Below the pieces are notes generated by a model. The model was given only the letters and a program-made list of their open reading frames with translations, ran no database searches and was not told the DNA's origin. This document shows positions 1-64,000 of a stretch of 64,000 nucleotides of DNA, piece by piece (within the stretch, counting starts at the first letter, position 1; every line of letters begins with the position of its first letter). Origin of the DNA: a virus; IMG/VR virus record IMGVR_UViG_3300011271_000003, positions 34,805 to 98,804 of that record. The stretch is one strand, 5' to 3'. The translations under genes and the position numbers were made by a program.

Positions 1-460
1 TCAGTCTTGCAAACTCTCCGAAAAGTTCCTTCGCTTTCTCATCGTATGCCCTTGCTGCCTCAACCTCATCGTCGAAGTAGCCCAGGTGATAGTGTTCGCC
101 TGTACAGTTTACGTAAGCAACCCACTTACCTCTTCGCTTGTACCAGGAGACACCTTTGAATCGACTTGACCCTCTACGCGACGTAGAGTTAGCGAGGTTC
201 TGTGCGTGGGTTGCTTCTCGTAGGTTGGTCCTAACATTGTTTAGTCCGTTTCCGTCTTTGTGGTCAATCTGAACTCTACCCATGATAAGGTTATGCATGT
301 AAATATAAGTAGTCTGATAGTCCTTCGTCTTGCTAGCTCTGGCGTACACAAGCCAGGGGTTACAGGTAGGCGTAAAAGGGTACCACTTGCGCCTGCTAAC
401 CAGGTCGTAGTCTTCGTCGTCAATAAAGGCCACGGCGCTACCTACCGGTATCTCTCTCAT
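1..460 (-). CDS. HNH homing endonuclease with AP2 domain, 3' end cut by window edge
   Basis: The frame reads open from ATG at 460 to the left edge with no stop, 153 codons visible. Residues about 50-85 carry the HNH core (MHNLIMG, IDHKDGNGLNN, LREATHAQN), the metal-dependent nuclease fold of phage homing endonucleases. Residues about 95-150 form an AP2 DNA-binding domain (FKGVSWYKRRGKWVAYV, HLGYFDDEVEAARAYDEKA). The last visible residues (GEFARL) match the usual end of this family, so only a few codons are missing. The ATG overlaps the TGA of the upstream nuclease gene (ATGA), so it is translationally coupled to it. Probably a free-standing mobile endonuclease. Confidence 0.9.
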   Translation of the reverse strand, partial: MREIPVGSAVAFIDDEDYDLVSRRKWYPFTPTCNPWLVYARASKTKDYQTTYIYMHNLIMGRVQIDHKDGNGLNNVRTNLREATHAQNLANSTSRRGSSRFKGVSWYKRRGKWVAYVNCTGEHYHLGYFDDEVEAARAYDEKAKELFGEFARL

Positions 461-2622
461 CACTCGCCCCCTTTAGACTCTGTGCTGGCGCCCAACTTTT
501 GTCGTACGTAGTACGGGAGTCTTCGCTCATACAGAGTGTTAAGTGTGTACTGATAGTCTTGTCCGGAGTTTTGGGAAATGCAGGGTGTTTGGAAAGCGCA
601 GAAGTTGCAACCGAATTTTCCAGGGGAAGGGTAAATACGGAGGTTCGGGTCGATCATGTCTCGGACTTCGGCTAGTAGGTTCTTTTCGACCTGATCCAGT
701 TCGTAGTCGGACTTGTACACAATGAACCTACGGTAGTAATCGGTTCCGGCTGTTTTAAGGTGCTCGAGGAACTCGTCGTACGCACCTTCTTGCCACGCCT
801 CTGTGTCGAACTCTTTAATGTGTGCGAGGTAGACTTCGTAGCTCGTGGCCTGATTTACGTTAACGCTAAACAACCTGCCAAGACGTCGCTGCTTGTTCTC
901 CTTGGGAGGTTCCGGAAATGCTTTACGTTGTTCGTGATAGATGAAACCACGAACGTTCAGATTCAGCTTCTTTCTTAGCGCCATACAATAGCTGTTTCCT
1001 GTTACTACTATCTGGCCATTCTGACGCATTACCCAGGTGCCGAGGCGAGTAGTTGGGCACCAAACTGGTCGAGGCTCTGGCAGATTAGTTGTTACTATTG
1101 TTCTAGTCCACTTGCGTGGCTCACTTACAACAGTTTGTTGGCACCTCTTGGCGCCATGCTGAGTAGTTGGATACTTGCCTGAGAGGAAAAAAGCTAGGCA
1201 AAATAGGTCGTTCTTCAGTCCTGGGTTCTGGTGGAACTTATTAGAGTGCCCTTCTGCGAGGATGATAGTCTCACAGAATACTTGACGTGCCTTAGGCGCT
1301 AGCCCGAGGACGAACGATTCCCACCCGTCTAGTTCGTAATTGAGCTTGGCCTTGTCTAGTAGCCGCCGGAAGAAAGGAGCACGCAAGTGCCACTTCAACC
1401 CCTGGACGCCCTTTCCTTGGGGTCCGAACCCTCCGCTGAACTTCGAGATGCTAGAGTAGCAGTCGCTAAACCTATCGAGGAGGCTCTGAATCTCTTTAAC
1501 GTACTTGCTCTGAGCAATTGTTACCTGAACGCCTCTGGGTCCTCTGCTGATGTTTCCGTCTGACAGCACCCAGGCAATAACAGCTGCCTCGTCAGGAGTA
1601 ATATCGTTAGTAGGGTTGTCCAGCTCGGCTGCTAGTACGACGTAGGCTTGTTGTTGTCCGTTCTTGAGCGCCTGAAGCTGATACGCTCCATGGTCTGGCG
1701 TTGTTGTGTGAGTTCGCTTCGCCCATCTATGTTCGGGAGTTGTGATAAAGTCGAAGGACTTTGCTCTAGAACGAACAACGCTCGTTGGTCCATACACGTT
1801 GACGTCCTCTAGGAGAGTCCACTCTAGAGCGTCTTCTTTTCCGTTATAGCCGAGGACCTCTTCGCCTACGACAAGCTGATTGTGGTGCTTCCAGCCACTA
1901 CGAGTAAGAATTTCTGAGTCAAGTGGTACACAGGCGATTTGATCATCGAGCTCCAGGAAGACTTCACTGGTAGAAAGTTGCGCTGCAGTCTTCCAGTCCC
2001 AGGTGGGCTTTAAAATCCAGTAGTACCCCTCCATGTCGTGAACGACCAAGTCTACGCGCCCGGAGAGAACTACAGGATTTCCAAACCACCTCCCTCCGCC
2101 GTTCTTGGCGAAGGCTTTTCGACAGGTGACACACTTGCAAAAGACTTGCTCGCCGTTCTCGTCTGTCAAAGGTACGTCGAAGCTGGCTTCAACATACACG
2201 GGAACGTACTTGGCCTGGATGTCTGCAAGCTGATTATTAACGTAGTACCAAATCATCCCCCGGCCTAGACGGACTCGCTCGGAATAGTCTTCTTCGACCT
2301 CACCTCCGAGCGCTTGCTCTCCGTTAGCGCGTAGGTACTCTCGCATCTGTTGTTCGCAGATGTCGAAGAAGGCCTTCTCGGCTAGGGCCCCCAAAACCTT
2401 AGGGTGGTATTTCCAGGTTGCCGGGTTATGCAGCACCTCCATCGCCTTATGGTACGCTATTCCGAACTCAAGCGGTTTGGCTGTCACTGTGGGATAGTAA
2501 TTCTGTCTGAACAACCAGTTCCACCTACGTCGACATCCTCTGAACGATCTGCGCTCGCTGGTGTGTATCTCGTGCATGAGCCCACGAGCAATCATATCCT
2601 CAGCGTAGACAGCTAGGGCCAC
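460..2622 (-). CDS. Cas4/RecB-like PD-(D/E)XK exonuclease interrupted by an intein
   Basis: The exteins give a protein of about 407 residues after splicing. The N-extein holds the nuclease core: GRVDLVVHDMEG (acidic residue near 191) and WDWKTA (the D/E-x-K element near 209-211). The C-extein holds a Cas4-type cysteine cluster, CNFCAFQTPC, likely an Fe-S or zinc site. Such enzymes resect DNA ends in phage recombination. The intein (residues 231-543) sits inside the QxxxY motif (DQIA/SYCMAL), so the enzyme should be inactive until spliced. Start is GTG at 2622 preceded by AAAAGGA; ATG codons at residues 10 and 16 are alternatives. A promoter lies 110 bp upstream. Confidence 0.9.
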   Translation of the reverse strand: MALAVYAEDMIARGLMHEIHTSERRSFRGCRRRWNWLFRQNYYPTVTAKPLEFGIAYHKAMEVLHNPATWKYHPKVLGALAEKAFFDICEQQMREYLRANGEQALGGEVEEDYSERVRLGRGMIWYYVNNQLADIQAKYVPVYVEASFDVPLTDENGEQVFCKCVTCRKAFAKNGGGRWFGNPVVLSGRVDLVVHDMEGYYWILKPTWDWKTAAQLSTSEVFLELDDQIACVPLDSEILTRSGWKHHNQLVVGEEVLGYNGKEDALEWTLLEDVNVYGPTSVVRSRAKSFDFITTPEHRWAKRTHTTTPDHGAYQLQALKNGQQQAYVVLAAELDNPTNDITPDEAAVIAWVLSDGNISRGPRGVQVTIAQSKYVKEIQSLLDRFSDCYSSISKFSGGFGPQGKGVQGLKWHLRAPFFRRLLDKAKLNYELDGWESFVLGLAPKARQVFCETIILAEGHSNKFHQNPGLKNDLFCLAFFLSGKYPTTQHGAKRCQQTVVSEPRKWTRTIVTTNLPEPRPVWCPTTRLGTWVMRQNGQIVVTGNSYCMALRKKLNLNVRGFIYHEQRKAFPEPPKENKQRRLGRLFSVNVNQATSYEVYLAHIKEFDTEAWQEGAYDEFLEHLKTAGTDYYRRFIVYKSDYELDQVEKNLLAEVRDMIDPNLRIYPSPGKFGCNFCAFQTPCISQNSGQDYQYTLNTLYERRLPYYVRQKLGASTESKGGE
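994..1932 (-). mobile_element. Intein with LAGLIDADG-type homing endonuclease, in the nuclease gene
   Basis: In-frame insertion of 313 residues. It starts with Cys (CVPLDSEILTRSGW, splicing block A), has block B (TTPEHRW, with the conserved His) and ends VVTGN followed by Ser (block G; Asn cleavage, Ser nucleophile at +1). The central part contains two dodecapeptide-like motifs, AWVLSDGNIS and ETIILAEGHS, typical of DOD homing endonucleases, so it may be mobile. It differs clearly from the intein in the terminase gene and is therefore a separate acquisition. Confidence 0.9.
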
Positions 2623-2731
2623 TTAGAGGTCCTTTTCTTCTCGCATAGCAATCTTACAGCCTGTCGCGTTCGCTGCTGTAGCGATCAGAATTGCTTCATA
2701 GGGCCTCCTAATGTGTTTGTTCTTACATATA

Positions 2732-2760
2732 ATTATACTTGGAACTCTCTTGGATCACAA
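2732..2760 (-). promoter_or_regulatory. Promoter for the nuclease/HNH unit
   Basis: On the minus strand TTGTGA (2755-2760) and TATAAT (2732-2737) are separated by 17 bp, close to the sigma-70 consensus. The 2623-2817 gap around it holds no convincing gene. A frame open through 2625-2700 has a good AGGAGG but no proper start codon. Confidence 0.7.
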
Positions 2761-2817
2761 GGGTTTCGCTACCAGGTCATTTAAGTTCCCGCCAGTGAAA
2801 GCCGGGACGTGTATCCT

Positions 2818-3243
2818 TTAGCACCTACAGGCAACATAGCCACATCTGTTACAGACTACACGGCCACGTCGCGCAGCGTGTCGTACTCTGCTACACACCT
2901 TACATTCGTGCGAGACCGTGTGAACGCCAAATAGCGCTTTGAGGTGCCCGTTACTACAGTACGGGCTGTATGCTTCTGCTATGTTCTCTTTGTGTGTAAT
3001 AGGCCGCACATGCTCCCAGAACGCACGCTTGTCTTTCTTTCGTATGTGTCCGAGCTCGAAACCTTCAGGTACTTCTCCTACGAAGTGGTTGTATGCGACT
3101 AGGTGCGCAGGATGGCTTATCCAAGCTAGACAGAATTGTCCGTATCCCCAGGATCCGTACGTGCCACCACGCCAGTTCCAGCAGCCCGTTTCTAGATCTA
3201 CCACGCAAAAGCTGTAGAAGCGCCTGAGGTCAGCTTCTGACAT
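2818..3243 (-). CDS. HNH endonuclease with C-terminal zinc ribbon
   Basis: 141 residues from ATG 3243. N-terminal part: DLETGCWNWRG, YGQF, a His-bearing helix, then VPEGFELGHIRK and ITHKENIAE, the HNH_3-type arrangement of phage homing endonucleases. The C-terminus has CxxC pairs (CKVC, CNRCGYVACRC) likely to bind zinc. Longer in-frame starts would overlap the next gene upstream and lack a ribosome site. Confidence 0.75.
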   Translation of the reverse strand: MSEADLRRFYSFCVVDLETGCWNWRGGTYGSWGYGQFCLAWISHPAHLVAYNHFVGEVPEGFELGHIRKKDKRAFWEHVRPITHKENIAEAYSPYCSNGHLKALFGVHTVSHECKVCSRVRHAARRGRVVCNRCGYVACRC

Positions 3244-3250
3244 AAGCAAC

Positions 3251-3574
3251 CTAGTCAATTGGCCCACTCCTTGTGTTGACCATAAGTCCACAGGCTAGGA
3301 GCGCCTCAGTTAGTTCCAACTTCAGGCCTGCTATATCTCCCGGCATAGTGTCTTCCGCCTTGATACCATATACTCGGAGCGCTGCTCTGGCAAGTCGGAG
3401 TTGTGCCAGTCTGATTTCGCCATAACTAAAGGGTGCGCCTGGGGCCTCCGGGTCGAGCTGGTTTGAATGGTATGCGGACCTAGGTCCGTCCACAAGCGTC
3501 GCCCCTGTGTCTCGTCCTTGTTGGAAGTGGCCGGCACGTCTGACTGGAATAACCATACTGCTTCGGTGTCGCAT
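3251..3574 (-). CDS. Hypothetical protein, 107 residues
   Basis: ATG at 3574 follows AACGGAGAATGT. Residues 50-100 form predicted helices rich in Ala, Leu and Arg (YGEIRLAQLRLARAALRVYG). No family recognised. It sits 8 bp upstream of the HNH gene in the same unit. Confidence 0.6.
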   Translation of the reverse strand: MRHRSSMVIPVRRAGHFQQGRDTGATLVDGPRSAYHSNQLDPEAPGAPFSYGEIRLAQLRLARAALRVYGIKAEDTMPGDIAGLKLELTEALLACGLMVNTRSGPID

Positions 3575-3613
3575 ACATTCTCCGTTCAAGGTCCGGCCCG
3601 AGCCCGTAGGGGA

Positions 3614-3789
3614 CTATCCGCCGACGCAACCGCCTACCAGGATTGTGTTCACCTCCTTCCGAGTGGCAAGCTTGACCACTCAAGCCCCTGCACGGCTGGC
3701 GTCCCCGGAGAGTCCTCGCCACTCTCGCCGTGTCGGCGGCAGCCTGTCAATTCAGGTCGTTTCCGTGTCGGGAATTCAGTGGTCAAGCT
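3614..3789 (-). promoter_or_regulatory. Leader with 12-bp inverted repeat and tiny leader ORF
   Basis: AGCTTGACCACT (3778-3789 on the minus strand) is repeated inverted at 3669-3680, about 100 nt apart, and is followed at once by a strong GGAAGGAGGTGAACAC ribosome site. The site would translate only a 12-codon ORF from GTG 3652 (MNTILVGGCVGG) before the next gene starts at 3574. It resembles an attenuator or RNA-structure controlled leader; function inferred. Confidence 0.4.
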
Positions 3790-3802
3790 CTTTCCTTATC
3801 GT

Positions 3803-4183
3803 TTAGGTACTCGCTGTCTCTTTTACCCACTGCTCTCGTAGGTCCGGCAGAAGGTTATTGCCAGATGCGACAACCATGTTCTTAACGAAGTCTCTGACTA
3901 CGTCAGCGTGAGGTCTGCGACAGCCTGGCTCTGCATGCACATACCAACCAAATTTCTTGGTCTGTGCATAGCCGCCTCTACCCGTGTTGTGCTGGCAGGC
4001 AAGTGTTGGCTTTGCCACCACAGCTTCCATAGTGGAAGAAGCAGCCACTATGGCACCGAGGGCTACAAGCTCATTCTCAGCCTCTTCTGCCGAAGTGTCG
4101 TCGCTTTCCCACTTGTCCTTCAGGTGAATGAACCGCTCGGCTGCAGCGTTGTCTCTGAACGACAGTATGACTACCCTGGCCAT
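3803..4183 (-). CDS. Hypothetical protein, 126 residues
   Basis: Begins MARVVILSFRDNAAAERFIHL, predicted beta-alpha start, with an acidic helix (SDDTSAEEAENELVALGAIVA) and a C-terminal part with Cys/His (CQHNTGRGGYAQ, HAEPGCRRPHADVVRDFV). No family assigned. The start overlaps the end of the next upstream gene by 13 bp. Confidence 0.7.
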   Translation of the reverse strand: MARVVILSFRDNAAAERFIHLKDKWESDDTSAEEAENELVALGAIVAASSTMEAVVAKPTLACQHNTGRGGYAQTKKFGWYVHAEPGCRRPHADVVRDFVKNMVVASGNNLLPDLREQWVKETAST

Positions 4184-4560
4184 GATTCGACTCTCCTCAC
4201 TGCGTGGCGTCCCATTCCATTACACCCTCGACTAGTATAGGGAGGCCCGCATCGGACCGTGTTGGCTAGTGGTGGCTTGAAGAATCCTCCACGTACGGCA
4301 TTGATTCGTATGCTCTTCGGGATTGCTCCATATGCTCCGGTAGTAGGATCTTTATAGAGGACTCCACAGCCGTCGCAGGCTGTGCAGCGCTGCCAACGTA
4401 GCTTAGTCTTACTGAACTGAGCTATGTGCCAGCGCATGTTTCCTGCTCTGTACCACATTACTCCGATAGCAATGAACACTGCGGCCACCGCGAGCACTGC
4501 GATTGCGATAAGCCAGTTCAGGAAGTCCTGAAACTGAGTCAGTATATGTTGGGCTGCCAA
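4171..4560 (-). CDS. Membrane protein with cytoplasmic zinc-ribbon-like tail
   Basis: 129 residues. One strong transmembrane helix at about 15-36 (LNWLIAIAVLAVAAVFIAIGV) is followed by basic residues and CTACDGCG near 58-65 plus further Cys (CGPPYTSRGC), suggesting a metal site on the cytoplasmic side. Function unknown. Confidence 0.7.
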   Translation of the reverse strand: MAAQHILTQFQDFLNWLIAIAVLAVAAVFIAIGVMWYRAGNMRWHIAQFSKTKLRWQRCTACDGCGVLYKDPTTGAYGAIPKSIRINAVRGGFFKPPLANTVRCGPPYTSRGCNGMGRHAVRRVESWPG

Positions 4561-4562
4561 GG

Positions 4563-4727
4563 TTACTCCTTTCTGTACACGGTAGTGATCCTGATCTTTC
4601 GGAAGACCACCTTCTTGTTGAGAGGATCATTCACTGGGTAGGCAACGAGCTTAAACAGCTGAAGTGCCTCGAGGCACTTCAAGGCCTCCTCATCGCCGGA
4701 GGAGTCGAACCCGATCACGATCACCAC
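4563..4727 (-). CDS. Hypothetical protein, 54 residues
   Basis: GTG start at 4727 (MVIVIGFDSSGDEEALKCLE), 2 bp after the TGA of the upstream gene. The pattern of strand, GFDSSGDEEA helix and strands VAYPVN and KIRITTVY suggests a small alpha/beta fold. Longer starts would overlap the upstream gene. Confidence 0.55.
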   Translation of the reverse strand: MVIVIGFDSSGDEEALKCLEALQLFKLVAYPVNDPLNKKVVFRKIRITTVYRKE

Positions 4728-4728
4728 G

Positions 4729-5058
4729 TCACTCGTCGAACCCGATGACGTCGATGGTACCGGTGTGTACTTCAGGCAGTACGTGTCCTGAGCTATACCA
4801 GAAGCCTCCGTGGTGTCTGTAGAACAGTCCTTCGCTGACGCGGCGAAGGACATCGAGTGCGGTCATGATCTGTGTGTTGTCTGCCTGGTAGACAAGGTCT
4901 AGAGGCTCCATGTTTGGATCGATTAGAAGTTCGAGGTTGAATTCGTCCGCGTAGTGCGCGGCAGCGACATAGCAGTACTCAGGAATAGCCGTGGGGTCTC
5001 GCACCGTGTTCAGTAGGACATACAGGCGCTTGATGTCATTCGGGTTCATCTTTATCAT
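4729..5058 (-). CDS. Hypothetical protein, paralogue of the 33.7-34.2 kb gene
   Basis: 109 residues. The core YVAAAHYADEFNLELL ... ALDVLRRVSEGLFYRHHGG matches the core of the gene at 33739-34155 (YTAAAYYADMNDYTF ... ALDVLRLAYDGTFSELHADG). Function unknown. ATG overlaps the preceding TGA (ATGA). Confidence 0.75.
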   Translation of the reverse strand: MIKMNPNDIKRLYVLLNTVRDPTAIPEYCYVAAAHYADEFNLELLIDPNMEPLDLVYQADNTQIMTALDVLRRVSEGLFYRHHGGFWYSSGHVLPEVHTGTIDVIGFDE

Positions 5059-5237
5059 GGCTTATCGTGCACCTCACCGTCGATGTAGGAGTAGTGTTGT
5101 CCTTCTTGACAGGCTGACCCCTGTCTATGCAGGTGCACGATTACTACACTGTTTGGACCGTCTGTCACCGACTTGGCTGCAGCATCCTCGAGAGTCCTCT
5201 GTTTGTCGATCCCCTCAAAGACATACATATTTCTCAT
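5055..5237 (-). CDS. Hypothetical protein, 60 residues
   Basis: ATG 5237 overlaps the preceding TGA (TGATG), and its own stop overlaps the next ATG. MRNMYVFEGIDKQRTLEDAAA looks like a strand-turn-helix start. No family recognised. Confidence 0.6.
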   Translation of the reverse strand: MRNMYVFEGIDKQRTLEDAAAKSVTDGPNSVVIVHLHRQGSACQEGQHYSYIDGEVHDKP

Positions 5238-5497
5238 CAGAACGTCCTTCCTGAGTCAGTAATGCCGTCTGGTACTTCTACGCCTCGACACTCAGGCATC
5301 CTACAGAGGTCTCGTAGTTCTTCCTTCGTGGGGAATTGTTTGTTTTCTGCCGGCCAGCTCCAGGTAGCGGTATTGATTGTAATGCCGCAGGCTGTTTGAC
5401 GTCCGTCTGTCGGGTCAACCCGATGCCACCTCTTTGTGTGTGGCGACATCACATAGGTGCTGACCTTGCTCTTCTTACCGCCAAAGAGCTTCCTCAC
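5237..5497 (-). CDS. Hypothetical protein with conserved HRVD..CG motif, 86 residues
   Basis: GTG 5497 overlaps the TGA of the upstream gene (GTGA). The segment RWHRVDPTDGRQTACGITI followed by CRMPEC looks like the small Cys-containing proteins common in actinophages; metal binding is possible. Function unknown. Confidence 0.6.
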   Translation of the reverse strand: MRKLFGGKKSKVSTYVMSPHTKRWHRVDPTDGRQTACGITINTATWSWPAENKQFPTKEELRDLCRMPECRGVEVPDGITDSGRTF

Positions 5498-6102
5498 AGT
5501 GAATACCAATCTCTCGTGATGTACTTGTAGGCCCCACGTATGCTTCTAAACGTGGCGACAACAGGCTTGGCTAGCACCCTGTGGACTTTCACTCTTAGGG
5601 TGGCCCGCAGCAGGCGACGCGCGTCTCGCCTACCCTGACGAATTAGGTACCGCCTGTCGCGGCTACTCTCCTTGAGATGCGACTCGTCGGTCCACAACTT
5701 ATTGCCGGCTTCGTCCCAGATGCCTATGACATTAGTCATATGTCTATCTGTCTCTGCGAGCTCTGCATCTGTCGGAGCTGGAATTCGCGCTGACGGTCTT
5801 GTGTCAGTTGCGAGAGGCATCTCACCTGTAGTGTGTGCGACCTCGATTTGCTCGGTTGCGACGATAAGAGGCATCGAAACGGCCTTGAACGTTCCGGTTG
5901 CCTCGACCTCATCGAAGACTTCACGACGCTCGCCGTAAACGCGAAGCTCGACCATGTACTTGGCGAAGCTGGGATCCTCGATCTGGCTGACAAGCGCCTC
6001 GAACTGGAGTGACGTCTCGGTGGTTACATCAACGTGGAACTCCTTGTCGAGGGGGGTGATTCGTCCGTGTGTGAAGATAGGGTTGTAGTGTGTTACGGTC
6101 AT
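5494..6102 (-). CDS. Hypothetical protein, 202 residues
   Basis: N-terminal half is beta-rich (HGRITPLDKEFHVDVTTETS, SMPLIVATEQIEVA); the C-terminal 60 residues are strongly basic (RRDARRLLRATLRVKVHRVL), which would suit nucleic-acid or membrane contact. No family recognised. Confidence 0.7.
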   Translation of the reverse strand: MTVTHYNPIFTHGRITPLDKEFHVDVTTETSLQFEALVSQIEDPSFAKYMVELRVYGERREVFDEVEATGTFKAVSMPLIVATEQIEVAHTTGEMPLATDTRPSARIPAPTDAELAETDRHMTNVIGIWDEAGNKLWTDESHLKESSRDRRYLIRQGRRDARRLLRATLRVKVHRVLAKPVVATFRSIRGAYKYITRDWYSL

Positions 6103-6104
6103 GA

Positions 6105-6323
6105 CTATGCCTCCACTAGGTAGTCGAACTCACCCTTCTTGACGCCGCCCAGAAACGCTTCCCACTCCTCTCTGGTGTATGCGAGCGCAGGGCCTTTGGG
6201 GTCCCTACCGTTTCGCACGAGTACGGCTATTGGCTTTCCATCGAAGTGCGTTCCTTCAGGTGCTGCAGCCACCTCGAAGCAGGCACCATTGTTAACGCTG
6301 TAAGATGACTTCTTCCACTGCAT
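6105..6323 (-). CDS. DUF397 family protein
   Basis: 72 residues spanning the whole DUF397 domain: WKKSSYSVNNGACFEVAA, VLVRNGRDPKGPALAYT, EEWEAFLGGVKKGEFD. In Streptomyces and relatives DUF397 genes lie next to XRE-family regulators in toxin-antitoxin-like or signalling pairs. No XRE gene is adjacent here, so it is probably host-derived and may act as a decoy or antitoxin; that role is inference. Confidence 0.9.
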   Translation of the reverse strand: MQWKKSSYSVNNGACFEVAAAPEGTHFDGKPIAVLVRNGRDPKGPALAYTREEWEAFLGGVKKGEFDYLVEA

Positions 6324-6334
6324 GGTAACTCCGT

Positions 6335-6727
6335 TCAGTTGGGTGACTGGCCACGCTGAGCGTCTCTCTGCTCGTACAGATCTGCCAAGCCTATCTGGAT
6401 AGCCTTGTCGATTATTCTGTCCTCGGGGTTGGGATCGATTGCGGCTGTGAACCAGACGTAGTTAACCTGTCCTAGCAAGCGTCCTTTCATGCCCATGGTG
6501 ATGTTGAGACAAGGCTGATCCATCTGCCTTGGCAGTCCCGTAGTAGGGTCTGGAACGACTACTTGCATGGTGCCTAGGCAGTACTCCCAGAATATTTCCT
6601 GTCCGAAGGCTTGCTTCCTAATTGCCTCTGTGATCTTCTCAGGGGGTGTCAGATCCATCAGGCGGATGATATTGGTGCTGAGCGGTTTGCCACTTATGCC
6701 TCCGTGGCGCTCGACCTCGTCTGTCAT
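6335..6727 (-). CDS. Hypothetical protein, 130 residues
   Basis: Contains IIRLMDLTPPEKITEAIRKQ and a beta-rich middle (FWEYCLGTMQVVVPDPTTG, LNITMGMKGRLLGQVNYVWF). No family recognised. Its ATG lies at the TGA of the next upstream gene. Confidence 0.65.
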   Translation of the reverse strand: MTDEVERHGGISGKPLSTNIIRLMDLTPPEKITEAIRKQAFGQEIFWEYCLGTMQVVVPDPTTGLPRQMDQPCLNITMGMKGRLLGQVNYVWFTAAIDPNPEDRIIDKAIQIGLADLYEQRDAQRGQSPN

Positions 6728-6933
6728 CAGACCTTCCTCCAGTCGTCTTTGTACATGACGTATTCGAACTCGTCACCGTTGGGGGCTGCGAGGTACAGAT
6801 CAGGCTCGGGCTCTCCTGCTAGGTTGGCGGTCTGAAAGGCCGCCTTGATGTGATTTTTCGCTTCCTGCTCTGTGCCGGTTAGAACAGGGGCTACCTGGCT
6901 GCCCCAGACAGTCCAGTCCATGTCACTAGCCAT
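6727..6933 (-). CDS. Hypothetical protein, 68 residues
   Basis: MASDMDWTVWGSQVAPVLTG, an Ala-rich helix (AKNHIKAAFQTANLAG), then a strand pair ending MYKDDWRKV. Overlaps both neighbours in the operon. Function unknown. Confidence 0.6.
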   Translation of the reverse strand: MASDMDWTVWGSQVAPVLTGTEQEAKNHIKAAFQTANLAGEPEPDLYLAAPNGDEFEYVMYKDDWRKV

Positions 6934-7225
6934 TTGACTCGGCCTCCTTCTTCTTGAGCTGCTCGATTGCCTGCTCGACTCCTATGTGAGCGCATGGACT
7001 GTCAAACCCTGCGTTGCGGAGCGTCTTGTTGATTTCGTCGATCTCTGCGTACGGCGATCCCGTCTCCTCGAAGGCGAATGGGTTAACTAGCACAGCAGAC
7101 CTAACAAACGGTCCGTTTACGCCCATCTTCCTGAATCGTTGCACGTACCAATGGGACATGTCTGTCTCAGCCTGCTCTAGGCTGTCGTAGGTATACTCCA
7201 TTAGACGTAGGACTCTAACTGTCAC
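6926..7225 (-). CDS. Hypothetical protein, 99 residues
   Basis: GTG 7225 is placed 5 bp after GGGAGG. The core MEYTYDSLEQAETDMSHWYV ... VRSAVLVNPFAFEE suggests a small alpha/beta protein with a Lys/Glu-rich C-terminal helix (VEQAIEQLKKKEAE). No family recognised. Confidence 0.65.
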   Translation of the reverse strand: MTVRVLRLMEYTYDSLEQAETDMSHWYVQRFRKMGVNGPFVRSAVLVNPFAFEETGSPYAEIDEINKTLRNAGFDSPCAHIGVEQAIEQLKKKEAESNG

Positions 7226-7227
7226 TG

Positions 7228-7551
7228 CTACTCCTCCCATTGTACGTGTCCGTATTTACGCAGGGCCTCGCTCAGTCGGCGAACCTTCGCTGCTATTGCT
7301 TCGTCGTCCATCATGCCTCGGCTGTATTTATGGTGGTCAACGTAGGGGTCGTAGGCCTTAGTAGGTCCCTCGTCGTAGAAGCACCAGAGACACGTCTATG
7401 TTAGGTCTCCTGTTAGACCCTGGATACACTCGAACTTGCAGTGGCAGTGCCTGCATACAACCCAGACCCATACGTAGGGCCTGTGTGTCCTTGCGTCCCT
7501 TGCTGACCGTCCATCTCTACAAGGACCTGGAACCTTAATGTCGGTTCTGTC
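7228..7551 (-). pseudogene. Zinc-ribbon gene interrupted by an in-frame TAG
   Basis: One frame is open across almost the whole 7226-7553 gap except for TAG at 7396-7398. Upstream of it: YVWVWVVCRHCHCKFEC; downstream: TCLWCFYDEGP, then an acidic and a basic helix ending KYGHVQWEE with TAG 7228-7230 right at the next ribosome site. CxxC elements on both sides of the stop suggest one zinc ribbon. There is also no clear start codon after the helicase stop. Either a decayed gene or one read through an amber codon; an independent start at ATGATG near 7314 could give 28 residues. Confidence 0.55.
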
Positions 7552-7553
7552 GA

Positions 7554-9098
7554 CTATAATAGGTCCCTCCCGAAGATTCGTTGTGCGTCCGCCATTGCTT
7601 CCTGTATTAGGGGGTCTGCGGCTGTCATTCCGTACGCCTCAGGGTCCACGGTATCTCCTAGCAGGAACCTTAGGTCTTCCCATTTCTGGGAGATAACCGT
7701 CCTGCGTCCGATGTCCACGGTATTCTTTGCCATTATGTCGATGATGTGGACTGCGTTCTTTTGTCCGATGCGGTGCTGACGATCTTCAGCCTGTATGTTT
7801 TTTGTAGGGGACCAATGTCGATCAAGAAATATGCCTGTGCTCGCTGCATGGAGCGTGATGCCCTCGCCACCAGCAGCGATTGTCCCGGCGAAAACATGCA
7901 AGTCACCCCGTTGGAATGCTTCGACAGCAAGATCACGTTCTGTCTGGGGGACCGTACCTGTATAACGGCCGACTGATATTTTATTAGCCTCCAGCCTCTG
8001 GGCAGCGAGATCGACCATGCTTCGGAATTGCGACCAGACAACAAGCTGTTCAGTGGGGTTTCCACTAACCATTTCCTCCAGTGCATCTAGCTTGGCGGAC
8101 GGCTCGATCAGAGTGGTTGTCATTCTTCGTTCCGGCTCGGGCTCCTCTCTTGCTTCGAGCGCACGCGCTCGTGCAGTCCTGGTTATAACGTACTTGTAGC
8201 CAATCTCTACTGATGCCAGAGCAAACTGCTGCAGCCTCACCAATTGCGCAATTACAACAGGCGCCACTAGAGGTTCATCTTCATGCTCGCCAACCCAAGC
8301 GATCATGTCCTTGCGCATCTGGTTGTACGCCTTACGTTGAGCTGGTCCGAGCTCAACCCAGACGTCTGAGTAATACTTCTCTGGCAGATCTTGAAGTACC
8401 TCTCTCTTAAGTCGTCGCACATACCACGGGCGCATCTCAGCTATAAGGTGCGGAGTGGTCTCCCTGTTGGGCTTGTTATAGTTTCGGAACGTTGCTCCGT
8501 TCTTCCCCTCAACTATCTGTTCCACGCAGTAGGTCTTTACGTGTCGCCAATAACTCGTGTAGCGCTTTGGATACAACCAATTCAGAATAGACCAGATGTC
8601 TGCTGGCCTGTTGTCTGCCGGTGTCCCTGACAGGCCAGTCTTGTACCTAGCTGGTAGAGCCTTCAGCGCTCGGGTTTGTTGTGCTTTTCTCGACTTTGCG
8701 CGGTGACATTCGTCAGCGATGATGTGGAACCAGGATACCCTGCGCAACTCCGGCATAAGCCGTAGGGCCTCGTAGTGAATGATATAGCAGGTGTAGTTCT
8801 GTGACAGAGCCTTAACAAATGCTGGCCGGTCCTTCCTATCGATTACGTAGATTCTCGCTGTGGGCCAGACTAGCTTTATATGCCTTACCCAAGCATCCTG
8901 GTGTGTCGCTAGCGGCGCTATGATCAGCGTCTTCCTTTTGGGTCCGCCCTTCACGTAGGTCTCGATACGCAGCTTGTAGTCGATCCAGAGCGCTTCAGGC
9001 GTCTTTCCCAATCCCATTTCGTCTGCGATGAGACGAGACAGGAGTGTTGGTATGCCTACCTTGTCGACACACTCCTGCTGGAATGGACGTGGCTCCAA
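7554..9098 (-). CDS. SNF2/DEAD-type DNA helicase
   Basis: 514 residues covering a complete superfamily 2 core: Q-like motif FQQEC, motif I DEMGLGKT (about 27-34), motif II DECHR (about 128), motif III LSGTP, motif IV region VVWSQFRSM, motif V AGTIAAGGEGITLHAAS and motif VI AEDRQHRIGQ. SNF2-family proteins are ATP-driven dsDNA translocases; phage versions serve replication or recombination. Start is TTG at 9098 after GAAGGAGAGTAGC, just past the upstream TAG. Confidence 0.92.
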   Translation of the reverse strand: MEPRPFQQECVDKVGIPTLLSRLIADEMGLGKTPEALWIDYKLRIETYVKGGPKRKTLIIAPLATHQDAWVRHIKLVWPTARIYVIDRKDRPAFVKALSQNYTCYIIHYEALRLMPELRRVSWFHIIADECHRAKSRKAQQTRALKALPARYKTGLSGTPADNRPADIWSILNWLYPKRYTSYWRHVKTYCVEQIVEGKNGATFRNYNKPNRETTPHLIAEMRPWYVRRLKREVLQDLPEKYYSDVWVELGPAQRKAYNQMRKDMIAWVGEHEDEPLVAPVVIAQLVRLQQFALASVEIGYKYVITRTARARALEAREEPEPERRMTTTLIEPSAKLDALEEMVSGNPTEQLVVWSQFRSMVDLAAQRLEANKISVGRYTGTVPQTERDLAVEAFQRGDLHVFAGTIAAGGEGITLHAASTGIFLDRHWSPTKNIQAEDRQHRIGQKNAVHIIDIMAKNTVDIGRRTVISQKWEDLRFLLGDTVDPEAYGMTAADPLIQEAMADAQRIFGRDLL

Positions 9099-9099
9099 G

Positions 9100-9357
9100 C
9101 TACTCTCCTTCGGGCCTGTAGTCTCGGATGAGGTCGTCCAAGCCGGTTCCTTGGAGGCTCTCCATTGCCTTCGCCGTCATAGTCTCTTGTTGTCTGAGTG
9201 CCTCGAAGAACTCCTTGGCGATCTCTGGGTGTCTATGGTTCATGAAGGACTGTAGTCGGTTCGTGAGGTTCCGCTCGAGGAGTTCGAACTTCTCCTCGAG
9301 AAACTGTACACGCCCCTCCAAGTCGTGACGTGGAGGCCTCCAGTCGAACTCATCCAT
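9100..9357 (-). CDS. Hypothetical coiled-coil protein, 85 residues
   Basis: Residues 12-75 are almost entirely helical with heptads (GRVQFLEEKFELLERNL, EIAKEFFEALRQQETM). It ends at the helicase start and overlaps the upstream gene by 8 bp, so it may be a helicase partner; that is inference. Confidence 0.65.
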   Translation of the reverse strand: MDEFDWRPPRHDLEGRVQFLEEKFELLERNLTNRLQSFMNHRHPEIAKEFFEALRQQETMTAKAMESLQGTGLDDLIRDYRPEGE

Positions 9358-9607
9358 CCTCTTCGCTCTCTTCCTCTTCTGACAGGAATGCTTTTTGCCA
9401 GCACTCGTCGTGAGTGCCAGAGATCAGGATCTCTCGATCGCCTGCTGTCAGCATGGGGAGTGCGTTCTGGATGAACATTCCCTCTTGCCATCTCTGAAAG
9501 GCGTCTGCGGGGATGTTCTCGACGATCGCTGGCTTGGAGCAGAACTGGCACGTCGTTTCAAAATGAATCTTTCCGTTGTCGGTCGTTGTGATCTTGCCGT
9601 TAATCAT
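9350..9607 (-). CDS. Hypothetical Cys-containing protein with acidic tail
   Basis: 85 residues. TTCQFCSKPAIVENIPADAF and the pattern FQRWQEGMFIQNALPMLTAG are reminiscent of a widespread small actinophage protein; one CxxC and a distal CW may bind metal. C-terminus is SEEEESEEDG. Function unknown. Confidence 0.7.
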   Translation of the reverse strand: MINGKITTTDNGKIHFETTCQFCSKPAIVENIPADAFQRWQEGMFIQNALPMLTAGDREILISGTHDECWQKAFLSEEEESEEDG

Positions 9608-9819
9608 TCTTCTCCTTCTTCGTCTTCGTCTTCATCGCCATCATCTTCGTCATCAGCTTCGGGCTCACGGAGCTCGTAGTAGACACATTCATGTGTCCCC
9701 TGGCTATCGTCGTAAGTCCCTGAGTAGAACCGAATGATCTCGTCCTCAGCGTACTCGTCAAGAATTGGCACGTCTTGCTCGAGCTTCAGAAGCTCTCTGA
9801 TCGCCTCACGAGGTGTCAT
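9604..9819 (-). CDS. Very acidic hypothetical protein, 71 residues
   Basis: MTPREAIRELLKLEQDVPIL forms an N-terminal helix; the last 20 residues are nearly all Asp/Glu. Such proteins can mimic DNA, but nothing specific shows this here. Overlaps both neighbours. Confidence 0.65.
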   Translation of the reverse strand: MTPREAIRELLKLEQDVPILDEYAEDEIIRFYSGTYDDSQGTHECVYYELREPEADDEDDGDEDEDEEGEE

Positions 9820-10058
9820 GACTTCTCCTCTTCCAGGAGCGTTCGGATTGTTAGACAGGGGTAAATCTGTTCGCAGCCTAGACAGGTCGGCTTGCCGTTG
9901 AATGTGAAGACGGTACTAGGACTATGCAGCCTCCAAACACGTCGCAGCGACTTGTGGTCGGTGCGGATATGCTCTTCCAGGTTGTCGATGTGCTGCCTCA
10001 GATTGGCAATGCCACCTCGTATGTTGTGTATAGCTTCTGGCGAATATTGGTAAATCAC
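9816..10058 (-). CDS. Hypothetical protein with single CxxC, 80 residues
   Basis: GTG 10058 overlaps the upstream TGA (GTGA) and follows GGAGGGCGGA. Helical first half (IHNIRGGIANLRQHIDNLEE), then FTFNGKPTCLGCEQIYPCL with three Cys. The longer frame upstream is overlapped by another coding gene, so this start is preferred. Confidence 0.6.
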   Translation of the reverse strand: MIYQYSPEAIHNIRGGIANLRQHIDNLEEHIRTDHKSLRRVWRLHSPSTVFTFNGKPTCLGCEQIYPCLTIRTLLEEEKS

Positions 10059-10192
10059 TCCGCCCTCCAGAGTCGCCTCCAGTGAGGCTGATTCTTTTTG
10101 TGTCCTAGGGAGTTTCTGCTCCCTGCTCCAGGTAGCTCCCCGCAATGCGGACAGTCGATCGTGAGAGCTAGTGCTACTTGTTCTTCAGTCAT
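10055..10192 (-). CDS. Small zinc-knuckle-like protein, 45 residues
   Basis: ATG 10192 after GGAGTC, coupled to the upstream gene. Contains TIDCPHCGELPG (CxxC) and a basic C-terminus (GHKKNQPHWRRLWRAE). Coding is supported by overlap geometry at both ends. Confidence 0.6.
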   Translation of the reverse strand: MTEEQVALALTIDCPHCGELPGAGSRNSLGHKKNQPHWRRLWRAE

Positions 10193-10689
10193 GACTCCTC
10201 CTCTGTAGTCTCGTCCGGATATAGTTCCTTATCTCGTGCACTCACGGTTACGTGGAGGTCGGCGGTATCTGCCTCCTCTAGCTGCATGATGATGACTTCT
10301 ATTGCCTCTCCTACACTAAGATTCCTTTCGTAGTCGATCACCTCCTGTTCTGTCATTTGGTGCTTCTCGACCGAATCGTAGTACGATTCCAGAGACGTGG
10401 CGTACTCGACTGTTACCGTTCGCTTGACCACTATCTCACGTTCGGGCATTCTTTCCTCCACGGCTTGGATCGGATCGCTTTGGCCATAAGCCCTAGTGCA
10501 AACTCCGCAAACTGTCGAGCCAGTCTGCCTTAGTGCTTCTTGTGGCGTCTTCCAGAAGTACCTAGCACTCTCCCACTGCTCGGATACTATTCTGCAACAG
10601 ACTGTTCGCGCTAGCAGAGGTCTGACGGCGTGCCATAGACCTCTGCTAGAGGGGTCATTCCTCGGAATCGGTCTGGCGTAGAGCGGCAT
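10189..10689 (-). CDS. Hypothetical two-part protein, 166 residues
   Basis: Residues 1-79 hold TVCCRIVSEQWESARYFW and CGVCTRAYG, a Cys pair module. Residues 80-166 begin MPEREIVVKRTVTVEY and form a different alpha/beta domain. ATG at residue 80 has its own GGAGGAAAG, so this may be two in-frame products or a recent fusion; the frame is continuous. Confidence 0.6.
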   Translation of the reverse strand: MPLYARPIPRNDPSSRGLWHAVRPLLARTVCCRIVSEQWESARYFWKTPQEALRQTGSTVCGVCTRAYGQSDPIQAVEERMPEREIVVKRTVTVEYATSLESYYDSVEKHQMTEQEVIDYERNLSVGEAIEVIIMQLEEADTADLHVTVSARDKELYPDETTEEES

Positions 10690-10702
10690 TCCTTCCTCCC
10701 AC

Positions 10703-10849
10703 TTAACGTAGTCTTGAGGACAAGCGCTCGGCTAGTTCGTTTATGTAGTCTGCCCTCTCCTGTGAGCGAATCTTATGAGGATCAGGAAGTAGGTTCAACA
10801 GCTCTTTTATGTCCTTTTCACTTAGCAGCACGACCTTGAATTCTGTCAC
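10703..10849 (-). CDS. Hypothetical helical protein, 48 residues
   Basis: GTG 10849 overlaps the TGA of the upstream gene and is preceded by GGGAGG. MTEFKVVLLSEKDIKELLNL then two helices (SQERADYINELAERLSSRLR). Function unknown. Confidence 0.55.
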   Translation of the reverse strand: MTEFKVVLLSEKDIKELLNLLPDPHKIRSQERADYINELAERLSSRLR

Positions 10850-11124
10850 CGTTTTCCTCCCAAGTAAACTTCGCCTACTACGTCGCCGGATCTCGGACAC
10901 AACCATAGTAGGACCCAAACCTTACCTCGCTTCTCGTATTGCGTCAATAGCCTGGAAGAGGCGCCTCCATTGTATGGGTGGCGCAACCTGCATCGGGAGC
11001 ACCACTCTCCCCTGTTTACATCTTGAAGAGTCGGAGGATCTCCCTGAGCCCAGTCTGCTCCGCGGTGCTTCCGCTTGCGTCGGAAGGTCCTGTAGATGTG
11101 CCGCGGAAAAAGTTCGTCGTTCAT
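10846..11124 (-). CDS. Hypothetical CxxC protein, 92 residues
   Basis: Basic N-terminus (RTFRRKRKHRG), then WCSRCRLRHPYNGGASSRLL and a beta pair (KVWVLLWLCPRSGDVVGEVYL). Three Cys may form a zinc site. No family recognised. Confidence 0.6.
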   Translation of the reverse strand: MNDELFPRHIYRTFRRKRKHRGADWAQGDPPTLQDVNRGEWCSRCRLRHPYNGGASSRLLTQYEKRGKVWVLLWLCPRSGDVVGEVYLGGKR

Positions 11125-11130
11125 CTTCAG

Positions 11131-11328
11131 TCATCTCGGCAGTTTCTCTCGCAGATCCTGGGCCAACAGCTCTGCATGTGCTGTAGCTGCGTTAACTTGA
11201 CGCTCTTCCACTACGGTGAACATCTTGCTGTCGCACCTGTCACCGTATCGCTCGTGCCGTAGCTCAGTTGATGAGCTGACGCGTATGCGCATCTTGTGCC
11301 GGACACACCGGACATAGGTGTTAGTCAT
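11131..11328 (-). CDS. Hypothetical protein, 65 residues
   Basis: ATG 11328 shares bases with the TGA of the upstream microprotein (TGATG). MTNTYVRCVRHKMRIRVSSS suggests two strands, followed by a C-terminal helix (NAATAHAELLAQDLREKLPR). Confidence 0.55.
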   Translation of the reverse strand: MTNTYVRCVRHKMRIRVSSSTELRHERYGDRCDSKMFTVVEERQVNAATAHAELLAQDLREKLPR

Positions 11329-11411
11329 CACCACACCAGATGTAGTAGGAAGTATGCGGACGTATATGCAACTACTGTTAGGGCTGCTATCACTAGCTTG
11401 CCCACTAACAC
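11328..11411 (-). CDS. Single-helix membrane microprotein, 27 residues
   Basis: GTG 11411 follows GGAGGGTGGTAA. Translation MLVGKLVIAALTVVAYTSAY plus FLLHLVW is one transmembrane helix with an N-terminal Lys. The stop overlaps the next start, typical of this operon. Confidence 0.55.
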   Translation of the reverse strand: MLVGKLVIAALTVVAYTSAYFLLHLVW

Positions 11412-11609
11412 TTACCACCCTCCATGGGATGCGGCAAACTGGTGAAGTACCGGTCTGCACACCGGTTATCAGCAGAGCTGCTGAAGTTGCCGCCAGTCGG
11501 GCAGCGCCGGTCTCCTGCCACGCCGCCACATCGGCCTATGCGCCCTAGTATCGTGGGCAGTGCCTTAAGTCCTAGCTCGGTAGCTTCGGCGAGACCTGTG
11601 CCACTGCAG
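11412..11609 (-). other. Stretch of about 200 bp without a convincing start
   Basis: A frame ending at 11405 is open here (GLAEATELGLKALPTILGRI, then a Cys-rich part with RCGG and RCPTGG) but has no good start codon or ribosome site. It may be a coding remnant. No RNA element or repeat was seen. Confidence 0.3.
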
Positions 11610-11876
11610 TTAGTCAGGGTACACGAAGTGCGAGCGGTCGTCGGGGTCAGGAGGTGGTGTACGCCGATCACTATCCGAACAGTGGTCTTCGTCAGTTGTG
11701 ACCACTGGTAGAGCCGGATCGAGCTGGCTAGGATGTTCATGCGTCTCCTCTTTGAATGGACCTATGTAACGGATAACCTGAATCGGCTCACCATCAGACC
11801 ACTCGAGAGTTATCTCAACGTCGTATGCCCCAGTGGGAAGGTTCTCCGGAAAGCCTACAAACGTCTGGTATATCAT
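11610..11876 (-). CDS. Hypothetical protein, 88 residues
   Basis: ATG 11876 meets the end of the upstream HNH-like gene. Residues 5-45 form a small beta fold (FVGFPENLPTGAYDVEITLE, IQVIRYIGPF); the tail is Pro/Asp-rich. Function unknown. Confidence 0.65.
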   Translation of the reverse strand: MIYQTFVGFPENLPTGAYDVEITLEWSDGEPIQVIRYIGPFKEETHEHPSQLDPALPVVTTDEDHCSDSDRRTPPPDPDDRSHFVYPD

Positions 11877-12289
11877 TACCGGTTCCGCCCCTCTTCCGCT
11901 GCGGTGCAAGATCCACAGCACCTACATGTCGCATACCCGCAGTCGAAACAACAAGTACTGCCGTAGCGCTGTGCATACTTAATCCGCTGGCATACTCGGC
12001 ACGTACCGTTCGACTCTTGGCGGCCGAAACGTTCTGTATCGTGTCCTTTTCCGCATGCTCCTCTGGAGCAGTCGTAATGTCTGTGACATGGAACACAAAG
12101 CGTAACGTAGACATTTCTTGTGTCGTGAACGTGAGCCCACTCCTGAGCTCGACTCTGGCACCCGCCTTCACAAAGTTGCCGGTGCGCAGGACCAAATCTT
12201 TGTCGGAGCCAGGTATGCAGCATCTGGTACGCAGCCGAGTTCTTGGGCAGCGCAACGTACGGAGATCCGAACTCAAGAGTAACTTGCAC
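11876..12289 (-). CDS. HNH-like Cys/His-rich nuclease, paralogue of the 17.7 kb gene
   Basis: 137 residues from GTG 12289. Core LCEGGCQSRAQEWAHVHDTR, VTLCVPCHRHYD and KGHDTERFGRQ has the paired Cys and VH/CH spacing of small HNH endonucleases; the tail adds CRVCQR, CFDCGYATCRCC. The gene at 17703-18071 has the same core (LCEGGCQSRAEDWAYVHGTR). A mobile, duplicated endonuclease is likely; catalytic activity is inferred from the pattern only. Confidence 0.7.
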   Translation of the reverse strand: MQVTLEFGSPYVALPKNSAAYQMLHTWLRQRFGPAHRQLCEGGCQSRAQEWAHVHDTRNVYVTLCVPCHRHYDCSRGACGKGHDTERFGRQESNGTCRVCQRIKYAQRYGSTCCFDCGYATCRCCGSCTAAEEGRNR

Positions 12290-12290
12290 C

Positions 12291-12374
12291 CTAGCGCCTT
12301 TCTTCTGCAGCTACGCAAGCTCGACAAGGCCTCTTATCTTCAGGTGGGCTATCAAGAAGCCTGAGTAGCCTCAT
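12291..12374 (-). CDS. Hypothetical microprotein, 27 residues
   Basis: ATG 12374 overlaps the TGA of the upstream gene (ATGA). MRLLRLLDSPPEDKRPCRAC then VAAEERR; its end holds the ribosome site of the next gene. Supported by overlap geometry only. Confidence 0.4.
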   Translation of the reverse strand: MRLLRLLDSPPEDKRPCRACVAAEERR

Positions 12375-12655
12375 GGTACTATTTCAAATAGATGCCAGAC
12401 GAACCCACTTGCTTGGACCGCTGTTCCGATGTATACTTTCCCTGCCGGATCGAAGTCATGTCCAGTGCCGTGGATTTCGAACGTTCGCTGAATCCAAGTC
12501 TCCTCTGCTCTGACGGTATGCATTTCCCAGAGACAGATAGCATTCGCGATGTGGTTCTGGGCCCCAACATGCAGAAGCTGCGCCCCGTTAGGAAGCTCGA
12601 CAGTTAGTGGCTTCTCGGGCTGTAGCGAGAGTTCGTGCTTCCAGATCACTTTCAT
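12371..12655 (-). CDS. DUF7352-like protein
   Basis: 94 residues: MKVIWKHELSLQPEKPLTVE, LPNGAQLLHVGAQNHIANAI, LWEMHTVRAEE, FEIHGTGHDFD, VWHLFE. This is the pattern of a small beta-rich family found widely in phages and actinobacteria (named DUF7352 from memory). Function unknown. Confidence 0.75.
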   Translation of the reverse strand: MKVIWKHELSLQPEKPLTVELPNGAQLLHVGAQNHIANAICLWEMHTVRAEETWIQRTFEIHGTGHDFDPAGKVYIGTAVQASGFVWHLFEIVP

Positions 12656-12906
12656 TCGGTTTCACCTTTCGGTGGTGTCCAGCCCATTGCTACGAGTGCT
12701 TCGTATGTGTTCGTGTTGAGTCTGGTCTTGACGTCTACGTCAACGACTATTCCGTCTGTAACGTCCAGGCCAATGGTTGCGATGGGGATTTTCTCAGGTC
12801 GGAGGCGCACATCGAGCGCAGTTAGGTAGACAGGGTGGCCGCCCAGCTTGATCTCCTGAACTATGGAGCCCCTGGAAGTAATTTCTAGTCGATTTACGTT
12901 TGTCAT
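12652..12906 (-). CDS. Hypothetical beta-rich protein, 84 residues
   Basis: MTNVNRLEITSRGSIVQEIK, VYLTALDVRLRPEKI, ATIGLDVTDGIVVDVDV suggest a single beta domain; C-terminus YEALVAMGWTPPKGETE. Overlaps both neighbours. Confidence 0.65.
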   Translation of the reverse strand: MTNVNRLEITSRGSIVQEIKLGGHPVYLTALDVRLRPEKIPIATIGLDVTDGIVVDVDVKTRLNTNTYEALVAMGWTPPKGETE

Positions 12907-13163
12907 TCAGCTTCACCCTTCGGTCGGAAGAACTCGTCTGCTTCTTCTTTTTTGATACACTTCCTACCACACGGGCAGAGTACAGTTGCGAGGTGTCCTG
13001 CCCTGATATGATAGTAGATAATCTGTGGCGACAGGCGAGGAACGGTCTTTGCGTAGTTCACTGGAGTAATCAGCGGTGCGTCCTCGATCTCGTCAAGGGC
13101 CATCGCTTTGAGCAGCTCGTCTATGTTCGAGTATGCGTGCTCGCTTTCATCGTTCGCGGTCAT
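12903..13163 (-). CDS. Helix-turn-helix DNA-binding protein (MerR/excisionase-like)
   Basis: 86 residues. Residues 34-80 (ITPVNYAKTVPRLSPQIIYY, HIRAGHLATVLCPCGRKCI, EEADEFF) follow the winged-helix excisionase pattern: recognition helix after a turn, 'YYHIRAGHL' and a final 'ADEFF' strand-helix. The CPCGRKC insert is usual in actinophage members. Confidence 0.75.
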   Translation of the reverse strand: MTANDESEHAYSNIDELLKAMALDEIEDAPLITPVNYAKTVPRLSPQIIYYHIRAGHLATVLCPCGRKCIKKEEADEFFRPKGEAE

Positions 13164-13293
13164 AGTACAACTCTCGTGGGTTTACGTTGCTCGATGAAGC
13201 ACGCTAGTCCGCGCCTTAGACGCGCTATAGTAAAGTCTAATCGCTGAGCTCACCCACTTTGACACCTTTTTAAGGAGGCTAGAGCTAGAGCGT

Positions 13294-13473
13294 CTAACTT
13301 AATTCTAACTCTTCGTGCTGCAGCTGGCTATCATAGGCGCGCTGCGCCTGCTCGTCGGGCGACAGTTGATCCCAGGTAGGAGTGTACACGTCTCCTACGA
13401 GCTGCTTGGCCTGGCGCCAGATTCCGTAGGAAATCATTGCTGCTGCCGTAACCGGCTCAAGATCGTTGTGCAC
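13294..13473 (-). CDS. Hypothetical protein, 59 residues
   Basis: GTG 13473 after GGTGGAG, overlapping the upstream gene's end. Helical: LEPVTAAAMISYGIWRQAKQ, then TPTWDQLSPDEQAQRAYDSQ. The 13164-13293 gap below it holds small hairpins (around GCGCGTCTAAGGCGC) but no gene. Confidence 0.6.
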   Translation of the reverse strand: MHNDLEPVTAAAMISYGIWRQAKQLVGDVYTPTWDQLSPDEQAQRAYDSQLQHEELELS

Positions 13474-13783
13474 TTTGCTCCACCACTTTTACCTTCGGGC
13501 AAGTAGTTGTCGGACGCCGTACGTGACTAGGCTTCCAAATCTCTGTGCACTGAGGCCGAATGCACACCAGTACCGGAACGTCGTTGTTCGTTGCCTTCGC
13601 CTTCCAGATATGCTTACCGGTCGGGTTCCCCTGCGAGGTCTTGGCTGCGTACAGCCTCTCCCTGATACGCGCCTCGTTTCGCTTCTGCTCTCTGACACAC
13701 CTCATGTGTCCTTCGTGGTAGACACCAGCCGCTCGCTGACAGACTTCCTCGTCAGGCTTTAGCGGGTCACATCTGTTCATCAT
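13457..13783 (-). CDS. Hypothetical zinc-binding-like protein, 108 residues
   Basis: ATG 13783 follows GGATGGGAGGA. N-terminal helix with CDPLKPDEEVCQRAAGVYHE (tetratrico-like C..C spacing), basic middle, then VLVCIRPQCTEIW. Four Cys suggest metal binding. No family assigned. Confidence 0.6.
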   Translation of the reverse strand: MMNRCDPLKPDEEVCQRAAGVYHEGHMRCVREQKRNEARIRERLYAAKTSQGNPTGKHIWKAKATNNDVPVLVCIRPQCTEIWKPSHVRRPTTTCPKVKVVEQSAQRS

Positions 13784-13938
13784 TCCTCCCATCCTGCTTC
13801 GCAAAGGCAGTCTCCATTGCCGCAGCAGCCCCACCCGTGCTTCTCTGGATCGTCCTGGGCAGGACACCAGGGCGCACACGTACAAGACCCTATGAAGGCT
13901 GCATGCTCTTCCCACTCGCCGTCGTTGTCGTCGCTCAT
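13780..13938 (-). CDS. Small Cys-rich protein, 52 residues
   Basis: ATG 13938. MSDDNDGEWEEHAAFIGSCT, then CTCAPWCPAQ and WGCCGNGDCLCEAGWEE: eight Cys in 35 residues, likely structural zinc. Stop overlaps the next ATG pair. Confidence 0.65.
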   Translation of the reverse strand: MSDDNDGEWEEHAAFIGSCTCAPWCPAQDDPEKHGWGCCGNGDCLCEAGWEE

Positions 13939-14222
13939 TCGTCTGGCCTCGGATCCTGCAGCGTAGGAAGGAATGGCCTAGGCTGCGAGCTAAAATGTCC
14001 ACGCTCCTGGAAGAACCCAGGAATCTGTCCTCCGTCAGGGTTGATCATCTTGTACTGAATCCACTCCGTCCGCAGGTAGCGTTTACCTACTCGACTGAAT
14101 TTGCGGTGCAGGAGTAGCTCACCGCACTTGTTGACCTGAACTCTTATCACCCGTGGGTACACGTGCTCCTGACCGCTGAAGGTGCTGACCACTACTTCAA
14201 ACTGCTTTCTCATCCGTGCCAC
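13935..14222 (-). CDS. Hypothetical protein, 95 residues
   Basis: GTG 14222 after GATAGGAAT. Beta-rich and basic: KQFEVVVSTFSGQEHVYPRV, IRVQVNKCGELLLHRKFSRV, YLRTEWIQYKMINPDGGQIP. Might bind nucleic acid; no family recognised. Confidence 0.65.
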   Translation of the reverse strand: MARMRKQFEVVVSTFSGQEHVYPRVIRVQVNKCGELLLHRKFSRVGKRYLRTEWIQYKMINPDGGQIPGFFQERGHFSSQPRPFLPTLQDPRPDE

Positions 14223-14377
14223 ATTCCTATCACCTGTAGATCGTCGTTGCTATCGGTAAGCCAGACTGGGTCGTCTTTGAGATTCTGTATCATTCGGTCT
14301 AGGACGTTTAGCAGCTGAACGTCCTCATCGCCGGTAGGCAGAATTGCTAGCTGAACGTCCAGTATAATCCTCTGCAT
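14210..14377 (-). CDS. Hypothetical acidic protein, 55 residues
   Basis: ATG 14377. MQRIILDVQLAILPTGDEDV, LLNVLDRMIQNLKDDPVWL: strand then helix. Overlaps the next gene by 13 bp; coding supported by tight packing. Confidence 0.6.
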   Translation of the reverse strand: MQRIILDVQLAILPTGDEDVQLLNVLDRMIQNLKDDPVWLTDSNDDLQVIGMWHG

Positions 14378-14378
14378 G

Positions 14379-14807
14379 TTAATAGGACCCTCTGTAGTTA
14401 AGGTCGTTCAGGATCTCGTGAGCCCGTCCTGTCTTCGCCTTCTCGTCGTCCTGGGCCGCCAGGAGTGCTAGGTTGTCCCGGGCCGCCTGAGCCAGCCCTG
14501 AATGAGGTGATACCTGGTCGTAACGCTTGTCACTCATTCCGCCTGTACCCTTAGGCGGAATCGTCCCATCGGGATTGACTTGCCGAGCCCAGCGATTGCG
14601 GATCGGCTTCATCACTTCTCCGTTCGCCAGTCGCTCAGGCGGGAGGAACTCTGGACATCTGTCGTTCCTACACTCGTACAGTTCCACCGTTGTGCCTTGT
14701 GGAATCCCTGACATAGGTGAGACCTGAGCACGGCGCCGGTTAAGCATAATTCCCATCTCATTACACGATGGGCAGCGTCTGCTCTCTTCCTCCTGCGTGT
14801 CGGTCAT
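14379..14807 (-). CDS. Zinc-ribbon protein, 142 residues
   Basis: RRCPSCNEMGIMLNRRR and VELYECRNDRCPEFLPP form a four-Cys zinc ribbon (about residues 12-55). The rest is polar and Gln/Arg-rich with SGLAQAARDNLALLAAQDDE. Possibly a nucleic-acid binding adaptor; function unknown. Confidence 0.7.
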   Translation of the reverse strand: MTDTQEEESRRCPSCNEMGIMLNRRRAQVSPMSGIPQGTTVELYECRNDRCPEFLPPERLANGEVMKPIRNRWARQVNPDGTIPPKGTGGMSDKRYDQVSPHSGLAQAARDNLALLAAQDDEKAKTGRAHEILNDLNYRGSY

Positions 14808-15229
14808 CCTGTAGCCTCCAGACGCTCAAGTTTCGCCTCTACTGCCTGGAGGCGCTTGTTAATCTCTAGGAAGCGTTGCTCTAGCGCTCCCAGTCTGGTG
14901 CCTCGTACTTTCTGAGCCTTTGCGACCCTCATAAAGACGTCAATGTCTGGATCGTCGAGTAGCTCCCACCTGGATGCAGCGCTCCCACCTCCTCGGCTTA
15001 GCTGCTTGATACAGTTCATCTGTTCGAGTCGGTTCAGACATGAAGAATAGTAGGGCGTAGGTAGCTCGAGCTGTCTGAAGAGCTTAGTTGTGTGCCCCTC
15101 CCAGATGAAGGCGTGCCGCTGGTCCCCACCGTCTGGGATGTTAACGGGTATGGCCCCTGTCTTCATTGCTGCGAACACTCTGCAGACATGTTCGTAGAGT
15201 TTTGGTGGAGCGCTTCGCATTGCGGTCAT
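14804..15229 (-). CDS. Winged-helix-like protein with C-terminal coiled coil
   Basis: 141 residues. KLYEHVCRVFAAMKTGAIPV ... FRQLELPTPYYSSCLNRLEQ ... MNCIKQLSRGGGSAASRWEL reads like a winged helix with a beta wing, and residues 115-141 (LEQRFLEINKRLQAVEAKLE) are a coiled coil. Likely a DNA-binding regulator; by structure pattern only. Confidence 0.65.
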   Translation of the reverse strand: MTAMRSAPPKLYEHVCRVFAAMKTGAIPVNIPDGGDQRHAFIWEGHTTKLFRQLELPTPYYSSCLNRLEQMNCIKQLSRGGGSAASRWELLDDPDIDVFMRVAKAQKVRGTRLGALEQRFLEINKRLQAVEAKLERLEATG

Positions 15230-15441
15230 GCGGGCTCCAGCTTGGCCCTGATTCGTTCTGCTGTTCTAGCTGCGTCGTCCATCGCGAGTGCGACTCCTAG
15301 TAGGTCTTCCCAGCTCTTGAGAGTGGGATCTGACGCTATATGTTTCTGCTGTGCATCTTTTTGGTCCGCCCAACCTTCGAGCACCGTGTCGAGTATGAAT
15401 GCTAGGACATCGGTCTCGTCGTTGTCGAGCTCAAGGGTCAT
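15226..15441 (-). CDS. Hypothetical helical protein, 71 residues
   Basis: ATG 15441 follows CGGAGGTCAGAGT. MTLELDNDETDVLAFILDTV ... LGVALAMDDAARTAERIRAK: all helices. The longer in-frame start upstream lacks a ribosome site. Confidence 0.65.
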   Translation of the reverse strand: MTLELDNDETDVLAFILDTVLEGWADQKDAQQKHIASDPTLKSWEDLLGVALAMDDAARTAERIRAKLEPA

Positions 15442-15682
15442 ACTCTGACCTCCGTTGTGTAACACAAAAATCTGCCAAAATATATACGCCATCCACCCTC
15501 AGCGTCACCTCACGACGCCTACACCCGTGGCCTCCCGCGGTCCTACAGAAGCTATTCACCTTCATCCTCATGTCAGAAGGACTGAGCAGGCTCTCTTTTT
15601 CGGCATCCGCTACTGTTAGTGTTCCTTCGACAAGCGGTCGTCGACTACGACGAGAGTTATCTGTGACCTGAAACACAGACAA
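15431..15682 (-). CDS. Doubtful hypothetical protein at the edge of the RNA region
   Basis: Open frame ending 11 bp inside the next start, from TTG 15682 or an internal ATG at 15571 (MRMKVNSFCRTAGGHGCRRR). No strong ribosome site is seen. Could instead be the 3' flank of the structured RNA. Confidence 0.3.
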   Translation of the reverse strand: MSVFQVTDNSRRSRRPLVEGTLTVADAEKESLLSPSDMRMKVNSFCRTAGGHGCRRREVTLRVDGVYILADFCVTQRRSEYDP

Positions 15683-15689
15683 TGACTGT

Positions 15690-16706
15690 TGTAACCGGCC
15701 GGTGAATGGGCCAGCGCTTCTGCAGGCGCTTCCTTGTACTGGTCTGGGTCCGATAGCTCACAGCGCCTTCACGTACACCATCGGACCCAGAAACTCCTAA
15801 GTGCCAGGGTGCCGCAGGGGTAGTGGTCACTAGTAACCAGCGCGCGTTACCCCTGCGACAGAGCGGAATCGAACCGTCCAGCATTACGATCTGCCCAAAT
15901 CTGTGTTGTTGTAAGTTCGGGCTCCGGGAGTCCTGTTCCTGGCCGGCTGACAACCGACCGTTACGGAACAGGACTCCCGTGAGGGTTTAGCCCGACGCGC
16001 TGTGCCCTGCACCTCGAAGAGGTGGACGCTCCCTCGCTATTCCTGGCCCCTTGCCAGTCACGGCTACTCACCAGGACTTTTGCGTCCAGCTCACAGCTCT
16101 AGGCACGTCGGCATCCGACACTTTCGTTCGGACCTCACTGCGAGCTGAACGTGGTGGCGCGCTTACCGTATCGTACCGTGCCATCTGTTAGCTGGCACGG
16201 GCATTTAAGGTAAGCGCGCTGTTTACGACCGGCTCCTCAGGGGCTCCTATACTTGCCGCTCGCGCGGGCCTTGCTGAGGACTTACCTGGTTGACCAGCGC
16301 CCGCCATCCCATTGGATGGCGGGCGTATCCAGTTCGAGGGTGGTCAGTGCCTACCGGTCCGTCTTCCCAGAGGGCGGTTCGGGTTCCCCACTCTCTGGGC
16401 GCTCCTTGTCACCGTACTAATCCGTCATGGGACGAGGAGCCTGTCTCTATTGAGTTGTCAAAAGTTATCGGCGGAGCTGCCCCAGCCACCGGCCTAAGGG
16501 TTTCCACGACAGCTCCGCCTTCGGCTCTCCGTCAGCTTTGATCGTGTGCCTGCTCTCAAGGAACTAGCATCGATCTCGAGCTTTTGGCGAACCTAGTCAG
16601 CGGTGGAAGTTTGACCTCCCACCGCCGTCGACCGGTCTCAGCGTGTCGGCGCTGGCCTTGTCGATCCGGCGCTCGGTCAGCGACACCCGACCTGCGTACC
16701 GGAGCG
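15690..16706 (-). ncRNA. Large structured RNA candidate: array of about ten distinct hairpins
   Basis: No gene is convincing on either strand over about 1 kb. Perfect stems, in order: 15744-15754/15780-15790 (11 bp), 15813-15822/15848-15857 (10), 15925-15939/15965-15979 (15), 16157-16167/16209-16219 (11, with an inner 8-bp stem at 16176-16200), 16299-16309/16314-16324 (11, 4-nt loop, flanked by TGACCA/TGGTCA), 16366-16372/16393-16399 (7), 16470-16479/16510-16519 (10), 16600-16606/16619-16625 (7), and an imperfect 12-13 bp stem at 16639-16690. The stems differ in sequence, so this is not a repeat array. A TTCGATT T-arm-like element lies at 15862-15880. Two tRNA-like elements precede it in the transcription direction. 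The setting matches large ornate phage RNAs such as GOLLD or ROOL; identity unproven. Confidence 0.6.
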
Positions 16707-16780
16707 TGGACCAGACGGGGTTCGAACCCGCGACTTTCCCGATGCTAGGCACGTCTGCCTAGACCCGCGCATACTGGCCC
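16707..16780 (-). tRNA. tRNA-like element, anticodon not assignable
   Basis: 74 nt with a 7-bp acceptor stem (GGGCCAG/CTGGTCC plus A) and a T arm GCGGG-TTCGAAC-CCCGT. The middle does not fold into a standard D and anticodon arm: a 6-bp hairpin CTAGGC/GCCTAG with a 6-nt loop lies where the D arm ends. Either a degenerate tRNA or a tRNA-like domain of the neighbouring RNA. Confidence 0.5.
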
Positions 16781-16785
16781 ATCCG

Positions 16786-16886
16786 TGGGTGGGAGGGATT
16801 TGAACCCTCGAGCAGTTTCGCTGGGAGCAGCGACCCCGCGATACTTCCCTAGTATCACCGAACGGCCTCTAGCGGCATACCACCCT
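16786..16886 (-). tRNA. tRNA-like gene with long variable arm (class II)
   Basis: About 100 nt: acceptor GGGTGG/CCACCC, D-stem-like GCCG/CGGT, anticodon stem GATAC/GTATC with 7-nt loop TAGGGAA, long variable stem TCGCTG/CAGCGA, T arm GAGGG-TTCAAAT-CCCTC. The long arm is typical of tRNA-Ser or -Leu, but position 33 is A instead of T and the anticodon (GGG as aligned) does not fit, so specificity is left open. Confidence 0.6.
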
Positions 16887-16934
16887 ACCACCTTACCGAC
16901 GAGAAGGGCATCAGCTCTTACCGTCGGAGGAGGT

Positions 16935-17525
16935 TTATTCAGCCTCGACGACCTCGGAGCCGTCGGTCACTTCGGCCTCTTCCTCCGCCTCGACCGGAAC
17001 GGTCCCTGGCACCTGCACAGCTGCCTTAGCCGTGGTCGTTCCGGAGGCCTTGGCTGCCTTCTCTGCGGCCTTAGCTGCCTTAGCGTCCGCCTTGGCCTGG
17101 TCACGCTCGCCCTTGCGACCCCACCAGGCTACGACCTCAGCGATCACGACGCCAGGCCGAGTGAGAGTAACGCCGTGCTCGCTGACCTGCGGCTCAGCGA
17201 AGGTGTTGCCCTCCGCGTCGTAGTGCTTGACGGGGAACGGGTCGTCCTTGCCCGGTGACTTCACGAAGCCGTACATGCGCTGCGGCTGGAAGTTCGCATC
17301 CACGAACGGTGCGGATGCGCCTTCCTCCTTGTGCGTCTTCAGCCAGTTCAGCGCCTCGATCGGAGTCGAGACACCTTCCGGCAGCTTGTGCTTCGTAGCC
17401 GGGTTCGTGGTACCTGAGGTCGGCTGCGCTGGGACCGCTTCGGTCCCAGCAACCTCCTGCCCGTTGGTAGCAGCTTCGGCCTGTGCTTCCTCGGCCGCCG
17501 GGGCCTCGGTCTGCATGTCAGTCAT
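16935..17525 (-). CDS. Ala-rich protein, conserved phage type
   Basis: 196 residues from ATG 17525 after AGAAAGGAAGAGGGACG. Acidic Ala-rich N-terminus, a central ordered part (STPIEALNWLKTHKEEGAS, RMYGFVKSPGKDDPFPVKHY, VTLTRPGVVIAEVVAWWGRK), then a Lys/Ala helix (AKADAKAAKAAEKAAKASG) and acidic tail. First gene of a unit with its own promoter and directly upstream of the RNA region. Function unknown. Confidence 0.75.
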   Translation of the reverse strand: MTDMQTEAPAAEEAQAEAATNGQEVAGTEAVPAQPTSGTTNPATKHKLPEGVSTPIEALNWLKTHKEEGASAPFVDANFQPQRMYGFVKSPGKDDPFPVKHYDAEGNTFAEPQVSEHGVTLTRPGVVIAEVVAWWGRKGERDQAKADAKAAKAAEKAAKASGTTTAKAAVQVPGTVPVEAEEEAEVTDGSEVVEAE

Positions 17526-17615
17526 TTAACGTCCCTCTTCCTTTCTTAGGACTCTTTACGCCCTAGTGGGCTGGCTAGGCTTCTTGCCGAGCCATGCTCT
17601 TGTTGATATATGAAT

Positions 17616-17645
17616 ATTTTATCGCAGGCTCACTGGGGAAGGCAA
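17616..17645 (-). promoter_or_regulatory. Minus-strand promoter of the shared type
   Basis: TTGCCT (17640-17645) and TAAAAT (17616-17621) with 18 bp between, preceded by AAAAGAATCTCAAAAAACC. Same layout (CCCTTG..., 18 bp, AT-rich -10) as at 23.87, 35.34 and 40.30 kb. It would drive the 16935-17525 gene, the tRNA-like elements and the RNA region. Confidence 0.65.
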
Positions 17646-17702
17646 GGGCTCAGGTACAGGTTTTTTGAGATTCTTTTGGTCCACTATGTAGCTCTTGGTA
17701 TT

Positions 17703-18071
17703 CTATACACACCTACATGGAGAATAGCCGCATGCTTGGCACGGAGCCTTTTGCCCGTTAGCTTTTGCTGATGATATTCGGCTACACGCTCCGCATCCGC
17801 CGTCTGAGCGACGACCAAAGCGCCTAGTATCATGCCCTCTAGGACATACTTGGTGGTCATACAGCATATGACACCGATGACAAAGTGTCACAAAGGTACT
17901 TCGTGTGCCATGAACGTAAGCCCAGTCCTCTGCCCTACTCTGACATCCGCCCTCGCACAGCTGGAGGTACGCCTGTCCGTACCGTGATCGAAGCACGTAG
18001 TGCAGCTCGTTGTACGATTTCCTGGATACCTTAAACGACACGCATTCGTGACTAGCAAGGGTGACCTGCAC
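17703..18071 (-). CDS. HNH-like Cys/His-rich nuclease, paralogue of the 11.9 kb gene
   Basis: 122 residues from GTG 18071 (MQVTLASHECVSFKVSRKSY). Shares the core LCEGGCQSRAEDWAYVHGTR, VTLCHRCHMLYD, RGHDTRRFGRR with the gene at 11876-12289, and ends with CQACGYSPCRCV. Likely the second copy of a mobile HNH-type endonuclease. Confidence 0.7.
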   Translation of the reverse strand: MQVTLASHECVSFKVSRKSYNELHYVLRSRYGQAYLQLCEGGCQSRAEDWAYVHGTRSTFVTLCHRCHMLYDHQVCPRGHDTRRFGRRSDGGCGACSRISSAKANGQKAPCQACGYSPCRCV

Positions 18072-18139
18072 TTTGCTCCTAAGGCTTTTAATCAGGTTTC
18101 TTGTAGCACCTCTTGTATCACTTGGTAACACACAACTCG

Positions 18140-18985
18140 TCAGCACCCGCTGATATTATGGAACTGGGTAAGGGCATCGGTTGTCACCTGGTTCGGGTGA
18201 ACGAACAGCGCGATCGTGAATGCCGCCGTCGTATCTGGGGTCCAGATGTCCACGGTTACGCCAGCCGCCTGGAATGCCCTCACCTGGAATCCCGTGAGGT
18301 AGCCCGTAGCCGCATCCACCTGGGACGAGCCGCCCGCTCCTGCTGCTGTCAGTGGCCAGAACGGGGCGACTAGCAGGTGCGTGCGCTCGCCCGGGTAGGC
18401 CTTGCGCACAGCCGCTAGGCCGGTGACCGAGGTACCGGATACGGTAGTGAACGTGCTGGCCGCAGCCGCCTTCATGACCGCAATGTACGCCGCGAACTCA
18501 GCCGCCGTCCAGCTAGATGATTCCTCGACCTCGACCTTCTCTCCGAGGGTCTTGGCTCGCGCCAGGTATGCTGTCAGCGTCGGTAGGTGTTCGTAGGTCA
18601 GTCCTGAGGGCGGCGTTGTCGAAGTGCCAGGTACCAGGTAAAGCCGCTGAGCCGTTAGTTGTGTAACGGTGTAGTTTTGTGGCGGTCCAGTCAGGTTGGT
18701 AAAGTACTGAAGTGCTGCGCCGTGCATAATGATCGGTACAGGTGACTGGCCTCCACCTGACATGTTGACGTCGGTCTCTACCCACGTCGCTTTGCCGTTC
18801 ACTGAAGCCGCTGTGATCGCGCCAAGACTGTTCTCAGGTAGTCCCCAATACGGGTAGTGAAACCCCATATGCGCTACTAGAGTCGGACAAGTTGCTGTCG
18901 CAGCTTGAACGCCTCCTGGAGGAGGAGGCAGGAGTACAGCTATGGCAGCGAGTGCTGCAATTCCGAAATACTTATGAATCTTCAT
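18140..18985 (-). CDS. Secreted glycerophosphodiester phosphodiesterase-like protein
   Basis: 281 residues from ATG 18985. A signal peptide (MKIHKYFGIAALAAIAVLLP, PPPGGVQAATA) precedes a GDPD fold: VAHMGFHYPYWGLPENSLGA (catalytic His and PEN), WVETDVNMSGGG (metal-binding E-x-D), VPIIMHGAAL (second catalytic His). These TIM-barrel enzymes cleave glycerophosphodiesters and related teichoic-acid-like backbones. The first His is followed by Met rather than Arg, so activity may differ. Exported by the infected cell, it could act on cell-wall or membrane phosphodiesters. Confidence 0.8.
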   Translation of the reverse strand: MKIHKYFGIAALAAIAVLLPPPPGGVQAATATCPTLVAHMGFHYPYWGLPENSLGAITAASVNGKATWVETDVNMSGGGQSPVPIIMHGAALQYFTNLTGPPQNYTVTQLTAQRLYLVPGTSTTPPSGLTYEHLPTLTAYLARAKTLGEKVEVEESSSWTAAEFAAYIAVMKAAAASTFTTVSGTSVTGLAAVRKAYPGERTHLLVAPFWPLTAAGAGGSSQVDAATGYLTGFQVRAFQAAGVTVDIWTPDTTAAFTIALFVHPNQVTTDALTQFHNISGC

Positions 18986-19652
18986 GTCTCTCACCTATAG
19001 GTTCCCAGGCCATAGCCCTCTGCAGATCGGTAACTGGGTAGTCACCGCTGTCCATCCAAGCCAGGAGGTCCTCCCACCTGTACCCCTTCGGGCTCTTTGG
19101 TCCAGTGGTGTACCAGAGGCCGTTAACTCTGACAGCAGCATAGCTGTAGGTCGTGTCCTGAAGAGCAGCTAGGGTTGCAGCGAGAGGACTCTGCGGACTG
19201 CCCCAGGACTTGGTGAACCTGATTACCGTTCCATCTACGGAGTCTGGTCCGTAGCGCTTCTCTCGCTCCTTGTGCCTTGCCAGCACCTCGCCAGCCTGTG
19301 CGATGATTGCTTCGGCTGCCTCTTTCGACATCACCACTTCAAATTCTCCTTCTACTTCGGTTGGGCCTTGTATGTACGGTCTACAAGCGCCACAGTTGGC
19401 TTTGTGAAACTCCACGTCTGACGTAAGCGCGACTGACGCGACTGACGCGACTGACGCGAGGCCGTGCGGGAAGCACTTAACGCACAGACGTTCATCTGAC
19501 GGTGGCTGCGCGTACTGCTTGAGCCACTGCATGTAGATTCGGGTATTACAGGGAGGGATGGTGGAGGCACTGCCTACCAAGTAGGCCAAGTGCCACTTAG
19601 GTGAGACTTGGCTGCTGACTGGTGTCGACCTAACGTAGATCACTAGCGCCAC
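18972..19652 (-). CDS. Hypothetical Cys-containing protein, 226 residues
   Basis: GTG 19652. The first 95 residues have a Cys module (PPCNTRIYMQWLKQYAQ, CVKCFPHG, CGACRPY) interrupted by an ASVASVASVA segment coded by a 9-bp tandem repeat. The rest has a helix (SKEAAEAIIAQAGEVLARHK) and a beta part (YSYAAVRVNGLWYTTGPKSP). Function unknown. Confidence 0.65.
   Translation of the reverse strand: MALVIYVRSTPVSSQVSPKWHLAYLVGSASTIPPCNTRIYMQWLKQYAQPPSDERLCVKCFPHGLASVASVASVALTSDVEFHKANCGACRPYIQGPTEVEGEFEVVMSKEAAEAIIAQAGEVLARHKEREKRYGPDSVDGTVIRFTKSWGSPQSPLAATLAALQDTTYSYAAVRVNGLWYTTGPKSPKGYRWEDLLAWMDSGDYPVTDLQRAMAWEPIGERHEDS
19429..19459. repeat. 9-bp tandem repeat, 3.4 copies
   Basis: The unit GCGACTGAC is repeated in frame inside the 18972-19652 gene, encoding ASVASVASVA on the minus strand. 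Repeat number may vary without disturbing the frame. Confidence 0.85.
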
Positions 19653-19683
19653 CGGAAGTAGGCTGTAGCTGCTAGTACGGTCA

Positions 19684-19845
19684 TTAGTGGTTCCCGTCGT
19701 GAGAGTGGTTTTCCTCTGCCTTTCGCCGAAGTGCGTCCCCTAGGTGGTCGATCTCGATTTTAAGGTAGAGAAGCTCATCCTCCAGGTTTGAAATACGCCT
19801 CTGAGTTTGTGGGTCGATATCGTGTGTGTGCTCTGGTGTTTCCAT
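19684..19845 (-). CDS. Small coiled-coil protein, 53 residues
   Basis: ATG 19845. METPEHTHDIDPQTQRRISN, LEDELLYLKIEIDHLGDALR: clear heptads; His-rich ends. TAATG links it to a 13-codon ORF (MTVLAATAYFRWR, 19643-19684) that leads into the next gene. Confidence 0.65.
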   Translation of the reverse strand: METPEHTHDIDPQTQRRISNLEDELLYLKIEIDHLGDALRRKAEENHSHDGNH

Positions 19846-19854
19846 GCTGTCTCC

Positions 19855-20043
19855 TCACGCCTCCACGTCTCGTGTGCAAAACTCGATTGCTGACCGGAGT
19901 CCCTGCACCTCTGGCATCCGTACGATATGCGGCGACCCTTGTGCTAGGAGGTCTCCGTCTGTCTCTGCGAGATCGTCAATACAGAAACCAACGCAGACCT
20001 TCAGAACCTCGAAGTTCTCGTCTGTCAGAGTGATCTGCTTCAT
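19855..20043 (-). CDS. Hypothetical protein, 62 residues
   Basis: ATG 20043 after GAAAGGGCGTAAT. MKQITLTDENFEVLKVCVGF, CIDDLAETDGDLLAQGSPHI, SAIEFCTRDVEA. Small alpha protein of unknown function. Confidence 0.65.
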   Translation of the reverse strand: MKQITLTDENFEVLKVCVGFCIDDLAETDGDLLAQGSPHIVRMPEVQGLRSAIEFCTRDVEA

Positions 20044-20750
20044 ATTACGCCCTTTCGTACTCTCTGAATATGTTTGCAAGTAGGTGGGATGGCTCTGGTA
20101 TATTTATAGGCTAGACACGTGCATGACCAGAACTCGTCGTCGGTTCCCTTACCCCGCACCCGAATGGTGTACTTGCGCGTCGGATCGGTGTCTGATGGTA
20201 CCTGGAACTCTATCTGTTCGGTCTCCGTCGGCGGCTTGAGTACGTACTTCTGCCGGTCTACAGGCCTCAGCCAGGGAATACCTAGGAGGCTGTAGACGCC
20301 GATCTCTGTGCCGTTGTCTACCTGCTTTCCACTTTGGTCAAACAAGCCATACTGGCTCAGCACTAGTCCTTGCGTAGCCGCTAGGGCCCGCTGTTGAATG
20401 TTAAGTGCTTTGGGGCCGCACAGAAACATCGCGAAGGCGCCTCTTTGTTGTAGCGTGCAGCTCCAGAAGTCTACGTGGATTGAGTCTCCGTTTGCCGTCA
20501 GGTCTCCCTGTGCAATCTTTTCGCCACTACGCTGTGCGACGAAGCTACTAGGAAACTCAAAGTGCGCAAACGTTCCTGTTTCCGTTACAACCATTACGTC
20601 GAGATCGCCTACATCTGGTGCTTGTCGCCTCCAACTACCACCAAGCATCCAGATAGCGCCCTCTGGCATCTCAGCCCTCAGAGCCTCTACAAAAGGCCGT
20701 GTCTCCTCTCTTGTTCGTCTGATCTTACTACTTCTCCACGGCCTACTCAT
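20040..20750 (-). CDS. Pol X-family nucleotidyltransferase fused to a SWIM zinc finger
   Basis: 236 residues. Residues 30-60 carry the polymerase-beta superfamily active site: LGGSWRRQ ... GDLDVMVV (GS then DxD), with a third carboxylate candidate in IHVDFWS near 91-97. The C-terminal 45 residues form a SWIM finger (WSCTCLAYKY ... CKHIQRV; CxC-x(n)-CxH) used for DNA or protein binding. Likely a repair-type nucleotidyl transferase. Located next to the ligase, which supports a gap-filling and sealing pair. Confidence 0.82.
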   Translation of the reverse strand: MSRPWRSSKIRRTREETRPFVEALRAEMPEGAIWMLGGSWRRQAPDVGDLDVMVVTETGTFAHFEFPSSFVAQRSGEKIAQGDLTANGDSIHVDFWSCTLQQRGAFAMFLCGPKALNIQQRALAATQGLVLSQYGLFDQSGKQVDNGTEIGVYSLLGIPWLRPVDRQKYVLKPPTETEQIEFQVPSDTDPTRKYTIRVRGKGTDDEFWSCTCLAYKYTRAIPPTCKHIQRVRKGVI

Positions 20751-21282
20751 CTATCTCTCCAGGGAAGTTGAGAGGACCTTTGTACTCAGGTCCAAAGGTC
20801 TCCATCGCCCACTTATCGTGGGCCCTTGCAGCATCCTCCTCGATTGCGTGGTTTCCTAGGAAGTAAGTGCGCCCTCCATGATAGCCCACTGCTCGCCATG
20901 ACTTGTGCTCCTTAGTGTGGCATACGCCCTTGTACCTCGACGCCTTGCTCGAGGTGGTTGTGCGTGTAACTGCCTGTATAGGCCTTCTGTTCTTCAACTG
21001 GTCTGCATAGGACGCGTACTCTACGTTTCCTCGTTCGTAGTTGCCCTCGTTGTCTGCTCTCTCAAACGTTAGACCTTCCGGCCTTGGTCCCAGCGTCGTG
21101 CTGATGTCAACGACGAACGTGTCGAAGTCGTGCCATTGGTCGCAGACTATAATTCCACGGCCGCCGTAGTTTTTGTACGCTGGGCACTTTGCATTATAGC
21201 ACCTGTACATCATACTGTACCACATACGGTAGTATGGGTTTGTGCTGTGCCGTTCGAAGTCAGAGTCGTAAAAGTTCTTCAT
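20743..21282 (-). CDS. Endonuclease-like protein with AP2 domain
   Basis: 179 residues from ATG 21282. MKNFYDSDFERHSTNPYYRM, YSMMYRCYN, YKNYGGRGIIVCDQW, and LTFERADNEGNYERGNVEYA give the phage HNH-related pattern with NYGGRG. Residues 115-165 are an AP2 DNA-binding domain (YKGVCHTKEHKSWRAVGYHG, FLGNHAIEEDAARAHDKWAM). Probably a homing endonuclease inserted between the ligase and Pol X genes. The longer in-frame start overlaps the ligase gene. Confidence 0.82.
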   Translation of the reverse strand: MKNFYDSDFERHSTNPYYRMWYSMMYRCYNAKCPAYKNYGGRGIIVCDQWHDFDTFVVDISTTLGPRPEGLTFERADNEGNYERGNVEYASYADQLKNRRPIQAVTRTTTSSKASRYKGVCHTKEHKSWRAVGYHGGRTYFLGNHAIEEDAARAHDKWAMETFGPEYKGPLNFPGEIDE

Positions 21283-21301
21283 AAGTCTCCTCGCAGGTCC
21301 C

Positions 21302-22207
21302 TCACAGGTCGATTGGATCCCTCCAGCCAAGGAAGGACGGGTGACGTGGCACGCCGGTGCTTTCAAGCATACCGTGCGGGAGGTACCTGAACTTAACGAT
21401 CTTCCCGGGTAGCTTGTCGCGGTATACCCAAAGAGCTCTACGCTGGGCAAGGTCGAACCCCGTGCCGATCTTGAACCGGATGGTACTTACCCCGTCGCCT
21501 TCCATGAGGTTGACGACTAGTGCTCCCAGCACTCCTCCGGCGCGCTGTCCTGCCTGGTGGCTTGTGTGCTTCGTATGTCCCTGCACGTCCGTGAAGGCTT
21601 CATTCTCGTTACGCATCAATTCTTCGAAGCCGATTACGATTGCCTCAGCGTCGTCGTATCGCTTGAGCTTCAGAAGGTATCCCTCCTTAGCTGTCGAGCG
21701 TCCTTGCTTGTACTGCGCGGAGGGGCTCCGTACGATAATGCCCTCGTAACCCTCGCTGACGTACTTCTCTTCCCAGTGCTCGACCTCCTCCTGGTTCTGA
21801 CACAAAGTTTGCGGGAGAACCTCTACCCACGGAGGCAGCACTGCCTTAAGCTTCTGCAGTGTTTCGAGCCTCAGCGTGTAGGGCGACCTCTGGCTTCCTA
21901 GGTGGTCAAACACCAGGTATCGCAGGTTCGGCACCCCAGTCTGGCTCATGATCCCAGACATCGTTCTGTTGTACACCTCTGGAGCTGAAGGGGGCCCCAC
22001 CACGATCTCCCCGTCGAGAAGCTCCAGTACGTTTCCTGCCTCCTGTACGCAGAGCCTGAGATGTCTGTTCGGTAGCTCCTTCGCTGTTCTGGACATCGGT
22101 CGGCCATGCTCGATGACACACCTGATACCATCGATCTTCGGCGACACGAAGACAGGGTACACCAGCTTGCTGAAGTCTATTTTGCCTGACAGCATTGGCT
22201 TAATCAT
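21302..22207 (-). CDS. ATP-dependent DNA ligase
   Basis: 301 residues. Motif I SPKIDGIRCV (adenylated Lys24), motif III LLDGEIVV, motif IV YEGIIVRSP, motif V LLKLKRYDDAEA, then an OB-fold C-terminal domain (GVLGALVVNLMEGDG, KIGTGFDLAQRR, IVKFRYL). Seals nicks in replication and repair; compact size is typical of phage ligases. Confidence 0.93.
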   Translation of the reverse strand: MIKPMLSGKIDFSKLVYPVFVSPKIDGIRCVIEHGRPMSRTAKELPNRHLRLCVQEAGNVLELLDGEIVVGPPSAPEVYNRTMSGIMSQTGVPNLRYLVFDHLGSQRSPYTLRLETLQKLKAVLPPWVEVLPQTLCQNQEEVEHWEEKYVSEGYEGIIVRSPSAQYKQGRSTAKEGYLLKLKRYDDAEAIVIGFEELMRNENEAFTDVQGHTKHTSHQAGQRAGGVLGALVVNLMEGDGVSTIRFKIGTGFDLAQRRALWVYRDKLPGKIVKFRYLPHGMLESTGVPRHPSFLGWRDPIDL

Positions 22208-22554
22208 CAGTATTCACCCCAGATTCGGATATCTAGATGGAGTACGCCGTTGTTCTTGAGGACGACGCCTATGCGAAACTCGCCTCCGTGTACCGTAGCT
22301 GGGTACGGTGTGCTCATGTACGCCTTGTGGCCGTACGAGTCCCTCGACTCCTCCCAGCCGAGCTTGAGAAGCTTCTGAATGATCTTTTCGGGAGTCTCCT
22401 CGGCCGTGGCATCGTCGTACGCTGGCGCGCTGCGCACTCCACCGTCGGAGTCGCTCCCGGTTAGAACACCGAGCACGTCGGACAGGAAGTCTAGGACTTC
22501 CTGGTTTAGCACGAGGTCTGCGCCCTTGAAGGGCTTCAAGCTGTCGTCGCTCAT
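22207..22554 (-). CDS. Hypothetical protein, 115 residues
   Basis: N-terminal helices (LVLNQEVLDFLSDVLGVLTG), linker, then KIIQKLLKLGWEESRDSYGH, PATVHGGEFRIGVVLKNNGV, a beta pair. Sits between ligase and ParB-like genes. No family recognised. Confidence 0.65.
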   Translation of the reverse strand: MSDDSLKPFKGADLVLNQEVLDFLSDVLGVLTGSDSDGGVRSAPAYDDATAEETPEKIIQKLLKLGWEESRDSYGHKAYMSTPYPATVHGGEFRIGVVLKNNGVLHLDIRIWGEY

Positions 22555-23384
22555 CAGGTTCTACCTCTCTCTGAACGAGCGTTTTGGAAGAGTCCGTTTG
22601 CCGGCTCTTGAAACGGTACGTCGAATCCCGCCTCTCGAAATGAGGCTTGCTGAACTTTGGCCTCGTCCTGCCTGATCACTGTCTCCCAGCAGTAGTCGCA
22701 TGCGCCCCCACGACGTCTACGGTTGGAGTGATCGCGTGCGTCGCACATAGTTTTCGCCTTGCGCGATAGAAAGTGCTTCTCAGTGAAGTGGTCCGGCTCC
22801 CACCCCACGTCGGAGGGCTTGTAGCCCGACTGCACTCGTACTCTCGCTCGCTTCTTACGAACTGCCTGGCGTGCTCTCTCGACGGAGACCTGCCCTTTCC
22901 TGACTCGGTCTTGAGTTGCCTCGTTCAGCTCGAGGAGTGCGAGGGAGTTGCTCACCGTCGACTCAGATACGCCTACCGTCTTCGCTATAACCTTGAGCGA
23001 CATGCGCATCTCTGTGCGAAGTCTGCCGTAGGCTTTGGCTCTCTCGATCGGGTTCAGATCAGCCCGGTGAATACTCGTGACCAAGCCAATGACGAGAACG
23101 CGCTTAACTGAGTCCTCAGTTAGTCCTAGGAGGTAGACCCTGCACGGCACCTCTGACTGAGAGAGCTTTGCTGCTGTCCACCGTCGTAGTCCGTCCTCGA
23201 TAACGTAGTGGCCATCGCCTCGAGTAGAAGACGGTCGAACACTCAGCGCCTGAAGGATTCCCACCTCCCGGATCGAGGCAGCTAGCTCGGTGACGTCCCC
23301 CGCCTCAAACCGCGGATTGTCCGAGTTGGGGTGTAGGTTCTCTATCGGAACCATAATCTCGCCCTCGATGTAGCCTGATGTCAT
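22554..23384 (-). CDS. ParB/RepB-like partition or regulator protein
   Basis: 276 residues from ATG 23384 after GAAAGGAGTCAGGCTA. ParB N-terminal domain: MVPIENLHPNSDNPRFEAGD, LAASIREVGILQALSVRP, HYVIEDGLRRWTAAKL. Central helix-turn-helix: LNPIERAKAYGRLRTEM, KVIAKTVGVSESTVSNSLAL. The C-terminus has CDARDHSNRRRRGGACDYCW, a likely zinc site. Phage ParB-like proteins act in segregation, transcription or as nucleases; no ParA gene is nearby. Confidence 0.85.
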   Translation of the reverse strand: MTSGYIEGEIMVPIENLHPNSDNPRFEAGDVTELAASIREVGILQALSVRPSSTRGDGHYVIEDGLRRWTAAKLSQSEVPCRVYLLGLTEDSVKRVLVIGLVTSIHRADLNPIERAKAYGRLRTEMRMSLKVIAKTVGVSESTVSNSLALLELNEATQDRVRKGQVSVERARQAVRKKRARVRVQSGYKPSDVGWEPDHFTEKHFLSRKAKTMCDARDHSNRRRRGGACDYCWETVIRQDEAKVQQASFREAGFDVPFQEPANGLFQNARSERGRT

Positions 23385-23566
23385 TAGCCTGACTCCTTTC
23401 TGTTCTGGATGAACCTGGTGAACATGTCCAACGCCTCGATTGCATCCTCCTCCCCCGAGTATTGCTGTCCCTTCCAGATAGGCGCATCGCTCCACTTCCA
23501 GGGCATCTCTGCGATACCTGCAGATGCTAGCGACTCCACTATCTGGAGTGCTTTAAGCTCATCCAC
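23384..23566 (-). CDS. Hypothetical protein, 60 residues
   Basis: MDELKALQIVESLASAGIAE, WSDAPIWKGQQYSGEEDAIE, LDMFTRFIQNRKE: helical. Stop overlaps the ParB-like start (TAATG). Confidence 0.65.
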   Translation of the reverse strand: MDELKALQIVESLASAGIAEMPWKWSDAPIWKGQQYSGEEDAIEALDMFTRFIQNRKESG

Positions 23567-23825
23567 TCTGATGGTCTCCCTTGTCGGTAATGCTAAACGT
23601 TGGTCCGAGCCAGCCGTCGGCGTAGTTCACGTAGAACCTGGAAGTCCTAGCCTCGGCGTCACTCTCTACGTCGCCCACTTCTGGTCCGTTACTAAGCGTG
23701 AGCGCCTGCCATGCAACAAGGCGTAGGTCATTCCGATCGTATCCATACAGTATGTCGAGCACGTCCTGCAATGTAGCTGCCCGAGCATCCTGATACTCCT
23801 CGTTCTCACATCGGTCATCAGGCAA
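23559..23825 (-). CDS. Hypothetical protein, related to the 35.0 kb gene
   Basis: 88 residues. LQDVLDILYGYDRNDLRLVA, WQALTLSNGPEVG matches the 35027-35296 protein (MERLYQLDADQLRRLAWEAL, LISDGPD). First gene behind the 23.87 kb promoter. Function unknown. Confidence 0.65.
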   Translation of the reverse strand: MPDDRCENEEYQDARAATLQDVLDILYGYDRNDLRLVAWQALTLSNGPEVGDVESDAEARTSRFYVNYADGWLGPTFSITDKGDHQSG

Positions 23826-23864
23826 TGTTCGACCTCCTCGACGCTAGTTTTATCTGCTACTTAT

Positions 23865-23894
23865 ATTATATCTGGGGTCTAGAGGAAATTGCAA
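23865..23894 (-). promoter_or_regulatory. Minus-strand promoter of the shared type
   Basis: TTGCAA (23889-23894), 18 bp, TATAAT (23865-23870) followed by ATAAGTAG. The upstream half CCCTTGCAATTTCC is closely like CCCTTGATATTTCC at 35.37 kb. Drives the 23825-22207 group and possibly the ligase. Confidence 0.7.
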
Positions 23895-23932
23895 GGGATA
23901 ATGAAAAGATTTTAAAGGACCTTTGGCACCTC

Positions 23933-24142
23933 CTACTCTGACAGCCAGACTCGGAAATCAGGCGTAAGCACCCGATCTAGGTTCGGCGCTAGGCTTCGTA
24001 GCCCTGAAGGCACACGGGCTCCACTGAGTAGGATCAGCGCATCACCCTGACTATAGCCTTGGTCTAGGAGCAGCTCGTGAATTTCAGCTACAATCTGCTC
24101 CTCAGGCGTATAGGCCCAACTCCGGTCACTAATGCGAGGCAT
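23933..24142 (-). CDS. Hypothetical protein, 69 residues
   Basis: MPRISDRSWAYTPEEQIVAE, IHELLLDQGYSQGDALILLS, LTPDFRVWLSE: helical. Last gene before the 23.87 kb promoter. No family recognised. Confidence 0.6.
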   Translation of the reverse strand: MPRISDRSWAYTPEEQIVAEIHELLLDQGYSQGDALILLSGARVPSGLRSLAPNLDRVLTPDFRVWLSE

Positions 24143-24156
24143 GTTCCCTCCCTATC

Positions 24157-24450
24157 TTAAATGGCATGTCGTCTAAAGCGGGAAGGTCCATGCGTCCTCC
24201 GCCCTGTGGACTTGCAGTCCAACGCGAGTCCGGAACCTGACACGAGATCCACAGGGCGTTGTTTGGCAGCCTCGATTCGCGCTTTCTGAACCGCGGGGTG
24301 GATCGACGTTGCTACTAGAGCTCTGGTCTTGATAGCATCGAAGGTGTCATTGTGGAAGTAGACTCTACCATCTGTCTCGAGTAGCAAAACGGGATCTCCG
24401 TCCTCGCAGTACCAGCTTCCGTCGTAGTGCTTGGTCATAACGTATCGCAT
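24157..24450 (-). CDS. Hypothetical protein, 97 residues
   Basis: ATG 24450 (MRYVMTKHYDGSWYCEDGDP). Beta hairpins then a helix (VATSIHPAVQKARIEAAKQR). The C-terminal third is coded by an 11-bp inverted repeat region (24.2 kb). A 20-codon ORF from ATG 24191 with a GGAGG site overlaps its end. Confidence 0.55.
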   Translation of the reverse strand: MRYVMTKHYDGSWYCEDGDPVLLLETDGRVYFHNDTFDAIKTRALVATSIHPAVQKARIEAAKQRPVDLVSGSGLALDCKSTGRRTHGPSRFRRHAI

Positions 24451-24827
24451 TTCTCCTCCAGAATTACGATCCATGATGCGAGGCAGGCCTCGTCGATCTT
24501 GTCGGAGGCGTCTACTAGCTTGGCTATTCTGTCTCGGTATGGCAGGAGCCAGTTTTCTGGGTTCGATGCAGCGCCTGAAGCTACATACAGTACGGCATCT
24601 TCCCCGGCTTCTTCTGCTCTCTGTGTGGCGTCATGCCTTGCCAGCCACTCCAGTTGGCTTATTGCCACTCGATGTGTCCGTTTTTCGTCTTGTGCCCTTG
24701 AGCACAACCACTGAAGCTGATCTAGTACGCCATCCGAGTCTTCATCAGGGTGGAAGAGTACGTCGCACGAATGGTACACACAGCGAATACGCACTTGTGC
24801 CTGACCGTACGGCACTTCGAACGTCAT
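24435..24827 (-). CDS. Hypothetical helical protein, 130 residues
   Basis: MTFEVPYGQAQVRIRCVYHS begins with a beta part, then helices (LDQLQWLCSRAQDEKRTHRV, AISQLEWLARHDATQRAEEA, RDRIAKLVDASDKIDEACLA). No family recognised. Confidence 0.65.
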   Translation of the reverse strand: MTFEVPYGQAQVRIRCVYHSCDVLFHPDEDSDGVLDQLQWLCSRAQDEKRTHRVAISQLEWLARHDATQRAEEAGEDAVLYVASGAASNPENWLLPYRDRIAKLVDASDKIDEACLASWIVILEEKCDTL

Positions 24828-24991
24828 TCGACGCCCTTGTTGTCATAGTAGCCGTCGACTTCTTCACACGTTGCTGCGTGTGAGAAGCCGTGTGCGTCAC
24901 AGTAGAGGTCCTCTGCACTAGCTGGTTGATCCCACCCAAGTGGCTCATTCGCCTCATTGTAGTACACTTCTGAGCCTGCTGGTGGAAACAT
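24824..24991 (-). CDS. Hypothetical acidic protein, 55 residues
   Basis: ATG 24991 after AGGAGGCAGT. MFPPAGSEVYYNEANEPLGW, LYCDAHGFSHAATCEEVDGY. Stop overlaps the next start. Function unknown. Confidence 0.65.
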   Translation of the reverse strand: MFPPAGSEVYYNEANEPLGWDQPASAEDLYCDAHGFSHAATCEEVDGYYDNKGVE

Positions 24992-25000
24992 ACTGCCTCC

Positions 25001-25345
25001 TTATCTGTTGATGCAGTGCTGAGGGAGCGTCACCGGCGTTTGACTGGGTGTCGCACTGATAGTAGTTCCGTCGTTGTTCAGAGAGACGCTATACAGGATC
25101 TGTAGGCCGAGGTTCTGAAGGTCCTGGCAGGTAATCAGGTCTGCTGCTGCCCCGCTGCTCTTACCTTTGAGCAGGCCAACGTCTGCTCGCAGTACTGTAA
25201 CCTGACTAGTGAGGTCGTGGTTCTGTCTTGTCAGCCGATTTACGCTATCGTTTGCGTGGTCGCTGTTGATCGCGAGGACAACAACTGCGCTTGAGAGCAG
25301 TCCTCCAACAAGAACGATGCCAAGGTCTTGCCAATTGCCTCTCAC
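25001..25345 (-). CDS. Membrane-anchored coiled-coil protein, 114 residues
   Basis: One transmembrane helix at 8-27 (LGIVLVGGLLSSAVVVLAIN), then a short coiled coil (NDSVNRLTRQNHDLTSQVTV) and a polar outer domain. The topology resembles i-spanins or small envelope proteins, but position far from lysis genes makes the role uncertain. Confidence 0.65.
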   Translation of the reverse strand: MRGNWQDLGIVLVGGLLSSAVVVLAINSDHANDSVNRLTRQNHDLTSQVTVLRADVGLLKGKSSGAAADLITCQDLQNLGLQILYSVSLNNDGTTISATPSQTPVTLPQHCINR

Positions 25346-25551
25346 GGCTGCAGGTCCTGATAAGGATGTTTGTCCTCGTCTGCTTTGTCCATCTTGTCGA
25401 GCAGGTCGACAATCGCCTGGTCGATGATTACGCCTACTGACGTGTCGTCCATGATAGCGCGTATCTTCAGACGCTTCTTGGTCGCAACCGTTACTCGCAC
25501 CCCGTTCAGGTAGACTAGGGGTGCGTGCTCTGCTTCTTTTTCTTCGGCCAT
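25342..25551 (-). CDS. Ribbon-helix-helix-like protein, 69 residues
   Basis: VYLNGVRVTVATKKRLKIRA (ribbon and helix 1), IMDDTSVGVIIDQAIVDLLD (helix 2) fit a CopG/Arc-type DNA-binding dimer. Next to a second such gene, suggesting paired regulators. Confidence 0.65.
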   Translation of the reverse strand: MAEEKEAEHAPLVYLNGVRVTVATKKRLKIRAIMDDTSVGVIIDQAIVDLLDKMDKADEDKHPYQDLQP

Positions 25552-25570
25552 TTGCCTTCTCCCTTCCGCC

Positions 25571-25610
25571 CCGCTGCCAGGCTTCTGAGACTGGCAGGGA
25601 GGCGCAGCGG
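25571..25610 (-). promoter_or_regulatory. Competing hairpins between two ribbon-helix-helix genes
   Basis: CTGCCAG (25574-25580) can pair with CTGGCAG (25591-25597), and CCGCTG (25571-25576) with CAGCGG (25605-25610); the two stems overlap. Could be a terminator or translational control. Confidence 0.4.
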
Positions 25611-25613
25611 AGA

Positions 25614-25829
25614 CTAGCTTGCCTGGGCTTCTGCTTCTACTTCTGCTTCTACTTCCATCTCAGCTTCGGCTCTGATGCCCCGCTTGATAAGTGCTATGCC
25701 AAGCATGAATGCTTGTGTCTGGAGAGTGCTCATGCTGATGCCTCTCTGCGCAGCGAGGATCTTGGCCTCTCTCCGTAGGCTCTCGGGCACGACCGTGTTC
25801 ATCTGGACGGTCTTCTCATCGGTTGCCAT
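25614..25829 (-). CDS. CopG-type ribbon-helix-helix protein with EA-rich tail
   Basis: 71 residues. KTVQMNTVVPESLRREAKIL, AAQRGISMSTLQTQAFMLGI is a clear CopG/MetJ-like fold. The tail (AEAEMEVEAEVEAEAQAS) is a simple repeat of Glu, Ala and Val. Likely a transcription regulator. Confidence 0.8.
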   Translation of the reverse strand: MATDEKTVQMNTVVPESLRREAKILAAQRGISMSTLQTQAFMLGIALIKRGIRAEAEMEVEAEVEAEAQAS

Positions 25830-25856
25830 CGTTCACCTCCTCTACTGTAGGCACTA

Positions 25857-26057
25857 TTAGCTCCTAAAGGGAGGAGGTAGCGACGTGCCATCCATACGTA
25901 CTAGGCGGTCTATCGCGGCTTGTTTCATGTCTAGATCGTGTCCCGTTCTAGGGTTCATGTCCGTTACGGTTTGTCTGATCCAACCTAGGATGCAGTCTGG
26001 ACATGTTGGACATGTTGGGTCAGTGCAGTAGTCGTGCTTGTTCTCTTCAGGCGTCAT
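25857..26057 (-). CDS. Small zinc-binding protein, 66 residues
   Basis: YCTDPTCPTCPDCILGWIRQ has four Cys in 12 residues, then a helix and MKQAAIDRLVRMDGTSLPPP. Function unknown. Confidence 0.65.
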   Translation of the reverse strand: MTPEENKHDYCTDPTCPTCPDCILGWIRQTVTDMNPRTGHDLDMKQAAIDRLVRMDGTSLPPPFRS

Positions 26058-26409
26058 TTGCCAGTCCCTCCAGGTTGTCTGGTGCCTTGTACCGTGGGTC
26101 AGGTATGAACTGGTCCCCGAGCTTCTTGCCGACTGACATTAGTATGTCTGCCATCTTGGCGAAGTCCCGAGCTGAGTCAAGAGTCGCTAGGCTATCCGCT
26201 AGTACGTCTGACTGTGCCATGAGGTCGTCGATCATCCTCTGTACAGCCTGGACGAGTGCTGAGTATTCAGTAGGGGTAAAAAGCTCAACGTTCGTCCTTC
26301 GTGTGAGGTGGCGACTTCCCAGGTCGGTCAGGTAAGCCTTAAGCTGCTTCGCGTACATAGCGTCGTCTGTAGGATCGTCGACGCGGATGATAAGATGGAA
26401 TTCGGGCAC
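26047..26409 (-). CDS. Hypothetical protein, 120 residues
   Basis: GTG 26409. MPEFHLIIRVDDPTDDAMYA, KQLKAYLTDLGSRHLTRRT, then long helices (ALVQAVQRMIDDLMAQSDVL). No family recognised. Confidence 0.65.
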   Translation of the reverse strand: MPEFHLIIRVDDPTDDAMYAKQLKAYLTDLGSRHLTRRTNVELFTPTEYSALVQAVQRMIDDLMAQSDVLADSLATLDSARDFAKMADILMSVGKKLGDQFIPDPRYKAPDNLEGLANDA

Positions 26410-26413
26410 TGTG

Positions 26414-26752
26414 CTAGCTCCAGAATATTCGAGGTGGCGCGATACCTAGGTGGTCCATCTGAATTTCGGTGTTGCCCAGGCAACGTACTTCGTAGGCGAT
26501 CGAGCTTCCGTCTGCTGCTTGCCAAAGGTAGCCTGGCACGACCTGTGCGAGTTCACCCTTGTCAAAAGCAAGACACCACTCGTCGGAATCGCAGTGTCCT
26601 GGCTGTCTATAGCCTGAGTCGCGACGGGCTGCTTCTGCTAGGACGAACGCTGCCTCTGCATCATTGGCCTCGACAATTTGGTGCCAAGCGATTGTTTCGC
26701 TGTCACCGTAGGGCGCCATTGTATGTTCTTCGATAAGCCAGAACTGACTCAC
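26414..26752 (-). CDS. Hypothetical protein, 112 residues
   Basis: GTG 26752. MSQFWLIEEHTMAPYGDSET, AEAAFVLAEAARRDSGYRQP, WCLAFDKGELAQVVPGYLW: mixed alpha/beta. Tightly packed with both neighbours. Confidence 0.65.
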   Translation of the reverse strand: MSQFWLIEEHTMAPYGDSETIAWHQIVEANDAEAAFVLAEAARRDSGYRQPGHCDSDEWCLAFDKGELAQVVPGYLWQAADGSSIAYEVRCLGNTEIQMDHLGIAPPRIFWS

Positions 26753-26970
26753 TTGCTTCCTTCCGGAAGGATTGGTTCGTACTCTCTCAGCTCAAGTCCT
26801 AGAATCTGATGCCAAGGAATGAGGTGCTTGCCCTTACTGCTCTTTTCCTGCCACCAAAGGCCGTAGGGCAAATATTTCCACCTGTACTTCCTTGTAGACA
26901 GGAGGAAGTCGAGCGTGCCTCCGTCCATGAACTTGATAGTTAGTACTGACTCCTTCGGTTGCACTGTCAA
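26749..26970 (-). CDS. Hypothetical beta-rich protein, 73 residues
   Basis: TTG 26970 after AGAAAGGTGCGAAG. SVLTIKFMDGGTLDFLLSTR, YRWKYLPYGLWWQEKSSKGK, IPWHQILGLELREYEPI: a small beta barrel-like pattern. Function unknown. Confidence 0.6.
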   Translation of the reverse strand: MTVQPKESVLTIKFMDGGTLDFLLSTRKYRWKYLPYGLWWQEKSSKGKHLIPWHQILGLELREYEPILPEGSK

Positions 26971-26983
26971 CTTCGCACCTTTC

Positions 26984-27256
26984 TTAGGCTGGGTTGCGGT
27001 GCTTCGACGTGTAGTTGCTACACGACATTTCTGCGCAGCGGCCCGTGTCGTAATACTCCTCGTGCTCGCATGGCCTATCAGGCCTAGAGTTGTTGTACTT
27101 GGTTACTGCCCTGGTCGCGATCTGTCGGAAGCTCTCCTTGACTGCGTCACGGAGATCGTCCCACTCCACCACGAAGGAAACCTGGGCTGGGAAAATCTCC
27201 CGGAAGGCCTCGTAGACTTCGTGGCCGGCTTCTTCTGTACGGTCTTTCTCGATCAT
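26984..27256 (-). CDS. Hypothetical protein, 90 residues
   Basis: ATG 27256 overlaps the upstream TGA. MIEKDRTEEAGHEVYEAFRE, VVEWDDLRDAVKESFRQIA, then CEHEEYYDTGRCAEMSCSNY, a Cys/His tail that may hold zinc. Confidence 0.65.
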   Translation of the reverse strand: MIEKDRTEEAGHEVYEAFREIFPAQVSFVVEWDDLRDAVKESFRQIATRAVTKYNNSRPDRPCEHEEYYDTGRCAEMSCSNYTSKHRNPA

Positions 27257-27363
27257 GACTTCTCCGCAATTATGCCTAGGATAGCTAGCGGTACTAGAAC
27301 CGTTGCCCAGTTCCATTGTGAGCAGAGCCAGTAGAAGAGGGAGAATGTGTAGACGTGTGTCAT
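27253..27363 (-). CDS. Membrane microprotein, 36 residues
   Basis: ATG 27363 overlaps the preceding TGA and its own TGA overlaps the next ATG. MTHVYTFSLFYWLCSQWNWA then TVLVPLAILGIIAEKS: one transmembrane helix. Confidence 0.6.
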   Translation of the reverse strand: MTHVYTFSLFYWLCSQWNWATVLVPLAILGIIAEKS

Positions 27364-27569
27364 GCCTTGCCCCATTTTGCCGTAGATGCAGTGTTTTCGA
27401 GGTAGACGCCGAAGTCTCCTAGAATCAGCGATAGGTTTTGGACGTCCTCTTCCCAGTGGTCTGTCTGTTCTGGCCCCTCGGAGATGTACTCCTCAAGTGC
27501 CTCTGCTACGGCGCCCTTAAGCTTAGTTATGGCCCAGCCAACATGTGGCGGTACTTCTCCTGTTGTCAT
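27360..27569 (-). CDS. Hypothetical protein, 69 residues
   Basis: ATG 27569 (MTTGEVPPHVGWAITKLKGA), helices through AVAEALEEYISEGPEQTDHW and LSLILGDFGVYLENTA. Start chosen because it overlaps the upstream TGA (ATGA). Confidence 0.65.
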   Translation of the reverse strand: MTTGEVPPHVGWAITKLKGAVAEALEEYISEGPEQTDHWEEDVQNLSLILGDFGVYLENTASTAKWGKA

Positions 27570-27877
27570 ATAACTACCCTTCTTGCTGCCCAGTGATTCT
27601 GACAGTCGTTGCTCTCTACGTAGAACGGACACTCCATGTAGCTCAGGTCGATCGCGAAGGTATCGTCTTCCTGGTCAAAGAAGATTGGCTCCCCTCCCAA
27701 GTTCCGCTCATGCCTGAAGCACCAGAATGCGAATACCCACCTGGTCCTAGACAAGTACTTGCGTCTGTCATACTTTGACCGAGCGTTTTTACATTGTTCG
27801 TCGATAGGTTCTCCTCGACGCTTGTGGGCCATGTATGCGGCTAGTGAGCCGCAGTCGTGCTGCTTCAGAGCGGACAC
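27566..27877 (-). CDS. Cys-containing protein with CGSLAAYMAHKRRGE motif
   Basis: 103 residues. HDCGSLAAYMAHKRRGEPID, EQCKNARSKYDRRKYLSRT is a motif seen in small actinophage proteins (Cys, then H-x-R-x-GE, then Cys). A tryptophan- and Cys-rich C-terminus follows (FAFWCFRHERN, CPFYVESNDC). Function unknown. Confidence 0.65.
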   Translation of the reverse strand: MSALKQHDCGSLAAYMAHKRRGEPIDEQCKNARSKYDRRKYLSRTRWVFAFWCFRHERNLGGEPIFFDQEDDTFAIDLSYMECPFYVESNDCQNHWAARRVVI

Positions 27878-28137
27878 TGGTCACTAAGCCTCCCATACAT
27901 GTATTGGGCAGTTCGCCAGCTGCTTCCATATGTTCGCTTCAACATGCGCGGAACGTGGTAGGTGTGCATCAGGTTGCCTCGTGCAGTATGGCAGGGATCT
28001 CCAGGCTGTGCACAGCAGTACTCACAATCGACTGCGCGTAGTTCCCTGTTGTGCTCCAGCTCGGACTGGAGTCTTTCCATTGCCACTGCGGTCATAGCCA
28101 TTTTCTGGCCAAGCGTCATCTCAATGTTCGGCTCCAC
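27865..28137 (-). CDS. Zinc-knuckle protein, 90 residues
   Basis: Helical N-terminus, then CEYCCAQPGDPCHTARGNLM and HTYHVPRM: the C-x2-C-x(6)-C-x(n)-H..R knuckle shared with the genes at 36.1-37.0 kb. Confidence 0.7.
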   Translation of the reverse strand: MEPNIEMTLGQKMAMTAVAMERLQSELEHNRELRAVDCEYCCAQPGDPCHTARGNLMHTYHVPRMLKRTYGSSWRTAQYMYGRLSDQCPL

Positions 28138-28147
28138 TGCTACCCCC

Positions 28148-28465
28148 TTACCAATCGTGTAGGCACAGTCCGCAGAACGGAACGTCCACTATCTGCGTCG
28201 CACGGGGTTGTTCGGCGGTCTTGACGACCTCGATGAACTGCTTCTGGGTTGCGTCGAATGTTAGCAGTGCGTTGAACGCGTCTATGACTTCCTGCATCGT
28301 CTGGTAGACATGCTTGCACTCAAAGCACTGGTGGTACGCACCCGTCAGGAGTTCGTGGGTGTGGTGGATGTAGCAGTAGTTCACGTTCCACGTGCACCCA
28401 CCCGTAGGGCACACCCTGCCGAACTGGTGGACGTGTACGGGTTCTACGTACTCGTAGTTCTCCAT
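28148..28465 (-). CDS. Cys/His-rich protein, 105 residues
   Basis: ATG 28465 (MENYEYVEPVHVHQFGRVCP) follows TGAAAGGAGGAACTAT at the end of a hairpin leader. HHTHELLTGAYHQCFECKHV and VPFCGLCLHDW give several CxxC and His; a zinc protein of unknown function. The longer frame upstream is the hairpin itself. Confidence 0.7.
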   Translation of the reverse strand: MENYEYVEPVHVHQFGRVCPTGGCTWNVNYCYIHHTHELLTGAYHQCFECKHVYQTMQEVIDAFNALLTFDATQKQFIEVVKTAEQPRATQIVDVPFCGLCLHDW

Positions 28466-28471
28466 ATAGTT

Positions 28472-28562
28472 CCTCCTTTCAAAGCCCGGCTCAGGCCTTC
28501 CACGGTGGCGATCGTGTGGGTTGGCCACGCCTCCATACCTGAGCCGGACGTTCAACGGAGGT
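28472..28562 (-). promoter_or_regulatory. Hairpin leader closed by anti-SD/SD pairing, copy 1
   Basis: On the minus strand ACCTCCGTTGA, then CCGGCTCAGG paired with CCTGAGCCGG, then GGCTTTGAAAGGAGG and the start codon. CCTCC can pair with GGAGG, hiding the ribosome site. Same plan as at 31.33 and 32.97 kb. Confidence 0.6.
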
Positions 28563-28813
28563 TACTCCTCGTAGAGGCCGCCTGCGTAAGGTGCATCTGG
28601 TGGGTCCTTGGGTGTTGGAACGTTCCACTGCTCGTTGAAGGCGTCGGTGAGACCTTTGATGACATCCTGCAGGTCGCCAGGATCGAGGTACTTGAGTACG
28701 TCGACGATTTGCTGCGGCGACATTGCGAGATAGGCTACAGCCTCTGAGCCGTCGTCTCGCACTGTTACGATCTGCGTGACAGCGTCGATCGCTGCTGGTG
28801 TCTGCTCGGTCAC
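28562..28813 (-). CDS. Hypothetical protein, 83 residues
   Basis: GTG 28813. AVTQIVTVRDDGSEAVAYLA, MSPQQIVDVLKYLDPGDLQD, VIKGLTDAFNEQW: helical core of unknown function. Its stop lies at the anti-SD of the next leader. Confidence 0.65.
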   Translation of the reverse strand: MTEQTPAAIDAVTQIVTVRDDGSEAVAYLAMSPQQIVDVLKYLDPGDLQDVIKGLTDAFNEQWNVPTPKDPPDAPYAGGLYEE

Positions 28814-29106
28814 CTGTACCTCCAGTTCTGCTCGAGATTCGTGTACAGTTCTCGGTCTGACTTGCTTACTGCGTTGCTGGACACTAGGTCAAGCAGCCTT
28901 AGGTACTGGTCGACTGTTACGTACGGAAGCCTAATGTTGTGTCCACCAGGTTCTGGCCGTTGCGCCTCCTCCCGGCTTGGCGTTGGTGCCGCCACATCAT
29001 AGTCCTTCTCAGCCTGACATAGGCTGCACGTATCATGACGGACGTTGTCGTGCATCTTATGTAGTTCGATAGGAGTAATATGGTCCACTTCCCTTTTTGG
29101 TGTCAT
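28810..29106 (-). CDS. Hypothetical protein with CxxC, 98 residues
   Basis: MTPKREVDHITPIELHKMHD, DTCSLCQAEKDYD; the VDHITPIE-H pattern with CSLC is reminiscent of an HNH remnant but lacks the rest of the fold. C-terminal helix VDQYLRLLDLVSSNAVSKSD. Confidence 0.55.
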   Translation of the reverse strand: MTPKREVDHITPIELHKMHDNVRHDTCSLCQAEKDYDVAAPTPSREEAQRPEPGGHNIRLPYVTVDQYLRLLDLVSSNAVSKSDRELYTNLEQNWRYR

Positions 29107-29112
29107 GTCAGC

Positions 29113-29244
29113 TCACAACCAGTGTAGGAATTCGCTCGTGTATCCCAGCGTGACACAGAGGAAGAATAGTCCAGGGCATATCCAGCGGTTACGCGGTGCT
29201 CTGATGCCTCTGAAGGCACCGAAAATACCAAAGAATTCGAACAT
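29113..29244 (-). CDS. Small membrane protein, 43 residues
   Basis: ATG 29244. MFEFFGIFGAFRGIRAPRNR, then a transmembrane helix WICPGLFFLCVTLGYTSEFL. Coupled to the end of the GIY-YIG gene. Confidence 0.6.
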   Translation of the reverse strand: MFEFFGIFGAFRGIRAPRNRWICPGLFFLCVTLGYTSEFLHWL

Positions 29245-29816
29245 TAGGTTTTCTCCTTTTCTTGTACGAAGTGAGCAGCTAGTGCCTTGTAGTCCTGGCG
29301 AGGCCTTCCCGCCCTCTGCCGAACAAACTGTACTGTCTCCTCAAGGAGGACGCAGTAAGCTATTTCGAATGTCGCTACTAGGTCCTTAACGCGCTCGTGG
29401 GCGTCGTACCCTAGGTCGAACCACTCGCCCTCTTGTCTTTCACGCTGGAGTATCCGATGAAGAAACCGCTCCATCTTTCTTCCGCCACGAAAGGCGTCTA
29501 CAAGGTGCAAGTCAGGACAGCCTACTCGCAGTTGGCTTATTCTGCTGTTAACGCTACTAGACGTAAAGCCTATCTTGTATAGGCCCTGGCGCTCACTGTG
29601 GGCTAGGTAGACGCACCCGCTAGTAGCTTTGATCCAGAGCTCTGCTCTGCGTTTCTGTTCGAGCTCCGAAATTGGTACTACGAAGTCCTCCACCTCGTCT
29701 GTCGCGGTAACTTCTCCGCGCTTCGGAAGCGGTCCCTTAGTCGCCTCTAGTCTGGCTAGAATGGCGGCTCGGCTTTCTCGAATTTCTCGAATTTCTCGAA
29801 TTTCTTCACCATTCAT
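29244..29816 (-). CDS. T5orf172-type GIY-YIG nuclease-like protein
   Basis: 190 residues from ATG 29816 after AAAGGAGGGTGGCAAGGAA. The core GCVYLAHSERQGLYKIGFTS, SRISQLRVGCPDLHLVDAFR, MERFLHRILQRERQEGEWFD is the T5orf172 domain, a GIY-YIG-related fold found in phage DNA-binding nucleases. N-terminus has REIREIRE from a 9-bp repeat; C-terminus has AGRPRQDYKALAAHFVQE, a tail shared with three other proteins here. Confidence 0.78.
   Translation of the reverse strand: MNGEEIREIREIRESRAAILARLEATKGPLPKRGEVTATDEVEDFVVPISELEQKRRAELWIKATSGCVYLAHSERQGLYKIGFTSSSVNSRISQLRVGCPDLHLVDAFRGGRKMERFLHRILQRERQEGEWFDLGYDAHERVKDLVATFEIAYCVLLEETVQFVRQRAGRPRQDYKALAAHFVQEKEKT
29774..29806. repeat. 9-bp tandem repeat, 3 copies
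   Basis: TTTCTCGAA repeated in frame near the start of the 29244-29816 gene. Confidence 0.85.
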
Positions 29817-29886
29817 TTCCTTGCCACCCTCCTTTAAACCTGTTAGCATTTAAAATTGTTGATGAAAAATCTTTGAGGTGCTCCCG

Positions 29887-31047
29887 TCAGAGCTCCATCT
29901 CACCTGGTGCCGTAGCTGGTTCGACGTGCTTGCCCATAGCTGCTAGTTCTGCCTTGAATGTCTCCTCCAGTTCTTCTCGCTTGTAGCCGTTAGCTGGTCC
30001 GTTGCCAACCCAGACGCTGTGTGCTTCTAGGCCTAGGTTCCTGATTGCCTGCGCGACGGCGCGGCTCCCCTGGTTGAGCGAACTCCACCAGGCTCCGCCT
30101 CCGGCCTCATGTACCTGCTTTGCGATATCGGTGACGGTGAGGTTACCTTCGGTGGTGCATACGATAGCCGCGATGTAGTTCCGAAGCTGATCCTGCGGTG
30201 ACAGGATCGTCTCAGAACTTCCGTTCTTCAGGCTCAGCTCTCTACATGCGTCCATGACCATCTGCGGCCACGCGCCTCCTGCGACCTCTGCGATTTGGAA
30301 TAGTGGCTTCCAGATCTGCCGCATTCGCATCTTGAGGCCAACCATCGATGGCTTCGCGTCCAGAATGTCTTCCAGAACCTGCTGGACACGTGCCCCGAGA
30401 GTTCTGCCTGTCGAACGAACCCACTCTCTGTGCGTCGTGGAGTCGTAGCAGTCGTCGTCATCCATCGGGTGTGGTGGCTTCTCCATGAAGATGATGATTG
30501 TCCGTGTCCGTGTGTCCTCCAGGTGCGGGTTACCGAGGAACGCTGCTTGCTTCCCTGAGAAGGCAAGTGCGGCGAATGTGCTCTGGAACCCTGTTGCGTT
30601 TAGTGACTGTCCGGTGTCCTCGTAGCCGGTGTTCATGATCTCGAAGATACCCTTAGAGCTGTTGCCTACTCTGGTGACGAGCTTGTGTATCTCGTCCATG
30701 CAGAGCGTCGCTCTCTGTTCTCTGATCACGTTCAGCAGTCCTGGAGCTGTTGCTGTGCTGGCGCCAAAAAGCTTGCCGTTCCGCGACATCAGGCCGTTCA
30801 GCTTGAGTATTGTCGTTTTGCCGCACTCGGAGGTCTCTCCGAGAATGCCCAGCCTTGGCGTCTGGTCGTATGCCAGCTGGTTGTCTGGTGGCTTGATGCA
30901 CCAAGTATGCGCATCCCAAAGCGCCATTGTCGATGCTTTCGCGATACTTAGCGTTGGACTGAACAGGTGAAAAATGTCCATCGCTTCGGTCAGCGCCATG
31001 TCAAGCGGTGTACGCTCAACATGGACTACTGGTGATTCTTCTGACAT
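29887..31047 (-). CDS. P-loop ATPase (DUF3631-like helicase/primase-associated)
   Basis: 386 residues. Walker A GETSECGKTT (about 70-79), Walker B TLCMDEIHKL (about 114-122), a sensor-like stretch LAFSGKQAAFLGNP and arginines at RTRTIII. The overall pattern matches DUF3631-type ATPases, which occur with primase-polymerases on mobile elements. The C-terminal helical part includes a winged-helix-like segment (LTVTDIAKQVHEAGGGAWW). Probably a replication ATPase. Confidence 0.75.
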   Translation of the reverse strand: MSEESPVVHVERTPLDMALTEAMDIFHLFSPTLSIAKASTMALWDAHTWCIKPPDNQLAYDQTPRLGILGETSECGKTTILKLNGLMSRNGKLFGASTATAPGLLNVIREQRATLCMDEIHKLVTRVGNSSKGIFEIMNTGYEDTGQSLNATGFQSTFAALAFSGKQAAFLGNPHLEDTRTRTIIIFMEKPPHPMDDDDCYDSTTHREWVRSTGRTLGARVQQVLEDILDAKPSMVGLKMRMRQIWKPLFQIAEVAGGAWPQMVMDACRELSLKNGSSETILSPQDQLRNYIAAIVCTTEGNLTVTDIAKQVHEAGGGAWWSSLNQGSRAVAQAIRNLGLEAHSVWVGNGPANGYKREELEETFKAELAAMGKHVEPATAPGEMEL

Positions 31048-31083
31048 GATTTCCCTATCGGTTGTAGTCCTACCCTTTGCTAC

Positions 31084-31320
31084 TTACCCCTTTTCTACAT
31101 TCGCTACTGTTGTGACGAAGACGTCTGCGTGATACTTTTTGCCTTCGACGTTCCCAGCCTGTGTGGTAGCAGAGTCGGTTTTGCCTGCCTCGTAGACACA
31201 ATAAGGATCGCTTACAGCTAGCTCGGCATTGTCGAAGAACTCTTTTGCCTTCTCGAATGCGTCCTCTTGGATCTCTTTGTTAGTGTCACCAAATGCGAGA
31301 ACATGTAGTACTCCGTCCAT
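31084..31320 (-). CDS. Hypothetical protein, 78 residues
   Basis: MDGVLHVLAFGDTNKEIQED, AFEKAKEFFDNAELAVSDPY, KYHADVFVTTVANVEKG: beta-alpha-beta. Its ribosome site is part of hairpin leader copy 2. Confidence 0.65.
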   Translation of the reverse strand: MDGVLHVLAFGDTNKEIQEDAFEKAKEFFDNAELAVSDPYCVYEAGKTDSATTQAGNVEGKKYHADVFVTTVANVEKG

Positions 31321-31327
31321 GTTGTTT

Positions 31328-31384
31328 ACCTCCTTTCAGGACCAGCTCGAGTTGGGGAACTCGAGCTGATCCTCAACCGGAGGT
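31328..31384 (-). promoter_or_regulatory. Hairpin leader closed by anti-SD/SD pairing, copy 2
   Basis: ACCTCCGGTTGAGGA, stem AGCTCGAG/CTCGAGCT with an 8-nt loop, TCCTGAAAGGAGGT. AGGA/TCCT extends the stem and ACCTCC can pair with GGAGGT, the ribosome site of the 31084-31320 gene. Confidence 0.65.
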
Positions 31385-31447
31385 GCAGTTTGTGGTCAGC
31401 ACCAGGGTTGACCAACCGTCCAGATCAAGGTGTTTGTGTAGCCCCGT

Positions 31448-31587
31448 TCACTCCTCAGCGGCCATCGTGTCACCTCCTTCGTCGTATGACAGAGGACAGT
31501 CCATAAGGGTACCTGCATGGTACAGGTGGCCCTGCCCTCAAAGTCCGCCTCGGTTCCCAGCGTCTCTTTTGAGGCCCACCGAGGCGG
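31448..31587 (-). other. Gene-free stretch with hairpin and a five-codon ORF
   Basis: CCGCCTCGGT (31578-31587 strand minus, reversed at 31545-31554) forms a 10-bp stem. Downstream, AAGGAGGTGACACG precedes ATG 31465 of a five-codon ORF (MAAEE). It may be a leader peptide for the hairpin element that follows. The rest of 31385-31602 shows nothing else. Confidence 0.4.
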
Positions 31588-31602
31588 CCGTTCAGGGAAG
31601 GA

Positions 31603-31848
31603 TCACGCTTTCAGTTGGTTTGGGCCTTCTACGATATGGAACGGCCCGCCGGGATGGTCGGACCAGGCGGACCAGGCGGGAGTGCTGCCAGATCGCAGCA
31701 CTTCGAGTAGGTTGCGAAATCCCTGCTCGTCGTCGAACTCGATCCTGTACACCTGTGTTACAGGATACGTTACAGTCGGTGACTCGATGTCGGCTTCGGT
31801 TGTGATGTCTGTGACGGTGCTAACGTAGGTAATGAGCGCTTCAGGCAT
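31603..31848 (-). CDS. Hypothetical protein, 81 residues
   Basis: MPEALITYVSTVTDITTEAD, TVTYPVTQVYRIEFDDEQGF, NLLEVLRSGSTPAWSAW: beta strands and one helix. Function unknown. Confidence 0.65.
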   Translation of the reverse strand: MPEALITYVSTVTDITTEADIESPTVTYPVTQVYRIEFDDEQGFRNLLEVLRSGSTPAWSAWSDHPGGPFHIVEGPNQLKA

Positions 31849-31849
31849 C

Positions 31850-32119
31850 TCAGATCACGTCCTTCTCTGTCATTATGTGTCTCTGCTCCTCGGACCTGTA
31901 AAAGTCGTTGCCGACCTTACTCCAGTCGTGGCCCTCGGCACACTGCCAGTGGCTTCCAGTTCCTGGAGCACCATAATGCCCCTGGAATCGCAATTCCACC
32001 AAGGCGCCTCGATCGTGCAGCGGACATACTCCCTGACGTAGCAGAACCTGCTGAAGCTGGTGTATTGCCTGCTCAACGTCTGACGTGAGCGTCAGCCTCA
32101 CGTCCGGGCACTCAGGCAT
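31850..32119 (-). CDS. Hypothetical protein, 89 residues
   Basis: ATG 32119 after CATGGAGGAGCA. MPECPDVRLTLTSDVEQAIH, QLQQVLLRQGVCPLHDRGAL, HWQCAEGHDWSKV: Cys/His pairs (CPLH, CAEGH) suggest a zinc ribbon. Confidence 0.65.
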   Translation of the reverse strand: MPECPDVRLTLTSDVEQAIHQLQQVLLRQGVCPLHDRGALVELRFQGHYGAPGTGSHWQCAEGHDWSKVGNDFYRSEEQRHIMTEKDVI

Positions 32120-32282
32120 TGCTCCTCCATGGAGTAAAGGCCTCTGGCGTCGCTGGTACCCAGCATCTACCGTCAAGGCTGCAAGCGTGCCCTTCCTGTA
32201 GTTCATGATCCGGATGCCAGGGCGCTGGACAGAGTTCCCACCAGTTCTTGCTGTCGAACATGACGTTCGGACGCTTAGGCAT
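32112..32282 (-). CDS. Small Trp/Cys-rich protein, 56 residues
   Basis: ATG 32282. MPKRPNVMFDSKNWWELCPA, PWHPDHELQEGHACSLDGRC, WVPATPEAFTPW. Overlaps both neighbours. Function unknown. Confidence 0.65.
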   Translation of the reverse strand: MPKRPNVMFDSKNWWELCPAPWHPDHELQEGHACSLDGRCWVPATPEAFTPWRSNA

Positions 32283-32499
32283 TTTTCACCTCCGTCTCTG
32301 CGGCGTAGCTTCCAATCACGTCGCTCAGGCTCGTTAGTTCGTCCTTACTGCTCGGGAGCGTGCAGTGGTAGTACGCACGGTCTTGCTCAGCCGCACTCTG
32401 GCAGTACAAGGTCACAAGGTTTGGGTCACGGTCTGCTCTGATCGCCCAGCCCTGCTTCTGCTCAGCCTCCGTCAGGTCTGTTATCGCTTCTGCTGACAT
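32275..32499 (-). CDS. Hypothetical protein, tandem paralogue A
   Basis: 74 residues. DLTEAEQKQGWAIRADRDPN, LVTLYCQSAAEQDRAYYHCT, LPSSKDELTSLSDVIGSYAA aligns along its length with the 32738-32968 product. Confidence 0.7.
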   Translation of the reverse strand: MSAEAITDLTEAEQKQGWAIRADRDPNLVTLYCQSAAEQDRAYYHCTLPSSKDELTSLSDVIGSYAAETEVKNA

Positions 32500-32501
32500 G
32501 T

Positions 32502-32738
32502 TCACCTCCTCTCGAAGATCACCTTCGGGTTGAGAATGTACTCGGTCTCGCTGTCGTAGCGACTCAGCATACCCATTCCGGCCTCGACTCGGTACACTGC
32601 TCCCCAGACTGTTTGCCCCTCAGGTGTCGTGTACTCCACGATCCGTACGACATCGAATCGCATGCCGTCCTCGGGATCAGCCTCGCCGTTCCTGGCGATC
32701 ATCTTGTCGATGATCTCCTTAGTGACGAATGTGCCCAC
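32502..32738 (-). CDS. Hypothetical beta-rich protein, 78 residues
   Basis: GTG 32738 overlaps the upstream TAG. MGTFVTKEIIDKMIARNGEA, FDVVRIVEYTTPEGQTVWGA, YRVEAGMGMLSRYDSETEY. Lies between the two paralogues. Confidence 0.65.
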   Translation of the reverse strand: MGTFVTKEIIDKMIARNGEADPEDGMRFDVVRIVEYTTPEGQTVWGAVYRVEAGMGMLSRYDSETEYILNPKVIFERR

Positions 32739-32968
32739 TACACCATCTCCTCTGCGAACTGCTTGATGCTGAGTGCCAGGTTCAGCAGCTCAGTCTTGTC
32801 CGTCGGTAGGTGGGTATGGTAGTACCCTATCGGTACGGTTGCGTCCGTGCGCTGTGTGTAGAGCTTCAGCTCCGGCCCACGTTCGCCTGCCACGTAGCGG
32901 AATGCTACGTGGCGCTTCTGCTCGCTTGGCGTCAGGAAGATCGCATCTTCCCAGCTTTCGATTGACAT
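32738..32968 (-). CDS. Hypothetical protein, tandem paralogue B
   Basis: 76 residues. FLTPSEQKRHVAFRYVAGER, IGYYHTHLPTDKTELLNLAL, SIKQFAEEMV; related to 32275-32499. Translation signal lies in hairpin leader copy 3. Confidence 0.7.
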   Translation of the reverse strand: MSIESWEDAIFLTPSEQKRHVAFRYVAGERGPELKLYTQRTDATVPIGYYHTHLPTDKTELLNLALSIKQFAEEMV

Positions 32969-32973
32969 GTTTA

Positions 32974-33034
32974 ACCTCCTTTCAGGATTGCTCCCGCCTC
33001 TGTGGCGAGCACGGGAGCAATCCTCAACGAAGGT
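32974..33034 (-). promoter_or_regulatory. Hairpin leader closed by anti-SD/SD pairing, copy 3
   Basis: ACCTTCGTTG, 13-bp stem AGGATTGCTCCCG/CGGGAGCAATCCT, TGAAAGGAGGTTAAACATG. ACCTTC can pair with GGAGGT (one G-U). Confidence 0.65.
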
Positions 33035-33055
33035 GCCGTCGATCGTGCCGTTCTA

Positions 33056-33231
33056 TCAGGAGCTGTCGCTACGGCCGTTGAGTTTCATTCGGTCACCTCC
33101 CTCCTTCCTTCAATCGCCTGCACGAAGGAGATACGCACCATGAGCACGCATTGGCTCATACTATCCACCGGCGTAGCCCGGTGAGGTGCACTTGCGTTCT
33201 TTTCCGTCGTGCAGGACGTTCAAGGTAGGAT
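33056..33231 (-). other. Gene-free leader with a ten-codon ORF
   Basis: GGAAGGAGGGAGGTGACCGA precedes ATG 33088 of MKLNGRSDSS, ending at 33056, just upstream of leader copy 3. Small hairpins (ACCGG/CCGGT near 33165-33182) precede it. No larger gene fits. Confidence 0.4.
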
Positions 33232-33726
33232 CTAGAACAGACTAAGCTTCCGGGCGCGTGCTGTGTACTCGTTCAGGAGCGCTGCGACCTTGGTGAGAGT
33301 CTCATACAGAAACGCCTGATCTTCGAGGTTCTCTGGCGTGTTGTCGACGTAGAACGCACGCCACGGCTCAAGCTCGTACTTCTCGTTCAGGAGCTCATTC
33401 TGCGATTGCTGCATCATCTTGACAATGCTGGTCTCGAGGAGCGTCTTGTACTCCAGCAGTGCAAACCAGATCGTTGCGAAGGTCATGTCTGTAGTAGTAG
33501 GAAGAATTACCTTCCCTGACATGTCGCCGACGGCCTCAGTAATGGCCGTCGGCGACCTCACGATGCCTGTCGTGTCGCTGTTCGTTTGGTATCGCGTCAG
33601 AAGCTCCGTGACAGTCAGTGCGATCGATTCGTTGTCACTCTGACCGTGCTTCGACATAAAGTCGAAGAATGTCTCGACTGCAGTCTTTCGCTCTGCGGCT
33701 GAAAGCCGAGCATGCTCGTCCGTCAT
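33232..33726 (-). CDS. Hypothetical helical protein, 164 residues
   Basis: ATG 33726 after GAAAGGTGAAACAG. Mostly helices: AAERKTAVETFFDFMSKHGQ, TIWFALLEYKTLLETSIVKM, FLYETLTKVAALLNEYTARA. No family recognised. Confidence 0.7.
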   Translation of the reverse strand: MTDEHARLSAAERKTAVETFFDFMSKHGQSDNESIALTVTELLTRYQTNSDTTGIVRSPTAITEAVGDMSGKVILPTTTDMTFATIWFALLEYKTLLETSIVKMMQQSQNELLNEKYELEPWRAFYVDNTPENLEDQAFLYETLTKVAALLNEYTARARKLSLF

Positions 33727-33738
33727 CTGTTTCACCTT

Positions 33739-34155
33739 TCAGGCTACGTGGTCCCACCAGTGCGGCTGTCCTGGCTGGTCGGGACCCTCTTCGGTCTCGC
33801 ACCGAGCCTCGAGGCTCGTGTACCTGCTTGAGAAGGTTCCATCGTCCAGCTCGATGTACTCGACTGTTACTTTGTGCTTCGGGTTCGCTGCTACATGTGC
33901 CTCGGCAGCGTTGCAGTACTCGTACGTGTAGTTTCCGTCAGCGTGTAGTTCTGAGAACGTTCCATCATACGCCAACCTCAGGACGTCCAGCGCCACGAAG
34001 ACCGCATCACGTCCCGTGGCTTCGTTGTCGAAGGTGTAGTCGTTCATGTCCGCATAGTAGGCGGCCGCAGTATATACCTTGTCAGGTACTATGTCGGCTG
34101 CCTCGGTACCGTTGACTCCCTCATATGCGGACTTTACATCAGCCGCTGTTACCAT
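33739..34155 (-). CDS. Hypothetical protein, paralogue of the 4.7-5.1 kb gene
   Basis: 138 residues. VYTAAAYYADMNDYTFDNEA, VFVALDVLRLAYDGTFSELH match the 4729-5058 protein; here the protein continues with a beta part (HKVTVEYIELDDGTFSS). Function unknown. Confidence 0.75.
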   Translation of the reverse strand: MVTAADVKSAYEGVNGTEAADIVPDKVYTAAAYYADMNDYTFDNEATGRDAVFVALDVLRLAYDGTFSELHADGNYTYEYCNAAEAHVAANPKHKVTVEYIELDDGTFSSRYTSLEARCETEEGPDQPGQPHWWDHVA

Positions 34156-34451
34156 GTTACCTCCGCCGGTCCTGTCTTCTCCGTCTCTGCGTTGACTAGA
34201 GTCGTTCTGTACTCGCTTCCCGCGAGCCAGCAGCCAAAGTCCTTAATCGTAGGCGTCACTCCTGTGTAGCCTGAGTGACCTTGGAATGTCTGCCAGAAAC
34301 CCAGAATCTCGAAGATCGTAGGCCACTTGCTGCTGTCCACTTCGTCGCCATCATAGGTGACGTCGACTGGCTCCTGCTCACGAAGCTCTTGCAGCCTCGC
34401 CCGGTCCTCTTCAGAGCCTCCGCCACCGATTAGTGCCTGTTCGATACTCAT
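34149..34451 (-). CDS. Hypothetical protein, 100 residues
   Basis: Short helix (EEDRARLQELREQEPVDV) then WPTIFEILGFWQTFQGHSGY, IKDFGCWLAGSEYRTTLV. No family recognised. Confidence 0.65.
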   Translation of the reverse strand: MSIEQALIGGGGSEEDRARLQELREQEPVDVTYDGDEVDSSKWPTIFEILGFWQTFQGHSGYTGVTPTIKDFGCWLAGSEYRTTLVNAETEKTGPAEVTW

Positions 34452-34657
34452 GTTAGGCTCTCGATCGTAAGCTGCCTGTCCGCGACGCAGAATAGGTACA
34501 GGTCGTTTAGGTACTCGTCCGACGGAACCCGACCTGGCTCGTCCGGGTACAAAACTTCTACGTACTGAGCTACGCGGTCGATTGCCTCGACGCTAGGTCT
34601 GCAGCAGCCACACTCAACCGCTGCACGAACTCTCTCCTTGAGCTGCTCGAGGTTCAT
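34448..34657 (-). CDS. Hypothetical protein, 69 residues
   Basis: ATG 34657 (MNLEQLKERVRAAVECGCCR), helices PSVEAIDRVAQYVEVLYPDE and YLNDLYLFCVADRQLTIE. Start overlaps the upstream TGA. Confidence 0.65.
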   Translation of the reverse strand: MNLEQLKERVRAAVECGCCRPSVEAIDRVAQYVEVLYPDEPGRVPSDEYLNDLYLFCVADRQLTIESLT

Positions 34658-34950
34658 GTGAAGTCCACCTCTTCCACCTGCTTGATAATCCCCGTACCTG
34701 CTACGTTCCACTCGTACGTGTTGCCGTGTTCATCTACGGCGTAGTAGCCGTATGACACCAGAGCGTCCCGGGCTTCCTCCTCTGTATCGACCTTACTCAG
34801 CTCGTTACCTGAGTCGTCGAAAACCGTGAAGTCAGGCTCGTCATGACGCTCGACGGTTGCCTTGTTCGACTTTACGAGGTCCCATGTCTGGTCGAACACG
34901 GAATCTAGTGCGTCGTCGTAGGCTTCGACTCCTCTTTCAGTTCGTCCCAC
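34654..34950 (-). CDS. Hypothetical protein, up to 98 residues
   Basis: Starts at GTG 34950 or GTG 34899 (neither has a strong ribosome site). FTVFDDSGNELSKVDTEEEA, RDALVSYGYYAVDEHGNTYE: strand-helix-strand. The longer form overlaps the next gene by 46 bp. Confidence 0.6.
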   Translation of the reverse strand: MGRTERGVEAYDDALDSVFDQTWDLVKSNKATVERHDEPDFTVFDDSGNELSKVDTEEEARDALVSYGYYAVDEHGNTYEWNVAGTGIIKQVEEVDFT

Positions 34951-35030
34951 TCTTCGGGACTCTCATAGTCATCCTCACTCCAGGTAACGAAAGCCTCAAT
35001 CGTTACCTTGTACCTTACCCGGTCTGTCAC
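34905..35030 (-). CDS. Small acidic protein, 41 residues
   Basis: GTG 35030 overlaps the upstream TGA (GTGA). MTDRVRYKVTIEAFVTWSED, DYESPEEWDELKEESKPT. Coding supported by coupling and an ordinary codon pattern. Confidence 0.55.
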   Translation of the reverse strand: MTDRVRYKVTIEAFVTWSEDDYESPEEWDELKEESKPTTTH

Positions 35031-35296
35031 GTTCCCCAGCCTCCCCTTCCCCTAATGTCGAAGCCTACGTACTCGGTCAGCTTGACGCCGATCAGGAATG
35101 GCCGGACCTCTTTCGGCATCTCGTCCAGGTCCGTGGACTTGTCAGGACCGTCCGAGATTAGCAGTGCTTCCCATGCCAGACGCCGCAGCTGATCTGCATC
35201 AAGCTGGTAGAGCCGCTCCATGCACTCCTGCATGTAGTCCCGTTCTAGATCAGTCTTTCCGGGACCTGCTGCATCAGACCCTGTTTCCCAGGACAT
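35027..35296 (-). CDS. Hypothetical protein, related to the 23.6 kb gene
   Basis: 89 residues. MERLYQLDADQLRRLAWEAL, LISDGPDKS, PFLIGVKLTEYVGFDIRG; the first part matches the 23559-23825 protein. First gene behind the 35.34 kb promoter, as its relative is behind the 23.87 kb promoter. Confidence 0.7.
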   Translation of the reverse strand: MSWETGSDAAGPGKTDLERDYMQECMERLYQLDADQLRRLAWEALLISDGPDKSTDLDEMPKEVRPFLIGVKLTEYVGFDIRGRGGWGT

Positions 35297-35343
35297 TTCT
35301 GCACCTCCGGCTCATAAACACTTAGTCTTTTTCTCTCAATAAT

Positions 35344-35373
35344 ATTATATTATAGGTCACTGGGAAATATCAA
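35344..35373 (-). promoter_or_regulatory. Minus-strand promoter of the shared type
   Basis: TTGATA (35368-35373), 18 bp, TATAAT (35344-35349; a second TATAAT overlaps at 35349-35354). Preceded by TTCTTTTAAATATCCC. Confidence 0.7.
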
Positions 35374-35390
35374 GGGATATTTAAAAGAAT

Positions 35391-35726
35391 CTATGGGAAT
35401 TTATGGAACCCATAATCGGGTAGTGCAGGACGCCGACGCTTCGCCCGGTCTATCTTCTCTTGCAGTTGTACTCTCCTCCGCTCGGAGACATACGGCATCA
35501 CACGCTCTGCGAAGGTCCACGCGCCGTGACCAGTCAGTTGCCACTGGTACTTACATCCTGTGTTGTACGGGCCGCCTACTTTGCCACCGAATACCGTAAC
35601 AAGGCGGTCTAGGGGCTCTCTTTCCTTTTGTGGTGCACTGATCCCCAAGTAACCGCCAGGAAGCCCAACGCAGCCTTCTCCTTCCCAGAAGCCTACAGCC
35701 CACGCAAACCAGTCGAAGTCGTCCAC
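35391..35726 (-). CDS. LAGLIDADG-type homing endonuclease
   Basis: 111 residues from GTG 35726 after GGAGGCACC. WFAWAVGFWEGEGCVGLPGG is a single LAGLIDADG motif, followed by LDRLVTVFGGKVGGPYNTGC, YQWQLTGHGAWTFAERVMPY, the usual small one-motif fold that acts as a dimer. Free-standing mobile nuclease. Confidence 0.82.
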   Translation of the reverse strand: MDDFDWFAWAVGFWEGEGCVGLPGGYLGISAPQKEREPLDRLVTVFGGKVGGPYNTGCKYQWQLTGHGAWTFAERVMPYVSERRRVQLQEKIDRAKRRRPALPDYGFHKFP

Positions 35727-35818
35727 GGTGCCTCCTAGTCGGCTATTCGGGCTATCAGTCCGAGGTCCGTTGCTATGCCGAGATTCTCGGTAGCCTCGGC
35801 TAGGTCTTTGCACCTCTG

Positions 35819-36073
35819 TCAGACTCCAGGAAACGCAAACATCACCGGGTCATCCGTACGTCCCGTTTTTGGTGTCACCTGCATGATCACTATGTGTACT
35901 CGTTTAGCCTTCTCACGACCGCAGTCGGCACAGACCGATACGTCCGTATGGTGGAAGTAACCTGATCCGAAATGCCTAATGTCCAGACCCCAATCCTCGT
36001 CGCCTCCTTCCAAGCATGGTACCTTCTCCACCATGTGGTGGTACCATCCTGCCTCTACCGATGTGTTCCGCAC
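35819..36073 (-). CDS. Zinc-ribbon protein ended by TGA inside a CxxC; extension to 35735
   Basis: GTG 36073 follows GGAAAGGAGGGCCC. CADCGREKAKRVHIVIMQVT is half a zinc ribbon. At 35819-35821 a TGA stands where the first Cys of a second CxxC would be (TGA-Q-R-C). The frame then stays open for 27 codons (KDLAEATENLGIATDLGLIA) to TAG 35735-35737, exactly at the next gene's ribosome site. Nonsense mutation or stop-codon readthrough. Confidence 0.6.
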   Translation of the reverse strand: MRNTSVEAGWYHHMVEKVPCLEGGDEDWGLDIRHFGSGYFHHTDVSVCADCGREKAKRVHIVIMQVTPKTGRTDDPVMFAFPGV

Positions 36074-36108
36074 CGGGCCCTCCTTTCCTGAAGTCCACAG
36101 GACGTCCA

Positions 36109-36483
36109 CTATCTTAGTTTCCCGGCCAGAGCTGCCAACAGCATGTCACAAGCCTTATCATAGTCGCTGCTGGCCCCTGTCGCATCCGCAATTTCAAACA
36201 GCGCCTCAATCGCCTTGGCCGTTCCTGGCATACACGCATATGATAGCTCTCGTCTGTCTTTGTGTACCCATTTCGCCCTCGCCCACTTACCCACTCCAAT
36301 TGTGCACGCCCTACCTGGCCTAGCTCGACAGTAAGGACAGAAGTAGTCCCTGACGGCAGCGTTGGCAGCGTCGTTCTCTGCCCTCCCTGGCTCTGCCACC
36401 TTTCGCCTGATGGTACCGAGACATTTGTCACATTGCAAGTTTGGGTACCCAGCATCGTTTCCGCACCCCTTAACGCACTTCAT
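36109..36483 (-). CDS. Zinc-ribbon and zinc-knuckle protein, 124 residues
   Basis: N-terminal ribbon CVKGCGNDAGYPNLQCDKCL, then FCPYCRARPGRACTIGVGKW and HKDRRELSY, the knuckle family C-x2-C-x(6)-C..H..R, then a helix. First of three neighbouring knuckle proteins. Confidence 0.7.
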   Translation of the reverse strand: MKCVKGCGNDAGYPNLQCDKCLGTIRRKVAEPGRAENDAANAAVRDYFCPYCRARPGRACTIGVGKWARAKWVHKDRRELSYACMPGTAKAIEALFEIADATGASSDYDKACDMLLAALAGKLR

Positions 36484-36683
36484 TCTTCGTACCCCGCAGG
36501 AGGTGTGTCCCCATACATCTGACGATAAATGTGTCGCTCGTAGAGCCAGTAGTATATCTGCTTCCGCGCAGAGTGTATGGTGCCAGGTGTTTCTTTACCT
36601 GCTGGATTTGTACAGGGTCTGCCTTGAATGCCTATGCATTCTGGTTTCGGGCAGGTAACTCTCCTGAATCTTGCGTCGCTCAT
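36480..36683 (-). CDS. Zinc-knuckle protein, 67 residues
   Basis: VTCPKPECIGIQGRPCTNPA, GTIHSARKQIYYWLYERHIY: same knuckle with a longer first loop. Coupled to both neighbours. Confidence 0.7.
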   Translation of the reverse strand: MSDARFRRVTCPKPECIGIQGRPCTNPAGKETPGTIHSARKQIYYWLYERHIYRQMYGDTPPAGYEE

Positions 36684-37015
36684 CTGCGCCTCCTAGGCCG
36701 CTCTAGCGTCGCGTCGTAGGCCTCCCACCTAGTGCGGTGCACGGCCTCCATTGGTGTCCTGGTGACCGGTGTCACGCATGCAAACTTTTTCTTGGCATCA
36801 CATGTCGGACAATCCACGCAGTATCTGGGCAAGCGGTTGTTTGCGTACGCCAGAGTGTCGTTGCTAGCTTCTACGGAAATGCGTCCATCGCCAGCGACTA
36901 CGTCTACCCGGGCCCTATGCGGTCGTGTCAGCCAGGCTCCTGCGGCCGAGCGACACGGATCGTCCGGCTGCGCTGCACAAGTTGGACACGCTACCGCGAG
37001 CCAGGCACCTATCAT
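36680..37015 (-). CDS. Double zinc-knuckle protein, 111 residues
   Basis: Two copies of the knuckle: CPTCAAQPDDPCRSAAGAWL with RPHRAR, and CPTCDAKKKFACVTPVTRTP with VHRTRW. An internal duplication is evident. Confidence 0.72.
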   Translation of the reverse strand: MIGAWLAVACPTCAAQPDDPCRSAAGAWLTRPHRARVDVVAGDGRISVEASNDTLAYANNRLPRYCVDCPTCDAKKKFACVTPVTRTPMEAVHRTRWEAYDATLERPRRRR

Positions 37016-37632
37016 GATGGCGGCCCTAGGCTACCAGGCTCGCGGTAACTCGACGGGTCTACAGCAGACTCGCCTGTGTCGTACGTGTCCGACAGCTGCG
37101 GCGCCTTTGCTTGCAAGTCCACAGGCCGTGGGCTGTCGTTTTCTGACAGGTCATACAGCTTGTTGAGCCGCTCTTCCTCGAGTGGGTCCGGAGGATCGAT
37201 CTCCAGGCTGATCCTTGCCTCCTCTGCAGGCGTCAGCTCTCTACGGAATTCGAGAATGTGCGCGATCCTGAAGAGCCTGACCGCTTCCTGATATGGAACA
37301 TCCCACCGCGGGTGCGGCGTAGTGGCATTTAGCATTCTGTCCTCGGTTGCTACTACGTTGGCTTGCTTGGCCGCAAGCTCCGCTTTTGTGTAGTAATGCC
37401 TGATGATCGGTGCTAGCACCCCGTAGTCGTATTGTGGCGCGCCATACCGGTCTGGAGCCTGGAGTTCCTCCCACGCACACCGCTCGATAATACTCCTAAC
37501 CCTAGAGGTAATGGTGGTTCTCTTATTTCGTGACTCTAGGTGCTGCAAACAATAGGACGTTTTTTTGTACTTTGGCTCAGGGGAGCTAACACCTTCGGCG
37601 ATGCAGTCAATACAGTCAGGCTGTCTGCTCAT
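37012..37632 (-). CDS. Hypothetical protein, 206 residues
   Basis: ATG 37632 (MSRQPDCIDCIAEGVSSPEP) with GAGGAAACAA, preferred over GTG 37650. N-terminal Cys cluster (CIDC, YCLQH), helical centre (VRSIIERCAWEELQAPDRYG, QEAVRLFRIAHILEFRRELT), acidic Pro-rich tail. First gene after the 37.6-38.1 kb regulatory gap. Confidence 0.7.
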   Translation of the reverse strand: MSRQPDCIDCIAEGVSSPEPKYKKTSYCLQHLESRNKRTTITSRVRSIIERCAWEELQAPDRYGAPQYDYGVLAPIIRHYYTKAELAAKQANVVATEDRMLNATTPHPRWDVPYQEAVRLFRIAHILEFRRELTPAEEARISLEIDPPDPLEEERLNKLYDLSENDSPRPVDLQAKAPQLSDTYDTGESAVDPSSYREPGSLGPPS

Positions 37633-37650
37633 TTGTTTCCTCGTAGTCAC

Positions 37651-38077
37651 GTAGGTTGTTAGCGACTCTATTACACAGTACTCTTAATTATAATGTAAAA
37701 CCACGAGAATACGCACGGGGTAGATATTACAAAGTAACCCAAGCTAGATATAGCAGTAATTTCTTGTAACCGCACGTTAATCGCGGTATGTCGCTACCTG
37801 AAAATCTACCGCTCCATAAGCACCCGGTCCGACTCGCAACTTTAAGGATAAGACTATAACACTGTTATTATTAAATACTATTATATAGTGATATTCAGGC
37901 ACACCCACCTGGTAGTAGGCATTCTTGCCACTATTTACAGTAATCAAATACCCAGCTATTAGGTTGCGCGTAAAATTACATGGAGATTACGTGATTACTT
38001 CTTACAAGTACAAACATTACAATTAAGCACTTATGCGATTACAAGATTACACGTGATTCCGGCTAAGGTTTTGGGCA
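37651..38077. promoter_or_regulatory. A+T-rich intergenic region with paired GATTAC repeats
   Basis: About 430 bp without a gene. GATTAC occurs at 37985, 37993, 38037 and 38045, i.e. two GATTAC-N2-GATTAC pairs 52 bp apart, with further ATTACA copies near 37973 and 38016. Strongly A+T-rich compared with its surroundings (TATTATTAAATACTATTATATAG near 37.87 kb contains a minus TATAAT). Candidate operator cluster or replication origin; no decision possible from sequence. Confidence 0.5.
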
Positions 38078-38123
38078 AGAGAAAAGGGCGTGGAATCTCA
38101 TGAGATTCCACGCCCTTTTCTCT
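38078..38123. terminator. Perfect 46-bp palindrome, bidirectional terminator
   Basis: Perfect dyad centred between 38100 and 38101; arms begin AGAGAAAAGGGCGTGG, giving CCCTTTTCTCT on the 3' side in both directions. It lies 2 bp past the stop of the 38125 gene, so it ends that unit. Confidence 0.8.
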
Positions 38124-38124
38124 G

Positions 38125-38454
38125 TCAGAAAGGCTCTGGTTCGCGCGTAATTCCCATGCGCTTAGCCTGCCAAGCCTTCATCGTCTTCACGGTGCGGCCG
38201 TTGACACGGATTACGTACGTGGCCATCTCGTCCAGACGCTCGGTGTCCGTGATAGAAACATCAAAGACCACAAGTCGCTCTTCGCGCCGGTACGCGTCTC
38301 CGACCTTACGGCCATCCTGAGACACGTCCGAGCCGTAGCGGGTGTCTTCGTACGCTACGAAGACGCTTTGGCGACTGCCATGATTGTTTCCTATCTGGGA
38401 ACATACAGGTTGTAGGGCCGTCTTGGTGGCGCCTCTGAAAGAGAGGGAGCCCAA
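38125..38454 (-). CDS. Hypothetical protein; start unclear, possible frameshift near 38.36 kb
   Basis: C-terminal 80 residues look genuine (VAYEDTRYGSDVSQDGRKVG, RLVVFDVSITDTERLDEMAT, YVIRVNGRTVKTMKAWQAKR). The long frame overlaps the upstream gene and lacks a ribosome site. AGGAAACAATC-ATG at 38383 gives MAVAKASS and a stop; one extra or missing base there would join it to FVAYEDTRYGSD. So either a frameshift or an unusual start. Confidence 0.5.
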   Translation of the reverse strand: MGSLSFRGATKTALQPVCSQIGNNHGSRQSVFVAYEDTRYGSDVSQDGRKVGDAYRREERLVVFDVSITDTERLDEMATYVIRVNGRTVKTMKAWQAKRMGITREPEPF

Positions 38455-38591
38455 TATAGTTCTGAGTCTGGAGGGACAGGAAGATCAGGCTGGACAACAT
38501 CCCGCCCTGTGGATTCGTTGCCTCTTAGGGAGCCCCGGTGTAGGTCCGCCCAGAACATTTCGTCGAGGTCGGCCTCGGGGTCGTCTACCAC
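38391..38591 (-). CDS. Hypothetical protein, 66 residues
   Basis: GTG 38591 overlaps the TAG of the upstream microprotein. VDDPEADLDEMFWADLHRGS, then a Pro-rich tail (LPVPPDSELYWAPSLSEAPP). Function unknown. Confidence 0.55.
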   Translation of the reverse strand: MVDDPEADLDEMFWADLHRGSLRGNESTGRDVVQPDLPVPPDSELYWAPSLSEAPPRRPYNLYVPR

Positions 38592-38701
38592 AGGCCGTCG
38601 AGGTGCCCGCCCAGACTGACGAGAGGCTGAATGAAGTGCCCGCCCCACCAGTAGACGATGAACATGACGTGGCCGAACTCCATTACAAACAGAGGGAACA
38701 T
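38585..38701 (-). CDS. Hydrophobic microprotein, 38 residues
   Basis: ATG 38701 after GAAAGGTGAAAGTC. MFPLFVMEFGHVMFIVYWWG, GHFIQPLVSLGGHLDGLW: likely membrane-associated. A hairpin (GGATTCAGA/TCTGAATTCC) ends just before the ribosome site. Confidence 0.6.
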   Translation of the reverse strand: MFPLFVMEFGHVMFIVYWWGGHFIQPLVSLGGHLDGLW

Positions 38702-38750
38702 GACTTTCACCTTTCTCCGGAATTCAGACTGATTCTGAATCCACGGCAAC

Positions 38751-38799
38751 CTGCCAGGCCTCACTCGTCCCGAAGGAGTCTTGGCTCTTGGCCTGGCAG
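38751..38799 (-). terminator. 10-bp hairpin after the secreted-protein gene
   Basis: GGCCTGGCAG/CTGCCAGGCC-type perfect stem (38751-38760 with 38790-38799), 29-nt loop. No T-run, so it may instead be a leader structure for the 38701 gene. Confidence 0.45.
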
Positions 38800-38810
38800 G
38801 AAGCCCTAGT

Positions 38811-39155
38811 TCAGTTGTGTCGGTAGGTGTCGGTCACGCGGACCGTGTCGGCCTTGCTGACGCTGACCATGTGCTCGTGCGACCACCAGAGGCGGTTGTC
38901 GTCGTCCTTGTAGGTGTTGGCGGTGCTGTGCGCGCCCGTGTAGCTGAGTGAGTAGCGATGCGTCCACTCGTCGAAGTTGCCCACGCCGCAGGCAACCTTG
39001 TGACGGTTCGTCCACGTCTGCGATCCCCTGGAGGAGATCGAGTACGTATGCGTGTTCGTGGTCGTGCACCTAGCGGCCGATGCGGGAATGGCTCCGAGGA
39101 GCGTCCCTCCGGAGATTGCGACGACACCGGCGAGGCTGAGAAGCTTGCGATTCAT
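38811..39155 (-). CDS. Secreted small protein, 114 residues
   Basis: Classical signal peptide MNRKLLSLAGVVAISGGTLL, GAIPASA/ARC. Mature part of about 87 residues is polar with two Cys (ARCTTTNTHTYSIS, HKVACGVGNFDEW), Thr, His and Trp rich (NRLWWSHEHMVSVSK), likely a small disulfide-bonded beta protein. Could act at the cell surface, for example superinfection exclusion; inference only. Confidence 0.75.
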   Translation of the reverse strand: MNRKLLSLAGVVAISGGTLLGAIPASAARCTTTNTHTYSISSRGSQTWTNRHKVACGVGNFDEWTHRYSLSYTGAHSTANTYKDDDNRLWWSHEHMVSVSKADTVRVTDTYRHN

Positions 39156-39247
39156 GATTTCACCCTTTGTTTCATTGCTAGTTCTGCGAGGTCGACTAGT
39201 AGTTCGGAAAATCGGGTTTCGAGCTCCCGCAGGAGCTTTCGGATCAC
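39152..39247 (-). CDS. Helical microprotein, 31 residues
   Basis: GTG 39247 overlaps the upstream TGA, and its TGA overlaps the ATG of the secreted protein. MIRKLLRELETRFSELLVDL then AELAMKQRVKS: amphipathic helix. Confidence 0.55.
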   Translation of the reverse strand: MIRKLLRELETRFSELLVDLAELAMKQRVKS

Positions 39248-39375
39248 GTCAGGTCGGCTTCGATGTCCAGAAGCTCCTGTTGCGCCAGCTCTTCGAGGAT
39301 CTCGTCGGAGTCGTCGAGACGGGGTCCGTCGGGCTGACCGGTGTAGCTGGTGTAGACCAGCTCGCTGTAGGCCAC
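39244..39375 (-). CDS. Small acidic protein, 43 residues
   Basis: GTG 39375 (MAYSELVYTSYTGQPDGPRL), then an acidic helix (DDSDEILEELAQQELLDIEA). The longer frame upstream is shadowed by another gene. Confidence 0.55.
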   Translation of the reverse strand: MAYSELVYTSYTGQPDGPRLDDSDEILEELAQQELLDIEADLT

Positions 39376-39376
39376 G

Positions 39377-39484
39377 TCAGATCGTCTGCCAGTTCGACAC
39401 GCTGGCGTCCCAGACGTTGTCTTCGCCGTCGACGGCGTAGTACTCGACGTCCGTGTCGTCGTCGTCCCATAGCTCGTAGGGCAT
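39377..39484 (-). CDS. Small acidic protein, 35 residues
   Basis: ATG 39484 after GAAAGGTGAGACC. MPYELWDDDDTDVEYYAVDG, EDNVWDASVSNWQTI. Preceded by two hairpins (GGGGAACGCC/GGCGTTCCCC and CCGCC/GGCGG). Confidence 0.6.
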   Translation of the reverse strand: MPYELWDDDDTDVEYYAVDGEDNVWDASVSNWQTI

Positions 39485-39576
39485 GGTCTCACCTTTCGTT
39501 GCCGCCCTGGATAGGCGGACTTGACGGGGGAACGCCCCTCTCGAGGCGTTCCCCATCAGGCCCGTCCAGCTAAGGA

Positions 39577-40005
39577 CTACTCGGCCTCGGTCTCGGACTT
39601 CTCGCCCGTTGCGGTCTCGTACAGCTCCTCGTCGGTCGAGTGCACGTCGACAGCATCGGTCACGGCCTCGTCGACGGCCTGCTCGCCATCGTCCGTACCG
39701 TCCTCGGTGGCCTCGGCGAGGAACTGCTGCGCCAGCGCGGCGTAGTCGACACGGCCAGTGCCGGCGACGAAGCCGCCCGCGAGGCGCATCTTGATGTACT
39801 CCGCGACCGCGTCGCCGTCGAAGTACTTCTTCTTGTCGCCCGGAATCGTGACGGTCTTGATCGCCTGCCGCGAGTGCATGCCGTAGAACGGCTGCGGGGC
39901 GAACTCCTCGCCGGTCAGCTCGGACAGGACCTTCGCCAGCCCGTACGGGGTAAGGTGCGGGTGGACGACGGTCTGCACTTCGGTGGAACTGGACTGCTCG
40001 GACAT
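39577..40005 (-). CDS. DNA-binding-like protein, paralogue of the 41.8 kb gene
   Basis: 142 residues. LTPYGLAKVLSELTGEEFAP, QPFYGMHSRQAIKTV, YFDGDAVAEYIKMRL matches the 41826-42140 protein and suggests an excisionase-like HTH module. Then GRVDYAALAQQFLAE, the shared C-terminal motif, and an acidic tail. Its ribosome site lies in a GATTCC/GGAATC hairpin. Confidence 0.72.
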   Translation of the reverse strand: MSEQSSSTEVQTVVHPHLTPYGLAKVLSELTGEEFAPQPFYGMHSRQAIKTVTIPGDKKKYFDGDAVAEYIKMRLAGGFVAGTGRVDYAALAQQFLAEATEDGTDDGEQAVDEAVTDAVDVHSTDEELYETATGEKSETEAE

Positions 40006-40082
40006 GATTCCTCCAGGAATCGTTTTGTACGCAATCTGCGTACGCGTCCAGGCTCCTTGCGGAGCCTCGACGTCTACGTAGG

Positions 40083-40244
40083 TTACCTGTTCTGCATCTG
40101 TCCGCCGGTGATGCTGTGTGCTTCGAGGGTTCTGATTCCTACGAAGTAATCCGCATGCTCTTCGAACTCGTAGCGGAAGATCTCCGTGTGCATCGGCTCG
40201 CCGTCCTTCTCAGGAACAACGAGTGTAACGATTACTTCGACCAT
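40083..40244 (-). CDS. Hypothetical protein, 53 residues
   Basis: ATG 40244 after GGAAGGAAACCGAA. MVEVIVTLVVPEKDGEPMHT, EIFRYEFEEHADYFVGIRTL: beta-rich. First gene behind the 40.30 kb promoter. Confidence 0.65.
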   Translation of the reverse strand: MVEVIVTLVVPEKDGEPMHTEIFRYEFEEHADYFVGIRTLEAHSITGGQMQNR

Positions 40245-40294
40245 TTCGGTTTCCTTCCGGAACTGTAATTGAGTATTATTTTTGCTCTACTTTA

Positions 40295-40324
40295 ATTATA
40301 TAGTGGCGATTGTGTAAATCTCAA
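40295..40324 (-). promoter_or_regulatory. Minus-strand promoter of the shared type
   Basis: TTGAGA (40319-40324), 18 bp, TATAAT (40295-40300), preceded by TTCTTTTCAAAAGCAC, much like the 35.37 kb site. Confidence 0.7.
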
Positions 40325-40362
40325 GTGCTTTTGAAAAGAACTTTTGGGAAATTTTTGACTTG

Positions 40363-40409
40363 GGTAGGAGCGGGAGCATCGCCGAAATTCTAATGCTCCC
40401 GCTCCTACC
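40363..40409 (-). terminator. 17-bp hairpin, likely terminator
   Basis: GGTAGGAGCGGGAGCAT pairs with ATGCTCCCGCTCCTACC, 13-nt loop, right behind the 40414 stop and ahead of the 40.30 kb promoter. No T-run follows. Confidence 0.6.
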
Positions 40410-40413
40410 GGCT

Positions 40414-40521
40414 CTAGCGGTTGCGTCGTTTGTCGTCACGCCTGTTCAGGATGACGTTAGTAACTACGATCAGTACCACGAGCAGTACCGCGTAGCCTAC
40501 GAGCCACGGGATGTAGATCAT
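40414..40521 (-). CDS. Membrane microprotein, 35 residues
   Basis: ATG 40521 after GGAAAGGGAGAACG. MIYIPWLVGYAVLLVVLIVV, TNVILNRRDDKRRNR: one transmembrane helix with a basic cytoplasmic tail. An in-frame upstream ATG exists but has a weaker site. Confidence 0.65.
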   Translation of the reverse strand: MIYIPWLVGYAVLLVVLIVVTNVILNRRDDKRRNR

Positions 40522-40611
40522 CGTTCTCCCTTTCCTAGTAGGTCTCGCCAGTAGCCGAGCCATCCGTACCCTGCGGCCTTACTGAGGGCACAGTTTCACC
40601 GTTTGTACCTT

Positions 40612-40812
40612 TCAGTCGTCGCAGCCTTGACTGCACTTACCGTTTCTGCTCCGTGCGATATTACACGTCGGGCAGATGCTGTTCGGATTGTACCTGCCGG
40701 TCAGCTTCTCGTCGGCAATTTGGTCTAGTAGTTCAGCAGAGGGTTGCTTCCGTAGATCGCACGGACACTTCTCGTACATCATCTGCTGCTTCGTAGTGTA
40801 CGGGCTCCTCAC
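40612..40812 (-). CDS. Zinc-ribbon protein, 66 residues
   Basis: GTG 40812 overlaps the upstream TGA and follows GGAGGAGAA. MMYEKCPCDLRKQPSAEL and ICPTCNIARSRNGKCSQGC: six Cys. Function unknown. Confidence 0.65.
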   Translation of the reverse strand: MRSPYTTKQQMMYEKCPCDLRKQPSAELLDQIADEKLTGRYNPNSICPTCNIARSRNGKCSQGCDD

Positions 40813-41249
40813 TTCTCCTCCAGGTACTGAGCTGCTAGAGCCGCCCAATCGGTTTTACCGTTTCGGCCGCCTCCGTTCGCTCTGCTTCCGCGTCGAGAGG
40901 TCTTGTTCGACTGTGTCGGTTCTCCGGTAGCTTTTCCGCTCCGGAAGTTCTGTGCCGGATTGTACTGATCATTCGGTCCGACTTCTCTTGTAGTCGTAGC
41001 ATTCTCGTCGAGAAGCGGAGTTACGTTCCATCTCGACTCCGGAACGTAGATTGCTCGGATCGTATTCGGACTCTGTCCGCTTACGATTCGTCCTTCTCTG
41101 GACTGCATCCGAGCTATCTTCGGCATCCGACGTTTCGGCGTCGCCGGAGGTCTCCGAATTTCTCGGTCAGCCGCTTGAACGTATTCGAGCCACTCTTGTT
41201 CCTGATGCTGTCGGAGAAGTTTGTCTCGCTTCCGTTCGTTCTCGTTCAT
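40809..41249 (-). CDS. Basic protein with shared C-terminal motif, 146 residues
   Basis: Coiled N-terminus (ERKRDKLLRQHQEQEWLEYV), basic Arg/Pro middle, then GSRANGGGRNGKTDWAALAA, QYLEEK: a GR-rich stretch followed by the [DN][YW]xxLAxx[YF] tail found in three other proteins. Possibly a nucleoid-type DNA-binding protein. Confidence 0.65.
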   Translation of the reverse strand: MNENERKRDKLLRQHQEQEWLEYVQAADREIRRPPATPKRRMPKIARMQSREGRIVSGQSPNTIRAIYVPESRWNVTPLLDENATTTREVGPNDQYNPAQNFRSGKATGEPTQSNKTSRRGSRANGGGRNGKTDWAALAAQYLEEK

Positions 41250-41297
41250 CTCGTCTCCTTCCGAATTTTGTTGTAAATAGATTTATTTGTTATTTAT

Positions 41298-41327
41298 ATT
41301 ATATTATAGGATCTATGGAAAATCTAG
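41298..41327 (-). promoter_or_regulatory. Minus-strand promoter, weaker member
   Basis: CTAGAT (41322-41327), about 18 bp, TATAAT (41298-41303; overlapping TATAAT at 41303-41308). Context AGATTTTCCATAGATCC resembles a site at 42.24-42.27 kb in front of the 41826-42140 gene. Confidence 0.5.
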
Positions 41328-41357
41328 TGAATTTGATTGGGAAATTTTTGGAATTTT

Positions 41358-41492
41358 TCATCGACTCTCTCCGTGCTCTTTGCACAGCTTGACGGTACCG
41401 TTCCGGAAGAACTCACAGGCCGGGCACCCTGCGACGAGCCACCGGAGTAGATCCGGTAGTCCGTTGTAGGCCGGCAGCTTCGGGGGCTTCAT
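41358..41492 (-). CDS. Small Cys-containing protein, 44 residues
   Basis: ATG 41492 overlaps the upstream TGA. MKPPKLPAYNGLPDLLRWLV, AGCPACEFFRNGTVKLCKEH: CxxC plus C..H, likely zinc. Confidence 0.6.
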   Translation of the reverse strand: MKPPKLPAYNGLPDLLRWLVAGCPACEFFRNGTVKLCKEHGESR

Positions 41493-41665
41493 CGACTGAG
41501 TCCCGGATACTTGTCGGTCTTGCAGTCTAGCGCGTGCTTGTAGCCGGCGATTGCGCCGCACTCCGGACACCACGCACGTTCCCGTAGGTATGCCTGGTAT
41601 GCCGGTTCGCCGTCCTTACGGCGAACGTCAGCTAGCTGACGGGCAGTACGTTCTTCTTTCGTCAT
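41489..41665 (-). CDS. Small zinc-binding protein, 58 residues
   Basis: ATG 41665 after CGAAAGGAAAACGGAA. Basic helix (MTKEERTARQLADVRRKDGE), then WCPECGAIAGYKHALDCKTD. Function unknown. Confidence 0.65.
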   Translation of the reverse strand: MTKEERTARQLADVRRKDGEPAYQAYLRERAWCPECGAIAGYKHALDCKTDKYPGLSR

Positions 41666-41783
41666 TTCCGTTTTCCTTTCGGATTTTCGGCATTCTGAGT
41701 TTTCGGATTTCCGACTAATCGGAAGATCCGGTTCTATAGGATCATTGTTTTGTTTAACGTTTAACGTTTACCTACTAGTATTA

Positions 41784-42212
41784 CAACTTAACAACTCAAT
41801 AGTGTGTTTGTGTGTGTTAAACGTTCTAGCTAGTTGTTGACGTCTCGTTCACGTATTGTGTTGCGAGCTCTGAGTAGTTGACTTTACTTCTTCCTGAACG
41901 ACCGTTCTTGCGGTTGTCGATTTCTTGTGTCAACCACTTGTTGAATGACTCACCATCGAACATCACTTTGATTCCATGACCCTTACCACCAGCAGCTTTG
42001 AACTGCTTGTAGTTCGATGCGATCGTTCCTGACTTCGCGTAACCATAGAATGGTTGTGGATCTAGCTCGACGTTGATGTGGTTCTTCGCAAACATGATGT
42101 TGGTGATCATCATCGCAGCGTAAGGTGTGAGATCTTGCATGTTGGTTCACTCATTTCTTTTGTTGAAGTTTTGTTTGATCTCACACAAACACACTATTGA
42201 GTTGTCAAGTTG
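41784..42212. repeat. 31-bp inverted repeats flanking the 41826-42140 gene
   Basis: 41784-41814 and 42182-42212 are inverted copies differing at one base. The core ACAACTCAATAGTGTGTTTG resembles the conserved element ahead of 23S rRNA genes in actinobacteria. The minus-strand copy upstream of the gene also reads TTGACA, a good -35. A shorter copy lies in the RNA region at 16447-16461. Confidence 0.8.
41826..42140 (-). CDS. DNA-binding-like protein, paralogue of the 39.6 kb gene
   Basis: 104 residues. LTPYAAMMITNIMFAKNHIN, LDPQPFYGYAKSGTIASNYK, MFDGESFNKWLTQEI, then GRSGRSKVNYSELATQYVNE. The divergent position at the strand switch fits a regulator of early/late transcription. A TATAAT at 42242-42247 may start it. 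Confidence 0.72.
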   Translation of the reverse strand: MQDLTPYAAMMITNIMFAKNHINVELDPQPFYGYAKSGTIASNYKQFKAAGGKGHGIKVMFDGESFNKWLTQEIDNRKNGRSGRSKVNYSELATQYVNETSTTS

Positions 42213-42360
42213 CATGTTGTTTTGTTTTTACTTCTAACTATATTATAATAAGGATCATGAAAATTTATACGCCCTTCCGGTTAAGTTATATTCGGGCAGG
42301 ATTTCATGTGTTACATTGTCACACGGTTGGTGGGTGTGTAGTCTTACGGTGGGCCTCTAT

Positions 42361-42411
42361 GTATACCAATACAGTGCGTTTCCATTGGGACATCAGGTAA
42401 AATAGATGACA
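42361..42411 (+). promoter_or_regulatory. Late promoter-like element, copy 1
   Basis: GTATACCAATACAGTGCG ... CATCAGGTAAAATAGATGACA; 45 of 52 bases match the element at 57375. TAAAAT is the probable -10. It opens the plus-strand virion block. Confidence 0.65.
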
Positions 42412-42458
42412 GGAATACAATCAGTGAATCGAGTAGTCTCTGAGCCTGAGGAGGTGTC

Positions 42459-42737
42459 ATGGAGTCAGCCGACCTTGATGAGGCGAGCAACTTCAGTGAA
42501 ACCCCCGAACAAGCTGCTACCCGCATTATCAGAGAAGCAGCTCCTTTTGCTGCTGCAGCGGTCTCGGAACTGATGAGCGACGTGACCGTTAGCTCATCAG
42601 TTAGGTTTCGGGCGGCACAGTACATAATTGACCGTAACCTCGGACCGGTCAACTCTGACGCGGGCAAGGTGGACGAGCTCGAGAGGTTCCTGACCGAGCT
42701 GAACAGGGAAGCTAACGAAGGCGGCGGACGACACTAG
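42459..42737 (+). CDS. Possible terminase small subunit, 92 residues
   Basis: ATG after TGAGGAGGTGTC. TPEQAATRIIREAAPFAAAA, SVRFRAAQYIIDRNLGPVNS resembles the helical part and 'AAxxIxDRxLG' element of phage small terminases. First gene of the late block, upstream of the large terminase, supports it. Confidence 0.5.
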   Translation: MESADLDEASNFSETPEQAATRIIREAAPFAAAAVSELMSDVTVSSSVRFRAAQYIIDRNLGPVNSDAGKVDELERFLTELNREANEGGGRH

Positions 42738-42767
42738 CGCCCTGTGGACCTCCTGAAGGGAGGGCAC

Positions 42768-42929
42768 GTGCGGAGCATAGGATGGATACCGGGGTGGCTC
42801 GTGGCCCTGCTTGTTGTCGTAATCGTAGTCATCATTGCAGCTATTATTATCTCTGCCCTCGGTGGATTTGAGTGGGCCGTGGTTGTTGGTCACTTCCACT
42901 GGAACATCGGCGTTAGCAAGGGGGCGTAG
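42768..42929 (+). CDS. Membrane protein, 53 residues
   Basis: GTG 42768 after GGGAGGGCAC. WLVALLVVVIVVIIAAIIIS is one strong transmembrane helix. Function unknown. Confidence 0.65.
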   Translation: MRSIGWIPGWLVALLVVVIVVIIAAIIISALGGFEWAVVVGHFHWNIGVSKGA

Positions 42930-42931
42930 GG

Positions 42932-43279
42932 ATGGGCCTAGTATCCGATAGGGTACTGATGCAGACGCTGACTGCTGCTGGCGTTGGTACCGTTAGCAGC
43001 GGGTGGTTCGACCTCTCGTCCTACCGTGCAGGTGCGTTCTACGTTGTTGTGACCGTAGGCGGAACACTCACGCCAAACTTTCACACGTCACCGGACAGCG
43101 GAACTACTGATACGGGGCTTATCTCTACGGGCGAGCTCGCAGCGCCTGGTGCGCAAGCTGGAGCAGGTGGCCTTCGGTACCCGTTCCTGATCCCCATGCA
43201 GATGCCTTGGGTACGGGTTAACAGCGTCATTAGTGTGTCAGCAGTCACTGGGGTCGTATACTTTATAGGAAGGTCCTGA
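42932..43279 (+). CDS. Probable structural protein, 115 residues
   Basis: Beta-rich, Gly/Thr-rich (GTVSSGWFDLSSYRAGAFYV, VVTVGGTLTPNFHTSPDSGT, WVRVNSVISVSAVTGVVYFI). Likely a virion surface protein by composition and position. Confidence 0.6.
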   Translation: MGLVSDRVLMQTLTAAGVGTVSSGWFDLSSYRAGAFYVVVTVGGTLTPNFHTSPDSGTTDTGLISTGELAAPGAQAGAGGLRYPFLIPMQMPWVRVNSVISVSAVTGVVYFIGRS

Positions 43280-43282
43280 AGG

Positions 43283-43684
43283 ATGCCAACACTTGCCCTG
43301 CCGGCGCCGACGCTTCCCATTGGGTCACTAGCGGGTGGCACGCCTGGTCCTCTGGTAGCAACGCCGAACATACTTCCGGCTGCAGAAACTGCACTCGGAG
43401 CTAACACGGGCTTCAGCTTTCCAAACAACGGTGCGGTGATACTTCGTGTTGTCGTAGGAGCCGCAGGTGCTGGCAACCTGACGCTTGTCGTTCAGAAGAC
43501 AACGGAGGGTCAGGTTCCCGCGGCGTTCGTGATAGCAGTAGCAAACAGCACCGTACTGCTGCTAGGTCCCTTCAGTCCGGCGGACTTCAATGACGTCAAC
43601 GGGTTGCTACAGGCAACCATGTCGGTGCAAACAGGTAACTCCGTAGGCGTCTATCAGCTGCCAGGTAACGTGTTCGGCCGGTAA
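43283..43684 (+). CDS. Probable structural protein, 133 residues
   Basis: Pro-rich start (LALPAPTLPIGSLAGGTPGP) then beta strands (GFSFPNNGAVILRVVVGAAG, GNLTLVVQKTTEGQVPAAFV). A fibre- or decoration-like beta protein. Confidence 0.6.
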   Translation: MPTLALPAPTLPIGSLAGGTPGPLVATPNILPAAETALGANTGFSFPNNGAVILRVVVGAAGAGNLTLVVQKTTEGQVPAAFVIAVANSTVLLLGPFSPADFNDVNGLLQATMSVQTGNSVGVYQLPGNVFGR

Positions 43685-43693
43685 GGGAGAGCT

Positions 43694-43885
43694 ATGTCCG
43701 TCGGGATCATTCAGGTTACGGTTGCTGCAGGTTCGCCTGCAGCTGTGATGCAGGGCGTGGTGCTGCAGGATGGCGTCTATGCCATTGAAGTGTCTCAGGA
43801 CAACACTGGAGTGACTCTGAACGTTAGTACCCCGTACGGCGTGACCGGGCAGAGTGGGTTTGCGCGAGGCGATGATATAGGATGA
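43694..43885 (+). CDS. Small beta protein, 63 residues
   Basis: MSVGIIQVTVAAGSPAAVMQ, GVVLQDGVYAIEVSQDNTGV; resembles 43977-44168 in size and beta pattern. Structural role likely. Confidence 0.6.
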   Translation: MSVGIIQVTVAAGSPAAVMQGVVLQDGVYAIEVSQDNTGVTLNVSTPYGVTGQSGFARGDDIG

Positions 43886-43980
43886 TGCCTTGGTGGGGCT
43901 GGCTGGCCCTAGGCCTAGTCGTTGGCGGCGTGGCTGTGTACGCAGGAGTAGGCATGTACATCACGCGAGGCTGGATGTGA
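43885..43980 (+). CDS. Membrane microprotein, 31 residues
   Basis: ATG 43885 (TGATG overlap). MPWWGWLALGLVVGGVAVYA, GVGMYITRGWM: a single transmembrane helix. Its TGA overlaps the next GTG. Confidence 0.6.
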   Translation: MPWWGWLALGLVVGGVAVYAGVGMYITRGWM

Positions 43981-44168
43981 GCCTCTCCCAGATACAGTTC
44001 ACGGTGACGGCCAACGTGGCTAGTACACCAGTCGTGTCTGGACCTGTTCCGGCAGGTACCTACACGATTACGATCGGAACCGAGCCCGGTTTCAATTCCG
44101 AGTACATAGCTATACTGACTCCAGTCGGTGTAGCAGAAGAGCAGGACTTCCAGTCAGGAGACCTCTGA
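43977..44168 (+). CDS. Small beta protein, 63 residues
   Basis: GTG 43977. MSLSQIQFTVTANVASTPVV, SGPVPAGTYTITIGTEPGFN, YIAILTPVGVAEEQDF. Likely structural. Confidence 0.6.
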   Translation: MSLSQIQFTVTANVASTPVVSGPVPAGTYTITIGTEPGFNSEYIAILTPVGVAEEQDFQSGDL

Positions 44169-44423
44169 TGGACTTCGGTGGCGCTGTACGCGCCCTCAAG
44201 GACGGGCAGCGGGTCACGCGTCCAGGCTGGAATGGCAAGGGCATGTGGCTACCCAGACGGCATCGCGATCAACGTGAACACCGCCGAGGCCACTGGAATC
44301 CCGCCGGGAACCGTCTGCAAGTTCCGGCCTTACATCATGATGTGGACCGCGAACGGCGACTTCGTTCCCTGGCTAGCTAGTCAGAGCGATGTGCTTGCCG
44401 AGGATTGGGAGGTAGCAGAATGA
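44168..44423 (+). pseudogene. DUF2829 (Tad2-type anti-Thoeris) gene with a +1 frameshift
   Basis: Frame one reads MDFGGAVRALKDGQRVTRPG, WNGKGMWL to 44251; the rest of the family (PDGIAINVNT, RPYIMMWTANGDFVPWLASQ, SDVLAEDWEVAE) lies one frame over, to the TGA at 44423. Skipping C44252 (CTA-C-CCA-GAC) gives an 85-residue DUF2829 protein of normal length. DUF2829 proteins include Tad2, which sequesters the Thoeris signal molecule. Mutation, sequencing error or programmed frameshift cannot be told apart here. Confidence 0.78.
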
Positions 44424-44719
44424 CGTGGAGCTTGAATGTAGGCGGACATACGCCTACTCCGGAAGGGGAAAGTGACTGGCGGAGAGTGGAGCACGAACTT
44501 GTCGCGGAGCTCCACAGGGTGTTGTCTGACCCGAAGTACGGAACAAGCTCCTCCAACTTCGCCGGCAACTATGTAGTGGGCGAGATTCACAAGACCAACC
44601 CGATTCTGGTAACCGGCGAGCACGGACCTGAACTAGCTACTCTCCCTACTGGATCAACAGTAGTTGCGGAAGACTCGGGTGCTGCGCCATTCGGTACTGA
44701 GAGTGATCCTGGGACCTGA
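44420..44719 (+). CDS. Hypothetical protein, 99 residues
   Basis: ATG 44420 after GGGAGGTAGCAGA. ESDWRRVEHELVAELHRVLS, then GEIHKTNPILVTGEHGPELA, TLPTGSTVVAEDS; the last motif is common at the ends of phage tape-measure proteins, so this may be a virion-associated fragment of that type. Confidence 0.6.
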   Translation: MTWSLNVGGHTPTPEGESDWRRVEHELVAELHRVLSDPKYGTSSSNFAGNYVVGEIHKTNPILVTGEHGPELATLPTGSTVVAEDSGAAPFGTESDPGT

Positions 44720-44793
44720 AACTGCCATTCGCGGCCTGTGGACTCCCGGAACGGGTTGAAAGAGAGTCCGCGCGGACATTGAGGAGGTGTCTG

Positions 44794-45054
44794 GTGAGTA
44801 TGTGGATCGATGTCGGCATGGGTCACCGGGTACAGCTTCTTGACGGTGGTGGCGTTCTCTGGGAGCATGACACTTCGCCGGGGTATCGTACTGGCTCATA
44901 CCTTGTCCGTAGGCATCAGGTTTCTCCGGTAGAAGGCGAAATATGGACCGTCGTCCAGCGTGAGCCGCTGACGCTGAGTCCGTCTTTGCATTGTGACCCA
45001 GCACTTGGTGGCTGTGGCATGCACGGGTTTGTTCGCGACGGGAGGTGGACATGA
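44794..45054 (+). CDS. DUF6527-like protein, 86 residues
   Basis: GTG 44794 after TTGAGGAGGTGTCTG. WTVVQREPLTLSPSLHCDPA, LGGCGMHGFVRDGRW: Cys/His and GFI-RDGRW ending match the small DUF6527 family seen in phages. Stop overlaps the terminase start. Confidence 0.65.
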   Translation: MSMWIDVGMGHRVQLLDGGGVLWEHDTSPGYRTGSYLVRRHQVSPVEGEIWTVVQREPLTLSPSLHCDPALGGCGMHGFVRDGRWT

Positions 45055-47564
45055 CCGTAACACCGACCATGGCTGCCTACTTCAACTCTGTTGGGTATAA
45101 GCCGTTCCGGGAGCAGTGGACGTACCACAACTCCGATGCCAGGTTTAGGTTCTCTGCATGCGGACGTCGATTCGGAAAGTCGACGATGGCAGCCCGTGAT
45201 GTGATTCCGAGGTACCTGCTGAAGCCTGACAAGCGAGTATGGTGCGTTGGTCCAACCTACGATCTGAGTGAGAAGGAGTTCCGAGTCATCTGGAACGACT
45301 TGATCATAAAGAAGAGGTTTGGCAGGGACAAGCGGGTCAAGAAGGCGTACAACAAGCGGTCTGGGGACATGTTCATTACTTTGCCTTGGCAGACTACGGT
45401 TGAGTGCAGGTCTGCTGAACATCCAGATCTGCTAGTCGGTGAGGCTTTGGACCACGTTATTATGTGCGAGGCGGCAAAGCATAAGAAGGAGACGTGGGAC
45501 CGCTTTATTCGTCCGTCTCTTGCAGACAAGAGAGGCTCCGCTGACTTCCCGTCCACTCCTGAGGGCTTCAACTGGTTCTACGAGAGTTGGCAGTTCGGTC
45601 GAGATCCGGATTTGCCTGAATATGCCTGCGTCGACGAGAAGACAGAGATTCTCACACAGCGTGGATGGTTGAGGTATGATCAGGTTCGAGAGGGAGACCA
45701 AACTCTCTCGATTAATCCGAAAACTGGTTTGAGTGCGTGGGATACAATAGAGAGCGTACACCAGTATTCAGGCCAGCACGACCTGACTCGAATGGAGAGT
45801 AACCAATTCTCGGCACTTACAACAGGCAACCATCGCTGGCTCGTTAACAGTAGACCGACTCTCGATGGACGTAGTGGTGGCTGGCGCTGGAAGACTACGG
45901 ACACGCTAGCCTACGTTGATGGCGTTCCGGGGGCTGCACCTTGCGTAGACTTGCCTACGACGTCTAAGTACTCTGACGAGTTCGTTGAGCTGGTTGCTTG
46001 GATTTGGACGGAGGGTTCTCACCTTTCAGATTCGGCAAAAAGCTTGTCAATATCTCAGTCACACGTTGTGAATCCTGAGAATGTCATTCGCATTCGTCGG
46101 ACACTTGAGGTCCTCGCTCCACGGCCTGTGCGTAACCAAGACGGTTACTGGTCAGAGCGTAGAGATACTACGCGGTCAACTCGATTTGCTTTGGGTGCCG
46201 GGCTAAGTAGTCGGTTTTGGAGCGTTTTCCTGCGACATAAGGTTGTCGATCCTGCGTTTGTTCTGTCTTTGACGGAAGCGCAGCTTAGACTGTTCGTAGA
46301 CGTCTCTCAGTTGGGTGATGGGTGTACTAAGGGTGCGAACAACAGTATAGGACAGAAGTCACTAGATCAGCTTCAAGCAGTTCAGATGGCTTGTTGCCTA
46401 CTGGGTATTCCAACTACTGTTCGGCACAGCGGACCTGATGCATGGAAGCTTTTGCTGGGTAAACGACAATTTATTAGGCCTAAGCAGGCGCAGATGTCTA
46501 GCCTGAGAATCACGAAGGAGTTGTACGAGGGGACTGTTTGGTGTGTGTCTACGCATAATGCTAACTGGCTAGCACGTCGGAGTGGTTCGGTATACTACAC
46601 GGGAAATAGTTGGAAGTTTCCGAGCTGGTATAACACCAACGTTTACCCACTGGGAAGAGACGACCCCGAGATAATCCTCCTGCAGAAGACGATGGTCAAG
46701 GAGTGGTTTGAGCAGGAGATTGGGGCCGACTTCAGCTCCTTCGTCGGCAAGATATTTCCAGACTGGGACGAATTCCTGCACGTACGTCCCCATGTATTTC
46801 GGCCAGAGTGGAAGAACTACATTACGTTCGACTGGGGCTACACTAATCCGCTTGCTGCCGTGGAGTTCCAGGTTAGTCCGTCAGATCAGATTTACATTTG
46901 GCGGGTGTACTACAAGAACTACAAGACGATTCCGGATGTTGCGAGGGAACTTAAGGCTCAGGAGCATCCTGAGGGGTACCACGTCGACCTGTGCTTTGGT
47001 GACCCTGCAGATCCTGAGGCAGTCGAGATGATGACCCGGGAGCTGGTTAAGGATGAGCCAGCCGAGTCTCCCTACCGTGGCGCTCCTGTTTGGGCGCCAC
47101 CTGGCTTGAAGAACGATTACACGTGGCGAGACGGCATCGACTTGATGTCGGAGTTCATGAAGAACAACCGGGAGGTTGGACAGGACGAGTGGGGGACGCC
47201 AGAGTATGAGCCGGCGTACTTCGTTGATCCGCGTTGTCGTGAGGTGATTAAGGAACACTCTAACTACAGGTCGAAAGCTCCTGTCAAGGGGCAGAACGTT
47301 CCTGAGCTAGGGAACAAGATCGAGGATCACACTATTGACGCTATTCGGTACGCGCTGCTCTGTATTTTCAAGATCGGCTGTCAGTACCATCTGGCGGATG
47401 TCATGGCACCGGTGCCACTGGTTTCAGCAGGCGCACGGAAGTTGGAGCGGACAGCGGTGACTGATAGCGCACTGGTTGGTCTCGTGAGCGGCGGACCAGA
47501 CGTTTATGCCGGTGCCGCGTTCAGCAGCTCAGGTGGTACCTTCACACAGAACATGGACTTCTAA
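45051..47564 (+). CDS. terL: Large terminase subunit (TerL) interrupted by an intein
   Basis: 837 residues from ATG 45051 after GGGAGGTGGAC, about 510 after splicing. ATPase: Walker A ACGRRFGKST (about 36-45), Walker B HVIMCEAA (about 135-142). Nuclease: YITFDWGYTNP, LCFGDPADPEAVEMM, NKIEDHTIDAIRYA. Packages DNA into the prohead through the portal. The intein sits between ATPase and nuclease domains at PEYA/SWKFPSWYN, a conserved turn. Follows the usual small-terminase, large-terminase, portal order. Confidence 0.93.
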   Translation: MTVTPTMAAYFNSVGYKPFREQWTYHNSDARFRFSACGRRFGKSTMAARDVIPRYLLKPDKRVWCVGPTYDLSEKEFRVIWNDLIIKKRFGRDKRVKKAYNKRSGDMFITLPWQTTVECRSAEHPDLLVGEALDHVIMCEAAKHKKETWDRFIRPSLADKRGSADFPSTPEGFNWFYESWQFGRDPDLPEYACVDEKTEILTQRGWLRYDQVREGDQTLSINPKTGLSAWDTIESVHQYSGQHDLTRMESNQFSALTTGNHRWLVNSRPTLDGRSGGWRWKTTDTLAYVDGVPGAAPCVDLPTTSKYSDEFVELVAWIWTEGSHLSDSAKSLSISQSHVVNPENVIRIRRTLEVLAPRPVRNQDGYWSERRDTTRSTRFALGAGLSSRFWSVFLRHKVVDPAFVLSLTEAQLRLFVDVSQLGDGCTKGANNSIGQKSLDQLQAVQMACCLLGIPTTVRHSGPDAWKLLLGKRQFIRPKQAQMSSLRITKELYEGTVWCVSTHNANWLARRSGSVYYTGNSWKFPSWYNTNVYPLGRDDPEIILLQKTMVKEWFEQEIGADFSSFVGKIFPDWDEFLHVRPHVFRPEWKNYITFDWGYTNPLAAVEFQVSPSDQIYIWRVYYKNYKTIPDVARELKAQEHPEGYHVDLCFGDPADPEAVEMMTRELVKDEPAESPYRGAPVWAPPGLKNDYTWRDGIDLMSEFMKNNREVGQDEWGTPEYEPAYFVDPRCREVIKEHSNYRSKAPVKGQNVPELGNKIEDHTIDAIRYALLCIFKIGCQYHLADVMAPVPLVSAGARKLERTAVTDSALVGLVSGGPDVYAGAAFSSSGGTFTQNMDF
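45627..46607 (+). mobile_element. Intein with LAGLIDADG-type endonuclease, in terL
   Basis: 327 residues from Cys (CVDEKTEILTQRGW, block A) to VYYTGN followed by Ser (block G); block B is TGNHRWLVN. Dodecapeptide-like motifs VAWIWTEGSHL and DVSQLGDGCTKG indicate a homing endonuclease. Only distantly like the intein at 994-1932. Confidence 0.9.
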
Positions 47565-48130
47565 TGGGTATTCCGCTGCGCGTCGCCGAGCCAACAGGCC
47601 GGTATCGTCGCTCGCTACGTCGGTTCACCTACAGCAGTGATACAAGCTGTTCGAATTCTTTGGGGCATGATGCGAGTGTTGACCTCGGCGACGTACTCGA
47701 GGCTGAGCGGGAAGAAGCTCACGGCGACAACTGGCCACATGACGACGAGCGGTGGCCGAGGGTCTGTGCTGCGTGTGACTACCAGTTTGCCGGGGCCAAT
47801 GAGTGGCAACGTAACGACGACGAGATCTACCGGCTGCCTGATGGGACCGAGTTCGTGTTCCGCCACTCGCTTGGCAGAGTGGCACCGGTAGGCACCATGA
47901 TCCGCGCTGCCTGGTACGACAAGTACAGCCAGCACCCGGAAGGGATTGAGTCCTGGCTGATTGCGCTGCCCGACGGCGGCGAATGGATCACTAGCCAGAA
48001 GGCTACCGGCGGAGGTTACTGGACAGTTACTGGGGTTCCGCCTAACATTACTGCAAGTCCGTCAATTTTTCATAACTCACCTACAGGGTGGCACGGATAC
48101 GTTCGCAGCGGAGAGCTGGTGAGCGCATGA
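47564..48130 (+). CDS. Hypothetical protein, 188 residues
   Basis: TAATG coupling to terL. Acidic middle with CAACDYQFAGANEWQ (CxxC), then a beta domain (TEFVFRHSLGRVAPVGTMIR, GGEWITSQKATGGGYWTV). Sits between TerL and portal; no family recognised. Confidence 0.65.
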   Translation: MGIPLRVAEPTGRYRRSLRRFTYSSDTSCSNSLGHDASVDLGDVLEAEREEAHGDNWPHDDERWPRVCAACDYQFAGANEWQRNDDEIYRLPDGTEFVFRHSLGRVAPVGTMIRAAWYDKYSQHPEGIESWLIALPDGGEWITSQKATGGGYWTVTGVPPNITASPSIFHNSPTGWHGYVRSGELVSA

Positions 48131-49959
48131 GCGACGAAGATGTTGAGGTTCACGAGGAGCCTGCAGAAGGCGTAGAGTGGGACCTCAGCAAGCTGCCTCA
48201 TGTTAGTTTGGCTGAAGTCTTGCGTAACTGCGACCCTGTATCTGTTGGTACGGAGCCTGGTCATGAGTATATCGTCATGGCCCCTAGAGGCTCGGAGCCT
48301 AGTACACAGCTGTCGCTTCTTGACTTTGGCATTCCTAAGGAGAAAGGTCCTCAACGTGTCGGCATTGGTGCTGATACGGGAGCTCAGCGTCCGCATGATC
48401 GAGTGGCCCTTGAGCGTGGCGTTGGTGTCTCAAGCGACGAGGAGCTAACGTCAGAGTTGGGGTCAGCTGTTGCTAGTCCCTGGACAGCGTGGACAAGACG
48501 TGAGTACAACAATGACCTAGTAGGCTTTAAGGGTCTTCGCATTTACGATAAGATGCGAAAGTCAGATGGCACAGTCAGAGGGACGCTGCGGCTAGCTAAG
48601 ACGCCTGTACTGGCGGCTCAGTGGGGTATGAAAGCGGCTAGCGACAACGTCCGTGATAGGAACATCCGCGACTTCATTTGGTCGAATATGACGTCATGGA
48701 TGTCTATGTCCCTGCCGCAGTTCATTACCGAGTCGTTGCTCATGCTGGACTTCGGCTACTACATGTTTGAGAAGGTTTTTGAGTTCGGAGAGAACGTAAC
48801 TGCGGACCCACGGGCTAAGGGCAAGATTGTTTGGAAGAAGTTCGCTCCTAGGCATCCGATGGACGTCAAGGAGTGGTTCTTTGACATTAATGGGGGACCG
48901 CTTTCGGTTGATATGTGGGCGCCTCCCGTACAGGTAGGAGATGTCAACCCAGGAGGGGGTACGGGAGTCCCGCCTAACTTCCAGGGCGGGACTATTCAGG
49001 CGTTTCAGCGTTGGGTAAATATTCCGATCAACAAGCTGGTTGTGTTCACGTTCGACAAGGAAGCCGGCAACATCGAGGGCATTAGTATTTTGCGGTCGGC
49101 CTACAAGCACTGGTACTACAAGGACAACCTGTACAAGATCGACGCCATTCAGAAGGAGCGTCACGGTATTGGTGTTCCTGTGATTCAGTTGCCTGTCGGC
49201 TACTCAGACCAGGACAAGTTGCTAGCTGATCAACTGGGCAGGAACCTGAGAACTAACGAGCGTGCCCACGTTGTTCTGCCTCCTGCGTGGATCTTGGAGT
49301 TTGCCGAGCTGCATGGTAACCCGGTTAACTGTCTAGATTCGATTAAGCACCACGATGACATGATCCCGCAGAGCATTCTTGGCCGATTTATGAACAGCGA
49401 GAAGACGTCGATCGAGGAGCAGCACACAGTCTTCCTTAAGGCAACGCGGTTCACTGCTGACATCGTTCTGGACGTGATGAACCAGTATGCGATTCCGCAA
49501 CTGGTTCAGATGAACTGGGGTCGCTCTGTATACCCGAAGCTGTACGCTAAGCGTATCGGGGAGCAGGAAGATTGGCGTACGCAAAGCTTCACACTCAGGA
49601 ACCTAGTAGGAGCTGGCATTATCGTTCCAGACCAGCCGATGGAAGACCAGCTGCGTGACGAGATGGGCCTCCCGCCCGCAGATGTCGCAACGATGCGGGT
49701 CGTTCGGTCCCCTGCACAGGAGAACCCGCAGAAGATCCAGCCTGCACCGTCAGAGCTGCCTGGTCCAGGACACAAGCAGGATCCAGCACAGGTGCCTGGT
49801 GTACCTCCAACGCCCAACCAGCCTGGGGTTGCAGGGGCTAGCGGTTCTACACCCCAGCTGCCCCATGTAGGTTCGCCAAGGCAGAGTGCGTCTGGAGCCG
49901 TTGCTCCGTCTACAGGTAAGGGTGACAGGTCAGGGACTTCAGGAAGGCGAGGTCAGTGA
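48127..49959 (+). CDS. Portal protein (DUF935/Mu gp29-like)
   Basis: 610 residues from ATG 48127. LRIYDKMRKSDGTVRGTLRL, NMTSWMSMSLPQFITESLLM, DFGYYMFEKVFEF, NKLVVFTFDKEAGNIEGISI, LRSAYKHWYYKDNLYKIDAI follow DUF935 portals. The C-terminal 90 residues are Pro/Ala/Gln-rich linkers. Forms the ring through which DNA passes. Confidence 0.9.
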   Translation: MSDEDVEVHEEPAEGVEWDLSKLPHVSLAEVLRNCDPVSVGTEPGHEYIVMAPRGSEPSTQLSLLDFGIPKEKGPQRVGIGADTGAQRPHDRVALERGVGVSSDEELTSELGSAVASPWTAWTRREYNNDLVGFKGLRIYDKMRKSDGTVRGTLRLAKTPVLAAQWGMKAASDNVRDRNIRDFIWSNMTSWMSMSLPQFITESLLMLDFGYYMFEKVFEFGENVTADPRAKGKIVWKKFAPRHPMDVKEWFFDINGGPLSVDMWAPPVQVGDVNPGGGTGVPPNFQGGTIQAFQRWVNIPINKLVVFTFDKEAGNIEGISILRSAYKHWYYKDNLYKIDAIQKERHGIGVPVIQLPVGYSDQDKLLADQLGRNLRTNERAHVVLPPAWILEFAELHGNPVNCLDSIKHHDDMIPQSILGRFMNSEKTSIEEQHTVFLKATRFTADIVLDVMNQYAIPQLVQMNWGRSVYPKLYAKRIGEQEDWRTQSFTLRNLVGAGIIVPDQPMEDQLRDEMGLPPADVATMRVVRSPAQENPQKIQPAPSELPGPGHKQDPAQVPGVPPTPNQPGVAGASGSTPQLPHVGSPRQSASGAVAPSTGKGDRSGTSGRRGQ

Positions 49960-50216
49960 ATAGACAGCTACGCTCGCTACGAGTGCTAAGGACTCCTAGG
50001 AGTAGGCGCGCCACGGCACCTAAGGGCTTTGCACAGGTACCTGGTGTGACAGGCGCCTTCACAAGAATAGTACCAGGGGCGGTGAAGCCTACAGGGCCTA
50101 ACCTTGTAGGGCTGAGGAAGGCGGCAGCGGCAAAGAGGCGCACGCCAAAGCACAGGAATAAGCATCTTGTACATGCAAAACGTGCAAAGCTGGCGAAGCC
50201 AACGAAGCTTGGCTGA
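49956..50216 (+). CDS. Basic Pro-rich protein, 86 residues
   Basis: GTG 49956 overlaps the portal TGA. Very basic (RQLRSLRVLRTPRSRRATAP; KHRNKHLVHAKRAKLAKPTK). Its KLAKPTK-type tail resembles internal virion DNA-binding proteins. Confidence 0.6.
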   Translation: MNRQLRSLRVLRTPRSRRATAPKGFAQVPGVTGAFTRIVPGAVKPTGPNLVGLRKAAAAKRRTPKHRNKHLVHAKRAKLAKPTKLG

Positions 50217-50231
50217 GGTAGAGGAGAGAAC

Positions 50232-50636
50232 ATGAAGCGCGCGGTTGTTACTACGACTGGGCTCGCTGGGGCAGCGACGGCCGAGTTTGTCGTTGCTACG
50301 CTGCCCGGAGTCCCACTGCCTTCAGAGGCCGGTGGCGTTCTGCTGAGTCACGTCGTAGTTGACGGTTTTATCAACTACTCGACTGGTACGCTTACGACTC
50401 TCGTGACAGTTCGTGTTCGTAGGAATACGCTTACGGGCACACTAGTCGGGCCGGCGCAGGCTGTTACTGTAGCAGCGTCAACGACGTATGCGATTCCAGT
50501 CGCGGCAGACGATCCCATCGTTGCTGCAACACCGCCAGTCATTCCAGGGCAGATCTATGTAGTTACGCTTCAGCAAACTAGCACAGGTACTGCTGGGACA
50601 GTTAACTACGCGGTCGTGACAGCCACGACTAGCTAG
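50232..50636 (+). CDS. Structural protein, tandem paralogue 1
   Basis: 134 residues, beta-rich: VVATLPGVPLPSEAGGVLLS, VVVDGFINYSTGTLTTLVTV, IYVVTLQQTSTGTAGTVNYA. Aligns along its length with the next protein. Confidence 0.7.
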   Translation: MKRAVVTTTGLAGAATAEFVVATLPGVPLPSEAGGVLLSHVVVDGFINYSTGTLTTLVTVRVRRNTLTGTLVGPAQAVTVAASTTYAIPVAADDPIVAATPPVIPGQIYVVTLQQTSTGTAGTVNYAVVTATTS

Positions 50637-50644
50637 GAGCGAAC

Positions 50645-51043
50645 ATGCTGAAGAGATCTGTTGTATCGGTGACAGGCGTTGCTAGCCCTGTCAGTACCGA
50701 GGGCCTTGTAGCGACGCTGCCGCCTGTGCCGCTTCCGAACGATCCCAGCTGTCTGCTCGTGACGCACACGCTCATCGACGGGTTCATCAACTTCACAGCG
50801 GGTGCCGGAACGACTGCTGTGATTGTCCGAGTTCGTAGGGCAAGTCTGACAGGTGCTCTCGTGGGCGTGGCGCAGACACACACGCTAGCGGCTACAGCGA
50901 TCGGTGCGATTGCGTTTTCTGCAGATGATCCGGCCTCTGCAAACCCACCTCTGGGTGCAATCTACGTAGTGACGATCCAGCAGACAGGCGGCTCCGGCGC
51001 AGGTAGTACTAACTACGCAGTCGTTACGTCAACCATTAGCTAG
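50645..51043 (+). CDS. Structural protein, tandem paralogue 2
   Basis: 132 residues: LVATLPPVPLPNDPSCLLVT, LIDGFINFTAGAGTTAVIVR, IYVVTIQQTGGSGAGSTNYA. Tandem duplicate of 50232-50636. Confidence 0.7.
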   Translation: MLKRSVVSVTGVASPVSTEGLVATLPPVPLPNDPSCLLVTHTLIDGFINFTAGAGTTAVIVRVRRASLTGALVGVAQTHTLAATAIGAIAFSADDPASANPPLGAIYVVTIQQTGGSGAGSTNYAVVTSTIS

Positions 51044-51051
51044 GAGGGAAT

Positions 51052-51387
51052 ATGTCAGAGGTGACACCAGTCGCCAACAAGGCACAATCAGTGCCTGTGC
51101 CGTCGGCGACGAAGGAGGAGATCCTGAAGGCTCTGAAGGGCCTAGCAGGCGATCTCAAGAGTCAGTTTACTGACTCTCGTGACGAGTTGCGGGTCGGGCA
51201 GGCACTAGCGAGTCTGGCAACCGCTTCGATGGCCATCGAGCTCCTTTACTCGACCGTGCAGGGGCGGGTAGACCTTAAGGCGATGCACGCTGAAGAGGCT
51301 AAGAGTAGCGGCCACTATGCGCTTGAGCGCAGCGCACACTCACAGCACTACGCCGCAGCCGATCTCTATGCACACGACGGGAGCTGA
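51052..51387 (+). CDS. Hypothetical helical protein, 111 residues
   Basis: KEEILKALKGLAGDLKSQFT, VGQALASLATASMAIELLYS, MHAEEAKSSGHYALERSAHS: helical bundle. Probably virion-associated by position. Confidence 0.6.
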   Translation: MSEVTPVANKAQSVPVPSATKEEILKALKGLAGDLKSQFTDSRDELRVGQALASLATASMAIELLYSTVQGRVDLKAMHAEEAKSSGHYALERSAHSQHYAAADLYAHDGS

Positions 51388-51389
51388 CG

Positions 51390-51902
51390 ATGGGCCGCTT
51401 CAGGATGACGGCCGAGTCGCAGACGGCTCAGCTTGCGGGACTCCCCGTTACTACAACGTTCAACGGTTATTTCGCTGCAGTGTGTGCCGGTGCATCTCAG
51501 AACTTCAAGCTGCGTCGTGTGTTCATTGGTGTCCGTGCTGGTGCTTCGGTACCTACGTCGCAGCAGATGACGATTCGCGCCTATCGTCAGACGGTTATTC
51601 CCGTTACTACGGGCTTTACCACTACGGTAGGTGTCAACAAGGACCCGCGTGGAAACGTCTCTACGATTGCGGGCCTACTAGTTACTACTGCAGCGACAGC
51701 GAACACCACAGGTCCGACGATCGGCGCCAATGCTCTTGACGAGTGGTCGTTCAACACTCAGATTGGCCTCGACATCCCGTACGAGTTCCTCGACGAGTTC
51801 ATCTGCGATCAGGGTACGGCGAACGGCCTTGCGTTTGTGAACTTCGGCAACGCACTTCCGTCGGCGCACCTGTTCACGATCGCAACAGACTGGGAAGAGT
51901 AG
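51390..51902 (+). CDS. Probable structural protein, 170 residues
   Basis: Beta-rich (VTTTFNGYFAAVCAGASQNF, KLRRVFIGVRAGASVPTSQQ, WSFNTQIGLDIPYEFLDEFI, ANGLAFVNFGNALPSAHLFT). Jelly-roll-like pattern, similar in style to 52209-52775. Confidence 0.65.
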   Translation: MGRFRMTAESQTAQLAGLPVTTTFNGYFAAVCAGASQNFKLRRVFIGVRAGASVPTSQQMTIRAYRQTVIPVTTGFTTTVGVNKDPRGNVSTIAGLLVTTAATANTTGPTIGANALDEWSFNTQIGLDIPYEFLDEFICDQGTANGLAFVNFGNALPSAHLFTIATDWEE

Positions 51903-51912
51903 GGTTCGCAAC

Positions 51913-52209
51913 ATGGCACCTCTAAACCAGATAGCTTACGTTCTTCCTACTCAGCTGAGTGGGAATACGGATCCAGTCACGTCTGCACCCATACCCGGCC
52001 TGCTCCTTCAAGCTTCGGCACAAGTCCTTGCCTCGGACAACTCTCAGGTGCGGCCTGCCGTACTTCTATCCGTCGTCATCAACTTCAGTGACGATGTGGA
52101 AACTGTGTCTAGCCTCGTGGCAGATGCCTTCCACGAGGCTACAGCCGACGACCTGCGTGTAGATCCGAATGCCGAGGTGCTCGTCTTCCTAGGGGGGCGC
52201 GTCTTCTGA
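51913..52209 (+). CDS. Hypothetical protein, 98 residues
   Basis: MAPLNQIAYVLPTQLSGNTD, LASDNSQVRPAVLLSVVINF, DVETVSSLVADAFHEATADD. Unknown; coupled to the next gene by TGATG. Confidence 0.6.
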   Translation: MAPLNQIAYVLPTQLSGNTDPVTSAPIPGLLLQASAQVLASDNSQVRPAVLLSVVINFSDDVETVSSLVADAFHEATADDLRVDPNAEVLVFLGGRVF

Positions 52210-52775
52210 TGGCAGTTCGTTGGGCTTTTCCACCATTTGAGCAGGGCTACGCTGATGGCCCGACTGCTAGTACGGCAGCTCTAGTCGATATCACGCCTGG
52301 AGCGGAGCCGTACCTGATTCCGCCAGTCTGGGAGCGGGGGATGCGGCTGCGCGTCAAAGGGCATGGCTGGTGTACGTCGGGATCAGCGACTCCGACCCTC
52401 ATCATTGGACTGTACCTCGCGGCGCCGGCAACGGTCATAGCGTCGGCTCTAGTGCTAGCAGTTACTACTGCGATGGCGCTACCTGCCTCGGTTACACAGG
52501 GGCCTTGGGAGCTGTTTTACGAGGCTGAATGCCGAGCGCTATCTACTCCCGCATCGGCTACGGCTGGCCAGCTTGCCGGGCGAGGGCATGTGTTGCCCGT
52601 GTCGTCGCTGACGGCATTTGGCACGCCACAGGCGCTACCGGCTACATATGCTGGAAGGCTTTTGTCTTTCAACTCGACTCTCCAGCAGAATCTTTTGATA
52701 GGGGCGACCCTTTCGGCCGTTACTGGATCGCCTTCTCTGGCGTGTGAACATCTCGGTGTGGAGCTTGTTGGATGA
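52209..52775 (+). CDS. Probable structural protein, 188 residues
   Basis: Beta-rich: AALVDITPGAEPYLIPPVWE, GMRLRVKGHGWCTSGSATPT, PWELFYEAECRALSTPASAT. Likely virion surface. A 19-codon ORF (ATG 52772) bridges to the next gene. Confidence 0.6.
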   Translation: MAVRWAFPPFEQGYADGPTASTAALVDITPGAEPYLIPPVWERGMRLRVKGHGWCTSGSATPTLIIGLYLAAPATVIASALVLAVTTAMALPASVTQGPWELFYEAECRALSTPASATAGQLAGRGHVLPVSSLTAFGTPQALPATYAGRLLSFNSTLQQNLLIGATLSAVTGSPSLACEHLGVELVG

Positions 52776-52821
52776 CTAGAACGCCTTTGCAGCCGAATAC
52801 AGCGGGTGAGAGGATACCGCA

Positions 52822-53118
52822 ATGTCCGTAGGATTCCCGTCTAGCAAATCTGACTTGGACTCTCGTGCCGGATCGTTGATCGTCGCTGTGCGAGATTCGT
52901 TGTACAACTGCCAGCGGTTTAGCATCTTGCTCCAGAATGACGCTCGATTCTCGGCAGCAAACTTGCTGACCCTCGGGTATGTGGCAGCAGAAGGAACCCT
53001 TCTCAAGGCTGGTTTCACTGATATGACCAGCCTGTATAACGTAGCGCACGCGAACGGGACCGTACTGGCGAATAATGACTTCTTCTTTAATGCCGGGCAG
53101 CTAACCGGCGTCGTCTGA
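52822..53118 (+). CDS. Hypothetical protein, 98 residues
   Basis: SLIVAVRDSLYNCQRFSILL, AANLLTLGYVAAEGTLLKAG, ANGTVLANNDFFFNAGQLTG. Helical, likely virion-associated. It ends at the edge of the G+C-rich module. Confidence 0.6.
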   Translation: MSVGFPSSKSDLDSRAGSLIVAVRDSLYNCQRFSILLQNDARFSAANLLTLGYVAAEGTLLKAGFTDMTSLYNVAHANGTVLANNDFFFNAGQLTGVV

Positions 53119-53147
53119 CCATTTCCTCTGCGTGGGGCGGTGACGCT

Positions 53148-55997
53148 GTGCCTATGCCGGTTACCGTCACCGCTTCCCAGGGTGGCAGCACGGCCAACGG
53201 GCTGCTGCTGCGCGTCAAGGTCCTGACCGGGACCGCCGCAACACAGACCGGGAATACGGACAGCAATTCCAGCAGTACCCCGTTCACCCCGGACCTGAGC
53301 CTGATTACCACGGTCACCGGATCGTACGTTTACGGGGCGCTGGCCAACGGGTCACCGGTCACGAACGGAACCGCGTTCACCGCCGCCGCCGGCAACACGG
53401 TCAACGACAGTTACGCGGACAGCACCAACGCCGAGCAGTACGGCACCTGCCGGACTACCGCCAAAACCGGCACCCCCGGCGCGACGACCGTAGGCGCCTC
53501 GCTGCCGCTGATAACCGGCGGCATCGCGTTCGCCGAGATCCTGCCCGGCGCCGGGGGCCTCTCCGAGGACCCGTCATCACCCACTGCGGCGGTCAGCACG
53601 TCCGGCACGTCTGTGTCGAGCTCGAGTTTCACCCCCCCGGACGGCGCCCTGCTCGTCGCGATGGTGTCCTCGGACGGCGGGTCCGGCGTCACCACGATGG
53701 CGCTGTCCGGCGGCGGCCTGACCTGGTCGCCGCTGGCCGAGGCGAACGGCTCCGGGAACGACTATGCAGGCGTATGGATCGCGCAGGTGCCGCCGTCCAA
53801 CCCGTTCGACCCGGTAATCACCGCGACGCAGGGCGGTTCCACCGCAGCGGGCATCGCACTGCGGATCTACGTCCTGACCCAGGCCGCCGCCACGCAGAAC
53901 GGCGGTACCAGCAATAACCAGTTCCTGAACGCGACCAGCTTCACCCAGTCCGTCACCACCACCCAGACGGGCTCGCGGGTCTACGGGGCCAGCGCGGTCT
54001 TCGGCAACAACTCCGCTACCGCCGCCGCAGCCACCACCGTTGCCGACAACATCGCGGATACCGTCAACAACGGCCGGTACGTCACGTTCAAGGCCACGGC
54101 GCTGACCGGGACGCCGGGCGCGACCACGCTGGGTTTCACGGTCGCCACATCGTCGGGGCCGTTCGCGCAGGCGGAGATCCTGTCCGCCGGGACGCTGACC
54201 GAGGATAATTCCGCGCCGCCGCCGGTCTCGGATACGGGCAACACGTTCGTGTCCTGCGCGAACTTCAGCCCGCCCGGCGGGTCGCTGCTCGTCGCGCTGG
54301 TCGCCTCGGACGGGGGCGCCGCCGTCACCACGATGACGGTCAGCGGCGGCGGTCTGACGTGGACTGAGCTGGCCAGGAACAACCCGTCTGCCGGCGACTA
54401 CGCGGGCGTGTGGATCGCGCAGGTCCCGGCTGCCGGCGGGAGTGCGCCGCAGCCAATTTCGCCGTTTATGTTTCCGCCGCTGTCTAAGGCGTTTGGGCCA
54501 TATCCGCCGTTTGAAGTTCCTCAGTCTTACCCGCCACCACCTCTGCAGCAGGCCCTAGTCGTTCTACCGCTGCCATTTAGGCCTTACCATCCGAAGTATA
54601 TGGAGCTGGCGAGGTGGCTACACGGAGACGCAGCAGGGGCTCTTCCTCCTGCTGCACCCCCGCCGGCGCTCACTCGAGCTCGGCTGCGTCCTCCTGCACT
54701 AGTTCAGGTACGTCGCAAGCTTCCTAATCTTCCACCGTCACAATTTAATCCACCTTTGCCGCTCTCCACTCCGAACAAAACACGTCGAGCTCCCTTCTTG
54801 CGTAAGGAACATAGTTTTAGTCCGGTACCGCCCCAGTTTAACCCGCCGCTACCTCCTTCGGCGCTTAGGCAGACCAGACGCATACCGCTCCTTAGGCTAG
54901 GTAAGCCTTCATCCATTACGCCTTCGCTGACCGTAGGCGCGCCCTCACTACCTCTCACTGCGCCAAACAAAACACGCAGAGCGCCCTTCTTGCGCCGAGG
55001 ACGTGCTTTCAGCCCCGTACCGTCACAATTCAATCCGCCGATAGCGCCTTCTGCACCGAACAGGACACGGCGAGCTCCATTCCTGCGTCGCGGAGCGACG
55101 GGACCTGTTGCTCCCGCTCAGGTAACGTTCGTAAATCCTCCTACGACAACGTCGGCACCTAACAGGACTAGGCGAGCTCCCTTCCTTCGAAGAGGGCGAG
55201 CCTCCAGTCCAGTACCTCCCCAGCTGAACCCCCCGCTGCCTACGCCCTTCTCGCGACCTAACCTAAGATCGCCGCTTCAGCTACGTAAGGTAAAGGACCT
55301 CAAGGCAGCAAGCCAGTTGGTCGTGCATCCAGAGCCAGTTATGGGGAGAATGCGTAAGGCGCTTCCTGTTACTCCACGTAGGTCTGTGCGCAGAGTCTCC
55401 GGTCAGCCTGTTCCTTACGCGGAACTGACATTTAGCAAGCGGAGAAGGCTACAGCTTCCAAGGTTCGGCAAGTCCTCACCGATTACTCCATCCGTAGTAG
55501 CGGCTACGCTCCCACCGTTGCCTACTATGTTCTCGCGACCGGTGAAGAAGGCACCTCTCTTGAGGCGAGGCAGGAGCTTTGCTCCAGTACCTCCCCAGGT
55601 CGTAGTTGCTCCGCCTACTCTGCCTACCATGTTCTCGCGGCCTCCTAGGAAGGCACCCTTCCTGCGGAGAGGCAAATCGTTCAGTCCTGTGCCACCACCT
55701 ACTGATACGCCTGCTCTTACGACCTTCAGGCGTCGGTCACCAGGCTTTCTACGTCGCCTTATAAGACGAGTTCTTGGCCCGCTACCGTTTGTTACTCCGC
55801 CAGCAATAGTAGGTGGGTCGGTAACCGCTTTCGACTACCTAACGCAAACTACGGCCGCTATGAACTTCAGCGTATCAGTTGGAGCATACGACAGTCTAGC
55901 GACAGCTACTGTCGTGGCTGTCGACGTGTCTGCACAATCCGTAGTGGCGACGAACACACCGGCGCAAACAGTTCAGGCCACAGATAGGATCCTGTAA
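53148..55997 (+). CDS. Chimeric virion protein: G+C-rich beta modules plus Pro/Arg repeats
   Basis: 949 residues. Residues 1-433 are two units of about 210 residues (VTVTASQGGSTANGLLLRV and VITATQGGSTAAGIALRI begin corresponding parts; GDYAGVWIAQVP recurs), the first lacking its N-terminal part. Residues about 445-870 contain about eight copies of an NKTRRAPFLRRGRAFSPVPP-like repeat with QFNPPLPPSAP spacers. The end is a beta domain (ATVVAVDVSAQSVVATNTPA). DNA of 53.12-54.45 kb is markedly more G+C-rich than both flanks. Start (GTG 53148) has no good ribosome site, and the frame stays open upstream to about 53.1 kb. Probably a fibre or surface protein that gained a foreign module. Confidence 0.65.
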   Translation: MPMPVTVTASQGGSTANGLLLRVKVLTGTAATQTGNTDSNSSSTPFTPDLSLITTVTGSYVYGALANGSPVTNGTAFTAAAGNTVNDSYADSTNAEQYGTCRTTAKTGTPGATTVGASLPLITGGIAFAEILPGAGGLSEDPSSPTAAVSTSGTSVSSSSFTPPDGALLVAMVSSDGGSGVTTMALSGGGLTWSPLAEANGSGNDYAGVWIAQVPPSNPFDPVITATQGGSTAAGIALRIYVLTQAAATQNGGTSNNQFLNATSFTQSVTTTQTGSRVYGASAVFGNNSATAAAATTVADNIADTVNNGRYVTFKATALTGTPGATTLGFTVATSSGPFAQAEILSAGTLTEDNSAPPPVSDTGNTFVSCANFSPPGGSLLVALVASDGGAAVTTMTVSGGGLTWTELARNNPSAGDYAGVWIAQVPAAGGSAPQPISPFMFPPLSKAFGPYPPFEVPQSYPPPPLQQALVVLPLPFRPYHPKYMELARWLHGDAAGALPPAAPPPALTRARLRPPALVQVRRKLPNLPPSQFNPPLPLSTPNKTRRAPFLRKEHSFSPVPPQFNPPLPPSALRQTRRIPLLRLGKPSSITPSLTVGAPSLPLTAPNKTRRAPFLRRGRAFSPVPSQFNPPIAPSAPNRTRRAPFLRRGATGPVAPAQVTFVNPPTTTSAPNRTRRAPFLRRGRASSPVPPQLNPPLPTPFSRPNLRSPLQLRKVKDLKAASQLVVHPEPVMGRMRKALPVTPRRSVRRVSGQPVPYAELTFSKRRRLQLPRFGKSSPITPSVVAATLPPLPTMFSRPVKKAPLLRRGRSFAPVPPQVVVAPPTLPTMFSRPPRKAPFLRRGKSFSPVPPPTDTPALTTFRRRSPGFLRRLIRRVLGPLPFVTPPAIVGGSVTAFDYLTQTTAAMNFSVSVGAYDSLATATVVAVDVSAQSVVATNTPAQTVQATDRIL

Positions 55998-56332
55998 TGG
56001 CAAACAAGTACACGGCTGGCGCACTCGTCAGAGTAGCCACCTATACCGGGACGATTGCTGCCCCTACCGGTGGCTTCCGTGATATCAATAACGCCCTGAT
56101 CGATCCCACGGCTGTAACACTCAAGTATAAGCCAGGACCTGGAGTAGCGACTATTACGGTTCTATATCCTGCAGCTCCAGTTATAAAGGATGCGGTGGGT
56201 CTGTATCACGCGGACCTTGATACGACGGGTGGAGCTACACCGCCTCTTACAGAGTGGGCGTACGAGTGGATCGGCACAGGGGTATGCCAGGCTACGGCTA
56301 AGGCCGTATTCGAAGTAGAACCAGGACTGTAG
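55997..56332 (+). CDS. Probable structural protein, 111 residues
   Basis: MANKYTAGALVRVATYTGTI, VTLKYKPGPGVATITVLYPA, LYHADLDTTGGATPPLTEWA, YEWIGTGVCQATAKAVFEVE: immunoglobulin-like beta fold found in phage adaptor or surface proteins. Confidence 0.65.
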   Translation: MANKYTAGALVRVATYTGTIAAPTGGFRDINNALIDPTAVTLKYKPGPGVATITVLYPAAPVIKDAVGLYHADLDTTGGATPPLTEWAYEWIGTGVCQATAKAVFEVEPGL

Positions 56333-56342
56333 GAGGCTCGTA

Positions 56343-56621
56343 ATGAATGTCCTTGCGGCTGCAGCTACAACAAGCAATGCGTCTGCGGTTTTTGCGCTCC
56401 TCGCTAGCGCCGTCATCGTCCTCGGTGGTCTAGCTGCACTAATTCGCGCAATCTGGAAAACTGCGACGCTGCTCCGCGATAACACAACTGCGACACGCGC
56501 ACTGACTAGTCGCATGGACCATCTAGATAGGCTAGTGGCTGGGACTAGCAGTGCGTCTGCGGCGCAGTACGATAAACTTACCCAGCGGGTAGAAGCTCTG
56601 GAGAGGAAGATACGTCCATGA
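56343..56621 (+). CDS. Membrane protein with coiled coil, holin-like, 92 residues
   Basis: Transmembrane helix at 12-38 (VFALLASAVIVLGGLAALIR), then a coiled coil (MDHLDRLVAGTSSASAAQYD, KLTQRVEALERKIRP). Next to two more membrane proteins, so a lysis cassette is possible. No endolysin is in the window. Confidence 0.6.
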   Translation: MNVLAAAATTSNASAVFALLASAVIVLGGLAALIRAIWKTATLLRDNTTATRALTSRMDHLDRLVAGTSSASAAQYDKLTQRVEALERKIRP

Positions 56622-56962
56622 GGAGTGAACACGGCCCACAGGAGGGCTTCGTAAACACAGTTGTAGTAGCGATCATTCTGTTCATTGTAGCCGTGCTACT
56701 GGTCGCTGCGGGAACCGGGTATGCAGTACTCCAGGCGCGGCAGCAGTCTCAGGCAAAGGAGACAGAACTTCGAGCACTGTGTGCCGAGCAGCTGGATGTA
56801 GCTAACGCGGCTCCCCAGCCGAACAGCAGCAAACTCGGAGTGAGAATAATCGTAGACTTCCGCACGGCCTACGTAGGCCTAGGCTGCCCAGGCAAGCTAC
56901 CTCCGCCATCAGCAGAGCTGCTCAAGCTTGCTGCCAAGTACCACGTTCGAGTACTCAGGTAG
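56618..56962 (+). CDS. Membrane protein, 114 residues
   Basis: ATG overlaps the upstream TGA. Transmembrane helix 12-38 (VNTVVVAIILFIVAVLLVAA), outer domain with two Cys (LRALCAEQLDVANAA, YVGLGCPGKLPPPSA). Envelope protein, perhaps lysis-related. Confidence 0.65.
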   Translation: MRSEHGPQEGFVNTVVVAIILFIVAVLLVAAGTGYAVLQARQQSQAKETELRALCAEQLDVANAAPQPNSSKLGVRIIVDFRTAYVGLGCPGKLPPPSAELLKLAAKYHVRVLR

Positions 56963-56968
56963 GAAGCT

Positions 56969-57349
56969 ATGTGGCCTTACTGGAGCCCGTGGGTGTCGCT
57001 CCTTCACGTCCTTGGCGTGTACCCCGTACCTTCCGGTGGTAGCCCCTGGTACCAGTTCTGGTCTGGCTCCGGATCAGACTTCGGCGAGTATGCGATAGTA
57101 GGCGCACTCCTAGGTACTATAGTGCACCTATACAGCACGTATAACTGCCACGACCCCGAAGGCTGGCTCCCGTGGGGCTGTTGGCGTATAGGACGACACC
57201 CTGCGGCAGGTGGACTGTTTAGGCTATGCAAGCATCACCACCCAGATCTGCAAGGCAAGGAGGTTTCAAGGGAGCTAATCCACAAGCTGCATCGCGCCCA
57301 CAAAGAGAGGACAATGACACCGACATCGCCCGGCCCTGTGGAGCCTTAG
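56969..57349 (+). CDS. Conserved actinophage membrane protein, 126 residues
   Basis: QFWSGSGSDFGEYAIVGALL then a membrane segment, NCHDPEGWLPWGCWRIGRHP, FRLCKHHHPDL, LIHKLHRAHKER. The pattern GSGSD, NCH, CWRIGRHP, C.HHPD is a recurrent small actinophage protein of unknown function. Cys/His may bind metal. Confidence 0.75.
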   Translation: MWPYWSPWVSLLHVLGVYPVPSGGSPWYQFWSGSGSDFGEYAIVGALLGTIVHLYSTYNCHDPEGWLPWGCWRIGRHPAAGGLFRLCKHHHPDLQGKEVSRELIHKLHRAHKERTMTPTSPGPVEP

Positions 57350-57374
57350 TGGGTTCTTGACCGTGTGTTCCCAG

Positions 57375-57425
57375 GTATACCAATCCAGTGCTTTTCCTTT
57401 TGGCCATCTGGTAAAATAGATGACA
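57375..57425 (+). promoter_or_regulatory. Late promoter-like element, copy 2
   Basis: GTATACCAATCCAGTGCT ... CATCTGGTAAAATAGATGACA, matching copy 1 at 42361. It stands in the only sizeable gap of the virion region, ahead of the head-gene block. Confidence 0.65.
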
Positions 57426-57442
57426 TAGTAGTCGGAGGCTTT

Positions 57443-57688
57443 ATGACATCGAGGAGCGCACCTCCTGCAGCTAACGTTGAGCTGACGGGGATTTCGGTTG
57501 CATATAATCAGACGCTCAAGCCTGCGCGGGTCAAGCTTTCCAGGAGGGGGCGGGCCGCTGCGCGGCGGAACCTGAAGCCGTTCGGTATGTCTCCGAACAG
57601 ACGACGGGTCAGGCCTTCCGATCCAAGTCAGAACAACCCTAATGACATCGGAGCCAAAATATTGCCTCAAGGACAGGGGCCGCTATAA
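57443..57688 (+). CDS. Basic protein, 81 residues
   Basis: ATG 57443 after TCGGAGGCTTT. MTSRSAPPAANVELTGISVA, KLSRRGRAAARRNLKPFGMS: basic, Pro/Arg-rich. First gene behind the second late promoter; possibly a head-internal protein. Confidence 0.65.
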   Translation: MTSRSAPPAANVELTGISVAYNQTLKPARVKLSRRGRAAARRNLKPFGMSPNRRRVRPSDPSQNNPNDIGAKILPQGQGPL

Positions 57689-58365
57689 TGGCAGCGAAGA
57701 GCTCAGGAGGCGGACAGCGCAGAGCCGCTGCCGCTGGCGGCATCAAGGCAAGGGGCGGTAAGCGTCTACCTGGAGGTGGTCGCGGTCGGGCTGTTGGCGG
57801 TGGTGCGGCCGCTGGCGCGACGGGCATGCCTCGTAAGGGTGCGTTCGGGGTAGCCAGAGGCAGTTCGAGAGTTGCAGACAAGAGCCAAGGCAAATCGACG
57901 ATGCCGGTCTCAAGTGCCTCGGGATATGGTAATCAGGTTCCTGCCAAGCTAGCTGCAACGGCCCGTGAGCCAGGTCATACCTTTGCGACATCGACCATTC
58001 CTCGTGCTGATGGCATGACGCAGCTGCAGAAGCGTAAGCAGATGGCCGCAACGATGCCGAGCGACGACGACGCCGAGAACCTCTCCAGTTTGCCGTCGCG
58101 GAAGCGGCAAACTGGAGCGTCTGCTCCTGAGACGCCTGCAGACGCTGCAGAAGGTAAGAAGCCGAATCAGCTTAGTGCAGGGATGGGGTTTAAGGCTGCT
58201 GCTGCCTCGGCGGCAAAGTCGGCAGGGGTGTCACCGCAAGCCGGAGCGGCTATGGTGGCGGCTGCCTCACAGGGCGCTAGCTCGAAGGCCAAAGCTAAGA
58301 ATCCGAACCTGAAGAAGGTGCCAACGAAGGGATCGACGAGGCAGAGGGGAGGCAGCTACTCGTGA
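57688..58365 (+). CDS. Low-complexity basic protein, 225 residues
   Basis: Gly/Ala/Lys/Arg-rich (GGQRRAAAAGGIKARGGKRL; AAAASAAKSAGVSPQAGAAM), largely disordered. Directly ahead of the protease/scaffold; probably a packaged DNA-binding or scaffold-associated protein. Confidence 0.6.
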   Translation: MAAKSSGGGQRRAAAAGGIKARGGKRLPGGGRGRAVGGGAAAGATGMPRKGAFGVARGSSRVADKSQGKSTMPVSSASGYGNQVPAKLAATAREPGHTFATSTIPRADGMTQLQKRKQMAATMPSDDDAENLSSLPSRKRQTGASAPETPADAAEGKKPNQLSAGMGFKAAAASAAKSAGVSPQAGAAMVAAASQGASSKAKAKNPNLKKVPTKGSTRQRGGSYS

Positions 58366-59528
58366 GATTTGGTTACTGGTCCAATCTTGCCACCCTTCAG
58401 CTGGGTGACGGTTCCACGACACAAACGTGGATGCAGGCGATGCCTTTGGGCAAGTACGACCATCCAGTTTACGGCGAGATTAACATCACGCCTGAGCGAG
58501 TTGCGCAGTTCGCTGAGAACGTCAACAAGGAGGTTCGCGGTCAGAAGCTCGATATCGACTACGACCACAAGGCGTACGGTGGCGAAGCGGCAGGGTGGGT
58601 CGAGAAGGCGGAGGCGCGGCATGATGGTCTCTGGCTTCTCGTTGACTGGACGAAGAAGGCCTACGAGCTGATCAAGGAGAGAGCTTACAGGTACTTCAGT
58701 CCTGAGTTCAACGATGAGTGGAAGCATCCGAAGGATGGGACTACATTTCAGAACGTGCTGTTCGGTGGAGCGATTACTAACCGTCCGTTTCTAAAGGACA
58801 TCCTGCCGATCAACATGAGTGAACTGTTCACTGGAGCGACTCCGCCAGCGCCTACGCCGGCTCCGGCTCCTACACCCGATCCCTCGAAAGGAGGGCGTAT
58901 GGACCCGAAGGTGCTTCGTGCAACCCTGGGTCTGGCCGAAGACGCTACGGACGAGCAGGTCACTGCGAAGCTGGCCGAACTTGCGGCTCGGCCGGTGCCG
59001 CAGCAGGCGCCAGATGCTCCGGCATCCCCAGAAGAGGTTATGGCGCTTGTTCGTCAGCTGTCTGACGTTCAGGGCAACCCGGCACTCAAGGCTCTGACCG
59101 ACCTCGCACAGGCACAGCAGAAGCAGCTGGCCACGCTAGTGCACGAGCGGCATGTCCAGCTCGTGGAGCAGCGACTCACTGAGCTGGACATGGCAATGCG
59201 GGACAAGCACCTTGCGGTGCCTCCTGCAGTCAAGGACCAGCTGCGGGAGATTCTGATCAAGTCGCCGAAGGAGCTTGGCGAGAAGGTCTTCAACGCCTAC
59301 AAGGCCACTCTGGATCTCGGCCTGATCGATATGACCGAGCGTGGCTGGCGGCGCCGTGGCGATGACAAGTCGCCAACGCAGCAGTTCCTGAGCGAGGTCG
59401 ACGTGCTTATGTCGAAGGACCCGAAGATGACCTATGCGGCCGCGGCTACTCAGGTCTCGAGGGAGAACCCGCAGCTGGCCGAGCAGTACCGTGAGGACAG
59501 CTACATCCCCAGTGACGGGGGGAGGTAA
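58362..59528 (+). CDS. Prohead protease (Mu I-like) fused to scaffold domain
   Basis: 388 residues from GTG 58362. N-terminal 150 residues match the Mu gpI protease: INITPERVAQFAENVNKEVR, GQKLDIDYDHKAYGGEAAGW, LIKERAYRYFSPEFNDEW, FGGAITNRPFLKDILPIN. A Pro-rich linker (160-178) leads to a helical scaffold part. It assembles and then cleaves the prohead scaffold. Confidence 0.9.
   Translation: MRFGYWSNLATLQLGDGSTTQTWMQAMPLGKYDHPVYGEINITPERVAQFAENVNKEVRGQKLDIDYDHKAYGGEAAGWVEKAEARHDGLWLLVDWTKKAYELIKERAYRYFSPEFNDEWKHPKDGTTFQNVLFGGAITNRPFLKDILPINMSELFTGATPPAPTPAPAPTPDPSKGGRMDPKVLRATLGLAEDATDEQVTAKLAELAARPVPQQAPDAPASPEEVMALVRQLSDVQGNPALKALTDLAQAQQKQLATLVHERHVQLVEQRLTELDMAMRDKHLAVPPAVKDQLREILIKSPKELGEKVFNAYKATLDLGLIDMTERGWRRRGDDKSPTQQFLSEVDVLMSKDPKMTYAAAATQVSRENPQLAEQYREDSYIPSDGGR
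58899..59528 (+). CDS. Nested scaffold protein from an internal start
   Basis: ATG 58899 in frame with the protease gene is preceded by GAAAGGAGGGCGT, a near-perfect ribosome site. It would give a 209-residue scaffold (MDPKVLRATLGLAEDATDEQ, ALTDLAQAQQKQLATLVHER), as in the known protease/scaffold overlap of Mu and lambda. Confidence 0.75.
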   Translation: MDPKVLRATLGLAEDATDEQVTAKLAELAARPVPQQAPDAPASPEEVMALVRQLSDVQGNPALKALTDLAQAQQKQLATLVHERHVQLVEQRLTELDMAMRDKHLAVPPAVKDQLREILIKSPKELGEKVFNAYKATLDLGLIDMTERGWRRRGDDKSPTQQFLSEVDVLMSKDPKMTYAAAATQVSRENPQLAEQYREDSYIPSDGGR

Positions 59529-59533
59529 GCCAG

Positions 59534-60010
59534 ATGGCAGGAATGGATCATATCCTCAACAAGGCGTATCTTGCTCAGTCGGGTGCGTCGGCCCCGCTGC
59601 TGTTCGGGCAGGTTGTTAACCAGGTCGCTGGCACGACGCTCGATCCGAACCAGGCTCAGGTTGCGCCGCTGCTTGCAGCGCTTCCTGTGAACGCAGCGCC
59701 TCTCGGAGTATGCCAGGAGAACATGGACCTGGTCAAGATCGCCACAGGCAAGGCATACTTCAGCGTTGCTCTGCTGGGAACTGTCAAGGTTATCTACGAT
59801 GGCACTGCTCAGGCTCTTTACCCTGGAGTAGCGCCGTACGCAGGCGGTCTTGTGGTTCCGTGTGCTACTGCCGGCACGATTGGAAGCGTTACCTTCATTG
59901 CGCGCACCGCAGTGTTTAGGGGTATCGCCGTTCTAGGTGTCGCTATGGATCTTCCAACTACCAAGGGTGATATCTTCGACGTCACTCTGACGCCCGGCCT
60001 GATGGTCTGA
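59534..60010 (+). CDS. Capsid decoration-type protein, 158 residues
   Basis: ATG after GGGGAGGTAAGCCAG. Beta-rich (YFSVALLGTVKVIYDGTAQA, YAGGLVVPCATAGTIGSVTF, GIAVLGVAMDLPTTKGDIFD), a DUF2190-like pattern usual between scaffold and capsid genes. Probably stabilises the head. Confidence 0.7.
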   Translation: MAGMDHILNKAYLAQSGASAPLLFGQVVNQVAGTTLDPNQAQVAPLLAALPVNAAPLGVCQENMDLVKIATGKAYFSVALLGTVKVIYDGTAQALYPGVAPYAGGLVVPCATAGTIGSVTFIARTAVFRGIAVLGVAMDLPTTKGDIFDVTLTPGLMV

Positions 60011-60028
60011 GAAGGGAGGCAAGCCAGA

Positions 60029-61039
60029 ATGGCAGTTTACAACCCGTCAGGGTCCGGCAACGTCCACGTTGATGTCGTCCTTACGAACATCAGCGTTGCG
60101 TGGCCGAACGAGGGTCTCGTTGGCGAAGTTCTCTTCCCAGTCGTGCCCGTGGCAAAGCAGTCGAACAAGTACTACATCTACAACGGTCGCGAGGGTTGGT
60201 ACCCGGCGCTAGACGACAGCCGAGCTCCTGGTACTGAGGCGAACGAGATCACTGGCATGGCGATGTCGGTGGACACGTACTACGCCCAGGAGCACGCGCT
60301 CCAGCTCGCGGTGACCGACGAAGAGCGTGAGAACGCTGACGTCCCTCTGAACCCCGATGTCGACGGTACCGAGATGATCACGTCTCGTGTGGCGCTCGGT
60401 AAGGAGTACAGGATCTACCAGAAGGCTGCGGTTGCCACCAACTACAACGCCAACCTGACAGTCGACCTGAGCACGGCGCCTACGGGCTTCGGGCCCCAGT
60501 GGGACAACGCGGCATCGGCTACGCCGATCAAGGACATCCGCACCGCCATGCGTCTGATCCACGCGCAGTCGTTCCTTCAGCCCAACCAGGCCGTGATTCC
60601 CTACAAGGTCATGTCTGCGCTCGAGGACAGCCAGGACCTAATCAACCGTATCCAGTACGTGGAGCGTGCGATTCTGACTCCTGATCTGGTCGAGAGCCTG
60701 CTGGGACTGAGTAATTGTGTCGTTCCAGGTTTCGGATTTGCCTCGAACAACCCTGGACAGACGCTCACGCTGCAGTATCTCTGGAACAAGGAGGTCGTGT
60801 TCGTCTTCAACCCGCCTCGGCCTGGACTTAAGACTCCAGCTTTCGGGTACGAGTTCGCCTGGGGCTTCGGGGGCGGTCAGGATCGTATCGTTGACCGTTG
60901 GCGTGAAGAGCGGCGAGCGAGTGACCTGATCCGCTTGAGGACGCGCTACGACCTGAAGCTGGTGGGTCTGGACGTGAACAGCAAGAGTATTTGTGGCTTC
61001 CTGTTCACGAACGCGCTTAGCTCCGGCTTCGTTGGGTAG
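60029..61039 (+). CDS. Major capsid protein
   Basis: 336 residues. VDVVLTNISVAWPNEGLVGE, VLFPVVPVAKQSNKYYIYNG, YAQEHALQLAVTDEERENAD, AVIPYKVMSALEDSQDLINR, WREERRASDLIRLRTRYDLK: major head protein of the HK97-fold, Mu-like class. No long N-terminal scaffold is present, consistent with the separate scaffold gene. Confidence 0.88.
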   Translation: MAVYNPSGSGNVHVDVVLTNISVAWPNEGLVGEVLFPVVPVAKQSNKYYIYNGREGWYPALDDSRAPGTEANEITGMAMSVDTYYAQEHALQLAVTDEERENADVPLNPDVDGTEMITSRVALGKEYRIYQKAAVATNYNANLTVDLSTAPTGFGPQWDNAASATPIKDIRTAMRLIHAQSFLQPNQAVIPYKVMSALEDSQDLINRIQYVERAILTPDLVESLLGLSNCVVPGFGFASNNPGQTLTLQYLWNKEVVFVFNPPRPGLKTPAFGYEFAWGFGGGQDRIVDRWREERRASDLIRLRTRYDLKLVGLDVNSKSICGFLFTNALSSGFVG

Positions 61040-61071
61040 CATCGTAGTTGGCGCGGAAGGGAGGTGGCAGC

Positions 61072-61506
61072 GTGAAGCAGTGCAGTAAGTGTAGACGGTG
61101 GAAAGCTGTCACTGACTTCCATCGGTCTTCGAGGTCGTCTGATGGATACCAGTGGCAGTGTAAGTGCTGCAACCGAAGCTCCGTTCGGGCGTCGAACAAG
61201 AAGAACGGCCACAATGGGTACACTCCGTATAGGGCCGAACGAACTGCAGGATATGTGGCCAAGCGTCGCGCTGTCTTGCTAGGCAATGGTCCTGTTGAGC
61301 AGATCGATCGTCGAGTAGTTTGGGGTCGTGACGAAGGTCACTGTCGCATTAAGCTCGTTTGCGATGGTATCTTCGTTCCCTTCGACGAGATGCATCTCGA
61401 CCACGTTGTTCCGGTTAGCAAAGGTGGAACGCACACCTGGAGCAACGTGCAGACGGGGTGTGCACCGTGCAACTACGCCAAGAGCAACTTGCTACTTACG
61501 ACTTAG
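61072..61506 (+). CDS. HNH endonuclease inserted in the head operon
   Basis: 144 residues from GTG 61072 after GGAAGGGAGGTGGCAGC. N-terminal zinc finger (CSKCRRWKAVTDFHRSSRSS, WQCKCC), then the HNH core MHLDHVVPVSKGGTHTWSNV, QTGCAPCNYAKSN. Free-standing homing endonuclease between capsid and connector genes. Confidence 0.9.
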   Translation: MKQCSKCRRWKAVTDFHRSSRSSDGYQWQCKCCNRSSVRASNKKNGHNGYTPYRAERTAGYVAKRRAVLLGNGPVEQIDRRVVWGRDEGHCRIKLVCDGIFVPFDEMHLDHVVPVSKGGTHTWSNVQTGCAPCNYAKSNLLLTT

Positions 61507-61519
61507 AAGAGGGGCTGAT

Positions 61520-61876
61520 ATGGCAAAAGTCAAAGGGTATGTGGCGTATGCCGATCTTGGCAAGGGTAGCGGCGCGCCCGTCAACCCGGACGACCACGGT
61601 GGCGTGGACTCGGAGGAATTCAAGTACATGCTGGAGCACCGTACGGTGCTCCCGCTAGGGGACCCCGACGTCCCTGCTCCTCCGGATGAGGAGGAAGAGC
61701 CTGTCCCTGCCTTGCAGGTTCCCAAGGACGATACCGCTCGTGGCGCGGATGGCACCACGCCCGAGGTCAAGTCTGACGGAACTACGACTCCGGCTACCAC
61801 TCCGGGTGTAGGGTCATCGTCCGGGTCTTCAGCAGCTAAGGCCGCCGGAGCTGCTGGAGTCAAGCCCGCGGGCTGA
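61520..61876 (+). CDS. Head-associated protein, 118 residues
   Basis: ATG 61520 after AGAGGGGCTGAT. Ordered first 45 residues (KGYVAYADLGKGSGAPVNPD), then Pro/Glu and Thr/Ala/Ser-rich disorder. Followed by a strong hairpin. Confidence 0.65.
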   Translation: MAKVKGYVAYADLGKGSGAPVNPDDHGGVDSEEFKYMLEHRTVLPLGDPDVPAPPDEEEEPVPALQVPKDDTARGADGTTPEVKSDGTTTPATTPGVGSSSGSSAAKAAGAAGVKPAG

Positions 61877-61882
61877 TGACAG

Positions 61883-61923
61883 AGAGACAGCGAGCCTACG
61901 TCGTGGGTGGGCTCGCTGTCTCT
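61883..61923 (+). terminator. 14-bp hairpin in the head operon
   Basis: AGAGACAGCGAGCC pairs with GGCTCGCTGTCTCT, 13-nt loop. No T-run, so it may act as a partial terminator or mRNA processing site. Confidence 0.55.
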
Positions 61924-61937
61924 CCTGGGAGTTAAAC

Positions 61938-62423
61938 ATGACACATATCGAGCTTGCTGAGGCTCAGTCGTTTCTTGAGGGCACTAAGCTGAATTTGTCT
62001 TCGCTTGACTCTGTACTAGAGAGTGAGCAGGCTAACTACGTTCTTGGCACCCTTGCACAGACGTACGACAGTCCCACTTTTGGCGTAACGACTTGGGTAG
62101 ACGTTAACACTACGCCTGAGCTGGTCAGACTGTGTATTGCCATGTTCTACGCTGGCTGGCTGTATGACCGCCAGTACTCTGAGATGGTTGCCGCCGAGGG
62201 CAACAGCTACGGGTTGATTCTTCGTAATGACGCTGAGGTTCTGCTTCTAGGAATTGCTTCTTCATCTATTCAGTTGGTTGAGCTACTACCTAACATGCCC
62301 TCGGTTGCTCCTGTGTTCTACCCTACGGACACTAGCTCAACGCCGTGGGCGCAGAGGTCTGTTCCGACCTGGATTGATAGTTCGCTAGGTCCAGCTAAGT
62401 TCAGTATGGGAAAGGTGTTCTGA
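61938..62423 (+). CDS. Head-tail connector protein
   Basis: 161 residues. ELVRLCIAMFYAGWLYDRQY, YGLILRNDAEVLLLGIASSS: helical with the pattern of connector/adaptor proteins placed after the capsid. Family assignment tentative. Confidence 0.6.
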   Translation: MTHIELAEAQSFLEGTKLNLSSLDSVLESEQANYVLGTLAQTYDSPTFGVTTWVDVNTTPELVRLCIAMFYAGWLYDRQYSEMVAAEGNSYGLILRNDAEVLLLGIASSSIQLVELLPNMPSVAPVFYPTDTSSTPWAQRSVPTWIDSSLGPAKFSMGKVF

Positions 62424-62890
62424 TGCCAAACCCATATGCAGCATACACCGACTCAACTGAGTTTGTTGCTAACTACGTATTGAATGCAATCAAGGCTGGA
62501 GCAGCTACGCTTGGCTTGACCGACGCAGTTAATCAGGTCTGGTATGGCGATCAGGTGCTGTTGCCTGAGACGCCCGCGGTCTGCGTGGTACCTGGACCAG
62601 AGACGGATACGCCTAACGGTGCTGGTGGCCGTCCCGTGCGAATAGATTTTCGAACGTTCGTAATGGTTTACTATGGTAAGGTTCAGGATCAGCAGCTGAA
62701 CGTGCACGCCAGCCTAGGGCTAGCTAACCAGATCAAACGACTCATGAACGCAGACCCGACTTTGGGTGGTAACGCGATCGACGCTTACTTCTCGAATATC
62801 GATCCTGGCGTATCTGCGAAGCAGGGCGGACTGATGGACGCAACCCGGATGACGTTGCTGACTAAGAGTAAGGTCGTTCTGAATCCATGA
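62423..62890 (+). CDS. Tail terminator or completion-type protein
   Basis: 155 residues, TGATG overlap. EFVANYVLNAIKAGAATLGL, WYGDQVLLPETPAVCVVPGP, IDFRTFVMVYYGKVQDQQLN: minor tail-completion pattern, in the expected position ahead of the tail tube gene. Confidence 0.6.
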   Translation: MPNPYAAYTDSTEFVANYVLNAIKAGAATLGLTDAVNQVWYGDQVLLPETPAVCVVPGPETDTPNGAGGRPVRIDFRTFVMVYYGKVQDQQLNVHASLGLANQIKRLMNADPTLGGNAIDAYFSNIDPGVSAKQGGLMDATRMTLLTKSKVVLNP

Positions 62891-62911
62891 CGACCCACAG
62901 GAGGTGCTAAA

Positions 62912-63259
62912 GTGTCCTATAAGCTTGTTGTAAATCAGCTTAACCTGGGGGACGCGGGACAGATCTACATTCACGGCCTCGGCTCATTCGGTAACGGGGA
63001 ACATGAGATTTCAGACGAGCTGGAGCAGAACTTTCGAAGTGTAAATACCGTCGAGGTAGGCGGATTCGACGATGATCCCAAATCGGACTCCTTTGGTGTT
63101 TACATACCGAAGTTCGTCGAGGGACCGTCTCTTGTAGACGCTGCCGGGAGTATGCACGGGGTGACGGCGGCAAAGCTGGGGCCTCCTGTGGGCGGACCAC
63201 CTGCGGGTGCCAAATCTGGAGCTTCGAGTTCCGTGACTAGCGACGGAGGCGAGAAGTAA
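62912..63259 (+). CDS. Hypothetical head-tail region protein, 115 residues
   Basis: GTG 62912 after CAGGAGGTGCTAAA. YKLVVNQLNLGDAGQIYIHG, GEHEISDELEQNFRSVNTVE, then Gly/Pro-rich tail. TAATG coupling to the tail tube gene. Confidence 0.65.
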   Translation: MSYKLVVNQLNLGDAGQIYIHGLGSFGNGEHEISDELEQNFRSVNTVEVGGFDDDPKSDSFGVYIPKFVEGPSLVDAAGSMHGVTAAKLGPPVGGPPAGAKSGASSSVTSDGGEK

Positions 63260-64000
63260 TGGGCGTTGGTGTAAGCGGAGGCGGCTCGGCCGGACTGGCG
63301 TTTGAGACAACGCCTGGAACTTACGTCGCGCCGACTAAGTTCTTCCCAATTCTGGGTGAGCAGCTACAGTTTATGCCGGGAAACGTTTATCGGCGTCCGA
63401 TTCGCCAATCAGTGGACCAGACCGGTATGGTTCCTGGCAACGTGTCGGCGACCGGTACCATTACGATGGAAGCGATGGACGACGTCATCGTGTACTTCCT
63501 GTACGCGATGCGTATGGGCATCGTCAGGACGGGTACGAACCCGAACTGGATCTACACGTGCACTCCGACATCAACGAACGCGTTTCCGACTCGTACGCTA
63601 TCCCTGACGATTGTGCGAAACAGCGCTGTGTTTGGCTACGTTGGCTGCGTCGTGTCTAAGCTGACGCTAGCTATTCAGAACGACATTCTCCAAATGGACG
63701 CCGACATCATCGGCACAAATGAGGCTACGCAGTCTCTGCCGACGCCAACCTGGGGTACCGGTACTCCATACGGTCCGGGTTCGTGGAACGTTGGTATCCC
63801 GACAGCGACTCAGGTATTCGACATGGACACCTTCTCGTTCTCGGTCGATGAGGCAGGTGCTCCGGCCTACCGCTTGAAGAACACGGGTGCGAACGCTGGT
63901 CGCGGTGCCCAGTTCGTCTCGATGGGCGAACGCACCGTGGCGATGACTGCCAGTCGTGACTTCATCGACAAGACCGACTACGGTCTCTTCCAGGCAGGTA
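63259..64000 (+). CDS. Major tail tube protein, 3' end beyond window
   Basis: 247 codons visible. GVSGGGSAGLAFETTPGTYV, FFPILGEQLQFMPGNVYRRP, GNVSATGTITMEAMDDVIVY follow the start of long-tailed phage tail tube proteins (beta sandwich). Open to the right edge. Confidence 0.82.
   Translation, partial: MGVGVSGGGSAGLAFETTPGTYVAPTKFFPILGEQLQFMPGNVYRRPIRQSVDQTGMVPGNVSATGTITMEAMDDVIVYFLYAMRMGIVRTGTNPNWIYTCTPTSTNAFPTRTLSLTIVRNSAVFGYVGCVVSKLTLAIQNDILQMDADIIGTNEATQSLPTPTWGTGTPYGPGSWNVGIPTATQVFDMDTFSFSVDEAGAPAYRLKNTGANAGRGAQFVSMGERTVAMTASRDFIDKTDYGLFQAG

What the first reader, a model, noticed from the sequence alone, without database searches (positions are those of the whole stretch)
15690..16706. 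Kilobase of gene-free DNA folded into about ten unrelated strong hairpins
Nine perfect stems of 7-15 bp plus one imperfect stem follow each other with different sequences, so they are not a repeat family but parts of one structured molecule. Two tRNA-like elements lie at its 5' side and a promoter upstream. Size, neighbours and phage setting match the large ornate RNAs GOLLD and ROOL, whose roles are unknown. It may be such an RNA or a new class.
Basis: partly seen in the sequence, partly recalled or inferred. Interest (0 to 1): 0.88.

Follow-up and report, generated by a model that had tools for sequence, protein, structure and literature searches.

The report
Hairpin-rich phage RNA with tRNA-like elements
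An uncultured phage carries about a kilobase of gene-free DNA that would fold into a long chain of strong RNA hairpins; it follows two tRNA-like elements and contains the "keep transcribing" signal bacteria use for ribosomal RNA, so it is probably a large non-coding phage RNA of no known family, but it changes so fast between phages that its function and shared structure remain unproven.

Summary
Window 15690-16706 is non-coding (non-coding stretch 15493-16934) and has six perfect stems of 10 bp or more against 0.04 in shuffles. The minus strand folds 10.5 s.d. better than shuffles. Neighbouring genes run on the minus strand, so the RNA would read leftward: promoter, gene A1 (16935-17525), two tRNA-like elements without a normal anticodon arm, the hairpin chain, gene A2. 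No Rfam family matches; GOLLD and ROOL models give nothing. New here: (1) the RNA contains an rRNA-leader boxA (16445-16462), conserved at the same place in the closest relative, L005; the same motif precedes 16S rRNA in 27 bacterial genomes, at 61-71 nt in all but one. (2) The A1-to-wHTH interval is a hotspot in about 37 phage contigs; 15 carry tRNA-like elements (30 in all, 0.08 expected), many with the anticodon arm replaced by unrelated hairpins. (3) Apart from boxA the RNAs cannot be aligned even where A1 is 56% identical, so covariation is untestable and a conserved ornate RNA class is not shown. Best reading: a phage-specific long structured RNA, transcribed with host boxA antitermination, probably cut out at the tRNA-like elements; its function is only inferred.

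The parts
17616..17645 (-). promoter-like site TTGCCT-18-TAAAAT before gene A1
   Evidence: scan; a similar TTGNNN-17/19-TA(T/A)AAT site lies 71-143 nt before A1 in 9 of 12 syntenic phages checked
16935..17525 (-). gene A1 (196 aa, unknown function; conserved core PQxxYxxIKN...PFP with an Ala/Lys-rich tail); first gene of the unit
   Evidence: ORF, strong codon score, homologs in about 37 IMG/VR phages; no Pfam hit, no relative in 50,697 isolate phage records
16785..16884 (-). tRNA-like element 1: cloverleaf with 6-bp acceptor, D-arm, arm with 5-nt loop, long variable arm, 5-bp T-arm with TTCAAAT loop, A73; serine-type outline without a normal anticodon loop
   Evidence: fold with z = -2.9; pair search; ARAGORN finds nothing
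16706..16780 (-). tRNA-like element 2: acceptor 7/7 bp with G3:U70 and A73, T-arm 5/5 bp with TTCGAAC loop, anticodon arm replaced by a 7-bp hairpin CTAGGCA-GACG-TGCCTAG
   Evidence: Rfam tRNA model 26.2 bits, E = 1.3e-4, just under the cut-off of 29; folds (the T-arm form is 0.2 kcal/mol above the MFE)
15690..16700 (-). hairpin chain, about 12 strong local stem-loops; proposed long structured RNA
   Evidence: stems, z = -10.5, non-coding
16470..16519 (-). hairpin directly before boxA, 10 bp perfect
16445..16462 (-). rRNA-type boxA, TTTGACAACTCAATAGAG
   Evidence: same motif in L005 at the same place; 3 matches in the window versus 0.09 expected; in front of 16S rRNA in 27 bacterial genomes
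16298..16325 (-). hairpin, 12 bp perfect, 4-nt loop
16157..16219 (-). hairpin, 11 bp perfect plus inner 10-bp stem
16083..16151 (-). hairpin, 12 WC plus 2 G-U pairs on the minus strand
15925..15979 (-). hairpin, 15 bp perfect, 25-nt loop with an inner stem
15810..15860 (-). hairpin, 12 WC + 1 G-U, 25-nt loop
15743..15791 (-). hairpin, 12 bp perfect, 25-nt loop
15226..15441 (-). gene A2 (71 aa), downstream border of the non-coding interval
   Evidence: 44% identical to the syntenic L005 protein
14804..15229 (-). gene for a 141-aa protein, called wHTH here from its look (no Pfam hit), syntenic marker
   Evidence: alignment A4, 45 loci, no Pfam family
14379..14807 (-). gene A3, probably a zinc ribbon (CPxC pattern; no Pfam hit), syntenic marker
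   Evidence: 54% identical to L005; no Pfam family

Best explanation
It is a long untranslated phage RNA read from the minus strand as the second part of the A1 transcription unit. Shown by sequence: the operon layout, two tRNA-like elements at its 5' side, an rRNA-type boxA inside it, absence of coding, and a run of local hairpins far beyond chance. Inferred: host NusB/S10 bind boxA so that RNA polymerase does not terminate on a long transcript that no ribosome covers (as in rrn leaders); host RNase P and tRNase Z cut at the tRNA-like elements, which keep just the acceptor and T-arm parts those enzymes read, and release the downstream RNA from the A1 mRNA; the hairpin chain then persists as a stable phage RNA in the infected cell. 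Its most likely job is structural or decoy-like (holding or titrating host factors, where fold matters more than sequence), in the same general setting as GOLLD and ROOL.
For: Hairpin excess and z = -10.5; consecutive 200-nt windows mostly at z -3 to -6, mean -3.2 over the interval, while the lowest-z spots elsewhere in the window are isolated. No coding signal. boxA: 17 of 18 bases shared with L005 in otherwise unalignable DNA; its identity as the rRNA-leader boxA is supported by its position before 16S in 27 genomes, mostly Nitrospira. tRNA-like elements: 30 in 15 syntenic gaps versus 0.075 in shuffles and 0 on the antisense strand; the G53-C61 pair, which the search did not demand as such, is present throughout the list; cloverleaves with enlarged anticodon arms. 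Promoter-like site before A1 also in related phages; no terminator-like site on the minus strand between A1 and the hairpins. Minus strand folds better than plus.
Against: No transcript data. Sequence, and probably fold, is not conserved: apart from boxA nothing aligns with L005 although A1 is 56% identical there, and L005 is less structured (whole-region z = -3.0; mean window z -0.56). Most syntenic phages lack boxA and many lack tRNA-like elements. The strand preference is slight: G-U versus A-C mismatches in helices 6:4. Processing at the tRNA-like elements is inference.
Confidence: 0.5

Rival explanations
1. An ornate, particle-forming RNA of the GOLLD/ROOL kind (a very divergent cousin), folding into a multi-branched tertiary structure and assembling into a cage.
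For: Size, phage host, tRNA-like neighbours; GOLLD and ROOL lie in phages near tRNA islands (PMC12286853).
Against: Rfam models give nothing; predicted fold is mostly local hairpins and the best long-range helix is no better than in shuffles; no conserved sequence domain between relatives.
Confidence: 0.12
2. A decaying tRNA array / mobile-gene hotspot: the interval collects tRNA genes and debris, and the hairpins are relics or unrelated small elements without function as one molecule.
For: Intervals range from 262 to 2455 bases and differ in content; some tRNA-like elements in relatives are ordinary tRNAs; rapid turnover.
Against: Decay would break stems, yet six are perfect over 10-15 bp and acceptor/T-arms are intact; terminators would carry U-tracts, absent behind these stems.
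Confidence: 0.2
3. The tRNA-like elements and hairpins are decoys for host defence or tRNA-acting toxins (soaking up nucleases or enzymes that recognise acceptor and T-arm or short duplexes).
For: Acceptor and T-arm kept while the anticodon arm is replaced by changing hairpins; rapid divergence suits an arms race.
Against: No defence target known; the same features suit RNA processing signals.
Confidence: 0.12
4. DNA-level element (packaging site, origin or recombination hotspot) whose inverted repeats act as cruciforms or protein sites.
For: Stems are nearly as good on the plus strand.
Against: boxA and tRNA-like elements are RNA signals, all on the sense strand; stems have no shared sequence as protein sites would.
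Confidence: 0.06

Closest known systems
GOLLD RNA (RF02032)
   Same: large, structured, phage-borne, near tRNAs, function unknown (PMC12286853)
   Different: no model match; no conserved 3' domain found; tRNA-like rather than true tRNA neighbours
ROOL RNA (RF03087)
   Same: size class (model of 574 positions), phages, near tRNA islands (PMC12286853)
   Different: no model match
rRNA leader boxA (Nus-factor antitermination)
   Same: TTTGACAACTNAATAGAG is found 61-71 nt before 16S in Nitrospira-type genomes
   Different: here it precedes a phage non-coding RNA, inside the transcript rather than at its start
tRNA / tmRNA tRNA-like domain
   Same: acceptor stem, T-arm, A73; element 2 has the G3:U70 pair used by AlaRS (established knowledge)
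   Different: anticodon arm replaced by hairpins; no tmRNA gene with tag frame found by ARAGORN

Membership tests
GOLLD | match to the Rfam covariance model | tested here: not met
GOLLD | conserved 3' domain shared between members | tested here: not met
   window and L005 share only boxA
GOLLD | phage/prophage location near tRNAs | tested here: met
   virus record, tRNA-like elements, though not true tRNAs
GOLLD | expression during lysis, multimeric particle | not testable with these tools
   needs RNA-seq and cryo-EM
ROOL | match to the Rfam covariance model | tested here: not met
   one search also silent but its control rang nowhere
ROOL | complex secondary structure with pseudoknots | tested here: inconclusive
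   only local hairpins beyond chance; long-range pairing at shuffle level; pseudoknots not testable without homologs
functional tRNA | score over the tRNA model's cut-off / ARAGORN call | tested here: not met
   26.2 bits vs 29; ARAGORN none
tmRNA | model match and tag peptide frame | tested here: not met
   15.9 bits vs 47; ARAGORN none
rRNA-type boxA | same motif in rRNA leaders before 16S | tested here: met
   27 of 80 loci have a recognisable 16S start behind the motif, mostly Nitrospira
rRNA-type boxA | binding of NusB/S10 and antitermination activity | not testable with these tools
   needs reporter and binding assays

The most novel reading that the evidence does not exclude
A new kind of phage RNA locus: a rapidly evolving long structured RNA made with rRNA-style boxA antitermination and punctuated by anticodon-less tRNA-like elements used as processing signals or decoys, occupying a fixed slot between A1 and A2/wHTH in a large group of uncultured phages.
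Probability: 0.3. Interest if true: 0.82.

Novelty: new variant of a known kind. Interest (0 to 1): 0.6.

Why it matters
Large phage RNAs such as GOLLD and ROOL have no known function. A locus where a similar-sized RNA carries an rRNA boxA and tRNA-like elements gives concrete, testable ideas of how such RNAs are made (antitermination, processing by tRNA enzymes), and the syntenic hotspot supplies dozens of phages in which to look for them. The anticodon-less tRNA-like arrays, mostly invisible to ARAGORN and often below the tRNA cut-off, are probably missed in routine phage annotation.

Tried and rejected
GOLLD, ROOL and every other Rfam family. The tmRNA matches are only the acceptor/T-arm of the tRNA-like elements. 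A third tRNA-like element at 15854-15895 was dropped (fold z = -0.3). A leader-trailer helix 16494-16476/15715-15697 was dropped (score 37.5 versus shuffle 33.8 +/- 3.5). Direct homologs: none meaningful in isolate phages by DNA or protein, none in 84,980 genomes for A1. Covariation: no pair of relatives with alignable RNA; contigs whose intervals do align are near-identical copies. Coding through the stems: rejected. Some literature searches found nothing usable.

Full report
WHAT IS THERE. The window is bases 34805-98804 of a 98,804-base IMG/VR virus record. It has terminase, portal, protease and major head protein genes; its portal is about 26% identical to those of Arthrobacter and Gordonia phages. 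Genes around 15.7-16.7 kb all run on the minus strand, so the RNA, if any, reads leftward.

THE OBSERVATION. Six perfect stems of at least 10 bp lie in 15690-16706; shuffled copies have 0.04 on average. Three further perfect 7-bp stems and two imperfect ones bring the count to about eleven. The minus strand folds at -502 kcal/mol against -410 +/- 8.7 in shuffles (z = -10.5; plus strand -9.4). Consecutive 200-nt windows across the interval average z = -3.2, whereas the other very low-z places in the window are isolated. The stems are unrelated in sequence. Three neighbouring stems (15743-15791, 15810-15860, 15925-15979) each have a loop of exactly 25 nt; I have no explanation. No ORF in the interval has a coding score.

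BOXA. Comparing with the closest relative, L005, the only clearly shared sequence in the non-coding interval is TTTGACAACT(C/A)AATAGAG. Scanning one genome per species for 84,980 species found the motif in 94 stretches, many of them Nitrospira; of the 80 fetched, 27 had a recognisable 16S rRNA start behind it, 61-71 nt downstream in all but one. It is therefore taken as the rRNA-leader boxA. Nus-factor binding to boxA and protection from Rho is established for E. coli rRNA and other targets (PMC5725501, PMC4807359). Two weaker copies lie at 41787-41804 (+) and 42192-42209 (-). The motif also turned up in viral contigs with tRNAs or untranslated-looking leaders behind it (L010, L015, L017, L021), so its use by phages may be wider than this locus; a motif of 17 fixed bases also gives chance matches in collections of this size, as several of the 94 and 16 hits plainly are.

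TRNA-LIKE ELEMENTS. Two lie between A1 and the hairpins. Element 2 scores 26.2 bits with the tRNA model (cut-off 29); element 1 folds into a serine-type cloverleaf. ARAGORN sees neither. In 37 syntenic intervals, a search for acceptor plus T-arm finds 30 elements in 15 loci, 0.075 in shuffles, none antisense. Some are ordinary tRNAs, but others carry the anticodon arm as a long hairpin, e.g. L045 6527-6638 and L074 4660-4800. Most are followed by A-C-G instead of CCA.

SYNTENY. A1 - interval - (A2) - wHTH - A3 recurs across the group. The A1-to-wHTH interval is 262-2455 bases, and its content differs even where A1 is 75-80% identical in DNA. L033 carries a gene of the DUF7873 family in this stretch, and L024 a gene of similar length at that place. 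The slot is thus conserved, the RNA is not.

INTERPRETATION. Shown: non-coding, hairpin-rich, sense-strand tRNA-like elements, rRNA-type boxA, a promoter-like site before A1 that related phages also have. Inferred: antitermination, processing by RNase P/tRNase Z, and a structural or decoy role. The GOLLD/ROOL comparison stands as an analogy of setting only; membership was tested and not met. Because no relative can be aligned, whether this is a conserved RNA or one of many independent insertions in a hotspot is open, and that keeps the confidence near one half.

Noticed in passing
L033:1090-1165: Permuted tRNA-like element: the 3' half (CACTGATGTCGGTTCGAGTCCGACTCGGGGAGCCA) comes before the 5' half (TCCCCGATAGCTCAATGGCTAGAGC), 4 nt apart, with complementary acceptor halves, as in circularly permuted tmRNA genes (read by eye).
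   Followed up: partly
L065:5256-5329 and 5415-5487: Two tRNAs with anticodon CTA (ARAGORN 'Pyl'), i.e. possible amber suppressors, in a syntenic phage.
   Followed up: no
window:41787-41804 (+) and 42192-42209 (-): Two further boxA-like motifs (CTT(A/G)ACAACTCAATAGTG), facing each other across a small gene near the point where gene orientation switches.
   Followed up: partly
L037:4417-4492; L074:3749-3825: ARAGORN reports tRNAs with four-base anticodons (aatc, acca).
   Followed up: no
L021:1-4000: tRNA array with boxA before tRNA-Asp, followed by an untranslated-looking segment closed by ATTCTGAGAGG/CCTCTCAGAAT, and a CyVA-1 RNA hit at 294-370.
   Followed up: no
L045:6640-7010: About 370 nt of non-coding DNA after a tRNA-like element, ending in a hairpin and T-run; possibly another long RNA.
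   Followed up: partly
window:15743-15979: Three successive perfect or near-perfect stems (12, 12, 15 bp) each with a loop of exactly 25 nt.
   Followed up: no
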